From: Geobacteraceae bacterium
Lineage (GTDB): Bacteria; Desulfobacterota; Desulfuromonadia; Geobacterales; Geobacteraceae
Direction: 5' to 3'
Length of the DNA stretch: 64,000 nucleotides
NCBI GenBank assembly: GCA_009773645.1
Contig: WSYB01000025.1
Coordinates: 1 to 64,000, forward strand
Position numbers and translations under genes: made by a program. The notes below the pieces were generated by a model. It ran no database searches, had not been told where the DNA came from, and saw nothing but the letters and a program-made list of their open reading frames with translations. Positions 1 to 64,000 of this stretch are shown in pieces (position 1 is the stretch's first letter; each line of letters opens with the position of its first letter).

Positions 1-1153
1 GCTTCAGAAATCGTACTGGCTCATTATGAGCTTCTTCAGGCACAAGGAATGCGCTTACACAATTGCCTGATGTTGAATTACTTTTGTACCCTTTAGTAAT
101 TGCAGTGTTATTATTTAGAATTGCACCAATTATCCTTGTGCCGTCTCCTTCAATATTCAACGGCTCAACGCCAACTATTGAATTGTCAAATTCGCCATTG
201 ACATATAGGCTCAAGGTATTGTTCTGATATGTTAATCCTATGTCAACCCATTCTTCGGCATTTATTGTCTCAATAGACTTTAGTTGAATGACATCTTTGT
301 CTTTGGAATTTATTGTGCATACAATGGTAAATGATGATTTTGTCTTTTTTTCAAGAAATAGGGATAACCCGGATACATAAGACATATCAGCATTACTGAA
401 AATATAGGACGGCAAGCTGTCATAATTTTTGTTAATATATAATTTAGTCAGTAACGAATAATTTTGGTAATTAATGTTTGAGCAGTTCGAATTTAAATAA
501 CCATTTCCCGTTAATCTTAAACATCTACTTATATTGCTAATCGTCACAGTGCTGTTTTTTCCTTCGTGTATAGCAATGTGGTTCTTGCTTTTATCCCTCG
601 GGTCTTCGCCTTCGGCAAAATCAAACCATGCAACCAGATTATCGGTCTTGCATAACGGGTGGTTATAGTTTTGCAGGATATTGTCATCGGTTAAGCAAAC
701 ATTATAGACATAAACACTCTTTATATAGCCGAATAAGTTATGGCCGATATCGTAATGATCATTTGCTGATATTGGATTGGATATATTTTGTTTGTATTCA
801 ATTGCTTTGATCCCATTAACATATAATGAGATTACATCTAAGTCATATGAAACGGTGATGGAATACCAAGTGTTAACTTGAAAGTCAATTTCGTCTTTAG
901 TCGTTTTGAATTCACAAAATTGACTTTTAAAGTATAAATTCAACTCGTCAAAACCGATATCGATGACTCCTTTCTTCCTGTAAATTGACGAGTCGTTGGT
1001 TGTGTCAAGTAAAAGCACTTGTGTACCAATTGTGAAAGATGTGTTTCCGTCAAATGAAAACTGAGGAATATCATCAGTTACTAGATAATCTAAGGCGACA
1101 GCATTTTTACCTGTTTTTATGGCTCTATCGGATAAATGATTGCAATTTTCCAT
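1..1153 (-). CDS. LamG-like (concanavalin A fold) protein, partial
   Basis: This reading frame is open from an ATG at 1153 down to the window edge, giving at least 384 residues, so the C terminus is missing. Two copies of a LamG/laminin-G-like jelly-roll pattern are visible: each has a strand motif of the W-Y/V-S/D-I-T/G-(V/L)-x-Y type followed by SLYVNG or LSLYVNG, at roughly residues 110-130 and 325-345. Such domains usually bind carbohydrate or protein outside the cell. No signal peptide is visible. The ATG lies two bases after the stop of the upstream Hint-domain gene, so the two are almost certainly cotranscribed and translationally coupled. The region is much richer in A+T than the backbone, which suggests horizontal acquisition. 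The LamG assignment rests on pattern only; the biological role is unknown. Confidence 0.75.
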   Translation of the reverse strand, partial: MENCNHLSDRAIKTGKNAVALDYLVTDDIPQFSFDGNTSFTIGTQVLLLDTTNDSSIYRKKGVIDIGFDELNLYFKSQFCEFKTTKDEIDFQVNTWYSITVSYDLDVISLYVNGIKAIEYKQNISNPISANDHYDIGHNLFGYIKSVYVYNVCLTDDNILQNYNHPLCKTDNLVAWFDFAEGEDPRDKSKNHIAIHEGKNSTVTISNISRCLRLTGNGYLNSNCSNINYQNYSLLTKLYINKNYDSLPSYIFSNADMSYVSGLSLFLEKKTKSSFTIVCTINSKDKDVIQLKSIETINAEEWVDIGLTYQNNTLSLYVNGEFDNSIVGVEPLNIEGDGTRIIGAILNNNTAITKGYKSNSTSGNCVSAFLVPEEAHNEPVRFLK

Positions 1154-1155
1154 GA

Positions 1156-2766
1156 TCAGGCTTCCCGCATATTCAAATTTTGAACCAATGAAATCAATTC
1201 ATTTTTAAGATCATCCGGTATTGAGCGCTTACAATTTTCATATTCAACCGTCAACTGATTCTGGAGGTCATTGTCGCCGACAACAAAGCCATTGCATAAC
1301 AGGCATCCATCTACGGCTGTTGTCCTGTCAAAGTCCCGGACCAGGGTTAGATTGTACACATCGTCATTATACGGCCTTTTATAGACTTCGACAGGTGATT
1401 CGAATTTCCCATATGCCATCAATAGTTTATCAGACTGGTTAATATATTCAGCACGAATTACCCCCCGTTGGGTTATAAATGGATGTTGATTTGTTGCTAA
1501 AATATGTTTTCCATTTTCAGCTTTAATACTTAGTATATCTTGTTCATGTCCCTTTAAAACTTGCTTTACAACCGCAGTTGCTCCGGAAAAAGTAGATATG
1601 GATTCGCCTGCCTTAATCGCTGATATTTTTTTAAGGGATTTGTCGGCCATTACTACTTCGGTGTCTTTCCCAAGGCATCCCCATAAAAATTCCAGTTGAG
1701 GCATTTGCTGAACGTATGTCGAAGAGGTATTGTTCGGAGTAGGGGCTATGCTTGATACAAAAATTGTCTGATCATTATAATTATCAGTGCTTTTATCATG
1801 GTACCTAAAGGTGAGTTGAAATGTGATATCAATTGCTCGGCCTGCTGGAATAGTTGAATAGTTGATCGGTTTTCTCCAGTCCTCCGGGAAATCCCATTTA
1901 AATCCATTGGAGAAGGCTAAAGGTACAATTACACCATTGGTTGGTCCATTGTATTTTGTAGTGCCTTGTCCACAATCTAAGAGTAGCTTGATTTGTCCAT
2001 GATCCTCATATTCAAATGACTCACCAAGAAAAACATATCCTCTGAAAGGTAAGTAAATATTTGGCGGTGTAGGAGAATATTCGTAGTCAAGCTCTTCACC
2101 ACTAGTTACTCCCCTACCGTAACCAATTTTAATCAACGTGCCTTCAGGTGTTTTAATGTTTGCGGGGTCACATACTGCTATATTTTCAACCGGATTATCT
2201 TGGTCAAGATCGCAAAAATCATCGGTTGTGAGAGCCTGACTTGTCATTAGCATGTTTGACGATATTTGACTTACGCATGCTACGACTTCAATCTCCTCAA
2301 CATCGACGGAAGGATCAAAAGAATCACACATGAAATTAAATATTTGATGGCACGTATCGGTACTTTGTGTAGATGTAACGTATGATTGATCATTGTACAT
2401 AAGTGTAACATTAGTAATAATGCAATGTTGTTCTTCAGTCAAAGAGACCCTAACTTGTCCATAAATTTTATTGGAAGTTGTATCTCGAAACAGGTAATCA
2501 ATAAATATCCCATCCTCCCATGGGGATGGGATATCACTTGTCTGAAGAGATGATTCGGAATGGCACCCCTTATTCTCAATATGATAACTCCTTGTATTCT
2601 CAATTATTGTTTTAAAAACAGGATAATCGGTGTCCATATTTACCTTGTCAAATAAACTAAGATAGTAGAGGTAGTGGGCTTCATCAGAAAAATCAAGGGT
2701 AGTGATTCCATTGCTGTTTGAAAGCTCTTGTAAGATTTTTTCCATGGTTTCTGCTTTCTCCATCAT
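1156..2766 (-). CDS. Hint (Hedgehog/intein-type) domain protein
   Basis: A protein of about 536 residues with an unrecognised N-terminal region and a C-terminal Hint autoprocessing domain. Counting from the longer possible start at 2805, the Hint domain begins at Cys377 (context WGCLGKDTEVVMADKS), continues with an intein block-like ATNQHPFITQRG motif and closes with NGFVVGDNDLQNQ, as in bacterial Hint modules that cleave rather than splice. No obvious His-Asn intein C terminus is seen. The N-terminal part has several cysteines and no signal peptide. The start at 2766 is chosen because AGGAGG lies eight bases upstream; in-frame starts at 2772 and 2805 are possible. The gene is AT-rich and is followed two bases later by the LamG-like gene. 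Hint domains are common in secreted toxins and adhesins, but no toxin domain is recognised here. Confidence 0.75.
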   Translation of the reverse strand: MMEKAETMEKILQELSNSNGITTLDFSDEAHYLYYLSLFDKVNMDTDYPVFKTIIENTRSYHIENKGCHSESSLQTSDIPSPWEDGIFIDYLFRDTTSNKIYGQVRVSLTEEQHCIITNVTLMYNDQSYVTSTQSTDTCHQIFNFMCDSFDPSVDVEEIEVVACVSQISSNMLMTSQALTTDDFCDLDQDNPVENIAVCDPANIKTPEGTLIKIGYGRGVTSGEELDYEYSPTPPNIYLPFRGYVFLGESFEYEDHGQIKLLLDCGQGTTKYNGPTNGVIVPLAFSNGFKWDFPEDWRKPINYSTIPAGRAIDITFQLTFRYHDKSTDNYNDQTIFVSSIAPTPNNTSSTYVQQMPQLEFLWGCLGKDTEVVMADKSLKKISAIKAGESISTFSGATAVVKQVLKGHEQDILSIKAENGKHILATNQHPFITQRGVIRAEYINQSDKLLMAYGKFESPVEVYKRPYNDDVYNLTLVRDFDRTTAVDGCLLCNGFVVGDNDLQNQLTVEYENCKRSIPDDLKNELISLVQNLNMREA

Positions 2767-3117
2767 TTTCATTTCCTCCTCATTTTCCTTCCTATTTGCT
2801 CCCATAGCTAGACCGACGGTATTCGGGTAGCCAGATATTACGATTTGTGCTGTTCTCGGTAGCGGCTACCCTTTAGCACAATATTTTTTCATTAGCAATC
2901 GACAAAAATAGATCTGTCCCGTTATCCCTGAAAAATTAAAGGGCCGAAACGCCTTACGCGTTCCGACCCTTTAATGTCATGGTCAACCGGATTTGCCTTC
3001 CCGGTCAGACTCAAAAAAGATAGGGAACGCCACGCGGGACGTTCTTTTCTATTTTTCTATCTAAAATCTCGGCGAGGTCAGGATTCATACGTTATGCGAC
3101 TTCCACTTCTCCAAACC
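2767..3117. other. intergenic region, hairpins only
   Basis: No convincing gene is seen. It contains the probable upstream region of the Hint gene (AT-rich), a long hairpin at 2935-2975 and a shorter hairpin flanked by A and T runs at about 3010-3050, which could end transcription from either side. Confidence 0.5.
2935..2975. terminator. long near-perfect inverted repeat, probable bidirectional terminator
   Basis: ATTAAAGGG...CCCTTTAAT arms with inner GAAACGC/GCGTT pairing form an approximately 18-bp stem around CTTAC, flanked by A-rich sequence. It lies between the two minus-strand gene groups and could terminate leftward transcription from the four-helix-bundle gene. Confidence 0.6.
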
Positions 3118-3252
3118 TTACCCAATTTCGGGCTTCTTCCGCCCCTTCCCCGTCAACCCCTTGAAATTCTCACCCGTCACCACCGGCTTGCCAGACCGTC
3201 TCTCAATATCCCTGCGCGTACTGCCGCCGGCTACTGTTCCGCCCTCCCGTAT
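3118..3252 (-). pseudogene. in-frame coding remnant after the stop of the four-helix-bundle gene
   Basis: Directly after the TGA at 3253-3255 the same frame stays open for 44 codons and ends at TAA 3118-3120. It reads with protein-like composition, including GGSTRRDIERRSGKPVVTG, which resembles C-terminal motifs of prophage antirepressor-like or similar accessory proteins (family memory, not verified). The simplest reading is that the upstream gene was once longer and acquired a nonsense codon; a second, unrelated remnant is also possible. Confidence 0.4.
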
Positions 3253-3903
3253 TCATACTTTTCCCCGACCATTCTTTTGCTGTTCCCGAGCCTGCAAGCG
3301 GGCGCGGATCATTCGCTCGCACAGGCCGCCATCCTGGAGAAAGGATTTTTCAAGTGATTTCAGTTGCTGATCCAGCAGATAGTTGGCTTGATGAATCAGG
3401 CAAATCGCAATATTAGCCACTACATCTGCAGAACGGCTCTCGGTGAACTCCCGAAAAAGCTCGAAGGAAAGCGGCGAGGACATGCCCAGCTTTCGGACGT
3501 ATCTGGCTTCGCGGCTCTGCTTGTCCCAGATTGGCAGATCGCGTACTCGCAGGTAATCACGATAATCCTCCAGTAGCTCCTCAAGGCTTGCCCGTGCCAC
3601 GTTGGTCAGCTTGATCTCCATCTCCTTTGAGGTGGTTGTCGCCTTGCTTCCTTCAACGATGTTCTGCTTGCCGGAGCGGGCTGCCTGCACCATCTGATCG
3701 ACCGTGCGGTCGCTCTTTTTCAGAAAGCGATCACAAAACCGGTAAGTTATCTGGTAGATAACCTCGGTCTTCTGGTAGGAAAGCAGGGTTTGGTAATCTC
3801 CCCGAGGGGGTAAAATCAAGGACGGGGAATCATGGGAGACCTGGGAATTCTGAGATGATGTATTCTCATTACTCTCATGATTCCCATTTTTCCCATCAAC
3901 CAT
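3253..3903 (-). CDS. four-helix-bundle suffix domain protein
   Basis: About 216 residues starting at ATG 3903. After a polar N terminus comes LILPPRGDYQTLLSYQKTEV, then an amphipathic four-helix bundle of the family that includes the 23S rRNA intervening-sequence protein (motifs SGKQNIVEGSKA and LEELLEDYRDYLRVRDL). The molecular role of this family is not known; members are often found in accessory regions. The start is uncertain, since the frame continues upstream to 4053 and a GTG lies nine bases before this ATG, but the upstream part overlaps the DUF4143 remnant and does not look native. The stop at 3253 interrupts an otherwise open frame, so the protein may be truncated. Confidence 0.65.
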   Translation of the reverse strand: MVDGKNGNHESNENTSSQNSQVSHDSPSLILPPRGDYQTLLSYQKTEVIYQITYRFCDRFLKKSDRTVDQMVQAARSGKQNIVEGSKATTTSKEMEIKLTNVARASLEELLEDYRDYLRVRDLPIWDKQSREARYVRKLGMSSPLSFELFREFTESRSADVVANIAICLIHQANYLLDQQLKSLEKSFLQDGGLCERMIRARLQAREQQKNGRGKV

Positions 3904-3955
3904 CTTGCTCACAACAGCCTCCGAATTGTGCCACCTATTGGCAAAGACGCCTCGC

Positions 3956-4369
3956 CTATCGTATCTCCCAGAGGCTCCGGATCGGCACGGCAAACAGACC
4001 CTCACCAAAAGATACGGTCGATTCTCCATCATACAGTACAACACCTGCCGCAAAGCGTTCCGCAGTCGCTTCCTTCATCTTTCTCAATCCGCGAAAATCA
4101 GCCGAGGTGACGGTGGCCGAAGCCTTGACTTCTATACCGGCCAGACGTTGTCCGCCGCTCTCAACCACAATGTCAACCTCCAGACCGTCCTTATCGCGGA
4201 AATGATGGAAGGTGACCGGCGCATCATGCCAACTCGCCTGGCGGCGCAACTCCTGAAAGACAAAGGTCTCCAGAAGTTGTCCCAGAAGTGGACGATAAAA
4301 TTGCGGCTGATTGAAAGCATTATATGCGTCCAAATGAAATATTTTGCCGTCGGTGGTCATCATTTTCAA
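3956..4369 (-). pseudogene. C-terminal fragment of a DUF4143 AAA ATPase
   Basis: 137 codons matching only the C-terminal third of DUF4143-type ATPases. GQLLETFVFQELRRQ is followed by a PD-(D/E)XK-like core (LEVDIVVE...GIEVKAS) and the usual closing segment. The N-terminal P-loop part is absent. The fragment starts at a TTG immediately after an IS3 orfA scrap, so the gene was truncated by a transposition or deletion event. A complete member of the same family lies at 27824-28990 (compare NEVDVIAE...PVEIKSG). Confidence 0.7.
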
Positions 4370-4488
4370 CTGTCCGATTTATCCGGACACTTCAGTTTGG
4401 CTGCTGCTTCTTGGGACAGCCCCTGGTCGGTTACCAGTTTTACCGCCTCGGCTCGAAACTCTGGCGTGTAACGTTGCTGCTTTTTCAT
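4366..4488 (-). pseudogene. truncated IS3-family transposase OrfA
   Basis: 40 codons from ATG 4488 with a good GGAGGAA ribosome site. The protein starts MKKQQRYTPEFRAEAVKLV, the typical helix-turn-helix start of IS3-type OrfA, and stops soon after QEAAAKL. The rest of the element (OrfB, terminal repeats) is not seen. TGTCCGGATAAATCGGACA near the truncation point is a six-base inverted repeat that may mark the junction. Confidence 0.65.
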
Positions 4489-4636
4489 TTTTATTCCTCC
4501 CTCTTGGCAGTTTACCGGGAATTAAAAGAAGTCCCTAAAGAAGAAACGTGAGCATCCGAAAAGAGAATAGTACGTTGCAGTTATATTTCTCTGTGGTTAA
4601 ATTGATGCCATAAATAACATCAAACGAGGGGTTTTT

Positions 4637-6046
4637 ATGCGAAGGTCTCTATTTTTTTTCTCCGTGGCACCGGCAGTGTTCCTGTTAGTGCATCTCTGTG
4701 TGACGACGGGCATCGGCCACGCTGAAACCGCGGTAGAAAAGCCTTGTTACCAGTGCCACCCCAGCAAGGTTACGGGAAAATATCTGCACGGACCGGTGGG
4801 CGACAAGGAATGCCCCCCCTGCCATAACTCTTCCGGCGGTGATCATCGGATACAGAAGGGGCTTTATGATGTAAAGGCCAAAGGCTCCCAGCTCTGTTAT
4901 GAATGCCACGAAAACCTGGCGACGCAAAAGAGCGTTCACGGCCCCATACAGGAAGGTGACTGCCTCGGTTGTCACGCCCCCCATGTCTCTCCCTATAAAA
5001 AGATGCTGAGGACGCCCGGGAACAAGCTCTGCTTCCAGTGCCACGATGGAAAACCATTCAAGAAAAAATTTCCCCATGCGCCGGTTGATTCCGGCAGCTG
5101 TACGGACTGCCATGTGCCGCACCAGTCCAAGGCGGCGAAACTGATCAAGCCGTCGGAAACCCTGATCTGCTACGAGTGCCATGACAAGTCACTGTCCGTG
5201 GGGAAATCGGTGCACATGCCGGTCTCCTCCGGCGAGTGCGGCGGCTGCCATGCTGTCCATGGCGCGGATTACGCCAAGCTGCTAAAAAGCGGGTTCTCTC
5301 CGGAAGCGAAGAGTTCCAAGCTCTGCTATGAATGCCACGATAACCTCGCGACGCAAAAGAGTGTCCACGACCCGGTGCGGAAAGGTGACTGCCTTGGTTG
5401 CCACACCCCCCACAGTTCACCCAACGGAAAGCTCCTGGTTGCTGACGACGGTAAAATCTGTTTCCGGTGCCATTCCCAGCAAACGTATATCAAGAAATCC
5501 GTTCACCAGCCGGTAAGTTCCGGCAATTGCCTCTATTGTCATCTGCCGCATCAGTCAACGGCAGCGAAACTGCTCAAGCCGACGGAAACTCTGATCTGTT
5601 TCGATTGCCACGATAAGGGCATGGCCGCCGGGAAATCGGTGCACATGCCGGTCTCCTCCGGTGAGTGCGAAGGGTGTCACGCGGTCCACGGTTCTGACAA
5701 TGCCCATCTGCTGAAGGCGAAATTTCCCGCAGGGCTCTCCCTCACCTATAGCGACGCCGATTACGCCCTTTGCCTCACCTGCCACGACAGCAAAAGCATG
5801 ACGGAAAAGGAGAGTGCATCGACCGGCTTCCGGGACGGGAAGCAGAATCTGCACTTTTCCCACGCAAACGACCAGAAGATCTCGTGCAGAGCCTGCCACG
5901 AATTTCACGCGAGCCCGCAGGCAAGGCTGCTGAAGGAAAAAAACCACGAGGCGGGAAAGCCGGACGTCACCTTAACCTTCAAGGAAACCCCGACGGGCGG
6001 CTCTTGCACGACAAGCTGCCATGATGAACTCGGCTACACCAGATAG
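4637..6046 (+). CDS. periplasmic multiheme cytochrome c, 16 CXXCH plus one CX3CH
   Basis: A 469-residue secreted cytochrome. Residues 1-29 form a Sec signal peptide ending near GHA. The mature part holds sixteen CXXCH motifs, mostly in doubled CXXCH arrangement with extra histidines (KSVH, GKSVHMPV) suitable as distal ligands, and one CX3CH (CTTSCH) near the C terminus. Proteins of this kind carry electrons across the periplasm in metal-reducing bacteria. Residues about 86-228 and 229-371 are a tandem duplication of a six-heme unit, still clear at DNA level. The start has GAGGGG a few bases upstream. It appears monocistronic; the stop codon lies at the first bases of a dispersed repeat. Heme attachment would depend on the CcsA/ResC-type system at 62-63 kb. 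The exact redox partner cannot be told from sequence. Confidence 0.93.
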   Translation: MRRSLFFFSVAPAVFLLVHLCVTTGIGHAETAVEKPCYQCHPSKVTGKYLHGPVGDKECPPCHNSSGGDHRIQKGLYDVKAKGSQLCYECHENLATQKSVHGPIQEGDCLGCHAPHVSPYKKMLRTPGNKLCFQCHDGKPFKKKFPHAPVDSGSCTDCHVPHQSKAAKLIKPSETLICYECHDKSLSVGKSVHMPVSSGECGGCHAVHGADYAKLLKSGFSPEAKSSKLCYECHDNLATQKSVHDPVRKGDCLGCHTPHSSPNGKLLVADDGKICFRCHSQQTYIKKSVHQPVSSGNCLYCHLPHQSTAAKLLKPTETLICFDCHDKGMAAGKSVHMPVSSGECEGCHAVHGSDNAHLLKAKFPAGLSLTYSDADYALCLTCHDSKSMTEKESASTGFRDGKQNLHFSHANDQKISCRACHEFHASPQARLLKEKNHEAGKPDVTLTFKETPTGGSCTTSCHDELGYTR

Positions 6047-6221
6047 TTTCCATCCGGAAACGGTCTTTTTTCGCCCTGGCGGCGTCAATCTGCGGGCTTG
6101 CTTGTGCGGCGTACCGATGTACGCCTCCGCGCAACCCCTTGATTTCCTTGCCAGGACAAAAAAATCCTCGTTTCCAATCTGGAAACCAATAGTTTCTCAT
6201 CCGTACTTTCCAGATGGAAAC
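6044..6221 (-). repeat. GTTTCC/GGAAAC palindromic element, copy 1 (full length)
   Basis: Read on the minus strand it runs from GTTTCCATC at 6221 through the hairpin GTTTCCAGATTGGAAAC, a poly-T tract in the context GTCCTGGCAAGG, and the stem-loop GGCGTACATCGGTACGCC to GATGGAAAC near 6046. The ends are nine-base inverted repeats. The cytochrome stop TAG is part of its outer end. Related copies are at 9673, 49740 and 62277. Confidence 0.85.
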
Positions 6222-6260
6222 CGGATAAGAATCTGGAAAACCGCCCTTGTTTAAGGCAAC

Positions 6261-6289
6261 AAAAAGGCAACCGTGACGGTTGCCTTTTT
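6261..6289. terminator. rho-independent terminator of the diguanylate cyclase gene
   Basis: AAAAAGGCAACCG-TGA-CGGTTGCCTTTTT, a perfect 13-bp stem with A and T runs on both sides, 26 bases after the minus-strand stop at 6315. Confidence 0.9.
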
Positions 6290-6314
6290 GTTGCCCTGTT
6301 CATATGTGTGCGCC

Positions 6315-7550
6315 CTATTGCGCCAGCTCTACACGATTTTTTCCTGTCTTCTTGGCCCTGTAAAGGGCGTCATCGGCTGCCTTTACAAGATCGTCCGTCG
6401 TCATGCCGTTGATGGGGAAGGCGGCGACGCCGACGCTTACCGTTATCTTCTGCCCGTCAATGTCCAAGGCCGCAACGTCCTTTCTGATCCTTTCGGCAAA
6501 GGTGGAGGCATTTATAATGCTTGACCGGCTGTCGGTGCCGGTTGCAGTCAGGGGGGTCTCCGGCAGGATGATGCCGAATTCCTCTCCCCCATAGCGGCAC
6601 GGTACATCCACGTCATAGGGGGGATCGGTCTCGCTGCGGCGCACGTTATTCCGAAAGACCTGCGCCACCGATTTCAACAGCCTGTCACCCTCAAGGTGCC
6701 CGTAAGTGTCGTTATATTCCTTGAAATTGTCCAGGTCCAGCAGGATGACGGAGAAGACGTGATTATAGCGCAGTGAGCGCTGAATTTCGTTGTTGATCGT
6801 CTTGAAAAAGTAGCTCCGATTGTAAAGATTCGTCAACTGGTCCTTGATCACCATCAACTTCAGGAACCGCTCACGCTCCCTTATCCCCTCCATCAGAAAC
6901 GCACCTATGATCGCAACTGTGGCGTTCATGATGGAAACCCAGAACCACATGAGCATCTCATAAACAAAGTCGTGCTGAAGGGCGGGATTGATGAACGGCA
7001 TTCTTATGGGCGACAGGATGTCATAATATTCGAGAGTCAGGAGTGCGCCGTAAATGAGGCCACCGGCCGCCCCGATGAGCCATACGTCCTCTTTGCGTTC
7101 CAGGAGAAACGACGCCTCCAGGGTGAGAATCAGGTAGACCGTCCAGAACCAGCTGGCAGCACCGCCGCTGAAGTGGATGAGGATGGTGACGAAAAGAATA
7201 TCCAGCAATATCTGGATATGGTTGACAAAAAGGAAATGGCTCAATTCGCGGTAATACAGCTGATAAAAGAGATTATAGGCCACAACCGCCGCAAGAGAGC
7301 CGGCGAGGACCATCATCTGTGAGGATATCAGGGAGTTGCTGTTGCCGCTGAAATAATAGAAAACCCCGGCGTAAAAACCGTATATGATGAGCAGAAGCAG
7401 CAGTATCCAACGTGTTTTCACCACCAGCCGAAGCCGGGCCTGGATCTCTGCCAGCATCTCCAGCTCATTGGTCGTCGGAGTGTCACGAAAAATGCCGGCG
7501 TGTTTGATTAACGATTTGAACCAAGCTGTCCCTTCAATGCGTACCCGCAT
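6315..7550 (-). CDS. membrane diguanylate cyclase (6TM sensor + GGDEF)
   Basis: 411 residues. Residues about 45-215 hold six predicted membrane helices (WILLLLLIIYGFYAG, ILLDILFVTILIHFSGG and others). A C-terminal GGDEF domain (about 235-410) follows, with the metal-binding LLDLDNFKEYND segment and the active-site signature RYGGEEF. The usual RxxD inhibitory site just before the signature is not seen, so product inhibition may be weak. It should make c-di-GMP from two GTP at the inner membrane. The membrane part is clearly paralogous to that of the PAS-GGDEF-EAL protein at 47236-49611. It is monocistronic with its own terminator. Confidence 0.92.
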   Translation of the reverse strand: MRVRIEGTAWFKSLIKHAGIFRDTPTTNELEMLAEIQARLRLVVKTRWILLLLLIIYGFYAGVFYYFSGNSNSLISSQMMVLAGSLAAVVAYNLFYQLYYRELSHFLFVNHIQILLDILFVTILIHFSGGAASWFWTVYLILTLEASFLLERKEDVWLIGAAGGLIYGALLTLEYYDILSPIRMPFINPALQHDFVYEMLMWFWVSIMNATVAIIGAFLMEGIRERERFLKLMVIKDQLTNLYNRSYFFKTINNEIQRSLRYNHVFSVILLDLDNFKEYNDTYGHLEGDRLLKSVAQVFRNNVRRSETDPPYDVDVPCRYGGEEFGIILPETPLTATGTDSRSSIINASTFAERIRKDVAALDIDGQKITVSVGVAAFPINGMTTDDLVKAADDALYRAKKTGKNRVELAQ

Positions 7551-7825
7551 CGTTCTTTCCTCAACGAGCCATATATCTTTATATTATGCTTATCATGTAA
7601 TATTTATACAATATATGAGGTTTAAGCAAACCTTCTTAGTAGCATAACTATTTAATTAAGTGCAAGAAATAAATATATCCTTAAATTGATGATTGATAAC
7701 ATTCTTGCTTTGCATACGGAGCGCGGAAGAATTTCTGGTAAAACAGAAAAAACGATATATAATGTCGTGCCTCGAATAACCACATTGGAGCTGTACATCA
7801 GCAGGCTGTTAGTCAAGAACAGAGA

Positions 7826-9187
7826 ATGACATCTCCCGGTTTTCATAAGATCAATCGCGCCGTCAGGCCTGCCAGGCGGATATCAATCCGCCGCAATGTC
7901 ATAAACCTTTCCCTGCCGGTGCTGCTATCGTCTCTCTTTCAGCGGCTGGTTTCCATTGTCGACATCTTTCTGGTGGGTGGACTTGGGGCGGCAGCCATAG
8001 CGGCAACCGGTCTGGGACAGTTGCTGATCTTTGTGGTAATGACGGTGTTCTGGGGGCTTGCCACCGGAACGACCGTGGTGATAGCCCATCTCTGGGGGGG
8101 CGGGCACCACAGTGAAGCGAAACGTACAGCTTTCGCCGCCTGCCTTGCCTGCGGGGGAATGGCGCTCATCGCATCGCTCCTCGGTTATTTCTACGGCGCT
8201 GATCTGGCCCGCTTTCTCGGCGCACAAAGCGAGGTGCTCGCCTTCGGCGAAGAGTATATCAAGCTTGTGTTCGCCTGGTTCGCCTTCACTGCCGGTCTCA
8301 ACATACTCTCCGCAATCATGCACGGCACAGGCAACACCAGGACCCCCATGGAGGGTGTCATCCTGGTGAACATCCTCCATGTGCTCATCGCCTGGCCCCT
8401 CATCTACGGGAAACTGGGCCTGCCGCAACTGGGGGTAAAAGGAGCGGCCTATGCCATAAACGCTTCGGAATGCGCCGGCTTCCTCTATCTCCTCGTCCAG
8501 GCCTTGCGAATGAAATATATCAAGATCGGCAGGCCCGACCGTGCGTCGTTCCGCAGGGTCTGGCGGGTGGGATATCCCGTGGCGCTGGAGCGGATCGCTC
8601 AGCAGTCGGGGCAGCTCTTTTACTCGAAATACATCATCAGCTACGGGACAGCCGCCTATGCGGCGCACCAGATCGGGCTCTCCATCGAATCACTGTCGTT
8701 CATGCCGGGGGCTGGAATGGGGATTGCCGCCGCAACTCTGATGGGGCAGGCACTGGGAGCGAGGAAAATAAAAAGGGCCAGAATCAGCCACCGTGAGGCG
8801 CTGCGTCTGGCCCTCATTGTCATGGCCACCATGGCCCTGCTGTTTCTCTTTGTGCCCGGCGCTCTGATCGGGCTCTTCACCCACGACCCGGACGTGATTG
8901 AAAAGGGGTGCGTGTTCTTAAGGATGGTTGCCTTCGCCCAGGTGCCGCTGGCGCTATCCTTTGTCTACGCCGGGAGCCTCCGGGGAACCGGCGACACTCT
9001 CTACGTGTTTCTCGTGACCCTGGCCGCCATGTGGGGGATCAGGGTATTTCTCTCTTACATAGCCGCCGACATCCTCCACCTCTCCCTCTACATGGTATGG
9101 GGAGTATTCCTGATCGATTGGCTGTTCCGGGCAGCCGCCTTTGCCTGGCGGTATCAGCGCAGGGACCTGCACGCGATAATTTTGTGA
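7826..9187 (+). CDS. MATE-family multidrug/sodium antiporter
   Basis: 453 residues with about twelve hydrophobic helices and the MATE layout of two six-helix halves (first half begins NLSLPVLLSSLFQRLVSIVD, second near VGYPVALERIAQQ). This family exports organic cations or other toxic compounds in exchange for Na+ or H+. The upstream 275 bp is AT-rich and shared with the divergent cyclase gene, so it should carry both promoters. The ribosome site in front of the ATG is weak; an internal start cannot be excluded. Substrate unknown. Confidence 0.92.
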   Translation: MTSPGFHKINRAVRPARRISIRRNVINLSLPVLLSSLFQRLVSIVDIFLVGGLGAAAIAATGLGQLLIFVVMTVFWGLATGTTVVIAHLWGGGHHSEAKRTAFAACLACGGMALIASLLGYFYGADLARFLGAQSEVLAFGEEYIKLVFAWFAFTAGLNILSAIMHGTGNTRTPMEGVILVNILHVLIAWPLIYGKLGLPQLGVKGAAYAINASECAGFLYLLVQALRMKYIKIGRPDRASFRRVWRVGYPVALERIAQQSGQLFYSKYIISYGTAAYAAHQIGLSIESLSFMPGAGMGIAAATLMGQALGARKIKRARISHREALRLALIVMATMALLFLFVPGALIGLFTHDPDVIEKGCVFLRMVAFAQVPLALSFVYAGSLRGTGDTLYVFLVTLAAMWGIRVFLSYIAADILHLSLYMVWGVFLIDWLFRAAAFAWRYQRRDLHAIIL

Positions 9188-9224
9188 AGCCCGTTTTCCG
9201 GATTGCGGGTATTTGCCGAACGCC

Positions 9225-9253
9225 TTGACGTTGCCGTTTGGATGGGCTATCGT
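9225..9253 (+). promoter_or_regulatory. sigma70-like promoter for the VOC gene
   Basis: TTGACG at 9225 and TATCGT at 9248 are 17 bases apart, about 55 bases before the VOC start codon, which has a strong AAAGGAGG site. Confidence 0.5.
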
Positions 9254-9308
9254 AAAACTGTATACGAGACATTCCGAATAAAAAAGTGCTTACAAAGGAG
9301 GCTCCCCC

Positions 9309-9671
9309 ATGGCTCGTGCGATCAACTGGTTCGAGATTCCCGTCTCTGATATTTATCGGGCGGCCAGGTTTTACGGCACCATCCTGGCTGCGGAAATGGC
9401 CGTGCATGAGTTCATGGGTAAGCGAAGAGCTCTACTCCCCTTTAATGAGGGCGTCGGCGGCTCTCTCGTTCAGGGGGCCGGCTACGTGCCCAACAAGGAC
9501 GGTGCGTTGCTCTATCTCAATGGCGGCGAAGACCTGGATGTGGTTCTGCGTCGGGTGGAACTCGCCGGGGGGCGCGTGCTGCAACCCAAAATATCCATCG
9601 GCGAATACGGCTTCATTGCCCTCTTCATCGACACGGAGGGAAACAGAGTCGGACTGCATTCGAGGGGATAG
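9309..9671 (+). CDS. VOC-superfamily (glyoxalase/bleomycin resistance-like) protein
   Basis: 120 residues, one complete pair of beta-alpha-beta-beta-beta modules. It begins with the characteristic NWFEIPVSDIYRAARFY and ends IALFIDTEGNRVGLHS. Family members are metal-dependent lyases, isomerases or dioxygenases, or metal-free binding proteins; E24 and the late E are possible ligands. AAAGGAGG lies six bases before the ATG. No substrate can be inferred from the neighbours. The stop is followed directly by a copy of the GTTTCC element. Confidence 0.88.
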   Translation: MARAINWFEIPVSDIYRAARFYGTILAAEMAVHEFMGKRRALLPFNEGVGGSLVQGAGYVPNKDGALLYLNGGEDLDVVLRRVELAGGRVLQPKISIGEYGFIALFIDTEGNRVGLHSRG

Positions 9672-9672
9672 G

Positions 9673-9716
9673 TAGTTTCCGCCCGGAAACTCCGGCTGAG
9701 AATCTATTGGTTTCCA
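9673..9716 (+). repeat. GTTTCC/GGAAAC element, copy 4 (partial)
   Basis: TAGTTTCCGCCCGGAAAC followed by TCCGGCTGAGAATC and TATTGGTTTCCA matches the outer 44 bases of the other copies, starting two bases after the VOC stop. The internal part and second end are missing. Confidence 0.7.
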
Positions 9717-9742
9717 CGGTTAAGCGAAGCCTGCGTCTTATT

Positions 9743-10768
9743 ATGGAAATGATCGATCTGAGAAGCGATACGGTGACGAAACCGACCCCGGCCATGCGCG
9801 CCGCCATGGCAAAGGCGCCGGTGGGTGACGATGTGTACCGGGAAGACCCGACCGTCAACCGCCTGGAGGAGATGGCCGCGGAGATGGCATGCCATGAGGC
9901 GGCGCTCTTTGTCTGCAGCGGCACCCAGTCGAACCTGCTGGCGCTCATGAGCCACTGTGAGCGGGGTGACGAGTACATCGCAGGGCAAACGGCCCATGTT
10001 TACAGATACGAGGGGGGAGGGGCGGCGGTACTGGGGAGCATCCAGCCGCAGCCGCTCGACTTTGAGGAGGACGGCTCGCTCGATCTCGAGAAGGCGGCCC
10101 GGGCCGTAAAGCCCGACGATTATCACTGCGCGCGCACCCGGCTCCTTTGTCTGGAGAACACCCAGGCGGGGAAGGTGCTTCCCCTCGACTACCTGGAACG
10201 GGCTGCTGCCTTTGCCCGGGAACACCGGCTCGGTCTCCACCTGGACGGTGCCCGTCTTTTCAACGCCGCCGTGAAACTGCACGTACCGGCGGGCGAGATC
10301 GCCCGGCATTGCGATTCCGTTTCCGTCTGCCTGTCAAAGGGGCTCGGCGCGCCGGTCGGCTCGGTGCTCTGCGGCAGGCGGGAACTGGTGGAAAAGGCGC
10401 GCCGCTGGCGCAAGGTCCTTGGGGGTGGTATGCGCCAGGCGGGTGTGCTGGCTGCGGCGGGGATTATTGCCCTTTCCGGCCATGTGGCGCGGCTGGCCGA
10501 GGATCATGAAAACGCAAGGACCCTGGCCCTGGGGTTGGCGGAAATCGGAGAGCTGTCCGTAGATCCCACGGCGGTACAGACGAATATGGTGTTTGTCTCC
10601 CTGGACAACGGGCGTACCGCTCTCCTCACGGAATTTCTCCGGCAGCAGGGGATACTCATTTCGGGAAGGGAAACCATTCGTCTCGTCACCCATCTGGACG
10701 TGACGACGGAAGATGTGCACACCGTCATCGCGGCGATCAAGGCGTTTTTTGCACAAGCAGGGCGTTGA
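9743..10768 (+). CDS. ltaE: low-specificity L-threonine aldolase
   Basis: 341 residues of the PLP fold-type I beta-eliminating/aldolase family, cleaving L-threonine or L-allo-threonine to glycine and acetaldehyde. IDLRSDTVTKPT opens the protein, HLDGARLFNAA provides the PLP-binding Asp region and the catalytic lysine is in CLSKGLGAPVGSVL. ATG 9743 is chosen over an upstream GTG/ATG at 9707 because the latter lies in the dispersed repeat; ATG 9749 is also possible. msrA follows 63 bases downstream. Confidence 0.93.
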   Translation: MEMIDLRSDTVTKPTPAMRAAMAKAPVGDDVYREDPTVNRLEEMAAEMACHEAALFVCSGTQSNLLALMSHCERGDEYIAGQTAHVYRYEGGGAAVLGSIQPQPLDFEEDGSLDLEKAARAVKPDDYHCARTRLLCLENTQAGKVLPLDYLERAAAFAREHRLGLHLDGARLFNAAVKLHVPAGEIARHCDSVSVCLSKGLGAPVGSVLCGRRELVEKARRWRKVLGGGMRQAGVLAAAGIIALSGHVARLAEDHENARTLALGLAEIGELSVDPTAVQTNMVFVSLDNGRTALLTEFLRQQGILISGRETIRLVTHLDVTTEDVHTVIAAIKAFFAQAGR

Positions 10769-10831
10769 CGGTGATTGAGGAGAGAGCCGGCAACCTTGGG
10801 TGGGACTGTTGCTCCACCAAGAGGGGGTAAC

Positions 10832-11293
10832 ATGGAAAAGGCGACATTGGGCGCCGGGTGCTTCTGGCACGTGGAAGAGGCGTTCCGGCACGTGACGGGG
10901 GTCTTGTCCACCCAGGTCGGCTACATGGGTGGGACAAGGGAGAACCCCACCTATGAGGATGTCTGCTCCCATACGACCGGGCACGCGGAGGTGGTGGAGG
11001 TCAGCTACGATCCGAGCCTGGTTTCCTACGAAGACCTGCTGAACGTATTCTGGGACATCCATGACCCGACCCAGTTGAACCGCCAGGGACCGGACGTGGG
11101 CTCCAACTACCGTTCCGTCATCTTTTACCACACGCCTGAGCAGGAGAAAGCGGCACGGCTGTCCAAAGGGAAGCAGGAGCAGTCCCATCGGTACCGCAGG
11201 CAGATCGTTACTGAAATCGTCCCGGCCGTCACCTTCTGGCGGGCGGAGGAGTACCACCAGCAGTATCTGGAGAAGCGGGGACTGACGCCGTGA
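10832..11293 (+). CDS. msrA: peptide methionine-S-sulfoxide reductase MsrA
   Basis: 153 residues. The catalytic motif [12 protein letters not shown] is at residues 7-18 with the nucleophilic cysteine at 10, and [13 protein letters not shown] and GSNYRSVIF match the substrate pocket. It reduces methionine-S-sulfoxide in proteins. No extra C-terminal resolving cysteine is visible, so recycling may use the cysteine in YEDVCS or an external thiol. The start at 10832 is set by GAGGGGG just upstream. The DUF2288 gene follows immediately. Confidence 0.95.
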
Positions 11294-11317
11294 ATGGCGG
11301 CTTGTCCGGAGAAATTC

Positions 11318-11608
11318 ATGATACCGAAAAGAGAAGAGTTGGCGCTGACCGTGGATGAAACCGAGTGGGAGTGGCTGAAGGCCCATCTGGAGCGCGGTGT
11401 GGTGATAGTAGTGTCCCCGGAACTGGACCTGGTGGCTGCGGGACAGAAAATGGCCGCCGATGACGCCGCAACCGTCAAAACCTGGATCGACGCCGGGAAA
11501 CTGGCCAAGCCGTCGGTTGAGCAGATCGCCGCGTGGGACGCTGACAACGACAGAACATTCCGGATGCTGGTCATCAGCCCGTATATCCTCATCCAGGAAA
11601 AACTATAA
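11318..11608 (+). CDS. DUF2288 family protein
   Basis: A 96-residue cytosolic protein with the DUF2288 pattern: an acidic N-terminal helix (EWEWLKAHLERG), VVIVVSPELDLV, a middle helix with DDAATVKTWI and a C-terminal VISPYILIQEKL. No function is established for this family. ATG 11318 has GGAG six bases upstream; an earlier ATG at 11294 directly abuts the msrA stop, so translational coupling to msrA is plausible. Confidence 0.8.
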   Translation: MIPKREELALTVDETEWEWLKAHLERGVVIVVSPELDLVAAGQKMAADDAATVKTWIDAGKLAKPSVEQIAAWDADNDRTFRMLVISPYILIQEKL

Positions 11609-11681
11609 AGGAGCGAGGACCCGAGGAGCGAGGTTCGAGGACCTCAAAAACCTCGTTCCTCGGGCCTCGGGCCTCGAACCT
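11609..11681. repeat. heptameric repeat cluster 1 (inverted arms)
   Basis: The left arm (11609-11645) has GGNNCGA-type units (GGAGCGA, GGTTCGA and one 8-base variant). The right arm (11651-11681) carries CCTCGTT, CCTCGGG, CCTCGGG, CCTCGAA, the reverse complement of the same unit type. The arms can fold into one long hairpin between the DUF2288 and DUF1847 genes. Confidence 0.8.
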
Positions 11682-11698
11682 TCAAAAGGAGATGGCAT

Positions 11699-12433
11699 AT
11701 GTCGAACGGTGACGAAACACCCCTTTCGTGTTCCAAGTGCAGCGCGGTCTGGCAGAAGTGCGGGGTCACCAACTGCTGGAGCGGCGATCCCGCAACCGCT
11801 CCTCCCAAGCCCGGCAACTGCCCTTCCAACGCATACGGTGACATTATCGCCTCCGCCTTCAACGAGTATCGTGGGGAGAGCGGGGATGCAAAGCTGGCGC
11901 GCGTGGCGGCGCGGGTTGAAGGACTCTGCTACCAGCCGGTGCCGGGAAGCGATGCAGTCAACGCCAGATGGACGAGGGTTGAGGACACCATCGCCCTGGC
12001 AAAGCTCATGGGGTGGAAAAGGATCGGCATTGCCACCTGCATCGGTCTTCTGGCCGAAACTGAACAGCTCACGGCCATCCTCAAGGCCCAGGGGCTCGAC
12101 CCCCAGAGCGTCTGCTGCAAGGCGGGAAGCATCGACAAGCGCGAGCTCGGAGTCGGGGAGGAGGACAAGGTGAGACCCGGCACCTTCGAGCCCGCCTGCA
12201 ATCCCATCGCGCAGGCGGAGATCTGCAACCGGATCGGGACCGACATGAACATCATCGTCGGCCTCTGCGTGGGACACGACATGCTGTTCACCAAGCATTC
12301 CAAGGCGCCGGTCACAACCCTGGTGTGCAAGGACCGGATCACCGGCCACAACCCGGCGGCGGTCCTGTACGGACAGAACTTTTACTATAAAAGATTGCAG
12401 AAGCTGCCGGTGATAAAGGATTCCGCCGAGTAA
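11699..12433 (+). CDS. DUF1847 cysteine-rich protein
   Basis: 244 residues with an N-terminal cysteine cluster (CSKCSAVWQKC and NCWSG) likely to bind a metal, and further cysteines in CCKAGSID, CNPIAQAE and GLCVGHD. The middle has a Rossmann-like KRIGIATCIGL segment. DUF1847 proteins occur in anaerobes; their function is not known, though the cysteine pattern suggests a metal or Fe-S site. AAAGGAG precedes the ATG. Inverted repeats and a terminator follow. Confidence 0.85.
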   Translation: MSNGDETPLSCSKCSAVWQKCGVTNCWSGDPATAPPKPGNCPSNAYGDIIASAFNEYRGESGDAKLARVAARVEGLCYQPVPGSDAVNARWTRVEDTIALAKLMGWKRIGIATCIGLLAETEQLTAILKAQGLDPQSVCCKAGSIDKRELGVGEEDKVRPGTFEPACNPIAQAEICNRIGTDMNIIVGLCVGHDMLFTKHSKAPVTTLVCKDRITGHNPAAVLYGQNFYYKRLQKLPVIKDSAE

Positions 12434-12508
12434 GCGGCAGGTCAGCCAAGCGCTGACTATCAGGCGCAAAAAAAAACGGAACCATATACAAAACAAATAT
12501 GTTGGTTT

Positions 12509-12605
12509 TCTTCCCCCTTTCGGAAAGGGGGATCGAGGGGGATTTAGGTTCAGCCGGCTACTAAATCCCCCCTGGCCCCCCTTTACAAAAGGGGGGAACT
12601 TGGGG
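12509..12605. repeat. about 40-bp near-perfect inverted repeat (CCCCC-TTT-GGGGG type)
   Basis: The left arm runs from CCCCCTTTCGGAAAGGGGG to GAGGGGGATTTAG. The right arm is its reverse complement with few changes (CTAAATCCCCCCTGG to AAAGGGGGGAACTT). About 10 bases separate the arms. This type of C/G-run palindrome occurs as dispersed intergenic repeats in several bacterial lineages. Confidence 0.75.
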
Positions 12606-12640
12606 AAACTGAGACAAGTTTCTTTTCAGATATAGTTCCG

Positions 12641-12678
12641 AAAAAAAAGGGGGAACGTTTTGGCGTTCTCCCTTTTTC
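12641..12678. terminator. rho-independent terminator after the DUF1847 gene
   Basis: AAAAAGGGGGAACG - TTTTGG - CGTTCTCCCTTTTT forms a 14-bp stem with one mismatch and T-rich trailer. Confidence 0.8.
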
Positions 12679-12720
12679 TGTATCCGAACTGCGAAGAAGT
12701 GTCATCTTTCGATCTTTCAG

Positions 12721-12743
12721 GCCGGCACCCGAGGGTGCCGGCC
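12721..12743. terminator. GC-rich hairpin between convergent genes
   Basis: GCCGGCACCC-GAG-GGTGCCGGC is a perfect palindrome 34 bases past the stop of the minus-strand lipoprotein gene, and probably stops that transcript. Confidence 0.6.
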
Positions 12744-12776
12744 TTCTCGTCTTAGCAACAAATTTCGTCCCACTCC

Positions 12777-14492
12777 CTAGGGAGCGAAACCGCAGGTGCC
12801 AACAGGGACGAAGGAAAAGGCGGCGGGATTGAGAAGATAGACAAATATCCCGGTATTCCCTGGATTGGCCGCCTCGAAGGCGACCTGTGTCGGCCCCTCG
12901 ATCCTGAAGTTGGCCGGGATGTTGGCCGTTGCCCGGTTGTCCAGAACCAGGTTGTTTGCAGTGGTGTTGCCGGTCATTCGCAGGCAGAGCGAGGCGGCTA
13001 AGAGGGTCTGGGCCTGGATCCCGCCGTCGGCCGGGGCCGCATTCAGGACACTGTTGCCGGTGACGCTGGCCGCAAGAGTGCCGCTGGCGTTCACCTGGAT
13101 GCCGGAGCGGGCGATGGCCGCGACGCCTGTGTTGTCCACGATGTTGCCGCTGACCGTAATGGTACCTGCGCCCTCGACGTCGATACCCCGCCGGCCGGCG
13201 TTGGTGCCGATATTGGTCAGCGTGTTGCTGGTAGCGGCGGCCGTGCCGCTGGGGAACAGCACCCGGATACCGGTCTCCAGAATATTGCTCAAGGTGTTGC
13301 CCGTAAGGGCGAAATTCACGCCGGCAGCGGTGGTGACGATATCGATGGCGTTTTCGGGATTGGGACCAAGCAGGTTGCTTATGGTGTTATTGGCTATCGT
13401 GCCGGTTCCACCGGTGGCGCCGGCGAGCAGGATCCCCGCCCTCTGGACATTGCGGATGGTGTTGTCGTGGATATTGAACCCGGTGAGGCCCGTCCCGGAC
13501 ATCCCCCGCATATTGGCCAGTGCCCCTGCACCATCGATGATTACTCCCGCCACTTCGACGCCGCTTGCCAGACCGACGATGGGGAGATTGTTGATGAGAA
13601 CCGTGACGGTATCGGAGATGATCGGCATCGCCGCCGGATTAGCCGCCGTGGAGGCGACCCCGGTGACGGGGAGGAGCGCATTGTTGGGGTCGTTGGGGAG
13701 AACGTCGAACGGCGGCAGGCCCACTCCCTGACCGAGGAGCCTCTGGTTGGTCTTGAGGGTGATCCCGGCGCTCTGGCCGGTGTTGGCGCCGTTGCCGGTG
13801 TGGACGAAGATGATGTCGCCGGGCCGCGACACCGCGGCGGCGGCAGCCAGGGTGGTAAATGGGGTGGTGGATCTCCCGTTGGGAGTCTCTCCAGCCGCGG
13901 GAACAAAGTCGTTCTTCACGAACCAGGCCACCTGGCCGACGGTGATGGTGACGGTCCCCTGGGCGGTCCGGCCGTCGGGGGCCTGGGCGGTGTAGGTAAA
14001 GGTATCGAGGCCGGTAAACGGCACGCCTGCCGCGCTCGGTGGAGGTGGCTCGTAGGTGAAGCCGCCGCCGGCGAGGTCGGTTATCGTAACGGTACCCCCC
14101 AGGACGCTGGGGTTCTGGAAAGTCAGAATACCGCTCGTGCCGACGTCATTGGCGAGCAGGCCGGAGGTTGCGGGGACGGTGATCCGCGAATTGCCCAGCC
14201 AGGCGAAGGCGTCACCGGACACCGTGAATGCGGCCACTGGCGTCGCCGGGGTCGTCGGCGTTGTAGGCGTTGTAGGCGTCGTCGGCGTCGTCGGCGTCGT
14301 TGGTGTTGTCGGCGTAGTCGGGGTCGTCGGCGTCGTCGGCGTAGTCGGGGTCGTCGGCGTCGTTGGAGTGCCATCGCCGGGCTGGGCGGTTTGGCCTGGC
14401 TGGGTGTCACCGCCACCGCCGCAGGCAGCCAGACCGGAAGCGGCGAAGAGCACCAGGCCGATCAGAAGCCATTTTCTCGTTATTGTGGTCAT
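12777..14492 (-). CDS. surface lipoprotein with Thr-Pro linker and right-handed beta-helix
   Basis: 571 residues from ATG 14492 (AGGGAGA upstream). Residues 1-24 are a lipoprotein signal peptide with lipobox LAAC and Gly-rich CGGGG. Residues about 44-85 are a low-complexity (Thr-Pro-Thr)n linker encoded by a 9-bp tandem repeat. A cadherin/Ig-like strand domain (about 88-185) follows, then a parallel beta-helix (about 190-550) with repeated N-x-I/V turns such as NTIRNVQRAGI, NTISNLLG and NTLSNILETGI. Beta-helix proteins bind or cut polysaccharides or act as adhesins; no catalytic site is recognised. It lies next to another large exported protein on the same strand with its own terminator. Confidence 0.85.
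   Translation of the reverse strand: MTTITRKWLLIGLVLFAASGLAACGGGGDTQPGQTAQPGDGTPTTPTTPTTPTTPTTPTTPTTPTTPTTPTTPTTPTTPTTPATPVAAFTVSGDAFAWLGNSRITVPATSGLLANDVGTSGILTFQNPSVLGGTVTITDLAGGGFTYEPPPPSAAGVPFTGLDTFTYTAQAPDGRTAQGTVTITVGQVAWFVKNDFVPAAGETPNGRSTTPFTTLAAAAAVSRPGDIIFVHTGNGANTGQSAGITLKTNQRLLGQGVGLPPFDVLPNDPNNALLPVTGVASTAANPAAMPIISDTVTVLINNLPIVGLASGVEVAGVIIDGAGALANMRGMSGTGLTGFNIHDNTIRNVQRAGILLAGATGGTGTIANNTISNLLGPNPENAIDIVTTAAGVNFALTGNTLSNILETGIRVLFPSGTAAATSNTLTNIGTNAGRRGIDVEGAGTITVSGNIVDNTGVAAIARSGIQVNASGTLAASVTGNSVLNAAPADGGIQAQTLLAASLCLRMTGNTTANNLVLDNRATANIPANFRIEGPTQVAFEAANPGNTGIFVYLLNPAAFSFVPVGTCGFAP
14236..14375 (-). repeat. 9-bp tandem repeat encoding Thr-Pro-Thr
   Basis: More than a dozen near-identical GGCGT(C/T)GT(C/A/T)-type nonamers in tandem. 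They keep the frame whatever the copy number, giving a linker of variable length in the lipoprotein. Confidence 0.85.
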
Positions 14493-14743
14493 CTTTGTTC
14501 TCCCTTTTGTTGGAATTCCTGAAATTCCTTTCGCAAGCACCCCCTTCGATTGCACAAGCACAAACAAATCCTGCTATTATTTATTTGAATACCCTATCCG
14601 CGAGCTTTGTCAAGGCAGGGGCTGATTATATTGTGTGAATCTTTCAAGGCAGAAAAAAGGAGGATTAATTAAGGACGGCCTTCAGGCGAGCTATTATGAT
14701 ACGTTCCATTGTGCAAGTTCACGCCCATGCCGGGCGACAAAAA

Positions 14744-14769
14744 AAAGGCGGCACTGACGTGCCGCCTTT
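14744..14769. terminator. rho-independent terminator of the choice-of-anchor gene
   Basis: AAAGGCGGCAC-TGAC-GTGCCGCCTTT, a perfect 11-bp stem preceded by an A run (a T run on the minus strand), 28 bases past the stop at 14797. Confidence 0.9.
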
Positions 14770-14796
14770 CTGCAATTCCGGCATTACGATGCCTGC

Positions 14797-17241
14797 CTAC
14801 TGAGTTGTAAAACTCCGGACCTCACTGGTAGCCAAACCCCCCTTACCGTCATCCGCGACAACCTTCCAAAAATAGGTCGTGTTTGCCGTAAGGCCGGTGA
14901 CTGTGGTGCTCAGCTGGTCCGCAGCCGGTGTGGGAGTTGGGGTGCCGCCTCCGCCTCCGCCGCCGCATGCCGTAAAGAGCGCCCCCATGAGCAGGAGGAC
15001 GGGAATGACCAACAGCTTCCGCGAGCGCTTCACACCGCTACCCGCGACAAACCCGAACAGAATGATCCCACCTCCCATGCTTCCCAAGCCGGCCAACATA
15101 ACTCCGGCGGCTGCGGCGGATGCGACATCGACGGTCTGAGCCCCCGCAAAATTCGGATCGGTGCTGTACATGACATGGTACGTTACCGCATCTCCATCGG
15201 GGTCAGCCGACTTTTTCCAGACGAACGTCATCGTCGTGGCGACCCCTGTCTGGCCGTTCGTCGGGGAAACGAGCACGGGGTTTGAGGGAGGATTATTGCC
15301 CGTGCCCGTGGTCGTGGTCGATGTGCTGCCGGTCCCGGACACGCTCACGGTCACGGTCGGCGTTCCGGTAACGTTGCTGGGGATATCGAACGTATCGCTG
15401 GCCGCAGCGCTGGCGGTGGGGGCAAAACGGACCGTCAGCGTGCAGGTGGCAGCCGGCGCCAGCGATGCGCCCGAACAGGTGTTGCCCGTTATGCTGAATG
15501 GAGCGGCCAGCGGATCAGTGCTCGCTATCGTGCCGATGACCAGATTCGCGGTGCCGGTGTTGGTGACGGTAATCGTCGCATCGGCTGAGCCGCTGACCAG
15601 AACGGTGCCGAAAGGAACTGCGTTGTCGTTGTTGGGTGCGATGGAATCCGTTACCAGTATGTTCGGCACCGGTACGGCAGTGCCTGTCCCGCTTACCGCG
15701 AAGGGAACCGTGGGGGTGACCGGATCATTGCTCGGTATGTCGAAGGTGTCCGTAGCTGCACCGGCAGCGGTTGGCGCGAAGCGCGCGGTTGCCGTGCAGC
15801 TTGCCCCTAGCGCAAGCGTCAGGCCCGAACAGTTATTGGCCACAATGCTGAACGGCGCGGCAAGGGGGTCTGTCGCGGCTATCGTGCCAAGAACAAGGGC
15901 GCCGTCGCCCGCATTGGCCAGGGTGATTATGTGATCAACGGTCGCCCCCGTGGTCACGGTGCCGAAATCGAAGGGGGGCGGGAGGGTTACAGTGATTTTC
16001 TGTGGCCTGAACTCGAACGCGCCTATGTCGCAGGTTGCCACACCGTCAAGGGGAATTTTGCCGTCCACGGGACGTGCAACCCCCCGCGCGTCCGTGGTGG
16101 GACAGCCTGTTGCCGCGCCCGCATCGATGGCCGGGCTTCCCGCGGGTAGAGCACGGGTTTGAAGAACTCCCCCGTTAAGGGCGAGCGCGACGAGCAGAGG
16201 ATCGGTATTGGCCAGGTCGCCCGGGCCGGCAAAGAGGCAGGTATTGCCGTTGTCGATGTTGTTTCCCTGTGACGTTATAGTGCCGCCGCAGTTGGCGGGC
16301 GCATTGCCCGAGATGATCGTGTTTCTGGCCGTTATTGATACTGCAGCGTTATTTCGAATGCCGCCGATGGCAGCTACCCCTGCAGTGGAGGTATTGGCGC
16401 TTATCGTAACATTTGTGAGAGTAACGGTACCGCGGGCATCGATGCCCGCGCCCTGTGTTGTCGAGGTATTGCCGCTTATCGTGATGTTCGTGAGCGTTAT
16501 CGTGCCGTTGTTTTGGATCCCGCCGCCGGTAGTGTTGCCGCTCACCTCGCCGATGTTCCAGGTAAGCACCCCGTCCGCTCCGTTGTTGACGCCGCCGCCG
16601 GGGCCGTCATTGTTCGTCACCGCGACCGTGTTCATGGTGAGGGTACCGGAGTTGTCCACTCCGCTGGCTCCAGCATTAGCACCTAAGGCCTTGCAGGCCG
16701 TAACGATAACGTTGTTCAGCGTAACCGATGTACCAATGGCAGTATTGCCGACATGAATGCCACCGCCATGCCCGAGGTTGGGATCCCCGTTTCCGTTGCG
16801 GATGGTTACGCCCGAAATGGTCACATTTGCGCCCACTCCACCAACCACGATCGTCTCAAACACCCCGTCTATAGCACCGCCGTCGATAATCGTCGTGGCC
16901 GCGCCAGCGCCGCTGATGGTAAGCGCTCCTCCGGGGCCTCTGATATCGAGGTCGCCGGTTGCAGACGCATCTTCATTTAGTCCGGGAATGGCCAGTGTGT
17001 AGGTTCCCACGGGGAGGACAATGGTGTCGGCAACACCCACAGATGCGTTCGCCGCCTGGATGGCCGAGCGCAGCGTGCACTGGCCGATCCCGCTCACGCA
17101 ATTGGCTTGCAGGTCGGCCACGTCGGCCGTGCTGTTGACCGTGAAAGTCGCGGCTTGGCCAAAGCCAGGAACAAAAACAAGAAGACCTAGGCTGAGCAAG
17201 CCCAAAGCGCCTGAACGAGAAAAGACTTTTAGCGGATTCAT
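14797..17241 (-). CDS. large exported choice-of-anchor Q/D protein with an FN3 domain interrupted by a lipobox-like hydrophobic segment
   Basis: 814 residues. A signal peptide (1-31) ends GFGQA. Then come a CSLREAI-type motif (CTLRSAIQAAN), a beta-helix-like region, a choice-of-anchor Q closing segment (SPAIDAGAATGCPTTDARG, CDIGAFEF, about 365-412), two choice-of-anchor D/ASPM-Hydin-like repeats (about 415-520 and 530-645) and an FN3 domain from about 660. That FN3 domain is split: between its halves lie residues 713-774, containing a glycine-rich hydrophobic stretch, the basic patch VKRSRK, a second hydrophobic stretch LLVIPVLLLMGALFTAC and seven glycines, like a lipoprotein signal peptide with Cys759. 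FN3 resumes at DQLSTTVTGLTANTTYFWKV. It is probably displayed at the surface and anchored through this internal segment; that role is inferred. Confidence 0.85.
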   Translation of the reverse strand: MNPLKVFSRSGALGLLSLGLLVFVPGFGQAATFTVNSTADVADLQANCVSGIGQCTLRSAIQAANASVGVADTIVLPVGTYTLAIPGLNEDASATGDLDIRGPGGALTISGAGAATTIIDGGAIDGVFETIVVGGVGANVTISGVTIRNGNGDPNLGHGGGIHVGNTAIGTSVTLNNVIVTACKALGANAGASGVDNSGTLTMNTVAVTNNDGPGGGVNNGADGVLTWNIGEVSGNTTGGGIQNNGTITLTNITISGNTSTTQGAGIDARGTVTLTNVTISANTSTAGVAAIGGIRNNAAVSITARNTIISGNAPANCGGTITSQGNNIDNGNTCLFAGPGDLANTDPLLVALALNGGVLQTRALPAGSPAIDAGAATGCPTTDARGVARPVDGKIPLDGVATCDIGAFEFRPQKITVTLPPPFDFGTVTTGATVDHIITLANAGDGALVLGTIAATDPLAAPFSIVANNCSGLTLALGASCTATARFAPTAAGAATDTFDIPSNDPVTPTVPFAVSGTGTAVPVPNILVTDSIAPNNDNAVPFGTVLVSGSADATITVTNTGTANLVIGTIASTDPLAAPFSITGNTCSGASLAPAATCTLTVRFAPTASAAASDTFDIPSNVTGTPTVTVSVSGTGSTSTTTTGTGNNPPSNPVLVSPTNGQTGVATTMTFVWKKSADPDGDAVTYHVMYSTDPNFAGAQTVDVASAAAAGVMLAGLGSMGGGIILFGFVAGSGVKRSRKLLVIPVLLLMGALFTACGGGGGGGTPTPTPAADQLSTTVTGLTANTTYFWKVVADDGKGGLATSEVRSFTTQ

Positions 17242-17420
17242 GTTGAATGTACCCCCTTTGTGAGATTCTAAAACAACGATATAAAATTACTTTACCACAA
17301 CGAGAGCAGTTTTCTTGGTAATGCCAAAATTTTTGTGGAAATCTAATAGCGCAGAAAAGCGATGCAAAAGCCCCTCCATCGGCTATACTTCTTGTGCCGA
17401 TTACATGAAGGAGGTGGAGC

Positions 17421-17759
17421 ATGGTATCTGAAGAGGAACTTGCCAAAAGGAGCTGCAAGCCGTGCGAGGGGGGGACGCCGCCGCTGAAAATCGAGGAGAT
17501 CGGAGCCTACCTGAAGAACCTTGCCGGGTGGGAGTATGTTGCGGGGGAGATCGAAAAAACATACGAGTTCAAGAACTATTATCAGACCATGGCATTCGTC
17601 AATGCGATCGCCTGGGTCTCCCACCGGCAGGACCACCATCCAGACCTGGAGGTGTCCTACAGGCGATGCCGGGTCCGTTACAGTACCCACGCCATCGGCG
17701 GCATGTCGGAAAACGATTTCATCTGCGCCGCGAAAATCGAAGCCCTTTTTAGCCTGTAA
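17421..17759 (+). CDS. phhB: pterin-4a-carbinolamine dehydratase
   Basis: 112 residues, the family's usual length. The signature histidines are in SHRQDHHPDLEVSY, followed by VRYSTHAIGGMSENDFICA. It dehydrates 4a-hydroxytetrahydrobiopterin so that the cofactor of aromatic amino acid hydroxylases can be recycled; in bacteria without a visible hydroxylase the role is less clear, and none is seen in this window. GGAGG precedes the ATG. Two lipoprotein genes follow on the same strand. Confidence 0.93.
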   Translation: MVSEEELAKRSCKPCEGGTPPLKIEEIGAYLKNLAGWEYVAGEIEKTYEFKNYYQTMAFVNAIAWVSHRQDHHPDLEVSYRRCRVRYSTHAIGGMSENDFICAAKIEALFSL

Positions 17760-17837
17760 AATAAAGGTTGCGCAAAGGACATCCGGTGGTAAGATAGTAC
17801 CGTTTCGGTCGCAAAAGAACAATCCTAGGGGGGAGCA

Positions 17838-18581
17838 ATGAAATTGAAACTGATGGTGTATCTTATCCTGCCGATATTCGTGCTATCGGGCTGTACTGCA
17901 TACAAGACCCAGTATGCGGGCTTCAGGCCGCCGGAAGGGTACCCGGGATACCAGGTTGTCGACGGGGTTTCCATCGGCGGCGAAGCCTATGCGGACAAGG
18001 ATGAGGCGGAAAAGGCCTTCGGATTTGACATCAAGGGAGCGGGGCTTCTGCCGGTACAGATCGTTCTCGACAACAAGAGCGGAAAGAGCCTGGAAATCGT
18101 CCCGACGCAGTCCTTCCTGGTGGATAGCGGCGGCCGCTACTGGAACCTCATCCCGACCAATATTGCCATCGATCGCCTGGATAAATCGACGGAACTGGCC
18201 GCCTTTCTTGGCAAAGGGGCGGGCAAGGGAGCCATACTCGGCGCAGTGGCAGGTACAATACTCGGCGCGGCAATCGGAATTGTTTCCGGGAAAAACGTTG
18301 GCTCGGCTCTGGGCAAGGGTGCGGCTATCGGCGCAGCGGGGGGCGCCATCATCGGCGGCGTAAAAGAAGGGACGTCCTCGGAACGGGAATACCGGATAAC
18401 GGACGACATCCGTGCCAAAAGCCTGGAGGGGAAGGTAATCCCGGGTGACTCCCTCGCCAACGGCTTCCTGTTCTTCCCCGGAGAGGCGGACACCGCCAAG
18501 GAGCTGCGGCTCCAGTACAGGGAAAAGGAATCCGGCCAGAGCCATACTGTCGTGCTGAAGCTGGAACAGGCAAAGCGCTGA
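17838..18581 (+). CDS. lipoprotein with glycine-zipper segment
   Basis: 247 residues. Residues 1-19 form a lipoprotein signal peptide (lipobox LSGC). A polar beta-rich region is followed at about 130-180 by a Gly/Ala-rich hydrophobic segment (GKGAGKGAILGAVAGTILGA, then GKGAAIGAAGGAIIGG) of glycine-zipper type, which can pack into or across a membrane, and a C-terminal domain ending VVLKLEQAKR. Outer-membrane anchoring is likely. GGGGGAG precedes the start. The DUF1318 lipoprotein lies 67 bases downstream and may be cotranscribed. Function unknown. Confidence 0.8.
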   Translation: MKLKLMVYLILPIFVLSGCTAYKTQYAGFRPPEGYPGYQVVDGVSIGGEAYADKDEAEKAFGFDIKGAGLLPVQIVLDNKSGKSLEIVPTQSFLVDSGGRYWNLIPTNIAIDRLDKSTELAAFLGKGAGKGAILGAVAGTILGAAIGIVSGKNVGSALGKGAAIGAAGGAIIGGVKEGTSSEREYRITDDIRAKSLEGKVIPGDSLANGFLFFPGEADTAKELRLQYREKESGQSHTVVLKLEQAKR

Positions 18582-18648
18582 AAAACCGGCTGTGCGCATC
18601 GTTTTTTGTGGTGTGCCGTGGTTTGTCCATAATCCCCAGGAGGTAAAA

Positions 18649-19314
18649 ATGCTAACCAACATCGCCAAATGGTTTATCGCTGCTCTCTGCGCCATACTCG
18701 CGGCCTGCGCCATTATCACGGTCAACGTATATTTCCCGGAAAAGGATGTGAAACAGGCCTATAAATCCCTGGATGAAATGCTCTTGAAGCAGAAAGAGGA
18801 GGGAAAGGCGCCGGCAGAAGAGAAGCTGCCCGCGGGTGAGGAGAAGAAGGAGGAGGTCAAGCCTCAGAGCCGCCTTCTGGATGGAGGTTTGGATTTTCCC
18901 CTGGTGCCCGCAGCCTTTGCCGACGAGAACATTGCTGACCAGCTGGCGATAGAGCTTTCCAGTATGCCGGAAGTGCTCAAGGCGTACGACGAAATGAAGG
19001 CGCGTCTGCCGCAGCTCGATGCCCAGCGGGACAGCGGGGCGGTGGGAGAATCGCGCCAGGGGATCATCTCGGTGCGGGATGCGGCGAAACTGGGGGGAAA
19101 TAAGGCGCTGGTTGATGCGGAAAACAATAACCGCAAGACGGTGATTACCGCCATGGCCAAGGCAATTTTGAAGATCAATAAGCAGCCGGAAACCAAGGCG
19201 AATCTGAATCAGGTGCTGGGGAAGGCCGCCGCCAGTTACGCTACAACCAGGCAGGATCAGGCAAAGCCGGGGTGGTGGCTTGAGCTTCCCAACGGCAGAT
19301 GGGTGCAGAAATAA
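18649..19314 (+). CDS. DUF1318 (YdbL-like) lipoprotein
   Basis: 221 residues from ATG 18649, which has a near-perfect AGGAGGT. The signal anchor ends in lipobox LAAC and is followed by IITVNVYFPEKDVKQAYKSL, the DUF1318 hallmark. A charged E/K-rich linker (about 45-75) leads to the folded part with ARLPQLDAQRDSGAVGESRQ. E. coli YdbL shares this domain and is linked to envelope lipid transport genes, but no such partner is seen here. Confidence 0.8.
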   Translation: MLTNIAKWFIAALCAILAACAIITVNVYFPEKDVKQAYKSLDEMLLKQKEEGKAPAEEKLPAGEEKKEEVKPQSRLLDGGLDFPLVPAAFADENIADQLAIELSSMPEVLKAYDEMKARLPQLDAQRDSGAVGESRQGIISVRDAAKLGGNKALVDAENNNRKTVITAMAKAILKINKQPETKANLNQVLGKAAASYATTRQDQAKPGWWLELPNGRWVQK

Positions 19315-19386
19315 CAATTGATTGCATGCACCCTGCACGGCCTCGGCTTCTGATACGAGTGCCCGCCATGCCGGATCAGCGGCAGA

Positions 19387-19974
19387 TCAACTTCCTGTCA
19401 CACTCCCCGGCAAAAGCCGCAGGAATTGCATGACCAGCCGGTAGGTAAGGCCCCAAAGCACCGGTTTGCCCTGTTGCGGCAGGCGGATGGCGGGGCGGGC
19501 CACCCTTTTCCCCCGGAAGCGGACCGGCGTCTCTTCATGGCGCAGGGGATTAAGAAGCTCCACGAGCGGCATCCAGAATGCATCCCTCACCTCACAGTTT
19601 GGCCGCAGCGGCCCATCCCCCCCGTAGACATAAACGAAGCACGACACCAGGACCGGCAGGGTGTCGCCGGCAACATCGGAGAGCCGCCCGAGATAACGAG
19701 CCGTTCCCAGGTCGAGGCCAAGCTCTTCCTGCGTTTCCCGCTCCGCGGCTGATTGGGGGTCACGGTCATGGGCCTCAACCTTGCCGCCCGGGAAGCCCAA
19801 ATCCCCGGACCAGGGGTCGCCGTCATGCTTTGCCCGCTCGATGAACAATATCTCCGGGCCGGACGGACCCTCGCGAAGGATAAGCGCCACGGCCGCCCGG
19901 GTGCGGTGGCTGACGTTCTGAAGCACGGGTTCATGGCAGGTCAGGATGCGTTGAATGTCGTCGGTCGTCGTCAT
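19387..19974 (-). CDS. Nudix hydrolase, CoA pyrophosphatase type
   Basis: About 195 residues. The Nudix box is GGKVEAHDRDP followed by SAAERETQEELGLD, with the catalytic glutamates in REtxEE, and it is preceded by FIERAKHDGDPWSGDLGFPG as in CoA-type Nudix enzymes. These cleave the pyrophosphate of CoA derivatives or other nucleoside diphosphate compounds; substrate choice is not certain. The start may be ATG 19974 or the in-frame GTG at 19983; neither has a strong ribosome site. Confidence 0.88.
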   Translation of the reverse strand: MTTTDDIQRILTCHEPVLQNVSHRTRAAVALILREGPSGPEILFIERAKHDGDPWSGDLGFPGGKVEAHDRDPQSAAERETQEELGLDLGTARYLGRLSDVAGDTLPVLVSCFVYVYGGDGPLRPNCEVRDAFWMPLVELLNPLRHEETPVRFRGKRVARPAIRLPQQGKPVLWGLTYRLVMQFLRLLPGSVTGS

Positions 19975-20077
19975 CGTTACCACGTCGGTGAAACTCTCGA
20001 TTTCAGCTTTACCCCTTGAGCTTATTCATGGCGCGCTCCTTTCCCGGCAAGAGCGCGGTGCAGCATGTTCCGCATGC

Positions 20078-20413
20078 TCACTCCGCACCTATGCCGACTA
20101 TCCGCGCCGGTTCGAAGCAGCTGGTGAACTGGGGGGTCGGTGACGCGCACGGAATTCCCTCCAGGGAGACTTTCTGACCCAGGTACCGCTTGCGGAGCTC
20201 ATCCTGGAGAGGACCGAGGATGAGGTAGTCATGCACTCCTTTTCCGCCACTGCCGGCCGTTGTCAGGACAATGCGGGCGAATGGCGCATTCCCGACGAGC
20301 CGGACCGTACCGGTGAGGGTCATCGGAGCCCGTTTACCCGTATCCGTCGCACACCCAGGAGTGGCGAGGAGAAGGAGCAACACGATTACATAGCCTGACA
20401 TCAGCTTTCCCAT
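20078..20413 (-). CDS. small lipoprotein
   Basis: 111 residues. The signal peptide has a long leucine core and ends in TPGC. The mature part is a small beta-rich domain (LTGTVRLVGNAPFARIVLTT...) that resembles an OB-like fold by strand pattern, with two further cysteines (IPCASP and TSCFEP) that could form a disulfide. AAGGAAGG lies upstream. It follows the metalloprotease lipoprotein gene by 14 bases on the same strand, so the two are likely cotranscribed. Not a recognised family. Confidence 0.7.
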   Translation of the reverse strand: MGKLMSGYVIVLLLLLATPGCATDTGKRAPMTLTGTVRLVGNAPFARIVLTTAGSGGKGVHDYLILGPLQDELRKRYLGQKVSLEGIPCASPTPQFTSCFEPARIVGIGAE

Positions 20414-20427
20414 GGGCGCCGCCTTCC

Positions 20428-21996
20428 TTAGAATGGCGGTCTGATCCCCTGCGCACGGAGGGCATTTTCCCGCTCCCTGAGATACGAATCGACTGAGAGG
20501 GGGCGTGGTCTGCCGCTTTTCTGCGCCCGATTTCGTAGCATGGGGTTTGCATTCGCGGCCGCCAGGTACTCCGCGGCACTCCGTGGACGATTCTTGGTCT
20601 GGATGGCTGTCGTGGTTGCCGCAACTGAACCGATGGCCGTATGGACCACTGTGTCCGCCACCTGAGGATTGGGTGAGGTGTATGATGTGGAAGACGGATT
20701 TTGATTAATTAAATAGCCGGAATTTGCGAATGGATAGGCTGTATTCGACACCATGCTGAAAATGACGGAAGGATTGGCGGGATTGCCGTCGATGAAAGAT
20801 GCCGTTGAAGTGGCAGTGTTTTGTTTCCAGGTCACCGTTCCGGTTGTAACGGGGGTGAAGCTGTAATAACCGAGGCTCCATGCGTCAAGAGGAGTAAGTG
20901 TCGGCGCATTCTGACTGAACAGTCCCGGCAGGGTCACCGAAATATTGGTATCAAAGGTATGGGTCCCCCAAGTGTCGATGGAAGTGTAGGACCACGCTGC
21001 GGGATTGCCCGGCGGTATCGTTTTGGTATTTCCATTCCCGAAGTAGTTGGCCACGGCCCAGTCCTGGAAGACAGTTTTGAAATTCCTGGTGGAGTTGATG
21101 GCCGCCAGGGCGGCATTTACCTCGTTGATGCCGGTGGACGCGTTGTGGAGCATCTCCCAGAAGATGGTGTGGCCCGTGGACTGGATGGCGGGGGTATCGA
21201 ACTGATCCTTCATATACTGCGCCCACAGGTAGACCATGCCGTAGTTGCCGACGCTCTCGTCGAAGCTGGTCAGCGAGTGGTGCACATTCGCATGCACGTC
21301 CGTCTCGTAGTCAAAGACAGCATCATAATTGGGGCCATACGTGCAGTAGGTCTGGGCCACCATGGCCATCGCCTCGGCGAGCCATGTGTCGTCATTCAGA
21401 TTGCGTTGATGAGCCTTCTGTTCCCAGTGGATGATATGCTGGAATTCGTGGGCAATGGTCGAGTTGAACTCCGTGTCTCCCGGGACGGCGCCGGTCGCAT
21501 GGTTGATGTTCATGTAGAGGATCTCTTTCTGGTTCGAAAAGGCGAATTGGTTCGGAGCGTACTCGCTGTTCGGGTCGAAGTAGCCGGCCACAAAGGTCGG
21601 GTTGGTCCTGAAGCTAAAGCCGTCCCGCACGTTCAGAAGAAGGATGTAAATCTTCGGATCACCGTCGATTCCCGGGTTTGGTTCGCTACCGAAGGCGGTC
21701 GTGCCCCGCGGATAGATATTGGTATCGAACTGGTTCACGATGGTGTCGAGAGCCGTCTGGGAAACGGTCTGCCCCTGCTCCAGGTAGACGTAGCAGTGGA
21801 CCCCTTCCGCCACCTTGGTGGCGGTGGTTTGATAGTATGAATCTGAAGTCGCGGTCGCGGTAAAATCCGTGGCCCAGAAACTGACGGCAACCTGGCCGGA
21901 CTGGAGCGGACCTTGCGTTGGGCTTTGCGTTGGGCTTCCACCGCCGCCGCAGCCGAACAAAACCGCCAGAAAACAGAGTGCAAGGAATTTCTTCAT
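20428..21996 (-). CDS. lipoprotein zinc metalloprotease (HExxH)
   Basis: 522 residues. Lipobox LFGC is at residues 13-16 with CGGGG, followed by a Ser/Thr/Gln linker. The catalytic centre TIAHEFQHIIHW gives the two zinc histidines and the general-base glutamate, and WLAEAMAMVAQ downstream supplies a plausible third ligand. The pattern resembles M30/hyicolysin-like secreted peptidases. It probably acts on the cell surface or in the periplasm. The C terminus (after about 440) is basic and low in complexity. AAAAGGG precedes the ATG. Confidence 0.85.
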   Translation of the reverse strand: MKKFLALCFLAVLFGCGGGGSPTQSPTQGPLQSGQVAVSFWATDFTATATSDSYYQTTATKVAEGVHCYVYLEQGQTVSQTALDTIVNQFDTNIYPRGTTAFGSEPNPGIDGDPKIYILLLNVRDGFSFRTNPTFVAGYFDPNSEYAPNQFAFSNQKEILYMNINHATGAVPGDTEFNSTIAHEFQHIIHWEQKAHQRNLNDDTWLAEAMAMVAQTYCTYGPNYDAVFDYETDVHANVHHSLTSFDESVGNYGMVYLWAQYMKDQFDTPAIQSTGHTIFWEMLHNASTGINEVNAALAAINSTRNFKTVFQDWAVANYFGNGNTKTIPPGNPAAWSYTSIDTWGTHTFDTNISVTLPGLFSQNAPTLTPLDAWSLGYYSFTPVTTGTVTWKQNTATSTASFIDGNPANPSVIFSMVSNTAYPFANSGYLINQNPSSTSYTSPNPQVADTVVHTAIGSVAATTTAIQTKNRPRSAAEYLAAANANPMLRNRAQKSGRPRPLSVDSYLRERENALRAQGIRPPF

Positions 21997-22057
21997 CGTT
22001 TACCCTTTTTTTTTCGTTGGACAAAAGAAAAGCGCCGGCGCCGGAAGTAAGCGCCTT

Positions 22058-22717
22058 CTATTCGAACTGGGACTTGAAATCCTCGACCATCCGGCGCAGT
22101 TCGGCCACCTCCCCACGCAGGGAAGCCACCTCCTCCTCCAGCTTCACGACCCGTTCGTTTTCGGCCGTAACCCTCAGTCTCGCGGCTTCCGGCGGCGGGA
22201 CAAGGTCCTCCGCTGGTTGCTCCGGCTCTCCGGCGAAAATGTGCGCGTAGCGGTGTTCCTTGCGACCGGCCTGGCGGGAGAGCTGGATTACGAGGGGGGG
22301 GGTGCGCGCCATCAGCTCCTGCAGGACCTCTTCCACGGCAGCCAGGTCAGGGAAGGGATGCATCCGTTCGGCACGTGTCCGCAGCTCTCCCACGGTCTGC
22401 GGGCCGCGCAGCAGGAGCTCGCAGAGCACCGCCAGCTCCGGCGGGTCCAGGCGCAGCCTCTCGGCAAGGGAATGACAGTATTTCGGGACCCGCACCCCTT
22501 CAGCCGACAGCCGGGCGAAGCCCTTAAAACGCAAGGAGTCCAGAGCCCGGACCACTTCGGCCTCTTCGAGGCTCATCACCGGATCGCGGTTCGACTTCTG
22601 GTTGCAGGCGTTGGTCAAAGCGTTGAGGGTGAGGGGGTAGTATTCAGGGGTTGCCAGCTCCTTCTCGATGAGGCAGCCGAGCACCCGGACTTCCATGACG
22701 TTCAGATTCGTATCCAT
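22058..22717 (-). CDS. yceH: YceH/UPF0502 (DUF480) winged-helix protein
   Basis: 219 residues with the two DUF480 winged-helix domains: MEVRVLGCLIEKELATPEYY and LTLNALTNACNQKSNRDPV in the first, ELAVLCELLLRGPQTVGELR in the second. A coiled coil closes the protein (VVKLEEEVASLRGEVAELRR). The family role is unsettled, but it probably binds nucleic acid or a protein partner. AAGGAGT precedes the ATG. Confidence 0.92.
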   Translation of the reverse strand: MDTNLNVMEVRVLGCLIEKELATPEYYPLTLNALTNACNQKSNRDPVMSLEEAEVVRALDSLRFKGFARLSAEGVRVPKYCHSLAERLRLDPPELAVLCELLLRGPQTVGELRTRAERMHPFPDLAAVEEVLQELMARTPPLVIQLSRQAGRKEHRYAHIFAGEPEQPAEDLVPPPEAARLRVTAENERVVKLEEEVASLRGEVAELRRMVEDFKSQFE

Positions 22718-22783
22718 GCGGCACTCCTTTTCACTATCCGGGATATCAGAGGGCCTTCACTATACCAGTATTTATCGTCGGAT

Positions 22784-22799
22784 GCATGAAGTTTCATGC
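22784..22799. promoter_or_regulatory. perfect palindrome upstream of yceH
   Basis: GCATGAA-GT-TTCATGC lies about 70 bases upstream of the yceH start and 30 bases past the histidine kinase stop. It could be an operator or a short hairpin ending the kinase transcript. Confidence 0.4.
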
Positions 22800-22827
22800 C
22801 AAGCCCTGATGCGCCGTTCGCAATGTC

Positions 22828-25095
22828 TCACCCATTCCCATCGATGGTGAAATAGAATGTCGCCCCCTGGTCCTCCTTTCCTTCGGCCCAAACGGTCCCG
22901 CCGTGGCGGTGAACGATGTTCTGGACGATGGCAAGACCCACACCGGTCCCTTCGAACTCTTCGGGTCGATGGAGGCGCTGGAACACCCCGAAGAGCTTGC
23001 TGACATACTTCATGTCGAAACCAACGCCATTATCTCTTACATAATAGGTGGTTCGCCCGGCAACGTCCTTTGCGCCGATCTCGATGCGGGCCAATGGCCT
23101 CTGGCGCGTGTATTTGAACGCATTGGCGATGAGGTTGTGGAATACCTGCCGCAAGAGTACCGGGTCGGCCTGGCAGACGGGAAGGTCGGCAACATGAATA
23201 TCGACCCGGCGGTTTGCCAGTTCGTTCTTCAGGTCGGCCAGAACTTCCTGCACAATGCCGGCGGAATTCACCGGCTGACGGATTAAGGAAAGCAGACTGA
23301 AACGGGAGAAGGCGAGGAGGGCATCGATGAGACGCCCCATCTGGCGGATATTACGGGATATCTGCTGAAGAATTTCCTGCGCCGGTGCGGGTATCGCAGT
23401 TCCGTGGTCCTCGAGGATTATATTCGCATAACCGTCTATGGCCCGCAATGGCGCCCGGAGATCATGGGAAATGGTGTAGGAAAACGATTCGGCGTGCTGG
23501 AGCGCCAACTCCAGCTGGGCAGTCCGTTCGACCACGCGCTGCTCCAGTTCCGTGTTGAGACGGAGGATCTCTTTTTCCGTTTGCACGCGCTCGGTGATGT
23601 CGCGGAAAACGAGAACCACCCCGATGATCGTGCCGTCCCGGTCACATATGGGAGCGCCACTGTCGGCAATGACCAGCTCCCGGCCATCCTTGGAGATCAA
23701 TGCGGTATGATTGGCAAGTTCGACGATGGCGCCTGTCTGAAGGACCTTCTCGACGGGATTCACGCAAAGCTCGCGGGTAATTTCATTGATGATGTGGAAC
23801 ACTTCCTCAAGTGGTCTTCCGGCTGCCTCTTCCTGTGACCAGCCGGTGAGTTTTTCGGATATGTCATTGAGCAGCACCACCCGCCCGGCGTTGTCAGTGG
23901 TGATAACCCCATCGCCGATGCTGCGCAGTGTGACCATAAGCCGCTCTTTTTCATCGAACAGCGCCTTTTCCGCTATCTTCTGGGCCGTTTCCCGCTGCAA
24001 CAGTTTCTCGGCCATCATGTCGAACGTGGAGGCCAGGCGCAAAAACTCCCCTGTTCCCTCCGACATCCCGGTCCGCGCGCGGAGGTCCCCTTCTGCCAGG
24101 CGTTCCGCGGATCTTACCAGAGAATCAACATTCCTCAGGATGGAACGATGGCCGACTACCAGTCCGCCAAGGAGCGCCAGCGCTGTGCCGATGGCCAGCC
24201 CGAACAGGTTATACCGCATGAACCGATCTGCCTGGGCAACGACTGCCTCTTCGGTGATGCTGGCAACCACATACCCGTTACCCGCGCCGGTGGCGCCAAT
24301 CAAGGGCTTGAACGCCGAAAGCCTTTGCATGCCGTCGAACCCGGGGCCGCGGAACGTTCCTTCTCCCTTTGCCCGCAGAATGGCGGCCCAGAATCCCGTT
24401 CGAGAGACATCCTTTCCCACCCAGGCGTCGTGTTTCTTCGTCCTGATCAGAATCGTGCCGTTGCGGTCCAGTATGGTTATCAGCACATCCCGGTTCGGCT
24501 GGGAGGCGGCGACTTGCTTTGCCAATCGCTCCACATCGATTCCCGCCATAATGACGGAACGGACCTTGCCATGGGAATCGAACACCGGGTAACCGCATAC
24601 CAGTGTAGGCTTTCCCGTTGCCTTGCCGAGGGCAAATTCTCCCACCACATAATTCCGGTTCCGGAGGATGCGGGCAAAAAGAGGGCGATCGGCCAGGTTC
24701 AAAGGTTTTCTGAGCGGGATGCCGCTTGCAAAGACATCCCCTCCGGGGACCTTTGCGGCCATAATGTTGATGTATTGCGGGTATTCTGCCAGCAGCCGGG
24801 CGAAGATGACCGATGATTTCACGCCGTCCTGGGCACGGACTTCCGGGTACAGGGTTGCAAGGAGCTTGAGGAGGGGCGGGGTATCCCGCAGGATGAGCTC
24901 TTCATGGTCATTGGCCGCCAGGCGCGCCAGACTGAGGACATCCTGCTGAATCCGGGCAATCTCGCGGTTCCGATATTCCCACCCGACGTAGGTGGAAACA
25001 ACGGTGACGGGAAAAAAGCCGATGAGAATCAGAAAGAGTAATCTCGCACGCAGACTTCGCATGTTCAAGCCGCGAAAAACTCCGATACGCGCCAT
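22828..25095 (-). CDS. membrane CACHE-HAMP-PAS sensor histidine kinase
   Basis: 755 residues from ATG 25095 (GGAGG ten bases upstream; GTG 25104 is an alternative). TM1 at about 14-34, then an extracytoplasmic double-CACHE sensor, TM2 at about 285-305, HAMP (about 306-360), PAS (about 390-505), coiled coil, and HisKA with phosphorylation site YTISHDLRAPLRAI. The ATPase domain has NLIANAFKYT (N box), DNGVGFD (G1) and GTGVGLAIV (G2). It should phosphorylate a response regulator in reply to a periplasmic ligand. No regulator gene is adjacent, so the partner is unknown; the stand-alone receiver at 45858 is one candidate. Confidence 0.93.
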   Translation of the reverse strand: MARIGVFRGLNMRSLRARLLFLILIGFFPVTVVSTYVGWEYRNREIARIQQDVLSLARLAANDHEELILRDTPPLLKLLATLYPEVRAQDGVKSSVIFARLLAEYPQYINIMAAKVPGGDVFASGIPLRKPLNLADRPLFARILRNRNYVVGEFALGKATGKPTLVCGYPVFDSHGKVRSVIMAGIDVERLAKQVAASQPNRDVLITILDRNGTILIRTKKHDAWVGKDVSRTGFWAAILRAKGEGTFRGPGFDGMQRLSAFKPLIGATGAGNGYVVASITEEAVVAQADRFMRYNLFGLAIGTALALLGGLVVGHRSILRNVDSLVRSAERLAEGDLRARTGMSEGTGEFLRLASTFDMMAEKLLQRETAQKIAEKALFDEKERLMVTLRSIGDGVITTDNAGRVVLLNDISEKLTGWSQEEAAGRPLEEVFHIINEITRELCVNPVEKVLQTGAIVELANHTALISKDGRELVIADSGAPICDRDGTIIGVVLVFRDITERVQTEKEILRLNTELEQRVVERTAQLELALQHAESFSYTISHDLRAPLRAIDGYANIILEDHGTAIPAPAQEILQQISRNIRQMGRLIDALLAFSRFSLLSLIRQPVNSAGIVQEVLADLKNELANRRVDIHVADLPVCQADPVLLRQVFHNLIANAFKYTRQRPLARIEIGAKDVAGRTTYYVRDNGVGFDMKYVSKLFGVFQRLHRPEEFEGTGVGLAIVQNIVHRHGGTVWAEGKEDQGATFYFTIDGNG

Positions 25096-25237
25096 TTCTG
25101 TCACGCCTCCGGGGAAAGATGCCGTATTTTTCCAGATGCCTCATGCTGCGCACAACTGCCGCCTGGGCGAAACATTCAGGATACCGTCAGGGAACGGGAA
25201 TCTGGATCAAACGTGATACGCAGGGAAAGATTAGTAA

Positions 25238-25300
25238 ACCGGGCGGGTAAAGTCAAACATTTTCAGAGTTTTCTAAGGTTTGCCGTAAGCCCCGCCCGGT
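25238..25300. other. 10-bp GC-rich inverted repeat pair
   Basis: ACCGGGCGGG and CCCGCCCGGT are separated by 43 bases in the gap between the SrkA stop and the histidine kinase start. This may be a stem ending the srkA transcript. Weak evidence. Confidence 0.35.
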
Positions 25301-25320
25301 AATTCTCGGAATTACTGCGG

Positions 25321-26307
25321 TCACCGCAGCTCCAGCGGCGGCTCTGCGAGGGCCGCAAGTTGTTCGCGCAGTTGGAGGATATGCTCACCCCAGTAGCGCA
25401 CGGTGTTGAACCAGGGGAATGTGCTGGGGAACATCGGGTCTTCCCAGCGGCTGGCCAGCCATGCACAGTAGTGGAGCATGCGCAGAGCGCGCAGGGCTTC
25501 GATCAGGCGCAACTCGCGCGGCTGGAAGTCGCAGAACTCGCTGTAGCCTTCGATAAGCGCGTCCAACTGGGCAATCTGGCGCGGCCGCTCGCCGGAGAGC
25601 ATCATCCACAGATCCTGCACCGCCGGCGCCATGCGCGCGTCGTCGAAATCTACGAAATGCGGCGCGTCGTCGCGCCACAGGATGTTGCCGGTATGACAGT
25701 CGCCATGGGTCCGGATGTAGCGGATCGGCCCGGCCTCGGCAAGGCACGCATCGATCTCCTCCAGCAGTTGGCCGGTCACGGCCGTATAGCTATCACGGTA
25801 CTCCGCCGGGATGAAGCGCTCGCGGATCAGGGCCACGCATGCATGACCGAAGCTTTGGCTGTCAAGGGCGGGCCGGTGCACAAAAGATCGCACGGAGCCT
25901 ACACGGTGGATACGGCCGAGCATGCGGCCGAGGATCAGCAGGTTGTCCAGGTTGTCGAACTCCGGGGCGTGGCCACCCTGTCGCGGGTAGAGGGCAAAAC
26001 GAAATCCGCCATGGCGAAAGAGACTCTCACCGGCGACGTTCATAATTGGCGCCACCACCGGCAGCTCATGTTCGGCCAGTTCGAGGCAGAACCGGTGTTC
26101 CTCGATGATCTGCGCGTCGCTCCAGCGTCCGGGGCGATAGAACTTGGCAATGAGCGGCTGACCGTCCTCAATGCCGACTTGGTAGACGCGGTTCTCGTAG
26201 CTGTTCAGAGCAAAGGTGCGGCAGTCGCAGCGAAACCCCTGGCTCTCGACGGCGTCCATGATGAAGCTGGGGGTGAGGGTCTGAAAAGGGTGCGGGCTCT
26301 CGGGCAT
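25321..26307 (-). CDS. srkA: stress response kinase A (YihE/RdoA)
   Basis: 328 residues, full family length. SYENRVYQVGIEDGQPLIAK holds the ATP-binding lysine region; THGDCHTGNIL is the catalytic Brenner loop and FVDFDDARMAP the metal-binding DFD motif of the choline kinase-like fold. The E. coli homologue is a Ser/Thr kinase that limits stress-induced cell death. It is monocistronic. The start is the first ATG; no strong ribosome site is seen. Confidence 0.93.
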   Translation of the reverse strand: MPESPHPFQTLTPSFIMDAVESQGFRCDCRTFALNSYENRVYQVGIEDGQPLIAKFYRPGRWSDAQIIEEHRFCLELAEHELPVVAPIMNVAGESLFRHGGFRFALYPRQGGHAPEFDNLDNLLILGRMLGRIHRVGSVRSFVHRPALDSQSFGHACVALIRERFIPAEYRDSYTAVTGQLLEEIDACLAEAGPIRYIRTHGDCHTGNILWRDDAPHFVDFDDARMAPAVQDLWMMLSGERPRQIAQLDALIEGYSEFCDFQPRELRLIEALRALRMLHYCAWLASRWEDPMFPSTFPWFNTVRYWGEHILQLREQLAALAEPPLELR

Positions 26308-26471
26308 GGGTCGTTATTCTCGCAAATGGTTCAGGTTGTTACGGAGTGGTGTCAGCATACCACCAATCGCGGCAGGAACCAAGGAGAAGTACAGGAGCCG
26401 GTTGTTGCATCCGGGCAGCGCGATGATATGCTGTAATAAAAATGACGGAAATGGTTCGTAATGGAGGAAGC

Positions 26472-27635
26472 ATGAAACGAAGCGGCTCCAGCTCCATTGT
26501 GCGGGAAGTCATGATGGATTTTGCCGAGCGGACCGGCCTTGTTTACTCCGGCAAAACCCCGCGCCGCTACCTGTGGACGGATGCGTTCGCGGTATGCAAC
26601 TTCCTCGAACTTTTCCGGCAGACCCATGACGAAACCTGCCGGGACCTCGCACTGCGTCTCGTCGACCAGGTTCATCACGTCCTCGGCCGGCATCGCGATG
26701 ACGACACGCGGACCGGTTGGATCAGTGGTCTCGGCGAGGAGGAGGGAGAGCGGCATCCGACGGCGGGAGGATTGCGGATCGGGAAGACGGTGAACGAACG
26801 CGGGCCCGATGAGCCGTCGGACGAACGCCTGGAATGGGACCGTGACGGGCAGTACTACCATTACCTGACTAAGTGGATGCACGCGCTAAACCGCGTCAGC
26901 CGGGTCACCGGCGATCCGGCCTATGCGGGATGGGGGATAGAGCTGGCGCGGACCGCACATCACCGTTTCACCCATGTACCGCCGTGGGAGAACCGAAAAA
27001 GGATCTACTGGAAGATGAGCATCGATCTCAGCCGCCCCCTCGTCCACTCCATGGGTCAGCACGACCCCCTCGACGGTCTCGTCACCTACGGCGAATTGCA
27101 GGCGACGGCAGCGGCGTTCGGACTCGCCGGCCTTGATACCGAGATCGCAGACATGGCAGAGATGTGCCGGGGAAAGAGCTGGGCAACGGGCGACCCTCTC
27201 GGCATCGGCGGTCTCCTGTTCGACGCCTGGAGAATGGCCCAGTTGATCGGTAGAGGAACCGTCGGTTACGCGAACCTTCTGGAAGAGGTCCTCGATGCCG
27301 CCCTGCGCGGCCTGGAATCATTTGCGGAATACAACCCCCTGGGACTTCCCGCCGGTCAACGTCTTGCGTTCCGCGAACTCGGGCTGTCGATCGGGCTGAA
27401 AGCTGCCGGGAAGATGCAGGACTGGCTCGGGAACGACGCAGGCTTTAGCGGCCGGAAAGGTTCACTTCGGCAACGGATCGAAGCCCTCATGGGGAATGTG
27501 CCGCTCGGGGAAACCATCGAAAGTTTCTGGATGGAGAGGGAAAACAGGGAAGCCGCCAGTTGGAAGGAACACCGGGAGATCAACATGGTGATGCTTGCCA
27601 CGAGCCTGGCTCCCGACGGGTTTCTGACGATTTGA
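26472..27635 (+). CDS. conserved protein, probable (alpha/alpha) toroid fold
   Basis: 387 residues from ATG 26472, with GGAGGAAGC directly upstream. It is helix-rich, with repeated aromatic/acidic motifs (RRYLWTDAFAVCNFLELF, DGQYYHYLTKWMHALNRV, WENRKRIYWKMSIDLSRP, HSMGQHDPLDG) that look like an alpha/alpha-barrel of the kind found in glycosidase-like or epimerase-like proteins. I do not recognise catalytic residues, and no neighbour suggests a pathway. It is not secreted. GC content fits the backbone. Confidence 0.65.
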   Translation: MKRSGSSSIVREVMMDFAERTGLVYSGKTPRRYLWTDAFAVCNFLELFRQTHDETCRDLALRLVDQVHHVLGRHRDDDTRTGWISGLGEEEGERHPTAGGLRIGKTVNERGPDEPSDERLEWDRDGQYYHYLTKWMHALNRVSRVTGDPAYAGWGIELARTAHHRFTHVPPWENRKRIYWKMSIDLSRPLVHSMGQHDPLDGLVTYGELQATAAAFGLAGLDTEIADMAEMCRGKSWATGDPLGIGGLLFDAWRMAQLIGRGTVGYANLLEEVLDAALRGLESFAEYNPLGLPAGQRLAFRELGLSIGLKAAGKMQDWLGNDAGFSGRKGSLRQRIEALMGNVPLGETIESFWMERENREAASWKEHREINMVMLATSLAPDGFLTI

Positions 27636-27765
27636 GCCGGGAACGCCGGTGAAAAACGACTTTTGACGTTCACACGCATGACCGCCCCTCTTCCCCAGAA
27701 CGTCCCGTCTTCCCCCTCATCGCCAGAGGGGAAAAAGCGCCGACCCCGTGATCATCCCTTCTTGT

Positions 27766-27779
27766 AATTTATGTAAATT
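27766..27779. promoter_or_regulatory. operator-like palindrome upstream of the DUF4143 promoter
   Basis: AATTTA-TG-TAAATT is a perfect inverted repeat ending ten bases before the -35 box, a position suited to a regulator. Confidence 0.4.
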
Positions 27780-27789
27780 GTAAAAGTTT

Positions 27790-27817
27790 TTGACAATCTG
27801 CATAAACAGTGTATGCT
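27790..27817 (+). promoter_or_regulatory. sigma70-type promoter giving a probable leaderless mRNA
   Basis: TTGACA (27790) and TATGCT (27812) have 16-base spacing. The start codon at 27824 is only seven bases past the -10 box, where transcription would begin, and no ribosome site exists. Confidence 0.6.
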
Positions 27818-27823
27818 TCGATC

Positions 27824-28990
27824 ATGATTGCACGAGACGCCGAAGAAACCATCCGAACCCTTTTGCGCGGTTTTCCCATCGTCACCATAACCGGGCCGCG
27901 CCAATCGGGAAAGACAACCATCGCCAAGGCCATCTTTGCAGGCAAGCCTTATGCCTCGCTGGAAGACCCGGACCTTCGCCTCTCCGCGCAAGATGACCCT
28001 CGCACGTTTCTGGAGCGTTTTCCCGATGGCGCGGTTCTCGACGAGGTCCAACGCTGTCCCGAGCTGTTCTCCTACCTCCAGACGCGTGTCGATGCCGATG
28101 GCCGCATGGGGCTCTACATTCTGACCGGCTCACAGCAGTTCGGCCTCTTGTCGGGTATCACCCAGTCGCTCGCGGGCAGAACCTCCTTTGTGGAGCTTCT
28201 GCCCTTCTCGTTCCAGGAACTGGCAAGGGCCGACAGATTGCCGGCACAGGCCGATACCCTGCTTCACACCGGATGCTATCCGCCACTCCATGACCGGAAC
28301 CTGACGCCTCGCGCCTGGTTCAGCGCGTACGTTACCGCCTATATCGAACGGGACGTGCGGCAGATGCTACGGATACAGGAACTGGAGACGTTCCAGCGTT
28401 TCGTGCGCCTCTGCGCCGGAAGGACCGGGCAACTGCTCAATCTATCATCGCTCGCAACAGAGTGCGGTATAACCCACAACACGGCCAAGGCCTGGATATC
28501 GGTGCTTGAGGCAAGCTATATCATCTTCCTGCTCCGGCCCCATCATGCAAACTTCAACAAGCGCCTGGTAAAATCCCCCAAACTCTACTTTTACGACGTG
28601 GGCCTTGTTTCGTGGCTTTTGGGCATCCAGACACCGGAACAGATCGAGACGCACCCTTTGCGGGGCAATATCTTTGAAACCTGTGTGATTGCGGAACTGG
28701 TTAAATCCCGCCTGAACCGGGGCGAACGGCCTGACCTCTTCTTCTGGCGCGACAGCAACGGCAACGAGGTTGACGTTATCGCCGAGAAAGGGACAAGGCT
28801 CATGCCAGTGGAGATAAAATCAGGGAAGACCGTTACGCGGGAAGCCTTTGCCGGGCTGAAAAAGTGGCGGGCTCTGGCAAAAGATGTCTCCATGGAGCCG
28901 GTCCTGATCTACGGCGGCAGCGAGAGTTATCGGCAGGGCGAAGTGCGAGTGGTTGGATGGAGAGATGCGGGAAAAGTGCTTTTGGCGTGA
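27824..28990 (+). CDS. DUF4143-type AAA ATPase
   Basis: 388 residues, complete. Walker A GPRQSGKTT and Walker B-like VLDEVQRCPELF form the N-terminal ATPase, ILTGSQQFGLL is the sensor 1 region, and the C-terminal DUF4143 part has a wHTH-like segment (LATECGITHNTAKAWISVL) and a PD-(D/E)XK-like core (NEVDVIAEKGTRLMPVEIKSG). Members sit in mobile or defence regions and are thought to act on nucleic acid; no precise role is known. ATG 27824 is chosen over 27809 because the latter falls in the promoter. A decayed relative is at 3956-4369. Confidence 0.9.
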   Translation: MIARDAEETIRTLLRGFPIVTITGPRQSGKTTIAKAIFAGKPYASLEDPDLRLSAQDDPRTFLERFPDGAVLDEVQRCPELFSYLQTRVDADGRMGLYILTGSQQFGLLSGITQSLAGRTSFVELLPFSFQELARADRLPAQADTLLHTGCYPPLHDRNLTPRAWFSAYVTAYIERDVRQMLRIQELETFQRFVRLCAGRTGQLLNLSSLATECGITHNTAKAWISVLEASYIIFLLRPHHANFNKRLVKSPKLYFYDVGLVSWLLGIQTPEQIETHPLRGNIFETCVIAELVKSRLNRGERPDLFFWRDSNGNEVDVIAEKGTRLMPVEIKSGKTVTREAFAGLKKWRALAKDVSMEPVLIYGGSESYRQGEVRVVGWRDAGKVLLA

Positions 28991-29328
28991 ATGGAAAGGA
29001 TTGAAGTGGGGGCGGCGGCGGGATTCACGCTCCATTTGCCTTCCTTCCTCTTCGGTTGTCCGGCATACTCCCCTTGCGGGAAGAAAACGCAGGGCCTCCC
29101 AGGTTCCCGCATAATCCCAATGTCAGACATGCCAAGGTCTCCGACCCCGAGGAAGTGAACATCTCCTTGCCATTAACGGTGATGCCATGTTGACTTCCAC
29201 TCTAAGAACAGTGTCGTCCTTCCCGTTGACCCTCATTTCGGGGCTCAATCCCTTCAGCCTTGCGGTTTTCTCCCACCCTGCGGCTTAATGAGTGTTCATT
29301 CCAGTGGATATTTGGGCCGAATTCTGGT
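28991..29328. other. intergenic region, nothing recognised
   Basis: 338 bases between the DUF4143 gene and the broken AlbA_2 gene. No persuasive reading frame, RNA or repeat was seen; it is probably decayed sequence. Confidence 0.4.
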
Positions 29329-30706
29329 ATGAAAGATCAATTTAGCAATCCGGATAACCTGCGAAAAATAATGATGAATTTTCATGAGACCGAAACCGTT
29401 GAACTGAAGAAATCCACCTCAGAGTTGAAAGAGGGGGTGACCGCCCTTGTAGACAATGCTGAACAAACATCAGCGGGCTGAACTATGGTTCGGCATCAAG
29501 AATGACGGCACGGTAGTGGGCCAGCAGGTTTCCGAGAAGACGATCCGCGACATCTCCAAGGCGATTGCCGACCACATTGAGCCTAAAATCTATCCTGTTA
29601 TCGAGCAGGTAACGGTTGATTCCAAACAGTGCATCAAGGTGCAGGTCGAAGGCAAGGAATATCCCTACTATGCCTATGGCCGGGCTTATATCCGGGTCGG
29701 CGATGAAGACCGGCAGTTGAGCGCCAGAGAACTTGAAAACCTGATCCTGTCAAAGAACCGTGATCGGCTCCGCTGGGATACGGAGGTTTGCGACAAGGCA
29801 ACCTTTGACGATATCGGCTCGGGCAAGCTGAAGTCATTCCTGAAGCTCTGCGGTCTCAAGTTCGACACCATTCCCAACTCCCTCGAAAAGCTGAACCTCA
29901 TCAAGGACGGCAAGCTGTTGAATGCCGCCGTGCTCTGTTTTGCCCGCAAGCCGGAGAGGTTCTTTCCCAATGCCCGGCTGCGTTGTGCCGTATTCGGGAC
30001 GATGGACACCACCGTCACCCTGGACATGAAGGACTTCTACGGCGATGTCTTTGCCCTGATCAGCAAGGCTGAAGAATACATTCTGGAACACATCAACATC
30101 GGTATGCGACTTGAGGGACTTTTGCGGGTGGATGTCCCCGAGATAGACCGTGAGGCGTTCCGAGAGGCAATCATCAACGCCTTCTGCCACCGGGACTATC
30201 GGGAGTACGATTCGGTCAACATTGCCATCTTCAAGGATCGGGTGGAGATCAGGAGCCCAGGTCTGCTTTATGGTGGGCTGACCATCGACACCATCAGGAA
30301 GAAGATGGTATCCGCCCGGAGAAATGAGCTGCTGGCGGAGCTGTTCCAGCGCAGTCACCGGATCGAAAAGTGGGGCCGTGGCATCAAGATGATCCTGGAG
30401 CGGGAACCAGCAACTGAGTTCGAAGAAGTGGGGTCGGTGCAGTTTGTTGCCACGTTCAAGCGGAAAAGCCTTGAGTTGCCGGCAGAAGTTTTACCGGGAA
30501 CCACTACCCAGAAAACGTCGGTGAAAACGTCGGTGAAAATTCTGGAGGCGATTCGTCAGAACAGCAGGATTACGATTCCGGAGTTGGCCGTATTTGCAGG
30601 CGTAACAGAACGATCAGTAGAACGAAACATCCGGCAGTTGCAGCTTGAGAATCGCCTTCGTCGTGTCGGGCCGGATAAGGGTGGGCATTGGGAGATCGTC
30701 GAGTAA
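29329..30706 (+). pseudogene. AlbA_2 (Schlafen-like) ATP-binding/wHTH protein, frameshifted
   Basis: The first 44 codons (from ATG 29329, including ETETVELKKSTSELKEGV) match the start of AlbA_2 regulators and then run into a stop at 29481. The second frame resumes at 29456 with MLNKHQRAELWFGIKNDGTV, the segment that should follow directly, so one extra base near 29447-29455 breaks the gene. The remainder (416 codons) is intact: AlbA_2 domain, RecG-like ATPase-related middle (FREAIINAFCHRDYREYD, HRIEKWGRGIKMIL) and a C-terminal wHTH (ITIPELAVFAGVTERSVERN). The family is frequent in defence islands and near restriction genes. A downstream restart at 29456 could still give a near-complete protein. 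Confidence 0.75.
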
Positions 30707-30818
30707 GAATATTTTGGGGGCTCTCCTTGAATTGGAAATGGTCCTTTGTCGATAGACCCCGGATTCCTTCGTAACAACCAAGGCAGCTTGGGTTTCTGAA
30801 GCAAGATAAGGAGGTTTA

Positions 30819-31154
30819 ATGCCACCGGAAGGATTTGTCTGCAAGCAGTGCGGCCACTGTTGCCTGAACCTCGGCGCGTACCAGACTTGTGCCACAGAGG
30901 AAGATATCGCCTTGTGGGAGGAGAACGGACGGGATGACATCCTCAATTGGGTCGTTGAGGTGGCGCCGGAGGTCTATGACATCTGGATGCATCCACAGAC
31001 CGGTGACTATGTCAGCCGCTGCCCGTGGCTCCGCAAGCTGCCGCGGCAGGAGAAGTATATCTGCCGGATTCAGGCGCTGAAACTGGAGATATGCAGGGAT
31101 TATCCGGTATCGAAGGAGCATGCCGAGAAAACCGGATGCCCGGGGTTCGGGTAA
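30819..31154 (+). CDS. YkgJ-family cysteine cluster protein
   Basis: 111 residues with the family's CKQCGHCC start (residues 8-15), then RCPWL, CRIQALKLEIC and a late CPGF, eight or more cysteines placed to bind zinc or an iron-sulfur cluster. No function is established. AAGGAGG precedes the ATG. It lies among accessory genes, but its base composition fits the backbone. Confidence 0.85.
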   Translation: MPPEGFVCKQCGHCCLNLGAYQTCATEEDIALWEENGRDDILNWVVEVAPEVYDIWMHPQTGDYVSRCPWLRKLPRQEKYICRIQALKLEICRDYPVSKEHAEKTGCPGFG

Positions 31155-31228
31155 GGCGGCGGGAGCCGTTCACTTTGGTTGATTGGTTGATTGATAAGGA
31201 GGAAAATTTTATGGAATGGCAGAAAGTC

Positions 31229-31287
31229 AAACCCGACCCCGTGATTTTCCCCCGTGATTTTCCCAAACCCGACCCCGTGATTTTCCC
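31229..31287. repeat. 23-bp direct repeats at the hsdR breakpoint
   Basis: Two identical 23-base units (31229-31251 and 31265-31287; core GACCCCGTGATTTTCCC) flank a partial third copy. A related CCGACCCCGTGAT also occurs at about 27740. Sequence homologous to hsdR begins immediately after the second unit. Confidence 0.75.
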
Positions 31288-31289
31288 TT

Positions 31290-32527
31290 CGGGTGGTCAT
31301 CGTCTGCGCCATGTGGCTGACCGGCTTCGACGTCAAGTGTCTCGCCACCCTTTACCTGGACAAGCCGATGAAGGGGCACACCCTGATGCAGGCCATCGCC
31401 CGTGTGAACAGGGTCGGCGGCGGCAAGAAGAACGGGCTGATCATCGACTACAACGGCATGCTGAAGAGCCTGCGCAAGGCCTTGGCAACCTTCGCCCAAG
31501 GGGATCGGAAGCGAAAAGACGAGGAAGTTCTGCGCGACGACACCGAGGCGCTGGCCGAATATGGCCAGTCGATCCGCGGGGTGCAGGATTATCTGGCAGG
31601 CTTCGGCTTCAACCTCGACGAACTGATCGCCGCCAGCGGCTTCGACAAGCAGGCGCTGATCCTGCGGGCGGTGAACACGGTCAGCGAAACTGACGAGCGC
31701 CGGAAGACCTTTGAAGTGATGGTGGAGGATGTGTCAGCACGGCTGCGGGGTATATTCCCCCATCCGGGGCTGTACGAGTACGACTGGCAGGAAAACGCGA
31801 TCTCAGCCATCTACAACCGGTTGCAGGAGAGCCGGGAGACGCCGGATGTGAGCGAGATGCTGCAAGCGCTGTATGACGTGGTGGACACGGCAGTAGCCAC
31901 TGAGTCGCCGGTCGTCATGGAGCCATCGGTCCGCTATGAGTTGACCAGAATAGACATCACCCGCCTGCAGGCGGAGTTCGAGCGCAATTGTCCCAACATC
32001 AAGGTGCTTAACCTGCGGGAAAAGATCGAGCAGCGGCTGGAGGCGATGATCGCCCGCAATCCGACCCGCGTTGACCTGTACGAGCGCTACCTGGAGATCG
32101 TGGCCGAGTACAACAAGGACAAGGATGCCGCCGAGGTGCAGAAGGTCATGGATGATCTGTTCAGCTTCAACGACAACCTCAATCAGGAAGAGCGCCGCTA
32201 CCTCCGGAAGGGACTCGACAATGAGGACAAGCTGGCCGTGTTTGACTTATTGCAGAAGGACAGCTTGACCCGGCCCGAACGGGAGCGGATCAAGGAGGTG
32301 GCCAAGGAACTGCTGGACAAGCTGCTTTCAGGCAAGCTCCAGATCGACATTGGCGGGAAAAGGCCACGGCCCAGGCCCAGGTCAAGGCGGAGATCATCAA
32401 GCATCTTTTCACGAACCTGCCGGCAGGTGTGTACCCTCCCGATGAGATCACGTCCAAGGCCGACCTGGTTTTTGCCCATCTCTATCAGACCGGGATCGGG
32501 GCGGGTGGGTCGCAGATGTATCATTGA
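31290..32527 (+). pseudogene. hsdR: type I restriction subunit HsdR, C-terminal remnant
   Basis: Only the last part of HsdR is left: helicase motif V/VI region ([31 protein letters not shown]) and the helical C-terminal domain. The endonuclease and the first helicase motifs are missing. Near 32352 one base is lost: in the other frame the coding sense continues as [20 protein letters not shown] and ends with MYH at TGA 32525-32527. Restoring a C in GAC-ATTGG would rejoin the frames. The open frame instead runs to 32582 with an Arg/Pro-rich nonsense tail. No hsdM or hsdS is present. The gene cannot encode an active enzyme. Confidence 0.85.
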
Positions 32528-32982
32528 ATGGCGCACACGTGGCGCCTCCTTCTATCCCGGGATATGCGGTAAGTCTGGATGATTGGAAATCGATGAAGCT
32601 TATTAACGCTGTCGTGGAGCTGCCGGCCTCGGAACCGCAGTCGTGTGAAGTAACCGTCCGACGGCCAGAAGCGGTATTTGTTACGGAAGTCACCGGGGTA
32701 GTCACCGGGGTAGTCGTTGAGCAGGTCGGCACCAAGTTGGCACTAAGTCGGCACCAAGTCGAGATTCTACGGAAATGCACGGAAGAGAGCGCTATTACCG
32801 ATCTCATGGCGATCGCGGGACGTACCGACCGCACCAAGTTCCGGCACCAAGTCTTGACCCCTCTGCTGGAGGAAGGATTACTGGAAATGACCATCCCCGA
32901 GAAACCCACAAGCAGCAAGCAGAGGTACCGGCTGACCGCGAAGGGGAAGGCGGCATTGGAGAAAAAGTCGTCAAAAACGTAG
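32524..32982 (+). pseudogene. C-terminal wHTH remnant of an AlbA_2/RecG-like regulator
   Basis: Up to 152 codons (first ATG in frame at 32593). MKLINAVVELPASEP, a linker containing VTGVVTGVV, and a winged helix (ITDLMAIAGRTDRTKFRHQV, then PEKPTSSKQRYRLTAKG) match only the end of Schlafen AlbA_2-type proteins that often accompany type I restriction systems. The ATPase and AlbA_2 parts are absent. Whether the small wHTH is expressed is unknown; it overlaps the end of the hsdR remnant. Confidence 0.6.
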
Positions 32983-33012
32983 AGTTGCATAGAGAGAATA
33001 AAGGAATACTGC

Positions 33013-33573
33013 ATGGTCAAGAGAAGGGGCAAGGGGGGACCGGTCGGGGTGGAATCCGACGGAGAGTTTGCGTTTATCGCAGGCTATACCGAAGGGGGCG
33101 TTCCGTACGGGACTACCTGGGATGAGCTGCTGGCAGAGGCCGCCGCTGAAGATGTACCCAAGGCAGACAAGAAAAGAGCCCGACCATCGAATGATTTCCA
33201 TGACTGGGCGCCGGATATCAAGAGATGGCCGAAATCGTGGATGGGCGTGGAGGAAGACCTTGAGTACGGCAGGAAGCTATTGCCGTATTTTGAGGATTTT
33301 CTCCAGGCGCTTTACGCCGAAGGGCTTTCCAGGAAAACATTTGCCCAGTACCGTGATAACCTATGGCTTCTTGGCGGGTCGATAATCACCAGTGTCTCGA
33401 ACTACGAAGAATACAATATCGATCCGCTTGAAAAGCTTTACGATTCCGTGGTTGGTGACGGCATTCTTCCGGACCATTACGATCAGATGAGCGAAGCCGA
33501 GTTGAATTCGTTCAGCAGGATGTGTCGCAGGTTCGAGAAGTTTCTGCATCAGCACTTTGGGGCTCTTTTTTGA
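33013..33573 (+). CDS. hypothetical protein
   Basis: 186 residues, not recognised. The N terminus (ESDGEFAFIAGYTEGGVPYG) is followed by an acidic/basic linker. A helical segment GRKLLPYFEDFLQALYAEG, continuing SRKTFAQYRDNLWLLG, resembles the SAM-like core-binding domain of tyrosine recombinases, but no catalytic domain follows. It could be an independent small protein or the leftover of a larger one. No clear ribosome site is seen. Confidence 0.5.
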   Translation: MVKRRGKGGPVGVESDGEFAFIAGYTEGGVPYGTTWDELLAEAAAEDVPKADKKRARPSNDFHDWAPDIKRWPKSWMGVEEDLEYGRKLLPYFEDFLQALYAEGLSRKTFAQYRDNLWLLGGSIITSVSNYEEYNIDPLEKLYDSVVGDGILPDHYDQMSEAELNSFSRMCRRFEKFLHQHFGALF

Positions 33574-33747
33574 GAAAACCGAAAGCCCCTCTCCCAGCCA
33601 TGGTGCAGCGCCGTGCCGAGGATTCCGGAGAAGAGTACCGCGACCGGTGCAAGAGCGAGCAGTGGGAGATTACGGTGGTCGAGGTCGTTTATCTGGATAG
33701 TAAATAATGGAGCGCAATCGTTCGATATAGGTGTAGAGGAATCGACC
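33574..33747. other. spacer, no supported gene
   Basis: 174 bases with a short ATG frame (33600-33707) lacking a ribosome site; nothing else recognised. Confidence 0.3.
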
Positions 33748-34755
33748 ATGAAAATTGGCAGAAATGATCCCTGCCCCTGCGGCAGCGGAATCAAATACAA
33801 GAAATGCTGTGACGGCAAACAGGAGGCCGGCGAACAGCCTTCCGGCACGGGTGAGGTTATGGGCGAGTTGAGGGAACTCCTCAAGGGGCAGAGCTTTGCC
33901 TCGCTGGAGGACGCCAACGCCTTCCTTCGCCACCATATGCAGCAGCGCAGTCAGGCTCCCATCGACGACTTCCACGGCCTGTCATCGGAGCAGATGCATC
34001 GGTTCCTCCACTTCCCGTTCGAGATGCCCCACCTGGTCACCTTCCCTTCCCGACTCGACATCGCCCCGGAAGCCCCGATCATGACCCTCGTCAACCTGCT
34101 GGTTGACGCCATCGGCGAAGAGAGGCTGAAGGCGACCGCCACCGGCAACCTCCCCCGCAATTTTTGCCGGGAGGCGGCTCTAGCCTTTCTGGGGGAGGAA
34201 GGGTACAGGGAAAAGACCCGGTATTGCGGCATCAACACCGAGCCGGACTTCCCGGAGCTTCACGTCGCCAGGCTGGTCGCGGAGCTGGCTGGGTTGGTAA
34301 GGAAGTACAAGGGGAAGTTCATCCTCGGCAGGGAGTGCCGGAAGCTGTTGGCAGAACAGGGCCCGTCCGGCATCTACCCGCGGCTGTTCCGTGCCTTTGC
34401 TGGGGAGTACAACTGGGGATACCGGGACCGGTATCCCGATTTTTCGATCATTCAGCAATCGTTTCTGTTCACCCTGTATCTGCTGCAACGATTCGGAGCG
34501 GAGTGGCGGACGTCCGTGTTCTACGCCGACAACTTCTTGCGGGCCTTTCCCGCGGTGCTCGGGGAGGCCCGGCCGCTCTCCTTTGAGACCGCGGAGGAAA
34601 CGGTAGGGCGCTGCTACGCCATCCGCGCCCTGGACCGGTTCGCCGGGTTTCTCGGCCTGGCGGAGATCGAGCGCGATCCTGCCAAGAGGTTTTCCGACGA
34701 GTTCCGCCTGCGCAAGTTGCCGCTCCTGGAGCACGTCGTCCAGTTTCATCTGTGA
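33748..34755 (+). CDS. SEC-C zinc-motif protein
   Basis: 335 residues. The N terminus [19 protein letters not shown] is a complete SEC-C motif (CxCx8CC), the zinc-binding module of SecA tails that binds ribosomes or SecB. The rest is a helical domain not recognised ([24 protein letters not shown]-like [20 protein letters not shown]). The start is ATG 33748 with GAGGA upstream. The partner gene starts nine bases after its stop, so the two form an operon. SEC-C proteins of this size occur in accessory regions with unknown roles. Confidence 0.75.
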
Positions 34756-34764
34756 GGTATCGAA

Positions 34765-36018
34765 GTGGCCAGGAAGAAAAAAACTGCTGATCCCCTGACC
34801 GACCTGCTGGCAGCGGCCCAGCCGGAGACGCTGATCAAGCTGATTGCCGAGCTTGCGGAAGACCGTCCCGATGTGCGGCGCGAATGCTTCGACTTTCTGA
34901 AGAAGCATGTTTCACTCACCGCCGGCCAGAAGGTCAGGTCGGAGGGGGAGATCGTCATGGCCCTCTGGTGGGAGTTGCATCCCGATTTGGAGGAGTTGGA
35001 CGACTGCGGCGGTGGTGACTACGGCACTGAGGATCATGTCGCAGGCCTGATGTGCGACATCCAGCGGAAACTTGCCGGTAAGCAGATTGAAGAAAAGGTC
35101 CGCCGACAGCTTCTGGATGAAGTGCTGCCGTTCATCAAGAGCGCCAACGCCGGCCTGGACGATCCGCTCTACGATCTCGCCTACGCTACCTGCTACAGCG
35201 ACGAGGATTGGCGCCGCCTGGCCCAGGCGCTGGAAGCAATAAGTAAAGATTGGCCGACGGATCATGCCCGGCGTATCTATCGGAAGCTCGGCGACCGAGA
35301 AAAATATCTGGAGCTGCGCCGCAAGAAGCTGGTGTACGGCGGCGACTACCACGATCTGGCCACGTTCTACTGGAACGAGGGGAACCGCAAGGAAGCCCTG
35401 GCCGTGGCTGAGGAGGGGATGAAGAAGGGGCAGGGGCGGATGGACGAGCTGCGCAAGTTCCTGGCCGACCGGGCCCATGAAGGTGGCAACCGGGAACGTT
35501 ATCTGGCCCTCCAGTTCGAGCAGACGACGGATGATCTTACTCTGGCCAAGTACAAGGCCTTCAAGAAGATATGCACCGCCGAAGAGTGGAAGGCCCATGA
35601 GCCCAAGCTCCTGGGGCAGTTGGACCATGCCTGGGCGTCGGAACTTCTGAAGATCCTGATGCATCGCAAGGAATACGGGCAGGCGGTAACGGTGCTGGTC
35701 AAAGAGAAATATCCCAGCTATGCCTGGGACTCCGCTGATGAACTGCGGGCAGCCAAGCAGCTGGAAACCCGCTTTCCGGAGCAGATCCTTACCTACTACC
35801 TGTCCGGGCTCGGCAACCTGAACAGCAATGCCACCCGCAAAGAGTATGCTGAGCGGGCCAAGGTCATGCTCAAGGTGCGACACATGTTGGTTGATGTCCT
35901 GAAGGACGAGAATCGCTGGAAGACGTTTGCCGGCAAGGTAAAGCGTGACAACCTCCGCCGGCCGGCTTTTCAGGAGGAGTTCGCCAAGGTTGTTCCTGGA
36001 TGGCGGGAATTGGTTTGA
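34765..36018 (+). CDS. helical repeat (TPR-like) protein, partner of the SEC-C gene
   Basis: 417 residues starting at GTG 34765, nine bases after the SEC-C gene. It is highly charged and all-helical, with TPR-like pairs (RRIYRKLGDREKYLELRRKK, DLATFYWNEGNRKEALAVAE). The architecture resembles the region that follows SWIM-type zinc fingers in larger bacterial proteins, but no SWIM motif is present. Probably a protein-interaction scaffold acting with the upstream protein. Function unknown. Confidence 0.65.
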   Translation: MARKKKTADPLTDLLAAAQPETLIKLIAELAEDRPDVRRECFDFLKKHVSLTAGQKVRSEGEIVMALWWELHPDLEELDDCGGGDYGTEDHVAGLMCDIQRKLAGKQIEEKVRRQLLDEVLPFIKSANAGLDDPLYDLAYATCYSDEDWRRLAQALEAISKDWPTDHARRIYRKLGDREKYLELRRKKLVYGGDYHDLATFYWNEGNRKEALAVAEEGMKKGQGRMDELRKFLADRAHEGGNRERYLALQFEQTTDDLTLAKYKAFKKICTAEEWKAHEPKLLGQLDHAWASELLKILMHRKEYGQAVTVLVKEKYPSYAWDSADELRAAKQLETRFPEQILTYYLSGLGNLNSNATRKEYAERAKVMLKVRHMLVDVLKDENRWKTFAGKVKRDNLRRPAFQEEFAKVVPGWRELV

Positions 36019-36116
36019 ACTTGAAGTAACTTGGAATAACGATTCAGAAAATCAATTGAGGACAAGCTTTTGGTTTTTTACGGTTGTTTATTCAATAACA
36101 TCTTAAGGCAATTTTT

Positions 36117-39100
36117 ATGACGATCACGCCTAGTCCAAACAGATCTAAGCCGCCTGCCTTCCATGAATTGGATGCCGACGCTTTCGAGGAGATGTCGTGC
36201 GCCCTTTATGAGAAGGAACCTGGGATCTCCAAAGCTGATCTTTATGGAACAAAACGGCAACCGCAGTATGGAATTGATGTTATCGCCGAGCGCACTGATG
36301 GAGATGGCATCGAGGTTGCCTCTTGCAAGTGTTATGGCAATGTAGCCAAAGGCAATATCCCGCAATGGTCCGATGATTTCCTGAACCATTGGGAAAATCA
36401 CTGGAAAGTAAGGAAAGTCCATAAGTTCGTCTTGATAGTAGCGTCAGCCGTCAATTCGATGCAAAGAGCGGCCGAGATCGAGGCTGAAAAGGCGCGCTTT
36501 GCAGTTCTCGGCGTCACATATGAAGTGTGGGGACCTCGGCAACTCCAGGAAAAGATTCGCCATTATCCTGGTCTTGTGTCGCAATATCTTGGAACTGAAT
36601 TTATCCCTCGACTTTGTGGGATTTCTCCTCCTTCGGTTGAAACAGCTTACAGTCAAGGTTCAGAGGCACTTTCAGCCCAGGTAATGGCACAGGTTGGTGT
36701 TCTTCAGGGGGCGCTTTCCGGGGAAATGGATAAGCGTCTGGATAGAGCCTTTGAGGGAATCTTGTGCGGCAACCTCGATGTTATTGATGCTGAACTCGAC
36801 GACATTCGGACGGGCAAGAACTGGACTCAGTTGGTTCCCAACACACAGGCTCGCGTTATTCGCCTTCAGGCTTCTCTCCGCCTCCAACGTGGCGACATAG
36901 ACGGTGCGGAGAAACTCGCTGACGAAGCAGACGTCATTGCGAAACCAAAAGAGTCCCGTTTACGGGCTCTTCTAGCTTCACGCCGGATGGGAGCAGAAAA
37001 AGGTCTTGTGATCCTGGGAAGACCAACAAGTCGCGATGGCGTTCAGCTACAGGCGGCTTTGTTGCTCGAATCAGGGCGTGTCGATGATGCAGTGAACATT
37101 CTGGGGACGCATCCTGCCCTTAAAGATGAACACGCCGAAACAGAACGATTGAAGGCAGTCGCAGCCTTGATGCAGGGAAGACGGGAAGACGCTTTTGCCG
37201 CTATCCAGCGCGCCGAAGAGCTAGCGCCTGATTGGCCAGCCGTCCAGCGGGTGGGAGGGATCATCCGCTATGCATGCGCTCTTTCACCGCTCGTCACTGC
37301 TGAATGGTACATATATCCAAATCCTGTGGATCTCGACTTGGTGCGTGAGGATGACGACGGCCGCGCCTTGCTCAACGCTGCACTCACCTTTTTTGAAAAA
37401 CTCGCGAGTCAAGGGCAGAATCCAGAACGAAAAAGCGTGGACGAAACCTGGGCGATTGCATGCCTGTGCAACCTGCGGGATCGCCTGAATGATGCCGAGG
37501 CTCGTTGCAAAGAGATCCTCGAAGACGATCCGACACATGCAGGTGCAATTGAATGGGCGCTGGCGCGTGGTTTCGATTTCGATCGTGCGCATTGTATAGA
37601 GTCTTCACGCAAACTCCTTGAACAGGGAAAAGGAGAACCAAATCAGATACTCGCCTTGGCATGGCTATTGGTATCAGAGGGCCATGTGCAGGAGGCAGAA
37701 GATGTCGTGAAAGATTTTTCGGAGCGATTTGGTACTCCTGACTTACAGACGGTAAGAGATCGGTGGCTTGCAGATCTTGCGGCACGCAAAGCATATGATT
37801 TGTCTGTTGAAGCCAATATCTCTTTGTCCTATGCAAGCCGTATGTCCCTTCTCCTCGATCATGCAAATCGAACGCAGGACTGGGCACCCCTGAAACGATT
37901 CTACGAAGAACTGATTGCCACTGAACCTATTCCTGCCATTACACTGAAGACAGCCCAACTAATAGCTGCCTCTGGACATTGGGAGGCAATTGCATCACGT
38001 CTGGACGCTTTGCTCCGCTTTGATACGGCTGAGGCTGTTCGCATAGCAGTATTTGCCGCGTTTAATACCAGACAGCCAAAGCTGGCTCTTCAAATTCTAG
38101 AAGAGCGGCAGTCTGCATTCCCGGCCTGTTCGTTGCCTCACGAGCTTCGCGTATTAAGAATCAAAGCACTGGCCCTCGCAGGTGACAAGGGAGCGGCACT
38201 GCGCCATGCGTCAATACTCGCTGCAGAATCAACTTCGATTTCCGACCGGCTGATAAAAGCCGACATGCTGGTTCGAACAGGTAACCTTGCTGCTGCACTG
38301 CCGATTATCCGTGAAGCAACAAATGCTGAATGTTTTACTTCTACCGGGGCGTTGAGTCTTGCACAAGTAATTGCCCTCGAAGACACAGGGCTAGCTCGTT
38401 CCCTTTTCAGACATGCCAAGAAAAAGGGCATTCCTGAAGAGCTAGCGACAACTGCGTTTGATCTGGCGTGTCGCTTGGGAATCGAAGATGAAGCTACTTC
38501 CTTTCTTGATCTTATGGCTAGACTCGCCCAAAAGGGTACTGACGCCGTAAGGCTTGTCACGCTTGATGAGTTCATAGAGCAACATCGTCACTGGCAAGAG
38601 GGTGCCGCCAATCTTCAGCGTTCTTATTTTGATGGAGCACTACCTGTTCATCTGTTAGTTGAACACGGCAATGTGAATCTAGCCCGTCTATATCGCTTAG
38701 CCGATACTGGAGATGTAACAGCTTCTCCTTTCAGTCCAATATTGATCCGCCATGGAGCGCGACCATCAAACGTTAAGGTTGGAATCCCTATCACTGATTG
38801 GTGGATCTATCTGGATATTACCGGACTCCTCATAGCTGCACAGCTAGAGCTTCTTGATCTGATTGAGCAACTGCCATATCCCATCTCGGTATCACCATCC
38901 TTACCGGAAGCGCTCTATGGATTGGAAATCAAGTCCAAGCACAACCAACCCGGCCGTGTGACCGGAATGAAGGCAATCCTGGGGGCGATAAACGATGACC
39001 GCATCACAGTGACAGACCTGGCCCAAGAAAAAGTTCCCGAGATTGCGGGGCTCGATGGGGGCCAAGCCGCCGCCTTGGCTGTTGCATTACGTTCAGACGG

Positions 39101-42100
39101 GATCATTGTCGAACACCACCTGCCGAGAGATGCCGACGCTGACAGCCTGGCAAGGTTTACAACTCTGCGTGCTATTGTTGACGGCCTGTTTAGTGCCGGC
39201 GCACTTGACGCAGAGGCGTATGCAAATGCACTCACACATCTCGGTACGTATAGCCATGACAAGACAGGGACGCCTCCTCTTCCGGGCACCCACATACTTT
39301 TCCTGACTAACACATTAACAGTTCTTGCCGGTGCAGGGCTTCTTGATGCAGTGTTAGCCACCTATCGCCTTCAGGTGGATACCACACTCCTTGAGATGGC
39401 TCGTGAGGAAATTGGGAAGGGTGACGAAGGCGAGAAGCTGGCGGTGTGGCTAGCCGCATTGAGACGTAGAATCGGCGAAGGTATAGAAAGTGGCCGATAT
39501 ATTACCCTCCCTGCTTGCGGTGAAACGGGACCGGAAGGCATAGGAAACTCTGAGGAAGAGAAAAATCCATTTTCCACGCCCATAATGAAGTGCCTCTTTG
39601 ACCTCTTGAAGGCTCCTCAGAAGTCTGAGGCCGTAGTGTGGATTGACGACCGGAACCTTACTGGTTACCAGCAGACTCAGAACCAAGGAAACCCGATCAT
39701 TGGCATTTATGAGGTTCTCAATGCGATGCGCGCGGTAAATCTAATTTCACAGCAGGCGCAACGCACTATCTTGCTTCGGCTGCGTGCTTCCAATGCCATG
39801 TTTCTTCCGCTTGAACCTGGGGAGGTACTAGACCATCTTTCCAATGCCCCGATACGAGACGGGAAAGTCGCTGAGACACCTGCTCTGGCTGTTATCAGAC
39901 GATACTTGGCCCGCACCATGCTTCTCGAAGAGCATCTTAAGGTTGATGAATCATCTGAGGCACTAAGGGGGCGACCGGCCGAAATTCAGTTCTTGATGGA
40001 TGTTCGCCGACTCGCCGAGACCTGCATCGTGGCCCAATGGGTTAGGCCCGACCTTTCCGACGACGTTCGTCGTGCGCGTTCGTCATGGATATGGTCTGCT
40101 CTCCGCATTGAGCGATTTATCCGCATTCCACTTGGTGTGGAGAATCCCGATGCGGATAGGACTATATCAGCCGTACTTATCAATGCTCTCCTAACAGGAG
40201 TAATCCAGATAGTGAGGGATAATCAGCCTGATTTGGATTATTCCCGGCGAAAAGCCTATCTTCAATGGGTTGCGGATGAAGTTCTGGGGTCTAGGTTAGA
40301 AGACGATAACCAGCTTTGCGCTGATGTAGTGCGGTTTCTATCACAACTGTTATCAGGTCTTGTAGATGCCCGTACAACGACGGGCAGCAATCCCCCTGAA
40401 GTTGTGGCTGCAGTAAAGCGTTATTTACGTATCATCGTCCAGCTCTTTCCAGAGAAAATCCGCCACAAATTAATCGAGAATAGAGATTTCTGCCATAAAT
40501 TGGGCATTAAGACTTCAAGTGTAGTCACGATTGCGGATGCATCATTTGGAGCTGAGCGACTCTGGACTTCTGTAGCCAAAGCTCTTGCTCAAGGACGGGC
40601 TCGTGTACGGACGCTGAAACATAAACGAGTTGAGATAAGCCGTATAGCAGACAAGGAGCATGCTGTCAGTTTATCTGGTGCGATTAAATGTGCGCTTTCT
40701 GACCCGGCGTTCGAAGTACTAAGTCGCTCCACTGCTCAACGTAGGAAGATATTCGAATATAATCAGGCATGGCTTGACATGCCTGAAGCGGATCGAAAAG
40801 CTGAGATTGACCGCATTATTTCAACAGAGACTCTCGCTGAGCGTATGCAATTGCTTGAAGATGCAAGAGACGCGAGTGCAGCTGTACATTATGCAAAGAT
40901 GATAGATAAGTTCAGGGGAGGAGTGAGTCTTTCGTTTGAAGAGTTTCGCCCCCCAACAGCGAACTCACTTCTAAACCATTTACGTCTTTCTCAAAATGTG
41001 TCAACCCCTTTTCTGAAACGCCTGGATCAGGCGGCCCAGGCATTAATTGCCGAACAAGGGCCGCATTTCGCATTTTCTCGCTTATCAGGTCTTCCTGTTC
41101 CCATTCCGGAGCTAATAATCCAAGCTTTACTTCGCCTCCCACAGGAGGAGAAATATGCCGCTATGGATGAAATTACAGCATTAGCTCGCACGCCACTCCA
41201 GCTGATTCATGCTCTGCATTTATGCCGACTTGTCCATGATGGACACGACTCGGAAATATGCAATCAGCTTCTGAACAGCGTTTTTGACACCTGGCGCAAC
41301 ATCGCGCCCTTGTTTATATCGGTGTTGAGATGGTCGGACGCGGCATTCAAAAATGATGCTTGTTGGAGCGAATTACCGGGGCCAGACCGTTTAACGCTCG
41401 TTTGGACTCACGCAGATCGGTTGACAGATATTATCATCTCGAAAGACGTTGATCTTGAGATAGCGACAAAAACATTTGCAGAGAATCATCCTGACCGACC
41501 AATTGAGCGAATGATGCGGCTTGACTCTGATTATCTTGCTTCTGCAACGAATCCAGAACTAATTGAGGATACGAGCGTTCTTTTCCATGGAATTGGCTAT
41601 GTATTTGGGTCCGACGATGTGGGGCAAGCATTAACCCTGGAACAGATGGAAAAATTGCGCGGTTTGTTGACCGTCGAGGCAGACGATAATCGGCTGGTAT
41701 CTCCTTGGCTTTATCTCAATAGGAATAGAGCGAATGATGAGGTAGGCTCGTTTTTACTGAATCGGCCCTATGGCATATTTGAGGCACCGTTTGATCCAAC
41801 GGAAGACACCTGTAACCAAGCAATAGAAAATGTGCTTGCCATGTTGGAGCAAGCACCAACTTCCGGTAGTTCTTGGTTAGCAATTTGGGCGTTTGGGCGC
41901 CCCAGATTGGATGACTTAAGGAAGGCCCGCCTTAATGCGGTGCTCAGAAAGTTGGACCTCGTCAAAATTATCGATGAGGGCGGAGATGATATAGTCCTTT
42001 TTCAGATTATTGGAGCCTGTTGCGTGCGGCTAGGCGATAACACAACACGTCCTGACGTATTGGAACAACTAAAACGCGCAGCTGGCCATTATGCAACCAA

Positions 42101-42374
42101 GTTTCCTGGGAAATTGGCCTGGACAGATTCTACGGGTCCGAATTCCGCGATGAAAGCTCTAAGGCAGGTGCTCGAAGGTGTTGCAACTCTTTCTCAAGGT
42201 AACGACATTTCAGAGGGATTTACTCGGTTTGGTGAAACTGTGGTGGATCTCGCCAGCGCGTGGCCAGAGGCCGTTTCTGTCTTGCGTGAAGTCGTAGAAA
42301 ATGTGCTTTCGATTACATCTGGCAAATATACGCGTGGACTTTGGAAGTCATGGATTATTCTTAGATCTATCTGA
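36117..42374 (+). CDS. giant Mrr-like nuclease - helical repeat - PIN-like protein
   Basis: 2085 residues in one uninterrupted frame. Residues about 14-165 look like a Mrr/PD-(D/E)XK nuclease: YGIDVI with Asp54 and EVASCKCY with Lys71, although the usual Glu/Gln two residues before the lysine is Ser69. Residues about 190-870 are TPR-like helical repeats. Residues about 890-1010 resemble a PIN nuclease: YLDITGLLIAAQLELLDLIE (Asp900), LPEAL (Glu931) and LDGGQAAALAVAL (Asp980). The rest is helical without a recognised motif. No Walker A was found, unlike STAND-type defence proteins. The gene is AT-richer than the backbone, stands alone 98 bases after the SEC-C pair and ends close to tRNA-Phe. 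Most likely a conflict or defence effector; this is inferred from domains and place. Confidence 0.8.
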   Translation: MTITPSPNRSKPPAFHELDADAFEEMSCALYEKEPGISKADLYGTKRQPQYGIDVIAERTDGDGIEVASCKCYGNVAKGNIPQWSDDFLNHWENHWKVRKVHKFVLIVASAVNSMQRAAEIEAEKARFAVLGVTYEVWGPRQLQEKIRHYPGLVSQYLGTEFIPRLCGISPPSVETAYSQGSEALSAQVMAQVGVLQGALSGEMDKRLDRAFEGILCGNLDVIDAELDDIRTGKNWTQLVPNTQARVIRLQASLRLQRGDIDGAEKLADEADVIAKPKESRLRALLASRRMGAEKGLVILGRPTSRDGVQLQAALLLESGRVDDAVNILGTHPALKDEHAETERLKAVAALMQGRREDAFAAIQRAEELAPDWPAVQRVGGIIRYACALSPLVTAEWYIYPNPVDLDLVREDDDGRALLNAALTFFEKLASQGQNPERKSVDETWAIACLCNLRDRLNDAEARCKEILEDDPTHAGAIEWALARGFDFDRAHCIESSRKLLEQGKGEPNQILALAWLLVSEGHVQEAEDVVKDFSERFGTPDLQTVRDRWLADLAARKAYDLSVEANISLSYASRMSLLLDHANRTQDWAPLKRFYEELIATEPIPAITLKTAQLIAASGHWEAIASRLDALLRFDTAEAVRIAVFAAFNTRQPKLALQILEERQSAFPACSLPHELRVLRIKALALAGDKGAALRHASILAAESTSISDRLIKADMLVRTGNLAAALPIIREATNAECFTSTGALSLAQVIALEDTGLARSLFRHAKKKGIPEELATTAFDLACRLGIEDEATSFLDLMARLAQKGTDAVRLVTLDEFIEQHRHWQEGAANLQRSYFDGALPVHLLVEHGNVNLARLYRLADTGDVTASPFSPILIRHGARPSNVKVGIPITDWWIYLDITGLLIAAQLELLDLIEQLPYPISVSPSLPEALYGLEIKSKHNQPGRVTGMKAILGAINDDRITVTDLAQEKVPEIAGLDGGQAAALAVALRSDGIIVEHHLPRDADADSLARFTTLRAIVDGLFSAGALDAEAYANALTHLGTYSHDKTGTPPLPGTHILFLTNTLTVLAGAGLLDAVLATYRLQVDTTLLEMAREEIGKGDEGEKLAVWLAALRRRIGEGIESGRYITLPACGETGPEGIGNSEEEKNPFSTPIMKCLFDLLKAPQKSEAVVWIDDRNLTGYQQTQNQGNPIIGIYEVLNAMRAVNLISQQAQRTILLRLRASNAMFLPLEPGEVLDHLSNAPIRDGKVAETPALAVIRRYLARTMLLEEHLKVDESSEALRGRPAEIQFLMDVRRLAETCIVAQWVRPDLSDDVRRARSSWIWSALRIERFIRIPLGVENPDADRTISAVLINALLTGVIQIVRDNQPDLDYSRRKAYLQWVADEVLGSRLEDDNQLCADVVRFLSQLLSGLVDARTTTGSNPPEVVAAVKRYLRIIVQLFPEKIRHKLIENRDFCHKLGIKTSSVVTIADASFGAERLWTSVAKALAQGRARVRTLKHKRVEISRIADKEHAVSLSGAIKCALSDPAFEVLSRSTAQRRKIFEYNQAWLDMPEADRKAEIDRIISTETLAERMQLLEDARDASAAVHYAKMIDKFRGGVSLSFEEFRPPTANSLLNHLRLSQNVSTPFLKRLDQAAQALIAEQGPHFAFSRLSGLPVPIPELIIQALLRLPQEEKYAAMDEITALARTPLQLIHALHLCRLVHDGHDSEICNQLLNSVFDTWRNIAPLFISVLRWSDAAFKNDACWSELPGPDRLTLVWTHADRLTDIIISKDVDLEIATKTFAENHPDRPIERMMRLDSDYLASATNPELIEDTSVLFHGIGYVFGSDDVGQALTLEQMEKLRGLLTVEADDNRLVSPWLYLNRNRANDEVGSFLLNRPYGIFEAPFDPTEDTCNQAIENVLAMLEQAPTSGSSWLAIWAFGRPRLDDLRKARLNAVLRKLDLVKIIDEGGDDIVLFQIIGACCVRLGDNTTRPDVLEQLKRAAGHYATKFPGKLAWTDSTGPNSAMKALRQVLEGVATLSQGNDISEGFTRFGETVVDLASAWPEAVSVLREVVENVLSITSGKYTRGLWKSWIILRSI

Positions 42375-42463
42375 AATTGGTGGGTCTTATGCTTGTAGGT
42401 AATTTGTAGGCCAGAATCGGTTACATACCGAGAAAAAAGGTTACTCGAAAGGTTACTCCAAAA

Positions 42464-42499
42464 GCTAAAGGCCCCCGGTCGGTATCGGGAGCCTTTAGC
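42464..42499. terminator. bidirectional terminator between the giant gene and tRNA-Phe
   Basis: GCTAAAGGC(C)CCCG ... CGGG(A)GCCTTTAGC, a strong stem that can end both the rightward giant gene and the leftward tRNA transcript. Confidence 0.8.
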
Positions 42500-42527
42500 T
42501 ATCTATCTGTGTTACTTAACTTTTTCA

Positions 42528-42603
42528 TGGTGCCCAGGGACGGAATCGAACCGCCGACACGAGGATTTTCAATCCTCTGCTCTACCGACTGAGCTACCTG
42601 GGC
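42528..42603 (-). tRNA. tRNA-Phe (GAA)
   Basis: On the minus strand GCCCAGGTAGCTCAGTCGG begins a complete cloverleaf: acceptor GCCCAGG/CCTGGGC, D arm with GCTC, anticodon arm GAGGATTGAAAATCC with anticodon GAA, T arm GGCGGTTCGATTCC, and an encoded CCA. 76 nt. Its 3' end faces the accessory region, the usual place for integrative elements. Confidence 0.97.
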
Positions 42604-42695
42604 AAAAGAGAACTCACTTTATAAATCTATTTCCGATTTGTGTCAACATAATTTTTCCCCCCGCCGCACAATCGCCGGTCGGGCGTAAAGCTCAT

Positions 42696-43259
42696 CTAAG
42701 CGCGCGATACGAACCGGCCATCACGGGTGTCCACCTTCACCTTATCCCCCACCTCAAGGTAGGGTGGGACCTGAATCTTCAGGCCGGTCTCCAGCACCGC
42801 CTCCTTGGTCTGGGCGGTGGCGGTTGCATTTTTCAGGACCGGCGCAGTCTCCACAACGGTCAGCTCCACGTTCAGGGGGAGGTCCACATTCACCATCCGC
42901 CCCTGGAAGAGTCCCAGCGTCACATCAGCCCCCTCCAGGAGATAAGGCGCAATCAGATCAAAGCTTTCCGCCTCCAGCTCAAACTGTTCGTAGGTTTCCA
43001 GGTCCATGAAGATTCCCTGGTTGCCGTCGGTATAAAGGAACTGCCCCTTATGCCGCTCAAAATCAGCCTCCTCCAACTTGTCGCCGGAGCGGAAGGTCTT
43101 GTCCAGTACCTGGCCGGTCAGAAGGTTGCGGTACCTGGTTTTTACCATGGTATTGGCGCCACGGGCCGATGGAGACTGGAACGTGACGTCGATAATGAGG
43201 CAGGGCGCCCCGTCGACCTGGATGACGAGGCCGCGTTTAAAATCGGATGTGGTGATCAT
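42696..43259 (-). CDS. yeiP: elongation factor P-like protein EfpL (YeiP)
   Basis: 187 residues with the three EF-P beta-barrel domains. The tip loop of domain I reads FQSPSARGANTMVKTR, matching the YeiP/EfpL loop (SPTARGA) rather than the Lys loop of EF-P, so this is the paralogue with an unmodified arginine. LFQGRMVNVDLPLNVELTVV and TGLKIQVPPYLEVGD complete the family pattern. The protein relieves ribosome stalling at proline-rich sequences. A GAGAGG ribosome site precedes the ATG. A canonical EF-P would be expected elsewhere in the genome. Confidence 0.9.
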   Translation of the reverse strand: MITTSDFKRGLVIQVDGAPCLIIDVTFQSPSARGANTMVKTRYRNLLTGQVLDKTFRSGDKLEEADFERHKGQFLYTDGNQGIFMDLETYEQFELEAESFDLIAPYLLEGADVTLGLFQGRMVNVDLPLNVELTVVETAPVLKNATATAQTKEAVLETGLKIQVPPYLEVGDKVKVDTRDGRFVSRA

Positions 43260-43353
43260 GGTTTAACCTCTCCTCTGTGAAAAAATATGTCTATCTTTAA
43301 CAGAAAAACATGATAAATTCAACCGGCTGCACAAATCTGCCACAGGTGCGTTT

Positions 43354-43551
43354 ATGAAGATCGACACGGAATATATCAAGCTGGACAGCTTTCTGAAGGC
43401 GGTAGGCGCCGTAATGTCAGGCGGTGAGGCAAAACTGCTGATAGCCGACGGGGAGGTGCGGGTGAACGGGGAGATCGAAATGCGCCGGGGGAGGAAGCTC
43501 CGTCCCGGTGACCGGGTGGAGGTGGGAGGCAAGGAGTTTCCCGTGGAGTGA
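43354..43551 (+). CDS. S4-domain RNA-binding protein (YbcJ-like)
   Basis: 65 residues that are almost entirely an S4 RNA-binding fold: IKLDSFLKAVGAVMSGGEAK, VRVNGEIEMRRGRKLRPGD. Stand-alone S4 proteins bind structured RNA, probably around the ribosome. It is divergent from yeiP with a short shared promoter region; AGGTG precedes the ATG. Confidence 0.9.
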   Translation: MKIDTEYIKLDSFLKAVGAVMSGGEAKLLIADGEVRVNGEIEMRRGRKLRPGDRVEVGGKEFPVE

Positions 43552-43552
43552 G

Positions 43553-43686
43553 AGCCGGGAACCGGGAGACGGGGATCAGGGACCAGGGACCAGGGATCGG
43601 CGCGGAATCGGAATGTTACAGGTCTTGATTTTACCCTTCCCGGATCCCGGTTCCCGAGTCCCGGTTTCAGCGTCCCGAGTCCCGAA
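43553..43686. repeat. heptameric repeat cluster 2 (inverted arms)
   Basis: Left arm 43553-43600 has units such as ACCGGGA and CCAGGGA. Right arm 43636-43686 has TCCCGGA, TCCCGGT, TCCCGAG, TCCCGGT, TCCCGAG, TCCCGAA, the reverse complement of NNCGGGA. A 35-bp unique spacer separates them. It begins right after the S4 stop codon. Confidence 0.8.
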
Positions 43687-43704
43687 AAGAAGTGCGAGGA
43701 ACCG

Positions 43705-44415
43705 ATGGATCTTGTGCAGATAACGGAAGAGCTGGTCGGAGAATTAAGCCTGCTTGAATTCTCCCCGCCTGTCGCTCACGTGTATAACCCGTTGATCTAT
43801 GCCCGGGAACCCCATGAGCTCTACCTTACGCGTTACGGAGCAGGGACGAAAGAGGCGGTGTTCGTCGGCATGAATCCGGGCCCATGGGGGATGGCACAGA
43901 CCGGGGTCCCTTTTGGCGAGATAGAAACCGTGCGGAACTGGCTCAGGATTGAGGGAAAGGTGGTGACGCCGCCGGGAGAGCATCCGAAAAAGCGGGTCGA
44001 TGGGTTTTCCTGCCGGAGGAGCGAGGTGAGCGGAAGACGTTTGTGGGAATTGATCCGGGAACGGTTCGGCACTCCGGAGAGGTTCTTTTCCAGGTTTTTC
44101 ATCCTCAACTACTGCCCGCTCCTCTTCCTGGATGCGAATGGACGGAACATCACCCCCGACAAGCTTTGGAATAATGAGCGTGTGCCCTTGTTTGCGGCGT
44201 GCGACCGGGCTCTGCGCCGGGCAGTCGAATCACTGCGGCCGGCCCGTGTGATCGGCATAGGGAATTTCGCCGAGGCCCAGGCCAGGGTTGCACTGGAGGG
44301 GCTCGATGTCAGGATTGGGAGGATCATGCATCCAAGTCCCGCGAATCCCAACGCCAATAAGAGATGGAAAGAGACCGTACTTGAACAGCTGGTTGAGCTG
44401 GGGATAGGGTTTTGA
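43705..44415 (+). CDS. SMUG1-type uracil-DNA glycosylase
   Basis: 236 residues, similar in length to animal SMUG1. The active-site motif GMNPGPWGMAQTGVPFGE (residues about 54-71) and the late motif MHPSPANPNANK, with the catalytic-loop histidine, match the SMUG1 branch of the uracil glycosylase superfamily. It removes uracil, and in some bacteria hypoxanthine or xanthine, from DNA as the first step of base excision repair. GAGGAA precedes the start. Bacterial SMUG1 is known from Geobacter. Confidence 0.93.
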   Translation: MDLVQITEELVGELSLLEFSPPVAHVYNPLIYAREPHELYLTRYGAGTKEAVFVGMNPGPWGMAQTGVPFGEIETVRNWLRIEGKVVTPPGEHPKKRVDGFSCRRSEVSGRRLWELIRERFGTPERFFSRFFILNYCPLLFLDANGRNITPDKLWNNERVPLFAACDRALRRAVESLRPARVIGIGNFAEAQARVALEGLDVRIGRIMHPSPANPNANKRWKETVLEQLVELGIGF

Positions 44416-44450
44416 CCGAGTGACGGGGATAGAAAACTCTATTCCTGTTA

Positions 44451-45644
44451 TCAGAAATGATGCGTTACGATGTTCTGCGCCAGGTCCATGGAGCTCGTGA
44501 AGGCGGGAGAGATCGGGTTGAGGATGTGGAGCGAATCCCCATCCGTCTCGACTACAAAATCCATGACCAGTTCCTTGGTTGTCCCGTTTACCAGCTGTGC
44601 ACGGATACCGACCTTGCCGGAGGACTCAATGTCACGGGGGCTGAGTTCCTTCACAAGCCTGGCCGCATCCCGGTAAAAAAAGCCGGGAATATATTTTTTC
44701 GGCTCGGAAAGGGCGACACTGCGGAACTGGGGATTCATTGCAAAGAGGATGGCATCTTCCAAGGCGATGCAGAATGCTTCTGCGTCGATCCCGGCAAGTA
44801 TCCCGTAGTTCTCGCGGCCGAAGGCGGGTATGGCTGTGGGGCCGAGATAGACATCCCCCTTGACACTCCGGGTGAAGTGGATGCCGAGGAAGGGGTTCCT
44901 GATGTCCGGCACAGGGTAGATGTTGGAGTTTACCGTGAAGGGGGTCCCTTGCTTCAGCTTGCGGTATAGTCCCTTGAAAGGGATGAGCCAATAGTTCGTG
45001 CCGACCTCGAAGAGCCGCGCCACCTGGTCGCAGTAAGCGCCCGCCGCGTTGATGAAGCGGGCGAATGTGATTTCCCCACGCGATGTCACGGCGGTTGATG
45101 TTCCTTTGAGCTCGATCAGTTTGCAGGAGGTCAGGAGCCGGACCCTGCCGCTTGACTCCAGGTCCTTCTTAAGGCTCTGGAGGATCGCCTTCGGGTCCAC
45201 CACTGCGGTGTAATGGGAAAAGAGCGCCCGTCCTGCGGTCCTGGCGTTCGGCTCGATCTCCGCGAGCTGCTTTTCGTCAACGAACTCCACCTTAGCGCCG
45301 TTGGCCGTTGCACGGCGATACAGCTCGTCAAGGGTAGCAAGTTCCCCCTCTGTGCGCGCAACGATCACCTTGCCGCTCTCCAGGAGCGGCAGTCCCTTTT
45401 CCTTGCAGTAGGCCCGCATGAGGAAATTGCCGTTCAGGCATGAGCGCCCTTTAAGGCTGTCGGGGGAATAGTATATTCCCGCATGGAGGACACCACTGTT
45501 TCGCCCCGACGCATGAAGACCGAGTTCAGGTTCCTTCTCGATGATGAAGATATTATCGTAACCCGCGGTTACCAGTTCCCGTGCCAGGGTCAGCCCGATA
45601 ATGCCGGCCCCGACGATCAGAACTTCCGCTCTCCCCAACTGCAT
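44451..45644 (-). CDS. lhgO: L-2-hydroxyglutarate oxidase
   Basis: 397 residues of the DAO/FAD oxidoreductase family. The N-terminal dinucleotide site is IVGAGIIGLTLAREL, followed by EKEPELGLHASGRNSGVLHAGIYY, the LhgO-specific loop. It oxidises L-2-hydroxyglutarate to 2-oxoglutarate, probably passing electrons to the membrane quinone pool. It is monocistronic and convergent with the SMUG1 gene, 35 bases between stops. Confidence 0.93.
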   Translation of the reverse strand: MQLGRAEVLIVGAGIIGLTLARELVTAGYDNIFIIEKEPELGLHASGRNSGVLHAGIYYSPDSLKGRSCLNGNFLMRAYCKEKGLPLLESGKVIVARTEGELATLDELYRRATANGAKVEFVDEKQLAEIEPNARTAGRALFSHYTAVVDPKAILQSLKKDLESSGRVRLLTSCKLIELKGTSTAVTSRGEITFARFINAAGAYCDQVARLFEVGTNYWLIPFKGLYRKLKQGTPFTVNSNIYPVPDIRNPFLGIHFTRSVKGDVYLGPTAIPAFGRENYGILAGIDAEAFCIALEDAILFAMNPQFRSVALSEPKKYIPGFFYRDAARLVKELSPRDIESSGKVGIRAQLVNGTTKELVMDFVVETDGDSLHILNPISPAFTSSMDLAQNIVTHHF

Positions 45645-45857
45645 GAAAACTCCCTGATGCCCGCCTGAAACAGTGATTTAGCGAATACTAATGTAAATGC
45701 GCTTGTTTTGCAATAGCGAGATGAGATATTTTTTATGTTCGGGGGGACCGTAACGATGGAATGGGGCGATGTTGATAAGGGTAGGATGTATCGATAAACC
45801 GGTTGGAATGGTTAATGCAGTCAATCTGAAAAACATTTCGCTGGATATAACCGGGCT

Positions 45858-46259
45858 ATGGAAAATACACTCATTTTACTTGTGGAAGACCACCCTGACG
45901 ATGAATTCCTCGCGTTGCGCACACTGGAAAAGCACCAGATACGTAACGTGGTAGTTAAGCACAGTGGAATCGAAGCGCTCGATTACCTGTTCAGTCGTGG
46001 GAATGATGCGGTGCAACAAAGAACCGAAATTCCCAAGCTCATTATTCTTGATTTAAGACTCCCGTGTATTGACGGGTTTGAGTTTCTGGAAGCAATTCGC
46101 GCCGATGAGCAGACGTGCGATATACCCGTGGTCGCCCTTAGCTCATCGCATTACGAAAGGGATATTAAAAGATGCCGGGAATTGGGGGTAATTGCCTATT
46201 TGACGAAGCCGCTTGACATGGATGAGTTCCTTAAGGCAACTAAGAAAATTATCTGGTAA
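45858..46259 (+). CDS. single-domain response regulator (Rcp1/CheY-like)
   Basis: 133 residues, a receiver domain only. EDHPDDEF supplies the acidic pair, LIILDLRLPCIDGFE the phosphoacceptor Asp, VALSSS the switch Ser/Thr and YLTKPLD the conserved Lys. The EDHPDDE form and long alpha-2 loop (SRGNDAVQQRTEIPK) match Rcp1-like regulators that pair with phytochrome-like histidine kinases. No kinase is next to it. The ribosome site is weak. Confidence 0.92.
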   Translation: MENTLILLVEDHPDDEFLALRTLEKHQIRNVVVKHSGIEALDYLFSRGNDAVQQRTEIPKLIILDLRLPCIDGFEFLEAIRADEQTCDIPVVALSSSHYERDIKRCRELGVIAYLTKPLDMDEFLKATKKIIW

Positions 46260-46293
46260 CCGAGCGGGGATGCCCCCCGGCAGGAGACATATC

Positions 46294-46314
46294 ATGGAAA
46301 TCGTAGGCCCATGA
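46294..46314 (+). other. six-codon mini-ORF overlapping the macro-like gene start
   Basis: ATG 46294, with CAGGAG upstream, reads M-E-I-V-G-P-stop, and its TGA overlaps the next gene's start as ATGA (46311-46314). It may couple translation or may be chance. Confidence 0.35.
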
Positions 46315-46781
46315 TCGAGATCACCGGCGACATTTGGGATTTCCTGGGGCGGGCTGTCATTGCCATCACCACCAACGGGCGCGTGGCGAAAAGCGGCGGC
46401 GCCGTTTTTGGGCGCGGCTGCGCGCGCCAGGCGCAGGAGAGGTTTCCCGACCTGCCGCTCCGACTTGGGCGGCTTCTGGAGGCGCACGGCAACCACGTAT
46501 TTTACCTGGGCTGCGGACTCGTGAGCTTTCCCGTGGAGGAGTCGCCGTGGGCCTTGCCCGACCTGCGCCTCATCCGCCGTTCCGCCCGGGAGCTTAAGGA
46601 GTTGTCCGACCGGGAAGGGTGGGAAATGATCGTCGTCCCGCGCCCCGGCTGCGGCGGGGGCGGGCTCGACTGGCAGGAAGTGCGGCCCCTGCTCGCGGAG
46701 TTCTTCGACCGGAGGTTTTATGTCATTACGGAAGGCGAGATGGGCGCGGTATCTGACGGAATTGAAAAAACTCATGAATAA
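46311..46781 (+). CDS. macro domain-like ADP-ribose-binding protein
   Basis: 156 residues. EITGDIWDF followed by VIAITTNGRVAKSGGAVFGR, then GLVSFPVEE and IVVPRPGCGGGGLDWQEVRP, matches small macro-domain proteins of the Poa1p-like type that bind or hydrolyse ADP-ribose derivatives. The start at 46311 is preceded by a short coupled mini-ORF; no other in-frame start fits. The neighbours (receiver, PilZ) do not indicate the substrate. Confidence 0.75.
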   Translation: MIEITGDIWDFLGRAVIAITTNGRVAKSGGAVFGRGCARQAQERFPDLPLRLGRLLEAHGNHVFYLGCGLVSFPVEESPWALPDLRLIRRSARELKELSDREGWEMIVVPRPGCGGGGLDWQEVRPLLAEFFDRRFYVITEGEMGAVSDGIEKTHE

Positions 46782-46858
46782 TTCTTGTTGAGCATACAGT
46801 TTCTTGTCATGGAGACGATAAGACATATTGCTGATTTTTTTTGATGAAGGAGAAGGCC

Positions 46859-47221
46859 ATGACGGGAAAGAGGCGGTTTCACCGCGTCAAATGCGCGACG
46901 GAAATCGTGCTGAAGTCCGATACCGGCGCCTACCAGGGGCGGCTGGAGAACATCTCGCCGGACGGAGCCCTGGTAATGTTGCAGGGGAGCGCCATCGCCC
47001 TCGTCAAGACCGGGGACAAATGCACACTTGCGGTATATCCCGGAAACGGGGAGGTCCCTCTCCAGTTCATGGCGGAAGTGGTTCACTCCGGCTTCTCCAT
47101 GGCCGGGATAAAATTCCTCGCCATGGATGCCGACACGAAGAACCGGCTGCGTATGCTTATGGACAGGGTGACTTCGGAGCCGGAAAAATGCGGGAAAAAA
47201 CCGGGCCTGACAGGCGGATAA
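46859..47221 (+). CDS. PilZ-domain c-di-GMP receptor
   Basis: 120 residues, one PilZ domain. The c-di-GMP-binding motifs are KRRFHRVKC (RxxxR type) and ENISPDGALV (N-x-S-x-x-G). It probably alters motility or surface traits when c-di-GMP rises. ATG 46859 has GGAGAAGG upstream; an in-frame start at 46841 is less likely. The gene converges with the PAS-GGDEF-EAL gene, whose stop is 15 bases away. Confidence 0.88.
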   Translation: MTGKRRFHRVKCATEIVLKSDTGAYQGRLENISPDGALVMLQGSAIALVKTGDKCTLAVYPGNGEVPLQFMAEVVHSGFSMAGIKFLAMDADTKNRLRMLMDRVTSEPEKCGKKPGLTGG

Positions 47222-47235
47222 AATGGGTTTGTTTT

Positions 47236-49611
47236 TTATTGAGGCGTAATCTTCCTGTTGTGCATAAACTCCACCACCTTTTCAGGGGGGATCGGCTTAC
47301 TGAACAGGTATCCCTGAACCTCGTCACACTTCGTCTCCTTGAGAAAGGAAAACTGCCCTTCCGTTTCCACCCCTTCTGCCGTGACGCGCAGGTTCAGGCT
47401 GTTTCCCATGGCAATGATTGCCGTTGCAATGGCCGCGTCGGTCACGTTGTCCACCACATCCCGCACAAACAACTTGTCTATCTTCAGGGTATTCACTGAA
47501 AAGCGCTTCAAGTGAGACAAAGAAGAGTATCCCGTGCCGAAATCATCGATCGAGATGTGGATTCCCATGTCCCGCAATTCGCCGAGCACTGAAACGGTAA
47601 AATCAGGGTTCTGCATGATGACGGTTTCGGTTATTTCCATTTCAAGATACTGGGAGTCCAAACCGGTCTGCTCCAAGGCATTTTTGACGACCTCCATGAA
47701 GTTTTTCTGCTGCAACTGGTAACCCGACAAATTGACGGCCACCCGTAAGTGGAATAATCCCCGCGTTTGCCACTCCTTATTCTGGGCACACGCCCTGTTG
47801 AGCACCCACTCCCCCAAGGGGACGATCAGCCCGGTTTCCTCCGCCAGAGGAATAAACTCTCCGGGAGCCAACAGCCCCAGGTCCGGATGTTCCCAGCGCA
47901 GCAGAGCCTCCATGACCGTTATCTCTCCCGTGATTATGTCCACCTTGGGCTGGTAGTAAAGGCAGAATTCCTCCTTCTCCAGAGCCTTGCGCATGCTGTT
48001 TTCCAGCACGAATTTTTTGTGGGCGTTTTCATCCATCCGGGGGTCGTAAAACCTGAGGGTATTATTCCCCTGCCCCTTTGCAGCGTACATAGCAACGTCG
48101 GCCTTTTTGATCAGGTTGTCCAGGTCCTCATCGTCATCGGGGTACATACTGATGCCGATGCTCGCGGTAATAAAGAGCTCATGCTCATCTATCATGTGCG
48201 GAGCCGAGAGCGTTGCCAGGACCTTGCAGGCAATTTTCTCGGCGTCGGAAACTTCTTTCAAATTCTCAAGGACGATAATAAATTCGTCACCGCCGATGCG
48301 GGCTACGGTATCAATCTCGCGAACGCATAAGACCAGACGCTTGGCAAGGGACTGGAGCAGTTTGTCTCCCACCGGATGCCCCAGGGTATCGTTGATTATT
48401 TTAAACCTGTCCATATCGAGGAACAAAACCGCCATGTGGGTTTTTGCCCGGTTGGCGTGCGCCTTGGCCTGTTTCAGCCGGTCGACGAACAGCACCCGAT
48501 TGGGGAGGTTTGTGAGGTTGTCATAATGGGCCAGGTGATAAAGCTGCTCCTGCACCTTTTTGCGATCCGTTATGTCGCGGAATATCCCCCAGACAGCTGC
48601 CGGCTGGCCGTTTTCATAGCTACAGGTCACGTTCCCCTCTACCATTACCTCCCGTCCTTCACGCGTCAAAAACATGGTTTCCAGGAGATATTCATTTCCC
48701 CCTTCCATCATGAGCTTCAATTCCTTCATGAACTGGAATCGGTTGAAGGAGGGGATCAGTTCCCATAACAGGATACCGGCAAGTTCCTCCAGCCTGTAGC
48801 CCAAAGCCTGTTGCCAGGCATGGTTGACGTAAATGAATTTGCCGTCCGGCGTGCTGCTGTGGATGAGATCATTCGTCGTGTCGATGAAATTAAGCAGCCG
48901 CTCTTCACTCTGTCGCAAAAGGCGTGCTTCAAGTCTGATCACCGACATGAGAAAAGTCAATACAACCGCTGTGGTAGTGTTCAGGATGGCAACCCAGGAC
49001 CAGATCAGAACCAGGTACAGGTAATCGAAATGGAGCTCCGCTGAAACAAACGGCATGCTGATGGAGGGAATGACGCGGAAATATTCGGCTGCCAGCAGGG
49101 CGCCATAGACACCCCCCCCGATGGAGCCAAGGAGCCAGACGTCCTTTTTCTGTTCCAGGAGGAATGCCGCCTCAATGGTAACTATGAGGTACACCGGCCA
49201 GAACCAGCTGTCGGCTCCGCCGCTGAAATGAATGAGCATGGTGACAAATAGTATGTCGAGGAGAATCTGGATATGATCAATAAATTTGATGCGGGAGATT
49301 TTTTCGTAGAAAAAATGATAGACCGAATTGTATGAAATCACCGCCACCACGCTGGCGAAGAGGAAGAACTGCTGGGATGAGGTCAGGAAAAAACCGTAAC
49401 GACTGAAATAGAAGAAACTTCCGGCGCATGCCCCATAAATGCTTATGAGCAGCAGAAGAATCCACCGGGCTTTGGCTACCAGGACGGTGCGCCCATGAGG
49501 GTCGGCGAACTGCTCCTTCTCCGGGAACTTCCTGCCATTTCGCCTTGTACTGAAGAATCTCCGGGGCAGGACATCAAACCAGGAAACGCGCTCTTCAGCG
49601 ACTCTTTTCAT
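47236..49611 (-). CDS. membrane PAS-GGDEF-EAL c-di-GMP enzyme
   Basis: 791 residues. Six membrane helices (about 45-225), PAS domain (about 230-350), GGDEF (about 360-520; signature RIGGDEFIIVLENL) and EAL (about 535-785; EALLRWEHPDLG, EITETVIMQ, DDFGTGYSSLSHLKR). Both catalytic sites look intact, so it may make and degrade c-di-GMP; in many such proteins the EAL activity dominates. The membrane part is closely similar to that of the cyclase at 6315-7550 (HIQILLDILFVTMLIHFSGG here). No ribosome site is obvious in front of the ATG at 49611. Confidence 0.93.
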   Translation of the reverse strand: MKRVAEERVSWFDVLPRRFFSTRRNGRKFPEKEQFADPHGRTVLVAKARWILLLLISIYGACAGSFFYFSRYGFFLTSSQQFFLFASVVAVISYNSVYHFFYEKISRIKFIDHIQILLDILFVTMLIHFSGGADSWFWPVYLIVTIEAAFLLEQKKDVWLLGSIGGGVYGALLAAEYFRVIPSISMPFVSAELHFDYLYLVLIWSWVAILNTTTAVVLTFLMSVIRLEARLLRQSEERLLNFIDTTNDLIHSSTPDGKFIYVNHAWQQALGYRLEELAGILLWELIPSFNRFQFMKELKLMMEGGNEYLLETMFLTREGREVMVEGNVTCSYENGQPAAVWGIFRDITDRKKVQEQLYHLAHYDNLTNLPNRVLFVDRLKQAKAHANRAKTHMAVLFLDMDRFKIINDTLGHPVGDKLLQSLAKRLVLCVREIDTVARIGGDEFIIVLENLKEVSDAEKIACKVLATLSAPHMIDEHELFITASIGISMYPDDDEDLDNLIKKADVAMYAAKGQGNNTLRFYDPRMDENAHKKFVLENSMRKALEKEEFCLYYQPKVDIITGEITVMEALLRWEHPDLGLLAPGEFIPLAEETGLIVPLGEWVLNRACAQNKEWQTRGLFHLRVAVNLSGYQLQQKNFMEVVKNALEQTGLDSQYLEMEITETVIMQNPDFTVSVLGELRDMGIHISIDDFGTGYSSLSHLKRFSVNTLKIDKLFVRDVVDNVTDAAIATAIIAMGNSLNLRVTAEGVETEGQFSFLKETKCDEVQGYLFSKPIPPEKVVEFMHNRKITPQ

Positions 49612-49739
49612 TGCAAATCCGGATTATTAACCAGTGCTTTCATATAGTATAAAGTATCGGGGGGAATTTCGTTTTCTTAACAGCAAATTTGCCGAACGGT
49701 GATTACCCATGTACCACTATGGCCAAATGCTGTGCTCTT

Positions 49740-49880
49740 TAAACAGTTTCCATCCGTAAACACCGGATGGAAACTATTGGTTTCCAATTTGGAAACGAGG
49801 ATTTTTTCGTCCTGGCAAGGAAATCAAGGGATTGCGCGGAGGCGTACATCGGTACGCCGCACAAGCAAGGAAACTGTTTA
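49740..49880 (+). repeat. GTTTCC/GGAAAC palindromic element, copy 2
   Basis: 141 bases bounded by a perfect 12-base inverted repeat TAAACAGTTTCC / GGAAACTGTTTA. Inside are the hairpins GTTTCCATCCG...CCGGATGGAAAC, GTTTCCAATTTGGAAAC and GGCGTACATCGGTACGCC. It directly abuts the stop codon of the helicase gene at 49881. Confidence 0.9.
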
Positions 49881-51227
49881 TCATTGGGAGCGCCGCGTAC
49901 GGAATGATCGGGGAGCCGGCGCAGAGGAAGTATGTGCAGCCTGAGTGGGGCGCTGCTGTGCTTTTCCTGGATTTGCAGCTTTTCGGGTGCCGGTCTGGGT
50001 ACCTGCCAGGCCCTGAGCCACCGCCTTCTTTGCCACGGCGGGCTTGCGGCTTGTCCTCGGCTCGCGAGGCGGGCGGGCAAATTCGCTGTCACGGCCAGGC
50101 GCAGGGACGCTGTAATTAAAGCCCTGAACGGTGCGGCGTTCCAACGTTGCATTGAGGGCCCGCTCGATGGTGCGTACCATGGCCATGTCGTCGCCGGTCA
50201 CCATGGTAAACGCATCGCCGGTTCTTGCGGCACGGCCGGTGCGGCCGATGCGGTGGATGTATGCTTCGGCGGTGTCGGGAATGTCGTAATTGATCACGTG
50301 CGAGATCTGTGACACGTCGATGCCGCGCGCGGCAATGTCGGTCGCAACCAGTACCTGGAACGATCCGTCGCGGAAGCCGTCCAGCGCGGCTTGGCGCCTG
50401 GCCTGTGAAAGGTTTCCCTGTAGCGAAGCCGCCCGGTAACCGGCTTTTTCCAGCTGTTCTCCCAGGCGTTTGGCGCGGTGTTTGGTACGGGTGAAAATCA
50501 GCACCGACTCGGTGTCGGTGTGGCGCAAAAGCTCCAGGAGCAGTGCGGTTTTGAGATGTTGCTCGACCGGATAAAGGGCGTGGGTGACCGTGACCGGTGG
50601 GGCGGTGGAGCCTGCCTGGACGGTGACCGGATCGCCCAGGATATCGCCGGCCAGTCGCTTGATCTCGGCGGGCATGGTTGCAGAGAACATCAGGGTCTGC
50701 CGCTTTGGGGGGAGTTTTTGCAGAATCCGCCTGACATCGGGCAGGAAGCCCATGTCGAACATCTGGTCGGCCTCGTCCAGAACCAGCACTTCCACGTGGG
50801 ACAGGTCGATCGTCCCCTGACCTATATGGTCGAGGAGCCTCCCTGGGCAAGCCACTACGATCTCGACGCCGTTTCTGAGCTTTTGCATCTGCGGGTTGAT
50901 ATTCACCCCGCCATAAACCGTGATGCTCCTGAGTCGCGTCTGCTGCCCCAGGCTGCCTATGGTTTCGTGGGTCTGCTCCGCCAGTTCTCTGGTCGGGGCG
51001 ATAATGAGTGCCCTGACGCGGCCGCGTTCCCCTTGCATCAGCCGCTGCAGTATCGGCAGCACGAAGGCGGCGGTTTTACCGGTGCCGGTCTGCGCCAGAC
51101 CCATGACGTCGTACCCCTGCATGACAGGCGGAATTGCCTGCTCCTGGATAGGCGTGGGCGTGACGTAGCCCGCAGCCCGGACTCCTGCCGCTATGTGAGG
51201 GTGAAAATTAAATATATCAAACTTCAT
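49881..51227 (-). CDS. rhlE: DEAD-box RNA helicase, RhlE type
   Basis: 448 residues from ATG 51227, set by AGGAGGAG just upstream. The Q motif is TPTPIQEQAIPPV, motif I AQTGTGKTA, motif II VLDEADQMFDMGF, motif III MFSATMP, and motif VI YIHRIGRTGRA. After about residue 375 the tail is basic and rich in Arg, Lys and Ala, as in RhlE-type helicases that act on ribosomal RNA or in cold adaptation. It follows a cold shock gene, separated by that gene's terminator. A dispersed repeat abuts its stop codon. Confidence 0.94.
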   Translation of the reverse strand: MKFDIFNFHPHIAAGVRAAGYVTPTPIQEQAIPPVMQGYDVMGLAQTGTGKTAAFVLPILQRLMQGERGRVRALIIAPTRELAEQTHETIGSLGQQTRLRSITVYGGVNINPQMQKLRNGVEIVVACPGRLLDHIGQGTIDLSHVEVLVLDEADQMFDMGFLPDVRRILQKLPPKRQTLMFSATMPAEIKRLAGDILGDPVTVQAGSTAPPVTVTHALYPVEQHLKTALLLELLRHTDTESVLIFTRTKHRAKRLGEQLEKAGYRAASLQGNLSQARRQAALDGFRDGSFQVLVATDIAARGIDVSQISHVINYDIPDTAEAYIHRIGRTGRAARTGDAFTMVTGDDMAMVRTIERALNATLERRTVQGFNYSVPAPGRDSEFARPPREPRTSRKPAVAKKAVAQGLAGTQTGTRKAANPGKAQQRPTQAAHTSSAPAPRSFRTRRSQ

Positions 51228-51240
51228 TACAACTCCTCCT

Positions 51241-51252
51241 GACGCATGCGTC
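51241..51252. promoter_or_regulatory. perfect 12-bp palindrome in the helicase leader
   Basis: GACGCATGCGTC lies 13 bases upstream of the helicase start codon, next to its ribosome site. It could be an operator or a small RNA hairpin controlling translation. Confidence 0.4.
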
Positions 51253-51284
51253 AGCTCGTTTGGTTTCGTGGTTATTACTCCAAC

Positions 51285-51315
51285 AAAAAAACCCCGGATT
51301 TCTCCGGGGCTTTTT
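51285..51315. terminator. terminator of cold shock gene 1
   Basis: A run, CCCCGGA-TTTC-TCCGGGG, then T run; nearly the same sequence follows the second cold shock gene. Confidence 0.9.
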
Positions 51316-51336
51316 GTGCCAAATAGAGTACTGCGC

Positions 51337-51537
51337 TTAAACTCTGGTGACGTTTTCTGCCTGCAGGCCCTTTGGACCCTTGACAACATCGAAAGTTACC
51401 CTATCGCCTTCAGCCAGGGATTTAAACCCATCGCCCTTGATGGCGGAGAAATGGACAAACACGTCCTCGCCATTTTCCTGCTCTAGAAAACCAAACCCCT
51501 TGCTGTCATTAAACCATTTTACCGTGCCGTTTGCCAT
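51337..51537 (-). CDS. cold shock protein (CspA family), copy 1
   Basis: 66 residues, one cold shock domain. RNP1-like SKGFGFLEQ and RNP2-like VFVHFSAI bind single-stranded RNA or DNA. It acts as an RNA chaperone. It differs from the copy at 55400-55600 in only four or so residues. The 5' leader and promoter region are also similar between copies. The RhlE-type helicase is next downstream. Confidence 0.95.
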
Positions 51538-51597
51538 GTTCTTACTTTCTCCTGATACGTGTTGTTTTTATCCGGGAATATCCGCGGACTTTTTTGA

Positions 51598-51626
51598 CCG
51601 TAACAGCTTTGCAAGAACAATGTCAA
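51598..51626 (-). promoter_or_regulatory. promoter of cold shock gene 1
   Basis: On the minus strand TTGACA (51626-51621) is 17 bases from TTACGG. The -35 and surrounding CTTGACATTGTT are conserved at the second cold shock gene. Confidence 0.5.
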
Positions 51627-51680
51627 GCAATTTAATTCGGGAAATTGAAGGAGAAAAGGGCTTCCCTTCAGCAGGGCCTG

Positions 51681-52085
51681 TCAGTGATCGCTGTAGCCGA
51701 GTACGACGAGAATGCAAGAGCCGTCGGCGATGACGTTGATGTTATTCTCCTTGCACAGCTTCACTGCGGCGGCGCTTTCCGCGCCGGGCTGCATCCAGAT
51801 ACCCGTGATCCCCTTCTGGATGGCGACCGGGACCAGTTGTTCGGTCACCTGCGGGGGGGTGATCATGGAGATGCTCTTCACCTCCGGAGAAAGATCCGTG
51901 ATGCTTCCCACGCACGGCACCCCCTCGATCTCCTTCTCGTTGGGATTGACCGGGATTGCCCGGCGCCCGTGCTGGAGGTAGCAACGGAGTACCTTGTTTC
52001 CGTACTTGTACCGGTTTGCGGATGCTCCCACGACGCCGAACGCCGGGGAGGCAAGAAAAAGATCGATCTGTTCCTGGCTTGCCAT
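51681..52085 (-). CDS. CoA-binding domain protein (YccU-like)
   Basis: 134 residues, a Rossmann CoA-binding domain: AFGVVGASANRYKYGNKVLR near the N terminus, IPVNPNEKEIEGVP and GIWMQPGAESAAAVKLC. The family resembles the N-terminal domain of ADP-forming acyl-CoA synthetases and binds CoA; its cellular role is unclear. The start at 52085 has a perfect AGGAGG. Confidence 0.9.
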   Translation of the reverse strand: MASQEQIDLFLASPAFGVVGASANRYKYGNKVLRCYLQHGRRAIPVNPNEKEIEGVPCVGSITDLSPEVKSISMITPPQVTEQLVPVAIQKGITGIWMQPGAESAAAVKLCKENNINVIADGSCILVVLGYSDH

Positions 52086-52204
52086 TATTTCCTCCTGTTT
52101 TGCGAGTGCTGTTCCCGGTCTCTCCGGGATCGGAAATATCTTCACGTTTCCTGTATAAGTATGGCGCGAGTCCCCCGATTTGCAAGGGGGCCGCCGGCTT
52201 TTCG

Positions 52205-54265
52205 CTATATCCGGCAGATGCCGTGGATTGCATCGCACGCTTCACCGAACATCTTCTCGAGCCAGTCCTCCCTGCGGCTTTCGGCACTCATGGGGAGCCC
52301 GCATTTCGTACAGGTCGTGAGCCTCCCCAGGCGTCGTACCAGTCGCTGGATCGTGGCGATAAAGGTGGCATGGCTCCAGGCAAGAGGAGAGACGGAAAGT
52401 GGTGTGCCGGTGAGGGGATGGACCTGTTCCGCAAGCACCCCGGAAGGGAAGGCGTGTGCGGCGACCCAGTCGAGGATATCGCGTGCTCCGGCCATCTCCT
52501 CTTCGTTGCCGGCTCTCTCCACGAGATAGTCGGCGAGCCAGAGGGTCGCGATGAACCAGGGGTTTCCCGGCAGGTCCGGGCTCATCCGGTAAAACTGGTC
52601 TCCCTCGTAGCGGGCCATACCACCCACCGTGGTATTCACCCACAGCTTCTCGCGCAGGGCGGAGAAGGTGCCGGCGATGCGCGGGTCGTCAGCGGTATAG
52701 AGACCGAAGGCGAAGAGCCCCCAGAGGCTTGCATCGCAGGCAGCGTCCACAACCAGCTTGTCCTGGTCGTCATAAGAGATCATGCGGCAGAAGCGCCCCA
52801 ACTCCTCACGCCACAGATGGGTGCTGGCGGCATCTCTGATTTCCGCTGCCACTTTGCGGTAGTGATCGGCCCGCTCCGTTTCGCCGAATACCGTGCAGAA
52901 GAGGGACGCTGCGGTCAGCCCTCCGAACACCGCCCCAACAGTGAAGGAGAGGATACCGCGCCGTTCCTCCCACAGATCGTATGAGGGGGCGGGGAGCCCG
53001 GTCGCCGGGTCGCGGTAGCTGCACATGAAGTCGGCGGCGTTCTTGACGAGGGATTTATAGAGGGGCTTGATGAACTCGATGTCGCGGTAGAGCACGAAGT
53101 GGTGCCAGAGTGCCCATAGGACCAGGGCGGTCTCGTCCTCCTGGATCGGGAGCTGAGGCTTTCCCTGTGCGAACCAGGGGTGCCAGGAGGATGCGGGGGT
53201 GCCGTCCGGGTTATACTTGTGGAGAAGGTAGCCGTCTGGTCCGATTACCCTGGCAATGAAACGGTAGAAGTTCTGGGCGGTCCCCGGGTATCCCGCCAGG
53301 TCGAGGGCATTGGCCGCGAGCGCTCCATCCCGCGGCCAGATGTAGGAGTAGGTGTCGCGGTTGAATTGGATCACGTCGGAGTCGTTAGCCGCCAGAATTC
53401 CCCCTTCACCGTCGATCTGGCTATGGAGCACGAGGAGACTGCGGCGGTAGAGTTCAGCCACCTGTTCCGGCAGACTCTCCAATGGCGGGCTTTCCTTGCG
53501 TACCCGGAGGGTCCAGTAGTCAGCGGTCCGCTTGATCATTTCTTCCGGGCGCTTGCGCTTAACGAGAGCGTCGAGCCTCCTTACTTCCTGCCAGTTCTCC
53601 CCCGCCGCCAGCCAATAGTATGCCCTGCCGCGGGACATTCCCCCAAGGGAAAGGGTGAGGCCGATGACCGAATCGACGGACCCCTGGGCGATAGGGTTGC
53701 CGGAGAGGAGACCGTCCTCGGCATCGCGGTAGGTGCCTTCCCTTTCTGCCAGTTCTTTCTGCCCCACGGCATAGAGGATCGGCCCGTCGTTCCCCGGTAT
53801 GCCGGCGTTTGCCAGAAAGTAGCGGGCTCCTTTGTAATGCACGACGCCGCCGGTTTCCGGGTCAAAGGCGGCGGTGTCCCCCACGCTGTTTCCGGAGATA
53901 CTGAAGTCCTGGCCGAAGAAGAGACGGACCTCACGCGCTGCCGGATGCATGTTTTCCACCTCGATTTCGCGCAGATAGACGTTCTCGTGGAAATCGACCG
54001 CATCCCGGCAGGCGAGCAGGAGCCCAAGCTCCCGATGGTAGAGGCTGATCCGGGTAACGAGGGTGTCGGTCTCGTAGCGGAGGTCCTTCTCCCATCCCGG
54101 CCCTAGCCAGGCAAAGCTTCCCTCCACCCAGACTCCGAAGCGCGACAGGCGCCCCCCCACGTGGTTTTCCTGGCCGACGTGGGGGAAATAGAGGTCACGG
54201 ATGGCATAGTTATGGTCGAAACAGACGAGCAGGCTCCCGTTTCCGACCGGAATATCACGCGGCAC
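52205..54265 (-). CDS. glycoside hydrolase family 15 (glucoamylase-like)
   Basis: 686 residues beginning at GTG 54265 with AAAGGAGGAG upstream. The N-terminal beta-sandwich (GNGSLLVCFDHNYAIRDLYFP) and (alpha/alpha)6 barrel match bacterial GH15. The catalytic acid is in SYDLWEERRG and the second carboxylate region in AEQVHPLTGTPLSVSPLAWS. YSYIWPRDGALAANALDLAG is a substrate-binding motif. It lacks a signal peptide, so it probably acts on cytoplasmic alpha-glucans or trehalose. A C-terminal CxxC (CTKCGLPM) is a small addition. Confidence 0.93.
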   Translation of the reverse strand: MPRDIPVGNGSLLVCFDHNYAIRDLYFPHVGQENHVGGRLSRFGVWVEGSFAWLGPGWEKDLRYETDTLVTRISLYHRELGLLLACRDAVDFHENVYLREIEVENMHPAAREVRLFFGQDFSISGNSVGDTAAFDPETGGVVHYKGARYFLANAGIPGNDGPILYAVGQKELAEREGTYRDAEDGLLSGNPIAQGSVDSVIGLTLSLGGMSRGRAYYWLAAGENWQEVRRLDALVKRKRPEEMIKRTADYWTLRVRKESPPLESLPEQVAELYRRSLLVLHSQIDGEGGILAANDSDVIQFNRDTYSYIWPRDGALAANALDLAGYPGTAQNFYRFIARVIGPDGYLLHKYNPDGTPASSWHPWFAQGKPQLPIQEDETALVLWALWHHFVLYRDIEFIKPLYKSLVKNAADFMCSYRDPATGLPAPSYDLWEERRGILSFTVGAVFGGLTAASLFCTVFGETERADHYRKVAAEIRDAASTHLWREELGRFCRMISYDDQDKLVVDAACDASLWGLFAFGLYTADDPRIAGTFSALREKLWVNTTVGGMARYEGDQFYRMSPDLPGNPWFIATLWLADYLVERAGNEEEMAGARDILDWVAAHAFPSGVLAEQVHPLTGTPLSVSPLAWSHATFIATIQRLVRRLGRLTTCTKCGLPMSAESRREDWLEKMFGEACDAIHGICRI

Positions 54266-54517
54266 GGCTCCTCCTTTCCACTGCCGGTGTGCGGCACGGT
54301 AATGGTGCGGATGTCAGCGGCGTCAGGGGACCGTGAATGCCGGATCAGCCCAATGACAGTTCCGCCCCGACTACTTCATCAGTTCACAGTATAAGGCGAT
54401 TGTTCGATTCCGCAAGCGGGATGGAGAGGGATGGGGAAGAGCATCGGCGTTTAATACATGGTATAATTTTCCCAGAGCAGCTTGAAGCTGACTCCTGACA
54501 GGAAGGAGAAGCACCCG

Positions 54518-55315
54518 ATGGGAGAGAAAATGCCGGTCCTGTTTATTGGCCACGGTTCGCCGATGAACGTCATCCTGGAGAACGGATTCACGCGGAGCCT
54601 GGCAGCGTGGGGGAGACGCCTGCCGCGGCCCCGGGCGATCATGGTCGTTTCTGCCCACTGGCTCACTGCCGGTACGTATGTCACGTGCATGGACCGGCCG
54701 CGGACGATCCACGATTTTTACGGCTTCCCCGACGAACTTTACGCCATCACCTACCCGAGCCCCGGTTCCCCGCTTGAGGCGCAGTTCGTCACCGGCGCCG
54801 GACGAAAGGCGCAGATACAGTGCAACCGTGACTGGGGGCTCGACCATGGGGCCTGGTCGGTCCTGAAGCATCTCTATCCGGAAGCGGACATCCCGGTGTT
54901 TGAGATGAGCCTCGATTATTCGTTCAACGACTGGCATCCGAAGCCGCTTCAGTACCACTACGACCTGGCGGCGGAGCTGGCTGAGCTGCGCAGGCGGGGC
55001 ATCCTGATCATCGGGAGCGGCAACATCGTCCACAATCTGGCGCGCATCGATTTCCGCAACATGGCGGCGGAACCCCCTCCTTGGGCCGTGGAGTTCGACG
55101 AACTGGCGAAAGGGAATCTTCTCAGTGGAAATCACCGGGACCTGATCGAATTCCAGAACATGGGAAGAAGCGCTCCGCTCGCCGTCCCGACTCTCGACCA
55201 TTATCTCCCCATGATCTACGTGATTGCCCTGCAGGAGGAAAACGAACCGCTCACCTTCACCCATGAGGGGTTTCAGCATGGTTCGATTTCCATGAGATGT
55301 TTTCAGATCGGATGA
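54518..55315 (+). CDS. ygiD: 4,5-DOPA-extradiol-dioxygenase family protein (YgiD)
   Basis: 265 residues from ATG 54518 with GGAAGGAG upstream. Zinc/iron ligands are in FIGHGSPMN, VSAHWLTAG and SGNIVHNLARI, the class III extradiol dioxygenase (LigB) fold. YgiD-type enzymes can open the ring of DOPA and use zinc; the natural substrate here is unknown. Monocistronic. Confidence 0.9.
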   Translation: MGEKMPVLFIGHGSPMNVILENGFTRSLAAWGRRLPRPRAIMVVSAHWLTAGTYVTCMDRPRTIHDFYGFPDELYAITYPSPGSPLEAQFVTGAGRKAQIQCNRDWGLDHGAWSVLKHLYPEADIPVFEMSLDYSFNDWHPKPLQYHYDLAAELAELRRRGILIIGSGNIVHNLARIDFRNMAAEPPPWAVEFDELAKGNLLSGNHRDLIEFQNMGRSAPLAVPTLDHYLPMIYVIALQEENEPLTFTHEGFQHGSISMRCFQIG

Positions 55316-55346
55316 AGAGGGGAAGAATATTCTAAGTGCACGGCAT

Positions 55347-55377
55347 AAAAAAAACCCCGGATTTCTCAGGGGCTTTT
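55347..55377. terminator. terminator of cold shock gene 2
   Basis: A run, CCCCGGATTTCTCAGGGG, T run; close copy of the terminator at 51285. It also converges with the ygiD transcript. Confidence 0.85.
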
Positions 55378-55399
55378 TGTGCCGGATAGAGTATGGTGC

Positions 55400-55600
55400 T
55401 TATACTCTGGTTACGTTGGCCGCCTGCAGACCTTTCGGACCCTTGACCACATCGAACGTTACCCTATCGCCTTCAGCAAGGGATTTAAAGCCGTCGCCCG
55501 TGATGGCGGAGAAATGTACGAATACGTCTTCGCCGTTCTCCTGCTCGAGAAAACCAAACCCCTTGCTGTCGTTAAACCATTTTACTGTGCCTTTTTCCAT
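55400..55600 (-). CDS. cold shock protein (CspA family), copy 2
   Basis: 66 residues, differing from copy 1 at residues 2-3 (EK for AN), at one residue of SAITGD and at one near the C terminus (QAANV for QAENV). It carries intact RNP1 and RNP2. It has its own promoter and terminator, both similar to those of copy 1, so a whole transcription unit was duplicated. Confidence 0.95.
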
Positions 55601-55650
55601 TACGTTCTTTCTCCTGATATTTTTTTATCCGGCAATTTTCCCGGACAATG

Positions 55651-55680
55651 GTAACGTAACAACTTTACTAACAATGTCAA
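55651..55680 (-). promoter_or_regulatory. promoter of cold shock gene 2
   Basis: CTTGACATTGTT (with TTGACA at 55680-55675) followed by GTTACGTTAC, resembling the copy 1 promoter; the -10 box is imperfect. Confidence 0.45.
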
Positions 55681-55765
55681 GCATTAATATCGACGAATTC
55701 AAGAAAATCCCGTTCTTCCTCCAGATTGGCGCGCTACCGGTCAATGTCCGTTTTCCTGGTCATCT

Positions 55766-56869
55766 TCAGTCCCTTGACTTTTCCCCCATGGGCTTCGGCA
55801 CTTCGCCTGCCAGGAGCGGCCGGGGGGCCAGGTGTTCGGGCAGCCGCAGCAGGGTGACCCCCGGAGGGATTTCCAGTTGTTCGTACAGGAGATGGGTGCG
55901 GCCGATGTAGGTCTTGGAGAAGTGCATGGGGAGGAGAAAGCGCGGACGGAGCCTTTTTGCCAGAAAGTTGAGGTCATCGGCGCAGAGGTGGTGGGAGATC
56001 CGCGCCTTTTCCCGGTCTTCCGTCATGAATGAGCATTCGCTGACGAGGAGTGTCACTCCGTCAAGAAGCGGCACGACCTTCGCCAGGTTTTCTTCGTTGA
56101 AGCCGATGTCGGTGAGGTAGCCGATGGAGGCCGGCGCTTCCTCCTTGCGGATGGCCTCATACAGGGCGCAGGCGTCATCAACCGGCTCTTCCGTGGGAGC
56201 TCCACCCGTGCGCCGAATGACAGTGAGCGGCTCCTCCGCCTGCCAGCCGTTGTAGAAACGTTTCTTCAAGAGCCGCAGCCAGTCCCCCTTCACCAGTCCA
56301 GCGCGGTCAATCTTCCCCTCATCCATCAGAAACGCAGGTATTTCCGTGACCCGGAAGACAAGTGCCGGAATCTTGTGGTCGCACAGTTCCGCCTCCACTT
56401 GCAGGCAGGCGTTACGGAAAATAGTCCTGCCGCTTCGCTCCCGTTCCTCCACGAAGCGGGGGGGGAAGCCTTCGGAACCGGGGAAAACAGAGGTCCTGAT
56501 GCGGTCGGTCATAACCTCGTGAACCCGGAAGGAGCACCAGTATGGCTCTGTCAGGTTCCAGTCATAGCCGGCCAGTTTGTGGGCCATCTTCTGGGCCACT
56601 CCCGGCGGGCCGAAGATATCGACCGTCCTGGGGGAGACGTGGACATTGCGGATGAGGGTGTCGATTCCCATGAAGTGGTCCATGTGGGCATGGGTGATGA
56701 ACAGCGCCTCCACCGACTTCAGGACACGCTTGGCCAGATGATGGATCTGGCCGCAGTCGAACAGGAGCCCTTTTCCCAGGGGCCTGACATGGACGTAGAG
56801 CACCGGGTCGTCCAGGAGGCCAGAGAAAAAGGTCGGTTCCATGTGGCGAAACGGCAGACGTGGGCTCAT
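55766..56869 (-). CDS. metallo-beta-lactamase-fold hydrolase, RNase Z-like
   Basis: 367 residues. The metal site FITHAHMDHFMGID (HxHxDH) is typical, with LVSECSFMTED and LLPMHFSKTY as later motifs of the RNase Z/ElaC group. DIFGPPGVAQKMAHKLAGY also fits. Authentic RNase Z trims tRNA 3' ends; this longer variant may do so or cut other phosphodiesters. The first ATG is used; ATG 56842 is possible. It lies downstream of hemB beyond a palindromic repeat, so it may not belong to the heme operon. Confidence 0.85.
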   Translation of the reverse strand: MSPRLPFRHMEPTFFSGLLDDPVLYVHVRPLGKGLLFDCGQIHHLAKRVLKSVEALFITHAHMDHFMGIDTLIRNVHVSPRTVDIFGPPGVAQKMAHKLAGYDWNLTEPYWCSFRVHEVMTDRIRTSVFPGSEGFPPRFVEERERSGRTIFRNACLQVEAELCDHKIPALVFRVTEIPAFLMDEGKIDRAGLVKGDWLRLLKKRFYNGWQAEEPLTVIRRTGGAPTEEPVDDACALYEAIRKEEAPASIGYLTDIGFNEENLAKVVPLLDGVTLLVSECSFMTEDREKARISHHLCADDLNFLAKRLRPRFLLPMHFSKTYIGRTHLLYEQLEIPPGVTLLRLPEHLAPRPLLAGEVPKPMGEKSRD

Positions 56870-56901
56870 GAACTTAATTATACCAGGGGAATTTGATGGA
56901 A

Positions 56902-56966
56902 GTAGGGGCGATTCATGTATAAACGGCTTGACCGTTTATCGGTGACGGTCACTACATCGCCCCTAC
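56902..56966. repeat. REP-like palindrome between hemB and the MBL gene
   Basis: Outer arms GTAGGGGCGA / TCGCCCCTAC enclose an inner AAACGG-CTTGA-CCGTTT hairpin. It resembles GGGGCGATTCATG-type dispersed palindromes known in bacteria. Confidence 0.75.
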
Positions 56967-56996
56967 GGGCCAATGAAAGGCTTTGAAAAAAAGATA

Positions 56997-58010
56997 TTAC
57001 GGACAGCCGCAGCGGGTCGCCCTGGCTGCCTCGTACCCCTTGTGGAGGAGCTTTGCCGCTTCCTTGGCGTGGTACGTGAGAATGAGGTCGGCGCCGGCCC
57101 GCTTGAAGGAGATCATGGTCTCCATGATGACCCGATCTTCGTCGATCCACCCCATCTTGCCTGCAGCCTTGATCATGCTGTATTCGCCGGAGACGTTATA
57201 GACCGCCACCGGCAGGTTGAATTCATTCCGCATCTCCCGGACGATGTCGAGATAGGGGAGCCCCGGTTTCACCATGATGATGTCCGCCCCTTCCTCCACG
57301 TCCATCTGCGCTTCGCGGAGGGCCTCCAGGCGGTTCGCCGGGTCCATCTGGTAGGAGCGGCGGTCGCCGAACTGGGGGGTCGATTCGGCCGCCTCGCGAA
57401 ACGGGCCGTAGTAGCCGGAGGCATACTTAACGGCGTAGCTCATGACCGGGATGTGGGTATAGCCGCTTTCGTCGAGGATGTTGCGGATGGCGGCGATGCG
57501 CCCGTCCATCATGTCCGACGGCGCCACCATGTCGGCCCCTGCCCGGGCATGGGACAGGGCCTCCTTGGCCAGGAGTTCCAGCGTCGCGTCGTTGTCCACA
57601 TCCCCATTCTTGATGATGCCGCAGTGGCCGTGGTCGGTGTACTCACACATGCAGACGTCGGTGATGACCGCGAGTCCCGGCACCTTCTTTTTCAGTTCCC
57701 GGATGGTCTCCTGAATGATGCCGGTGTCCGAGTAGGCGTCGCTTCCCACGGCGTCCTTGGTCTCCGGGATGCCGAAAAGGAGGACCGCGGGAATTCCCAG
57801 CTCATGGGCCTCCTGCGCCTCTTCGACGATGTACTCGATGGACTGCTGGTAGATGCCGGGCATGGAGGAGACCTCCTTCCTGATCCCTTGGCCGAAGGCG
57901 GAAAACATGGGATAGATGAGGTCGTTGGTGGAGAGGGAGGTCTCGCGGACCATGTTGCGGAAGACCTCCTTGCCTCTTATCCTTCTTGCGCGAAACTGGG
58001 GGAAGAACAT
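56997..58010 (-). CDS. hemB: delta-aminolevulinic acid dehydratase
   Basis: 337 residues. It joins two 5-aminolevulinates into porphobilinogen. The Schiff-base lysines are in [17 protein letters not shown] and [10 protein letters not shown]. The metal-binding segment [14 protein letters not shown] has three cysteines, so the zinc-type active site is present. GAGG lies six bases before the ATG at 58010. It is the last core heme gene of the cluster, 58 bases after cobA/hemD. Confidence 0.96.
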
Positions 58011-58068
58011 TTGTCGCCTCCATGGTTCACGCTACAACCGCCACCGGGCCTTGTTGAGCGTGAACAGA

Positions 58069-59619
58069 CTATTGGGTTGAGCCAGAGTGCAGGGAAAAAA
58101 ATTTTACTATTTCTTCGGTCATTGCCGCAAGGGTATATTCCTTCGGCTCGATATCTACCTGAAGTCCCAGTTCGCGGCAGGTTTTGGAAGTTATCGGGCC
58201 GATGGACGCGACGGCGACCCCTTCAAGGAGCTTGAGGAGCCGGTTTTCCCCCAGCATGGCGGCGAGGTTTGTCACGGTGGAGGAGGAGGTGAAGGTTACA
58301 CAGTGAATACGTCGCCCTTCCAGGGCTTCCAGGGCCAGGCGGGGAAGCTCGTCGGGGGTCACGTTGCGGTAGGCGACCGGCGCCACCACTTCAGCCCCCA
58401 TCCGTCCCAGTTCCGCGGGAATGACATCCCTGGCCCGGTCCGCCTTGGGGAAGAGGACCCGCCGGCCGGAAACCTCCAGGTCGCGGAACGCCTCGATGAC
58501 CCCTTCCGCCTTGTAGTCGGACGGCACCAGATCGGCCTTGACGCCGTGAACCCCGAGCGCAGCCGCTGTTTTCGGACCCACCACGCAGACCCGGCACCGG
58601 CCGATGGCCCTGCTGTCGAGTCCCAGGGCTCCCAGCCTGTCGAAGAAAGACTCAACCCCGTTGAAGGAGGTGAAGACCAGCCAGTCGAAGGAGGAAAGCG
58701 CTTCGATGGCTTCGTCCAGCTCGGAGAAGCTCTCCGGCGGGACAATCCTGATGGTGGGGCATTCGAATACCCGCGCGCCGTAGCCCGCGAGGAGTTCCGA
58801 GAACTCTCCCGCCTGGTCGGCAGTCCGGGTGACCATGATTCCCCGGCCGAACAGGGGGCGGTTGTCGAACCAGCGGAGCTCTGAGCGAAGCGTTACCACC
58901 TCACCGACCACGGTGATCACCGGCGCCTTGAAGGCGGCTTTGCGGGCCTTTTCCGCTATATCGGCAAGGGTGCCGGTCAGGACCTCCTGTTCCGGCCGGG
59001 TCCCCCAGCGGATGAGCGCCACCGGGGTTTCCGGGCTTCTTCCATGGGACATGAGGTTTGCGGCGATCTGCGGCAGGTTCTTCATCCCCATGAAGAAAAC
59101 GACGGTGCCGCTCCCCAGGGAGAGACGCTCCCAGTCTATCTCCGACGCTTCCTTGCCGTGGCTTTCATGGCCGGTAACGAATGCCACCGACGTGGTGAAT
59201 TCCCGATGGGTGAGCGGGATGCCGGCATAGGCCGGCGCGGCAATGCCGGCGGTGACACCCGGGACGATTTCAAAGGGGATGCCGGCGCTGACCAGCGCCT
59301 CACACTCTTCGCCGCCGCGGCCGAAAACGAACGGGTCTCCCCCTTTGAGTCGCGCCACCCGCTTTCCTTCCAGTGCCTTTCTGACCAGCAGATCGTTGAT
59401 CTGCCACTGCTCGCGGTTATGGGCCCCTCCCACCTTGCCGGCATAGATGAGCTCCGCCCCCTTTGGGGCATATTCCAGGAGGCTCTCATTGGCCAGGTAG
59501 TCGTAGATGATGACCTCAGCTCTGGCGATGCACTCCCGCCCCTTGACGGTTATCAGTCCGGGGTCGCCCGGACCGGCGCCGATGAGGTAGACGTAGCCTT
59601 TTTTTGTGGATTCAGCCAT
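58069..59619 (-). CDS. cobA-hemD: fused uroporphyrinogen-III C-methyltransferase / uroporphyrinogen-III synthase
   Basis: 516 residues. Residues about 1-250 are the SAM-dependent methyltransferase (YLIGAGPGDPGLITVKG; RLKGGDPFVFGRGGEE; ALIRWGTRPEQ) that makes precorrin-2 for siroheme and cobamide. Residues about 260-510 are the synthase (HemD) that closes the tetrapyrrole ring (DWLVFTSFNGVESFF, CVTFTSSSTVTNL). The fusion puts the branch point in one protein. ATG 59619 is preferred to 59637 by family alignment; no strong ribosome site precedes either. Confidence 0.95.
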   Translation of the reverse strand: MAESTKKGYVYLIGAGPGDPGLITVKGRECIARAEVIIYDYLANESLLEYAPKGAELIYAGKVGGAHNREQWQINDLLVRKALEGKRVARLKGGDPFVFGRGGEECEALVSAGIPFEIVPGVTAGIAAPAYAGIPLTHREFTTSVAFVTGHESHGKEASEIDWERLSLGSGTVVFFMGMKNLPQIAANLMSHGRSPETPVALIRWGTRPEQEVLTGTLADIAEKARKAAFKAPVITVVGEVVTLRSELRWFDNRPLFGRGIMVTRTADQAGEFSELLAGYGARVFECPTIRIVPPESFSELDEAIEALSSFDWLVFTSFNGVESFFDRLGALGLDSRAIGRCRVCVVGPKTAAALGVHGVKADLVPSDYKAEGVIEAFRDLEVSGRRVLFPKADRARDVIPAELGRMGAEVVAPVAYRNVTPDELPRLALEALEGRRIHCVTFTSSSTVTNLAAMLGENRLLKLLEGVAVASIGPITSKTCRELGLQVDIEPKEYTLAAMTEEIVKFFSLHSGSTQ

Positions 59620-59640
59620 ATTGCACGAAATAACCAAGTT

Positions 59641-59882
59641 TAACAGGGATGGACAGGATATACAGGATGAAGAGCGGGAACATCAATAAACCTAGAAAAA
59701 GCATTTTGAACACGGATCAAATCTGATTAATACGGATTTTCAGGGATTTAAACCACTGAGAGCATTAACCCAAAAGGTTGTAGTAGTAACCCGGTTCATC
59801 TCCTTGAATTATCAGTTTTAATCCGCTTTTTCCGTGTTAATCATAAAGGTTTTATCCTGTTCATCCTGTATATCCTTGTTAA
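59641..59882. repeat. large imperfect inverted repeat between hemC and cobA/hemD
   Basis: Left TAACAGGGATGGACAGGATA plus TACAGGATGAA pairs with right TTCATCCTGTATATCCTTG. An inner pair, AACACGGATCAAATCTGATT near 59709 against the TCCGTGTTAATC near 59830, extends the stem. The sequence is AT-rich and resembles ACAGGATGAACAGGAT-type dispersed repeats of several bacterial genomes. Confidence 0.7.
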
Positions 59883-59898
59883 TACCATGTTTGCGATT

Positions 59899-60855
59899 TT
59901 AGACGGGAATCTCCTTCTCCCGCGTCACTTCCCGCTGGTATACTTCCGACAGTATCTCGTGGGCGCCGTCTTTCAGGAGCTGTTCCGCCAGAGCGATCCC
60001 CAGCTTTTCGCACTGCTCGGCCGGCCCGGTGATGCTCCCCTTGACCGACTTTTTGCCATCCACCGAGGCAACGAAACCGGTCAGCGTGAGCTCATTCTCC
60101 GTGACCACGCCGTGGGCGGCGATCGGCACCTGGCACCCACCTTCGCAGCGCCACAGAAGCGCCCGTTCCGCCCGCACCGCGTGGCTGGTGGCGGGGTGAT
60201 TGAAAAATTCGATGGTCTTTTTGACCTCTTCGTTGTCGAGACGGCACTCGATGCCGAGGGCTCCCTGGCCGATGGCGGGGATGGAGAGGTCGGTATCGAG
60301 GTACTCGGTGACCCGGTCGGTGTAGCCCAGGCGCTTAAGCCCTGCAGCGGCCAGAATGACCGCGTCGAGTTTTTCCGTCTCCAGCTTGTTGATGCGGGTC
60401 TCCACATTGCCGCGGATGATGACCATCTCCAGATCGGGTCGGACCTTCAGGAGCTGGGCCTGGCGGCGGAGTGCTGAGGTCCCGATGCGCGCCGCCGGCG
60501 GGAGGTCTGCAAACTTTACCCCGCGGGATATGACGGCATCGCGCGGGTCTTCCCGTTCGGTGATGCAGTGAAGACCCAGTCCTTCAGGGAACTCCGTCGG
60601 CACATCCTTCATGCTGTGCACCGCGATATCGATATCACCGCGCAGCATCGCCTCTTCGATCTCCTTGACAAACAGCCCCTTTCCGCCCACCTGGGCCAGT
60701 GGCACGTCAAGGATCTTGTCGCCGATGGTTTTTATCTTGACGAGGGTCACCTCCATCCCCGGATTACGCTTTTCCAGCTCGGATTTTACCCAGTTGGCCT
60801 GCCAGAGCGCCAGCTGGCTGGCGCGGGTTCCAATTCTCAGTTGTGTCAATGACAT
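59899..60855 (-). CDS. hemC: porphobilinogen deaminase
   Basis: 318 residues. It polymerises four porphobilinogens to hydroxymethylbilane. The N terminus IGTRASQLALWQANWV and ISRGVKFADLPPAARIGTSA are family hallmarks, and the dipyrromethane cofactor cysteine is in CEGGCQVPIAAHG. GGAGATACAGGT lies upstream of ATG 60855. A 93-base gap to hemA holds a heptameric repeat cluster; a large inverted repeat follows its stop. Confidence 0.96.
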   Translation of the reverse strand: MSLTQLRIGTRASQLALWQANWVKSELEKRNPGMEVTLVKIKTIGDKILDVPLAQVGGKGLFVKEIEEAMLRGDIDIAVHSMKDVPTEFPEGLGLHCITEREDPRDAVISRGVKFADLPPAARIGTSALRRQAQLLKVRPDLEMVIIRGNVETRINKLETEKLDAVILAAAGLKRLGYTDRVTEYLDTDLSIPAIGQGALGIECRLDNEEVKKTIEFFNHPATSHAVRAERALLWRCEGGCQVPIAAHGVVTENELTLTGFVASVDGKKSVKGSITGPAEQCEKLGIALAEQLLKDGAHEILSEVYQREVTREKEIPV

Positions 60856-60876
60856 ATACCTGTATCTCCTTTGAAG

Positions 60877-60944
60877 GGCCCGAGGCGCTGGGCGTTGGGC
60901 GCTAGGTAAATCCTAGAACCTAGAGCCTGGCGCCTAGAGCCTGG
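60877..60944. repeat. heptameric repeat cluster 3 (inverted arms)
   Basis: Left arm GCGCTGG GCGTTGG GCGCTAGG and right arm CCTAGAA CCTAGAG CCTGGCG CCTAGAG CCTGG: 7-base period with opposite orientation, enough for a long hairpin between hemA and hemC. Confidence 0.8.
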
Positions 60945-60948
60945 TTTA

Positions 60949-62250
60949 TTATTCCTCCAGTTCCCCCACTTCCTCTTCCGGCGGCGCCGTCTCCAGGTCG
61001 AACAGATTGCGCAGGGCGTCCACGTAGAGGTCGGCGCGCCCCCCCTGGCCAGTCTGTTTCAGGACGCTGGTGGGGGGATGGAGCAGCTTGTTGATGATGG
61101 CGGAGGTCAGGGCCTCCAGCCGCTTCTGCTCTTCCGGTGTCAGGTCCTTCCAGTTGGCCAGGGTCTTGGCCAGCTCGGCCTGGCGTGTCTCCTCGAACCT
61201 GGAACGCAGCGCTACAATGGTCGGCGTGATGTCCAGCGAGGAGAGCCATTTGAAGAACTGGCCGATCTCCTGGCTTACGATATCCTCCGCTTTTTTTGCC
61301 TCTTCCGCCCGCTGCTGGAGGTTGCTCGCCACCACTTCCTGGAGATCGTCGACGGTGTAAAGATAAACGTTCTCCACATCGTTGACCTTCGGGTCGATGT
61401 CGCGCGGCACGGCGATGTCGATGAAGAACATCGGTTTCAGCTTCCTGCGGCGCATCACATTTTCCACATCCCTGGGGCCGATGATAAAGTGGGGGGCGCC
61501 GGTTGAGGAGAGGACGATGTCGGCCTTGTGCAGGTAATCGAAGAGGTCGTCGAAGCGTACCGCCTTGCCGTCAAATTCCTCGGCCAGTTTTTCGGCCCGC
61601 TCGAAGGTCCGGTTGGTGACCATGACGCCGCGCGCGCCGTTGTTGAGGAAATGCTTGGCGGCCAATTCGCACATCTCGCCGGCGCCGATGAGCATGACGG
61701 TCTTGTCGGAGAGGTCGTCGAATATCTTTTTTGCCAGCTCTACGGCAGCAAAGGCGACGGATACGGCCGAAGAGGCGATTTTGGTTTCGGTGCGCACCCG
61801 TTTGGCCACGGAGAAGGCCTTGTGGAGAAAACGGTTCAGGATGATGCCGGAGGTCTTGTATTCTGCTGCATAGCCGTAGGCCGTCTTGATCTGCCCCAGT
61901 ATCTGCGGCTCCCCCACCACCATGGAGTCGAGACTGGCGGACACGCGGAATACGTGGCGGATTGCGGCCTCGCCGTGGTGAGTGTAAAGGTGCGGCTCCA
62001 GGGTTTCCAGGGGGATATGGTGGTAGTCGGCCAGGAAGCGCTTCAACCTCGCCATTCCCCCTGCGATGTCACGGGAGGTGGCGTAAACTTCCACCCTGTT
62101 GCAGGTGGAGACGATCACCGCTTCGGTGATGTCAGGGAGCGAGACAAGGGCCTGTAAGGGCTTTTCCATCTGGTTCGGGGCAAAGGCCACCTTTTCTCGT
62201 ATTTCTACGGAGGCCGTCTTGTGTGAGAGCCCCACTACTACGATATTCAT
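60949..62250 (-). CDS. hemA: glutamyl-tRNA reductase
   Basis: 433 residues. It reduces glutamyl-tRNA to glutamate-1-semialdehyde, the committed step of C5 heme synthesis. The nucleophilic cysteine is in [11 protein letters not shown]. The NADPH site is [17 protein letters not shown], and [20 protein letters not shown] follows. The C-terminal dimerisation helices end in an acidic tail. Its upstream 25 bases adjoin the repeat-derived end of ccsA, so the ribosome site region is short and contains repeat sequence next to it. Confidence 0.96.
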
Positions 62251-62275
62251 GTGTTGTCAGCCTCTTTTCAACTAT

Positions 62276-63178
62276 TTAGTTTCCATCCGGAAAGTCCGGA
62301 TGAGAAACTATTGGTTTCCAGATAGGAAACGAGGATTTTTTTGTCCTGGCAAGGAAATCAAGGGATTGCGCGGAGTGCAGCCCCGGCAGTAAAAGGTTCA
62401 CGCCGATAAAGGTGAAAAGCAGCACGAAAAAACCGATAATGGCCAGAATGGCGGCCTTTTTCCCCCGCCAGCCGGTGGTCAGCCTACCATGGAGCAGGGC
62501 GGCATAGACAAACCAGGTGATGAGCGACCACGTTTCCTTGGGGTCCCAGCTCCAGTAGGTCCCCCAGGCGGTTTCGGCCCAGATCGCACCGGAGATGATG
62601 GCGAGGGTGAGGAGTGGAAAGCCGAAGGTCAGGCAGCGGTAATTGATATCATCCAGCTTGTCGAGCGACGGGAGCTTCTGGTACATGGCCCCCAGTTTCT
62701 TGCTCTTCAGGAAATGTTCCTGAATCAGATACATGATGGCGGCGCCGAAAGCCACCGCAAAGGTGGCATAGCCGAAAAAAGCCACAGTGGTGTGCACCGC
62801 CAGCCATTTGCTTTTCAGCGCCGGGTTGAGGGGCGTGATGGCCGTGGGAAAGATGGTCGAGACAAGCATAAGGATCAACGCCACCGGTGTGACGAAGGAG
62901 CCGAGGATGAACACCTTGTATTTACGCTCAATAATGATGAACACGCCGACAATGGAGAGGCTGAAAAAGGAGAGCGATTCATGCAGATTGGTTATGGGGG
63001 TGCGCCCCGCTTCCAGGTAGCGGTCGAGGGTGAATGCGCAATGGAGCAGAAAACCGGCGGTAATGAGCCAGCGGGAGGCCTGGCCGAGCGTTTCGCGGGG
63101 CTTTATCAGATAGGCCAGATAGGCGACGGTGGCCACGAAATAGATGCCCAGGGTAGAATAAAAAAGCACGGCGTTCAT
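62276..63178 (-). CDS. ccsA: CcsA/ResC-type cytochrome c assembly protein, with repeat-derived tail
   Basis: 300 residues with about eight membrane helices. The heme-handling tryptophan-rich motif is WGTYWSWDPKETWSLITW, and conserved histidines are seen in LHCAFTLDRY, AVHTTVAFFGY and ALLHGRL. With its partner (ResB, not in the window) it carries heme out of the cytoplasm and attaches it to CXXCH proteins. The natural family ending GVNLLLPGLHS is followed by 30 or so residues (AQSLDFLARTKKSS and on) that are encoded by a dispersed repeat. The ATG overlaps the upstream gene's stop as ATGA, so they are coupled. Confidence 0.9.
   Translation of the reverse strand: MNAVLFYSTLGIYFVATVAYLAYLIKPRETLGQASRWLITAGFLLHCAFTLDRYLEAGRTPITNLHESLSFFSLSIVGVFIIIERKYKVFILGSFVTPVALILMLVSTIFPTAITPLNPALKSKWLAVHTTVAFFGYATFAVAFGAAIMYLIQEHFLKSKKLGAMYQKLPSLDKLDDINYRCLTFGFPLLTLAIISGAIWAETAWGTYWSWDPKETWSLITWFVYAALLHGRLTTGWRGKKAAILAIIGFFVLLFTFIGVNLLLPGLHSAQSLDFLARTKKSSFPIWKPIVSHPDFPDGN
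62277..62375 (+). repeat. GTTTCC/GGAAAC palindromic element, copy 3 (inside the end of ccsA)
   Basis: TAGTTTCCATCCGGAAAGTC, GATGAGAAACTATTGG, GTTTCCAGATAGGAAAC and TTTTGTCCTGGCAAGGAAAT match copies 1 and 2; the stem-loop half is missing. Read on the minus strand it supplies the last codons and the stop of the ccsA gene. Confidence 0.88.
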
Positions 63179-63849
63179 TCGGTATCCTTTCCTTTCACCC
63201 CCAGCTCGGCCAGGGTGAACCCCGGACCGAAAAGCTTCAGGAGAAGGTGGTCTATTTCAACGGTGGAACGGTTCTTAACGAGCACCGGCAGGTTGTGTCC
63301 GACGAGCTCGCATAAAAGCTTCCTATTGTAAGCGTTGTTCCCCTTTTCAGTCAACAGCTTTTCACGTACGGCGCCCAGAAGCTCTAGCGCAGCCCCATAT
63401 TCCGGCCCAAAAAGGCCTTCCAGCTCTTCCCGGATTTTCCGGGAGAGGAGCGGGAATTTACCGCCGGTGGATACGGTGATGAGGAGTTCCCCTCTGGCAA
63501 TCACGGAAGGCGACGTGAAGTCGCTTATTTCCGGGGCGTCGGCGATGTTGGCGGGGATGCCTGCGGCCTTCGCCTCTGCCGCCGCCGCCCGGTTGGTTGC
63601 ATGGTCGTCGGTGGCGGCAAAGACGAGAAACGCGTCGGCAAGGTCGCCTGCCTTATACTCCCTGGCCAGGTGCACGATGCTCCCTTGGGCGTGGAGATCC
63701 CGCAGGCCGTTCACAAGGTCGGGAGCGATCACCGTCACCTGCGCCCCGGCTTGAATCAATGAGAGGCATTTGCGTTCGGCGACGCTTCCCCCGCCGATAA
63801 TCACTGCGCGTTTGCCGCGGATATTGAGATTTATGGGGAAATACCGCAT
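63175..63849 (-). CDS. precorrin-2 dehydrogenase / siroheme synthase N-terminal type
   Basis: 224 residues. NAD-binding KRAVIIGGGSVAERKCLSLI at the N terminus and FTSPSVIARGELLITVSTGG with KFPLLSRKIREELE match the CysG-N/Met8/SirC family. It oxidises precorrin-2 to sirohydrochlorin and may add iron. Together with the CobA domain at 58-59.6 kb it makes siroheme. The start at 63849 is the first family-consistent ATG; a longer frame upstream to 63924 crosses the promoter. It is the first gene of the cluster. Confidence 0.92.
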   Translation of the reverse strand: MRYFPINLNIRGKRAVIIGGGSVAERKCLSLIQAGAQVTVIAPDLVNGLRDLHAQGSIVHLAREYKAGDLADAFLVFAATDDHATNRAAAAEAKAAGIPANIADAPEISDFTSPSVIARGELLITVSTGGKFPLLSRKIREELEGLFGPEYGAALELLGAVREKLLTEKGNNAYNRKLLCELVGHNLPVLVKNRSTVEIDHLLLKLFGPGFTLAELGVKGKDTE

Positions 63850-63928
63850 GGCGTCTTTACGTGATGGTAATTTGTGCTTTCTTTGAGAAATCACGGACTG
63901 CCGACTAGCTACGCAGAAATACAAAAAA

Positions 63929-63960
63929 TACTATATCACTTACCCGCGAGTGTCTGTCAA
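63929..63960 (-). promoter_or_regulatory. promoter of the heme/siroheme cluster
   Basis: On the minus strand TTGACA (63960-63955) is followed at 17-19 bases by GATATAGTAT, a good sigma70-type pair about 75 bases before the first start codon. Confidence 0.6.
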
Positions 63961-63972
63961 CAGTTATCAAGC

Positions 63973-63998
63973 ATTCACCAGAGGCATTTATGGTGAAT
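63973..63998. promoter_or_regulatory. inverted repeat upstream of the heme cluster promoter
   Basis: ATTCACCA - GAGGCATTTA - TGGTGAAT, an 8-base perfect repeat centred about 25 bases upstream of the -35 box; a candidate activator or repressor site, or the terminator stem of a gene beyond the window. Confidence 0.4.
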
Positions 63999-64000
63999 CG

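Follow-up and report, generated by a model that had tools for sequence, protein, structure and literature searches.

A split FN3 domain carrying a lipoprotein-type signal that probably fastens exported bacterial proteins to the membrane

An exported protein with an interrupted C-terminal FN3 domain

The window, a stretch of 64,000 nucleotides from a Geobacteraceae bacterium (contig WSYB01000025.1), carries a gene for an exported protein of 814 residues (Table 1). The protein starts with a signal that has no lipobox, and an NCBIfam search placed choice-of-anchor D and Q domains ahead of its C-terminal FN3 domain. This last domain is interrupted. Residues 712-776 form an insert between strands C' and E, strand letters being our own assignment, in which a first hydrophobic segment, the basic loop KRSRK, a second hydrophobic segment ending in FTAC with Cys759, and seven glycines follow one another. 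Positions 14965-15103 correspond to residues 713-759, and residues 738-759 make up the internal lipoprotein-type signal. In both the sequence and the AlphaFold2 model, the protein ends with FN3 strand G. A first-pass annotation of this DNA had described an FN3 domain split by a hydrophobic and basic segment with Cys759 and seven glycines, and a normal signal peptide at the protein start. The letters are as it described them, FN3 lies on both sides, and the start is signal-like by eye and by prediction.

Table 1. Positions of the carrier gene, its domains and the parts of the split-FN3 module
Feature	Residues	Position	Strand	Basis or remark
Gene of the exported 814-residue module carrier		14797..17241	(-)	ORF; NCBIfam CSLREA, choice-of-anchor Q, choice-of-anchor D
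N-terminal signal peptide	1-30	17152..17241	(-)	Reading of sequence; signal-like prediction
CSLREA N-terminal domain	33-65	17047..17145	(-)	TIGR04214, 27 bits, cut-off 25
Choice-of-anchor Q domain	347-411	16009..16203	(-)	NF041518, 81.1 bits, cut-off 25
Choice-of-anchor D, better of two stretches	419-507	15721..15987	(-)	NF012200, 100.9 bits, cut-off 45
Second ASH / choice-of-anchor D-like domain	538-628	15358..15630	(-)	Pfam ASH, 55.7 bits, two stretches
FN3 first half (strands A, B, C, C')	650-712	15106..15294	(-)	AlphaFold2, structure matches, alignments
LAGLG, motif [YFLWH]A[GASD]x(1,2)[GS]	716-720	15082..15096	(-)	Directly ahead of segment 1
Hydrophobic segment 1, SMGGGIILFGFVAGSGV; putative stop-transfer / CTERM-like helix	721-737	15031..15081	(-)	Sequence, alignment of copies, AlphaFold2 model
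Basic loop KRSRK	738-742	15016..15030	(-)	Sequence; K/R-rich in copies
Hydrophobic segment 2, LLVIPVLLLMGALFTA; putative h- and c-region of internal lipoprotein signal	743-758	14968..15015	(-)	Sequence, alignment of copies, AlphaFold2 model
Lipobox cysteine, Cys759	759	14965..14967	(-)	Conserved among copies
Gly7 and Thr-Pro linker (G 760-766)	760-776	14914..14964	(-)	Sequence
FN3 second half (strands E, F, G) to C-terminus	777-814	14800..14913	(-)	Pfam, AlphaFold2, structure match

Two Pfam families match the interrupted domain with scores under their cut-offs: Pur_ac_phosph_N, which spans the gap (residues 666-813), and fn3, which begins after the insert (residues 776-810). Modeled by AlphaFold2 with its insert, the domain had a mean pLDDT of 77.8 and a pTM of 0.61. 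In blocks of ten residues, pLDDT was 88-98 throughout the two FN3 halves except for a value of 75 at the first junction, and in the hairpin it fell to a low 48-61. Comparison of the model with solved FN3 domains gave Z 10.6 at an rmsd of 2.5 over 97 aligned residues, the best 20 structure matches having Z 10.1-10.6 and rmsd 1.9-2.6. Foldseek returned nothing for the model at E 0.001, its best match being an FN3 domain at E 1.2e-3. The C-terminal domain with its insert is thus predicted to have a seven-strand FN3 sandwich, and the two halves, whose structure the first-pass annotation had proposed for prediction, fold together around the insert in the model. Across 55 copies of the module (A3), the FN3 core residues W26 and W143 are invariant, and Y39 and Y141 are nearly so. 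Antibody and PD-1 chains appear lower in the Foldseek list.

Recurrence and conservation of the module

The module recurs in 92 distinct copies, including that of the window: a set of 55 (A3), to which the window's copy belongs, 26 hold-outs and 11 more. Membership in the set of 55 was defined by a match to the A2 model that starts at or before position 25, ends at or after position 150 and scores above 35 bits, with duplicates removed and seven repeat loci excluded; partial matches (two in G791, and those in G604, G745, G589, G616 and G678:C5) were not counted. The first set of relatives comprised 71 loci, of which 31 were read and 19 have the module (frameshifted in L104), and a model scan over every locus of this set returned no further module. 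Of the order's 141 genomes, an A1 search at E<=0.001 matched 37, six of them over the full length and the remainder through FN3 pieces. The carriers are unrelated proteins of Geobacteraceae relatives, Nitrospirota, a gammaproteobacterium, a spirochaete and Bacteroidetes, and one Nitrospirota genome has the module at up to seven places; the split module is therefore found elsewhere in Geobacter-related genomes, where the first-pass annotation suggested looking, and in further phyla. The viral contigs searched gave no match. In the sets of 55 and 26 copies the module match stops 0-10 residues short of the protein end and, judged from these sequences, the module is the C-terminal domain of its carriers.

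The cysteine is kept in 90 of the 92 copies (53/55, 26/26 hold-outs and 11/11 by eye), a count in which cysteine-less copies may be under-sampled because the copy-selecting model contains the cysteine column. Among the 55 copies, the residue before the cysteine is S or A in 50, position -3 is L in 32, and position +2 holds G or S in 47 copies but D in a single one; a PGC box occurs in three of the 11 further modules. The basic loop has at least two K/R in 54/55 copies, with a mean of 0.09 acidic residues. The motif ahead of segment 1 is present in 20 of the 26 hold-outs, which come from genomes already sampled and are not independent of the 55, as compared to 2.9 expected on shuffling; its presence in 39/55 copies of A3 is circular, since the motif was derived from A3 itself. 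The proposal of an internal sorting or anchoring module with a lipoprotein-type signal is supported by the persistence of the cysteine, which is also present in an orthologue of 69% identity.

This orthologue lies in an independent assembly and has the same plan. Codon comparison with it gave dN 0.31 and dS 0.97 for the hairpin and glycines (54 codons), as compared to dN 0.14 and dS 1.0 for the FN3 flanks (95 codons), and the hairpin has therefore evolved faster than the flanks. Relatives free of the insert also exist: two proteins share 342 of 457 aligned residues (75%), and one of them has a 67-residue insert in its FN3 domain. The explanation that the segment is an assembly error, or the start of a lipoprotein fused by chance into a gene for an FN3 protein, has in its favor the odd look of the arrangement only, plus one contig outside the window (that of L217) that looks chimeric in our own reading. 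The orthologue and the other copies sharing its plan refute this explanation, to which we assign next to no probability; with the conserved cysteine, the orthologue excludes both outcomes named at the outset as refuting, an assembly error and a lack of conservation of the cysteine and hydrophobic parts.

Natural split genes, in which the C-terminal half would be encoded alone, were sought, and none of four candidates was accepted. Two half modules in G791 are truncated where their contigs stop. The 78-residue frame L216 was rejected together with the chimeric-looking L217.

Relation to NCBI's lipo-invert tail and to other processing signals

The closest known kind, compared by name and scores, is the tail that NCBI has already named, NF058595 (invert_tail, 'lipo-invert putative C-terminal anchoring domain'), which matches 47/55 modules at E<=0.01. 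For the window copy, the score is 24.5 bits over the whole protein and 28.6-29.6 bits when the segment is scored by itself, in each case under the 37-bit cut-off; the match runs from profile position 23 to 102, through segment 1, the loop, segment 2 and the cysteine. Three relatives exceed the cut-off (42.8, 37.7 and 37.2 bits), and these matches (G798:C37, G790:C32 and G728:C59) coincide with split-FN3 matches; across 30 genomes, matches over the cut-off occur in three only, the remaining 27 having none. As a genome marker, low-scoring NF058595 matches were rejected as useless, since controls match too. Such matches at E<=0.01 occur in 47/48 genomes of the same family, and in control genomes they number 14/14 at E<=1 and 11/14 at 0.01, so low scores alone mean little. 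It is the matches running through segment 1 that carry the weight. At E<=1e-8, nothing was returned in 395 genomes of the phylum or controls, which does not imply absence. In the open-licence PMC literature, we found no publication on the 'lipo-invert' tail and none on an internal lipobox or lipoprotein signal. Among the matches listed there for a CTERM with a lipobox or a C-terminal anchor, none by title concerns this tail, and by title none on FN3 fragment complementation concerns bacterial anchoring.

Lipobox signals are normally situated at the N-terminus. The module shares with type II lipoprotein signals, which are processed by Lgt and LspA, a basic n-region, a hydrophobic h-region, a lipobox of the L-x-[SA]-C type and often a Gly/Ser-rich linker after the lipobox. 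It differs in its internal position, some 740 residues into the protein, where both the exported N-terminal region and hydrophobic segment 1 come before it.

In the MYXO-CTERM/myxosortase MrtX system, a cysteine lies ahead of the final transmembrane helix, a basic cluster lies at the protein end, and an internal example exists, MXAN_5598 (PMC11980579). A logic comparable to MYXO-CTERM-type sorting, but away from the C-terminus, had been proposed in the first-pass annotation. An internal sorting module is supported, and it shares the motif, hydrophobic helix, basic cluster and lipidatable cysteine. However, the module is C-terminal in its carriers, and its cysteine follows the second hydrophobic segment rather than preceding the helix, with half an FN3 domain downstream. 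Segment 1 and the basic loop also look tripartite in the manner of GlyGly-CTERM/rhombosortase and PEP-CTERM/exosortase tails (PMC3237569), but this tail precedes FN3 strands, away from the protein end, and some module-bearing genomes (12/28) give no exosortase match. At E<=1, a level at which HMMER filters drop many weak matches, the window protein matched no CTERM model of NCBIfam, MYXO-CTERM and GlyGly-CTERM included. Among the 55 modules, CTERM-type matches comprised one JDVT-CTERM (0.0035) and one MYXO-CTERM-anchored family (0.0018).

A further likeness, offered as an analogy with no claim of kinship, is to the second FnIII domain of the insulin receptor (FnIII-2), which remains one folded domain after cleavage. 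That domain is interrupted by an insert bearing a furin site (PMC3747439, PMC7039211); as proposed for the module, a processing-site insert interrupts an FN3 domain of the insulin/IGF-1 receptor and the halves come to lie on two chains. The receptor domain differs in being eukaryotic, cut by furin and composed of disulphide-linked chains, with neither a lipid nor a membrane hairpin.

Proposed anchoring, its alternatives and the search for a partner protease

To our knowledge, bacterial lipid anchors are borne by an N-terminal cysteine or by C-terminal sorting tails. The split-FN3 module probably fastens its carriers to a membrane by means of a lipidated cysteine close to the C-terminal end. 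We think it rather probable that it does so as a C-terminal membrane anchor, in which a lipoprotein signal occupies the C'-E loop of an FN3 domain and the lipidated half clamps the rest. Export would proceed through Sec by the N-terminal signal peptide. Segment 1 would stop transfer, KRSRK would remain cytoplasmic and segment 2 would cross back, so that the FN3 halves would come together on the outer side and form a single domain; a signal-like N-terminal segment, found in 32/35 carriers with a visible upstream stop, is expected if both halves end outside. Cys759 would be lipidated by Lgt, after which LspA probably cuts before it, and residues 759-814 would become a small lipoprotein still held within the FN3 sandwich. 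With the halves folded together, the C-terminal half would non-covalently anchor the large N-terminal part at its C-terminal end. A further protease may cut at segment 1 and the [YFL]A[GD]xG motif before it, which would allow Lol or another sorter to transfer both parts together to the outer membrane. The conserved lipobox, the C-terminal recurrence on unrelated proteins, the insert-free relative, the codon comparison, the predicted joint fold, the NF058595 scores of three relatives and the insulin receptor precedent speak for this course. Against it weigh the two modules that lack the cysteine, the usual N-terminal place of lipobox signals, the faster evolution of the hairpin, its low confidence in the model, and the failure to find a protease that recurs near the 28 loci or tracks the module. 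One carrier, L098, has an N-terminal lipobox as well, making a second lipid unnecessary for it; a similar flag in L239 was read as false.

If true, a C-terminal anchor of this kind, derived from a lipoprotein signal buried within a split domain, would link the lipoprotein pathway to that of CTERM proteins, explain how a number of exported proteins of Nitrospirota and Geobacter-like bacteria are retained, and constitute a natural split-FN3 system. Only tentatively do we extend it to a two-cut 'inverted lipoprotein' system across phyla, with a CTERM-like tail and a lipoprotein signal back to back in the FN3 loop. An intramembrane protease would cut the former and LspA the latter, the hairpin would be discarded, and the large protein would be held at its C-terminal end solely by strand complementation with the lipidated FN3 half of ~56 residues.

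The hairpin could instead stay uncut and permanently plug the FN3 domain into the inner membrane, the chain remaining whole and the cysteine maybe lipidated. We regard this as unlikely. Its topology needs no cut, no partner protease was found (28 loci; exosortase, CPBP), and two modules, L055 and L057, retain the hairpin without the cysteine, so a hairpin can exist without lipidation. Yet a lipobox is superfluous for a plain hairpin, and the cysteine persists in 90/92 copies, its preceding residue being S or A in 50/55 and its following residue G or S in 47/55. Slightly less likely again is a single cut by LspA at Cys759, by which segment 1 would keep the large part, and the lipidated half clamped to it, in the inner membrane. 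Because Lgt and LspA act as general enzymes, this scheme needs no special partner, in agreement with none being found. In E. coli, the residue after the lipidated cysteine bears on outer-membrane sorting. The preponderance of G or S there (47/55, D in 1/55) favors the outer membrane and pulls against an uncut segment 1, and the recurrent [YFL]A[GD]xG motif ahead of that segment resembles a recognition site. Finally, the cuts could part the halves, the large part being shed and the small lipoprotein left behind. Such a release device would have identical anatomy, but the conservation of FN3 core residues in both halves and their predicted folding as a single domain make it highly improbable.

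The lipidated clamp may involve a second protease, and the co-occurring intramembrane protease suggested in the first-pass annotation is so far unsupported. Exosortase is present in 16/28 module genomes versus 106/267 others (p=0.105); of the 12 without a match some are possibly incomplete, and 4/28 have partial modules only. CPBP proteins occur in 18/28 module genomes versus 13/28 module-free genomes, the first 28 drawn (p=0.28). Neither of these two families, the ones covered by the search, tracks the module significantly, and both were set aside as partners. In G536, an exosortase lies near modules (L235:627-1475); this genome also has PEP-CTERM proteins. No protease recurs near modules among 239 neighbour frames at 28 loci. 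The neighbours that do recur at these loci form three clusters of 3-5 proteins, and those shown have 0-2 predicted transmembrane segments.

Anatomy of the carrier and its split domain

The 814-residue carrier ends in an FN3 domain interrupted by residues 712-776, and together with its relatives it defines a real, recurrent C-terminal anchoring module in which an internal lipoprotein signal lies within a split FN3 domain. A by-eye signal peptide (residues 1-30; signal-like by a hydropathy rule) is followed by CSLREA, choice-of-anchor Q and two choice-of-anchor D-type domains, with FN3 at the carrier's end (NCBIfam, Pfam). All features of the split FN3 segment described in the first-pass annotation are present in the sequence. 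Pfam matches to the split domain are weak, both Pur_ac_phosph_N (666-813) and fn3 (776-810) falling below their own cut-offs.

Features of the carrier and the adjoining gene (positions in the window, or residues of the carrier)
Feature	Position	Strand	Basis
Carrier ORF, 814 residues	window:14797-17241	minus	ORF reading
Motif LAGLG	residues 716-720	minus	sequence
Hydrophobic segment 1	residues 721-737	minus	sequence
Basic stretch KRSRK	residues 738-742	minus	sequence
Hydrophobic segment 2	residues 743-758	minus	sequence
Cys759, then seven glycines and Thr-Pro linker	to residue 776	minus	sequence
Adjoining gene, N-terminal lipoprotein (..LAACGGGG)	window 12777-14567	minus	sequence, Pfam

The adjoining gene encodes an ordinary N-terminal lipoprotein, so normal lipoprotein signals also occur in this DNA. 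Besides a beta-helix domain it has a Thr-Pro linker, whose coding sequence is a 9-base unit repeated in tandem about 14 times (14239-14363).

Recurrence and conservation of the module

Carrier residues 652-814 found near full-length matches in six of 141 genomes of the window's order, the window's own included. Besides the window copy, the six comprise an orthologue 69% identical to it (L054, on the same contig as locus L089) and four copies (L055-L058) on an unrelated CxxCH-containing protein. G045, a genome of the window's own family, fits the pointer to Geobacter-related genomes in the first-pass annotation. An alignment of these six led to at least 71 loci across the genome collection. Read individually, 19 of those listed contain the module (one frameshifted), and the rest are FN3 repeats or pieces. 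Going by record titles, the 19 include Nitrospirae, Troglogloeales, Thermodesulfovibrio, a gammaproteobacterium, a spirochaete, Desulfuromonadaceae and two Bacteroidetes. A 19-row alignment of modules matched 28 of 295 genomes in the phylum of G536 (a Thermodesulfovibrio sp., the genome of locus L099, which we take to be Nitrospirota), with up to seven module places in a single genome; four of the 28 (G589, G604, G616, G745) hold partial or broken copies only. Within the window's own phylum, an alignment of 55 distinct full-length modules, window copy included, had matches in 15 of 395 genomes; in three of the 15 these were partial only.

The lipobox cysteine is retained in 53 of the 55 aligned modules, in 26 of 26 hold-outs and, by eye, in 11 of 11 more from the window's phylum, giving 90 of 92 distinct modules; the earlier proposal of an internal sorting or anchoring module is supported, and that the module is real is virtually certain. 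Among the 55, position -1 carries S 36 times and A 14 times, position -3 carries L 32 times, and at position +2 there are 38 G, nine S and one D. The loop has at least two K/R in 54 of 55 (acidic residues average 0.09), and on the Kyte-Doolittle scale the mean of segment 1 is 1.88 and that of segment 2 is 2.61. Of the 26 hold-outs, 20 have the motif [YFLWH]A[GASD]x(1,2)[GS] ahead of segment 1, where shuffling each stretch gives an expectation of 2.9. In these 81 modules (55 plus 26) the match stops 0-10 residues short of the stop codon. Towards the N-terminus the carriers are unrelated to one another: NCBIfam matches, some below cut-off, mark choice-of-anchor D, choice-of-anchor U and thrombospondin-like parts, and reading by eye adds beta-helix, SGNH-hydrolase-like, FG-GAP-like and propeller-like ones. 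A signal-like N-terminus (simple hydropathy rule) was present in 32 of 35 carriers with an upstream stop in view; one of the 32, L098, has a convincing N-terminal lipobox.

This kind of tail is already known at NCBI. NCBIfam NF058595 ('lipo-invert putative C-terminal anchoring domain') matched 47 of the 55 modules at E<=0.01 and had matches at E<=1e-5 in 16 of 30 genomes given; its 37-bit cut-off was passed at three places in the 30, all split-FN3 modules. The tail has therefore been recognised by curators, its name guessing at an anchoring role; no paper using 'lipo-invert' was found in open-licence PMC literature. The window copy (24.5 bits) is a divergent variant under the cut-off and not a formal member. 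As far as our searches show, what is new here is the way the module splits an FN3 domain, the motif ahead of segment 1, the relatives that lack the insert and the idea of half-domain anchoring.

Several loci stood apart. Four module-bearing genes lie in tandem at L232 (G726:C52) and three at L233 (G828:C19), resembling an expanding surface-protein cluster. In the two Bacteroidetes (L103:425-886, L105:4498-4959) the module sits, by eye, on a C69-peptidase-like protein, these copies being among the most divergent that retain the cysteine. At L217:721-1695 (minus) an acyl-CoA-synthetase-like frame (by eye) continues straight into the module tail; this contig is probably chimeric.

Predicted structure and possible processing

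AlphaFold2, run from the 19-row alignment (mean pLDDT 77.8, pTM 0.61), predicted one sandwich from strands A, B, C and C' before the insert and E, F and G after it (strand letters are our own assignment). Ten-residue blocks of the sandwich scored pLDDT 88-98 and the first junction 75; the insert was modelled with two helices (fragment residues 67-80 and 93-105) in a stretch of pLDDT 48-61. Among solved chains the closest are FN3 domains: the lowest Foldseek E was 1.2e-3, with antibody and PD-1 chains lower down, and VIA-align reached Z 10.6 (97 residues aligned at rmsd 2.5).

We propose that the N-terminal signal would export the carrier and place the first FN3 half outside, that segment 1 and the basic loop would act as a stop-transfer under the positive-inside rule, and that segment 2 would cross back to bring the second half outside too. 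With both halves outside, the domain could fold with or without any cut. A near-invariant lipobox cysteine, preceded by S or A and usually followed by G or S, is otherwise hard to explain, and argues that the cysteine is quite probably lipidated by Lgt. LspA normally acts after Lgt, and its cut at the cysteine appears fairly likely. The end state would be a 56-residue C-terminal lipoprotein half clamped within the FN3 sandwich, and we lean towards the halves remaining together. The insulin receptor FnIII-2 domain remains folded after cleavage. In E. coli, the residue after the lipoprotein cysteine governs inner-membrane retention (the +2 rule). An additional cut within segment 1 is suggested by the preceding motif and by a position +2 that does not favour such retention, and is put forward tentatively. 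The insulin receptor, with a furin-cleaved insert inside FnIII-2, shows that an FN3 domain can bear a cleaved insert. The analogy drawn earlier with MYXO-CTERM holds in part: the module works somewhat alike, but its layout is not that of MYXO-CTERM.

The search for a co-occurring intramembrane protease, suggested earlier, found none among the families covered: exosortase (16 of 28 module genomes versus 106 of 267 others, p=0.105) and CPBP (18 of 28 versus 13 of 28 others, p=0.28) were not significantly linked, and no polytopic neighbour recurred among 28 module loci. One G536 contig with three modules holds an exosortase gene (L235:627-1475) and, by eye, two PEP-CTERM-like proteins (L234:3772-5583).

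Insert-free relatives and constraint

Two CxxCH proteins, L055 and L065, share 342 identities over 457 aligned residues; the FN3 loop of L055 contains a 67-residue insert that L065 lacks. The hairpin is also absent from L067 and L068. Between the window copy and its orthologue, dN is 0.31 and dS 0.97 for hairpin plus glycines, versus 0.14 and 1.0 for the FN3 flanks (Nei-Gojobori); on these estimates the hairpin is under constraint, weaker than that on the FN3 part. L055 and L057 retain the hairpin without the cysteine, so in L055 the lipid may be in the course of loss, or not needed. The place of the cysteine in L055 is occupied by LATHAGE, which by eye could be a signal-peptidase-I-like site.
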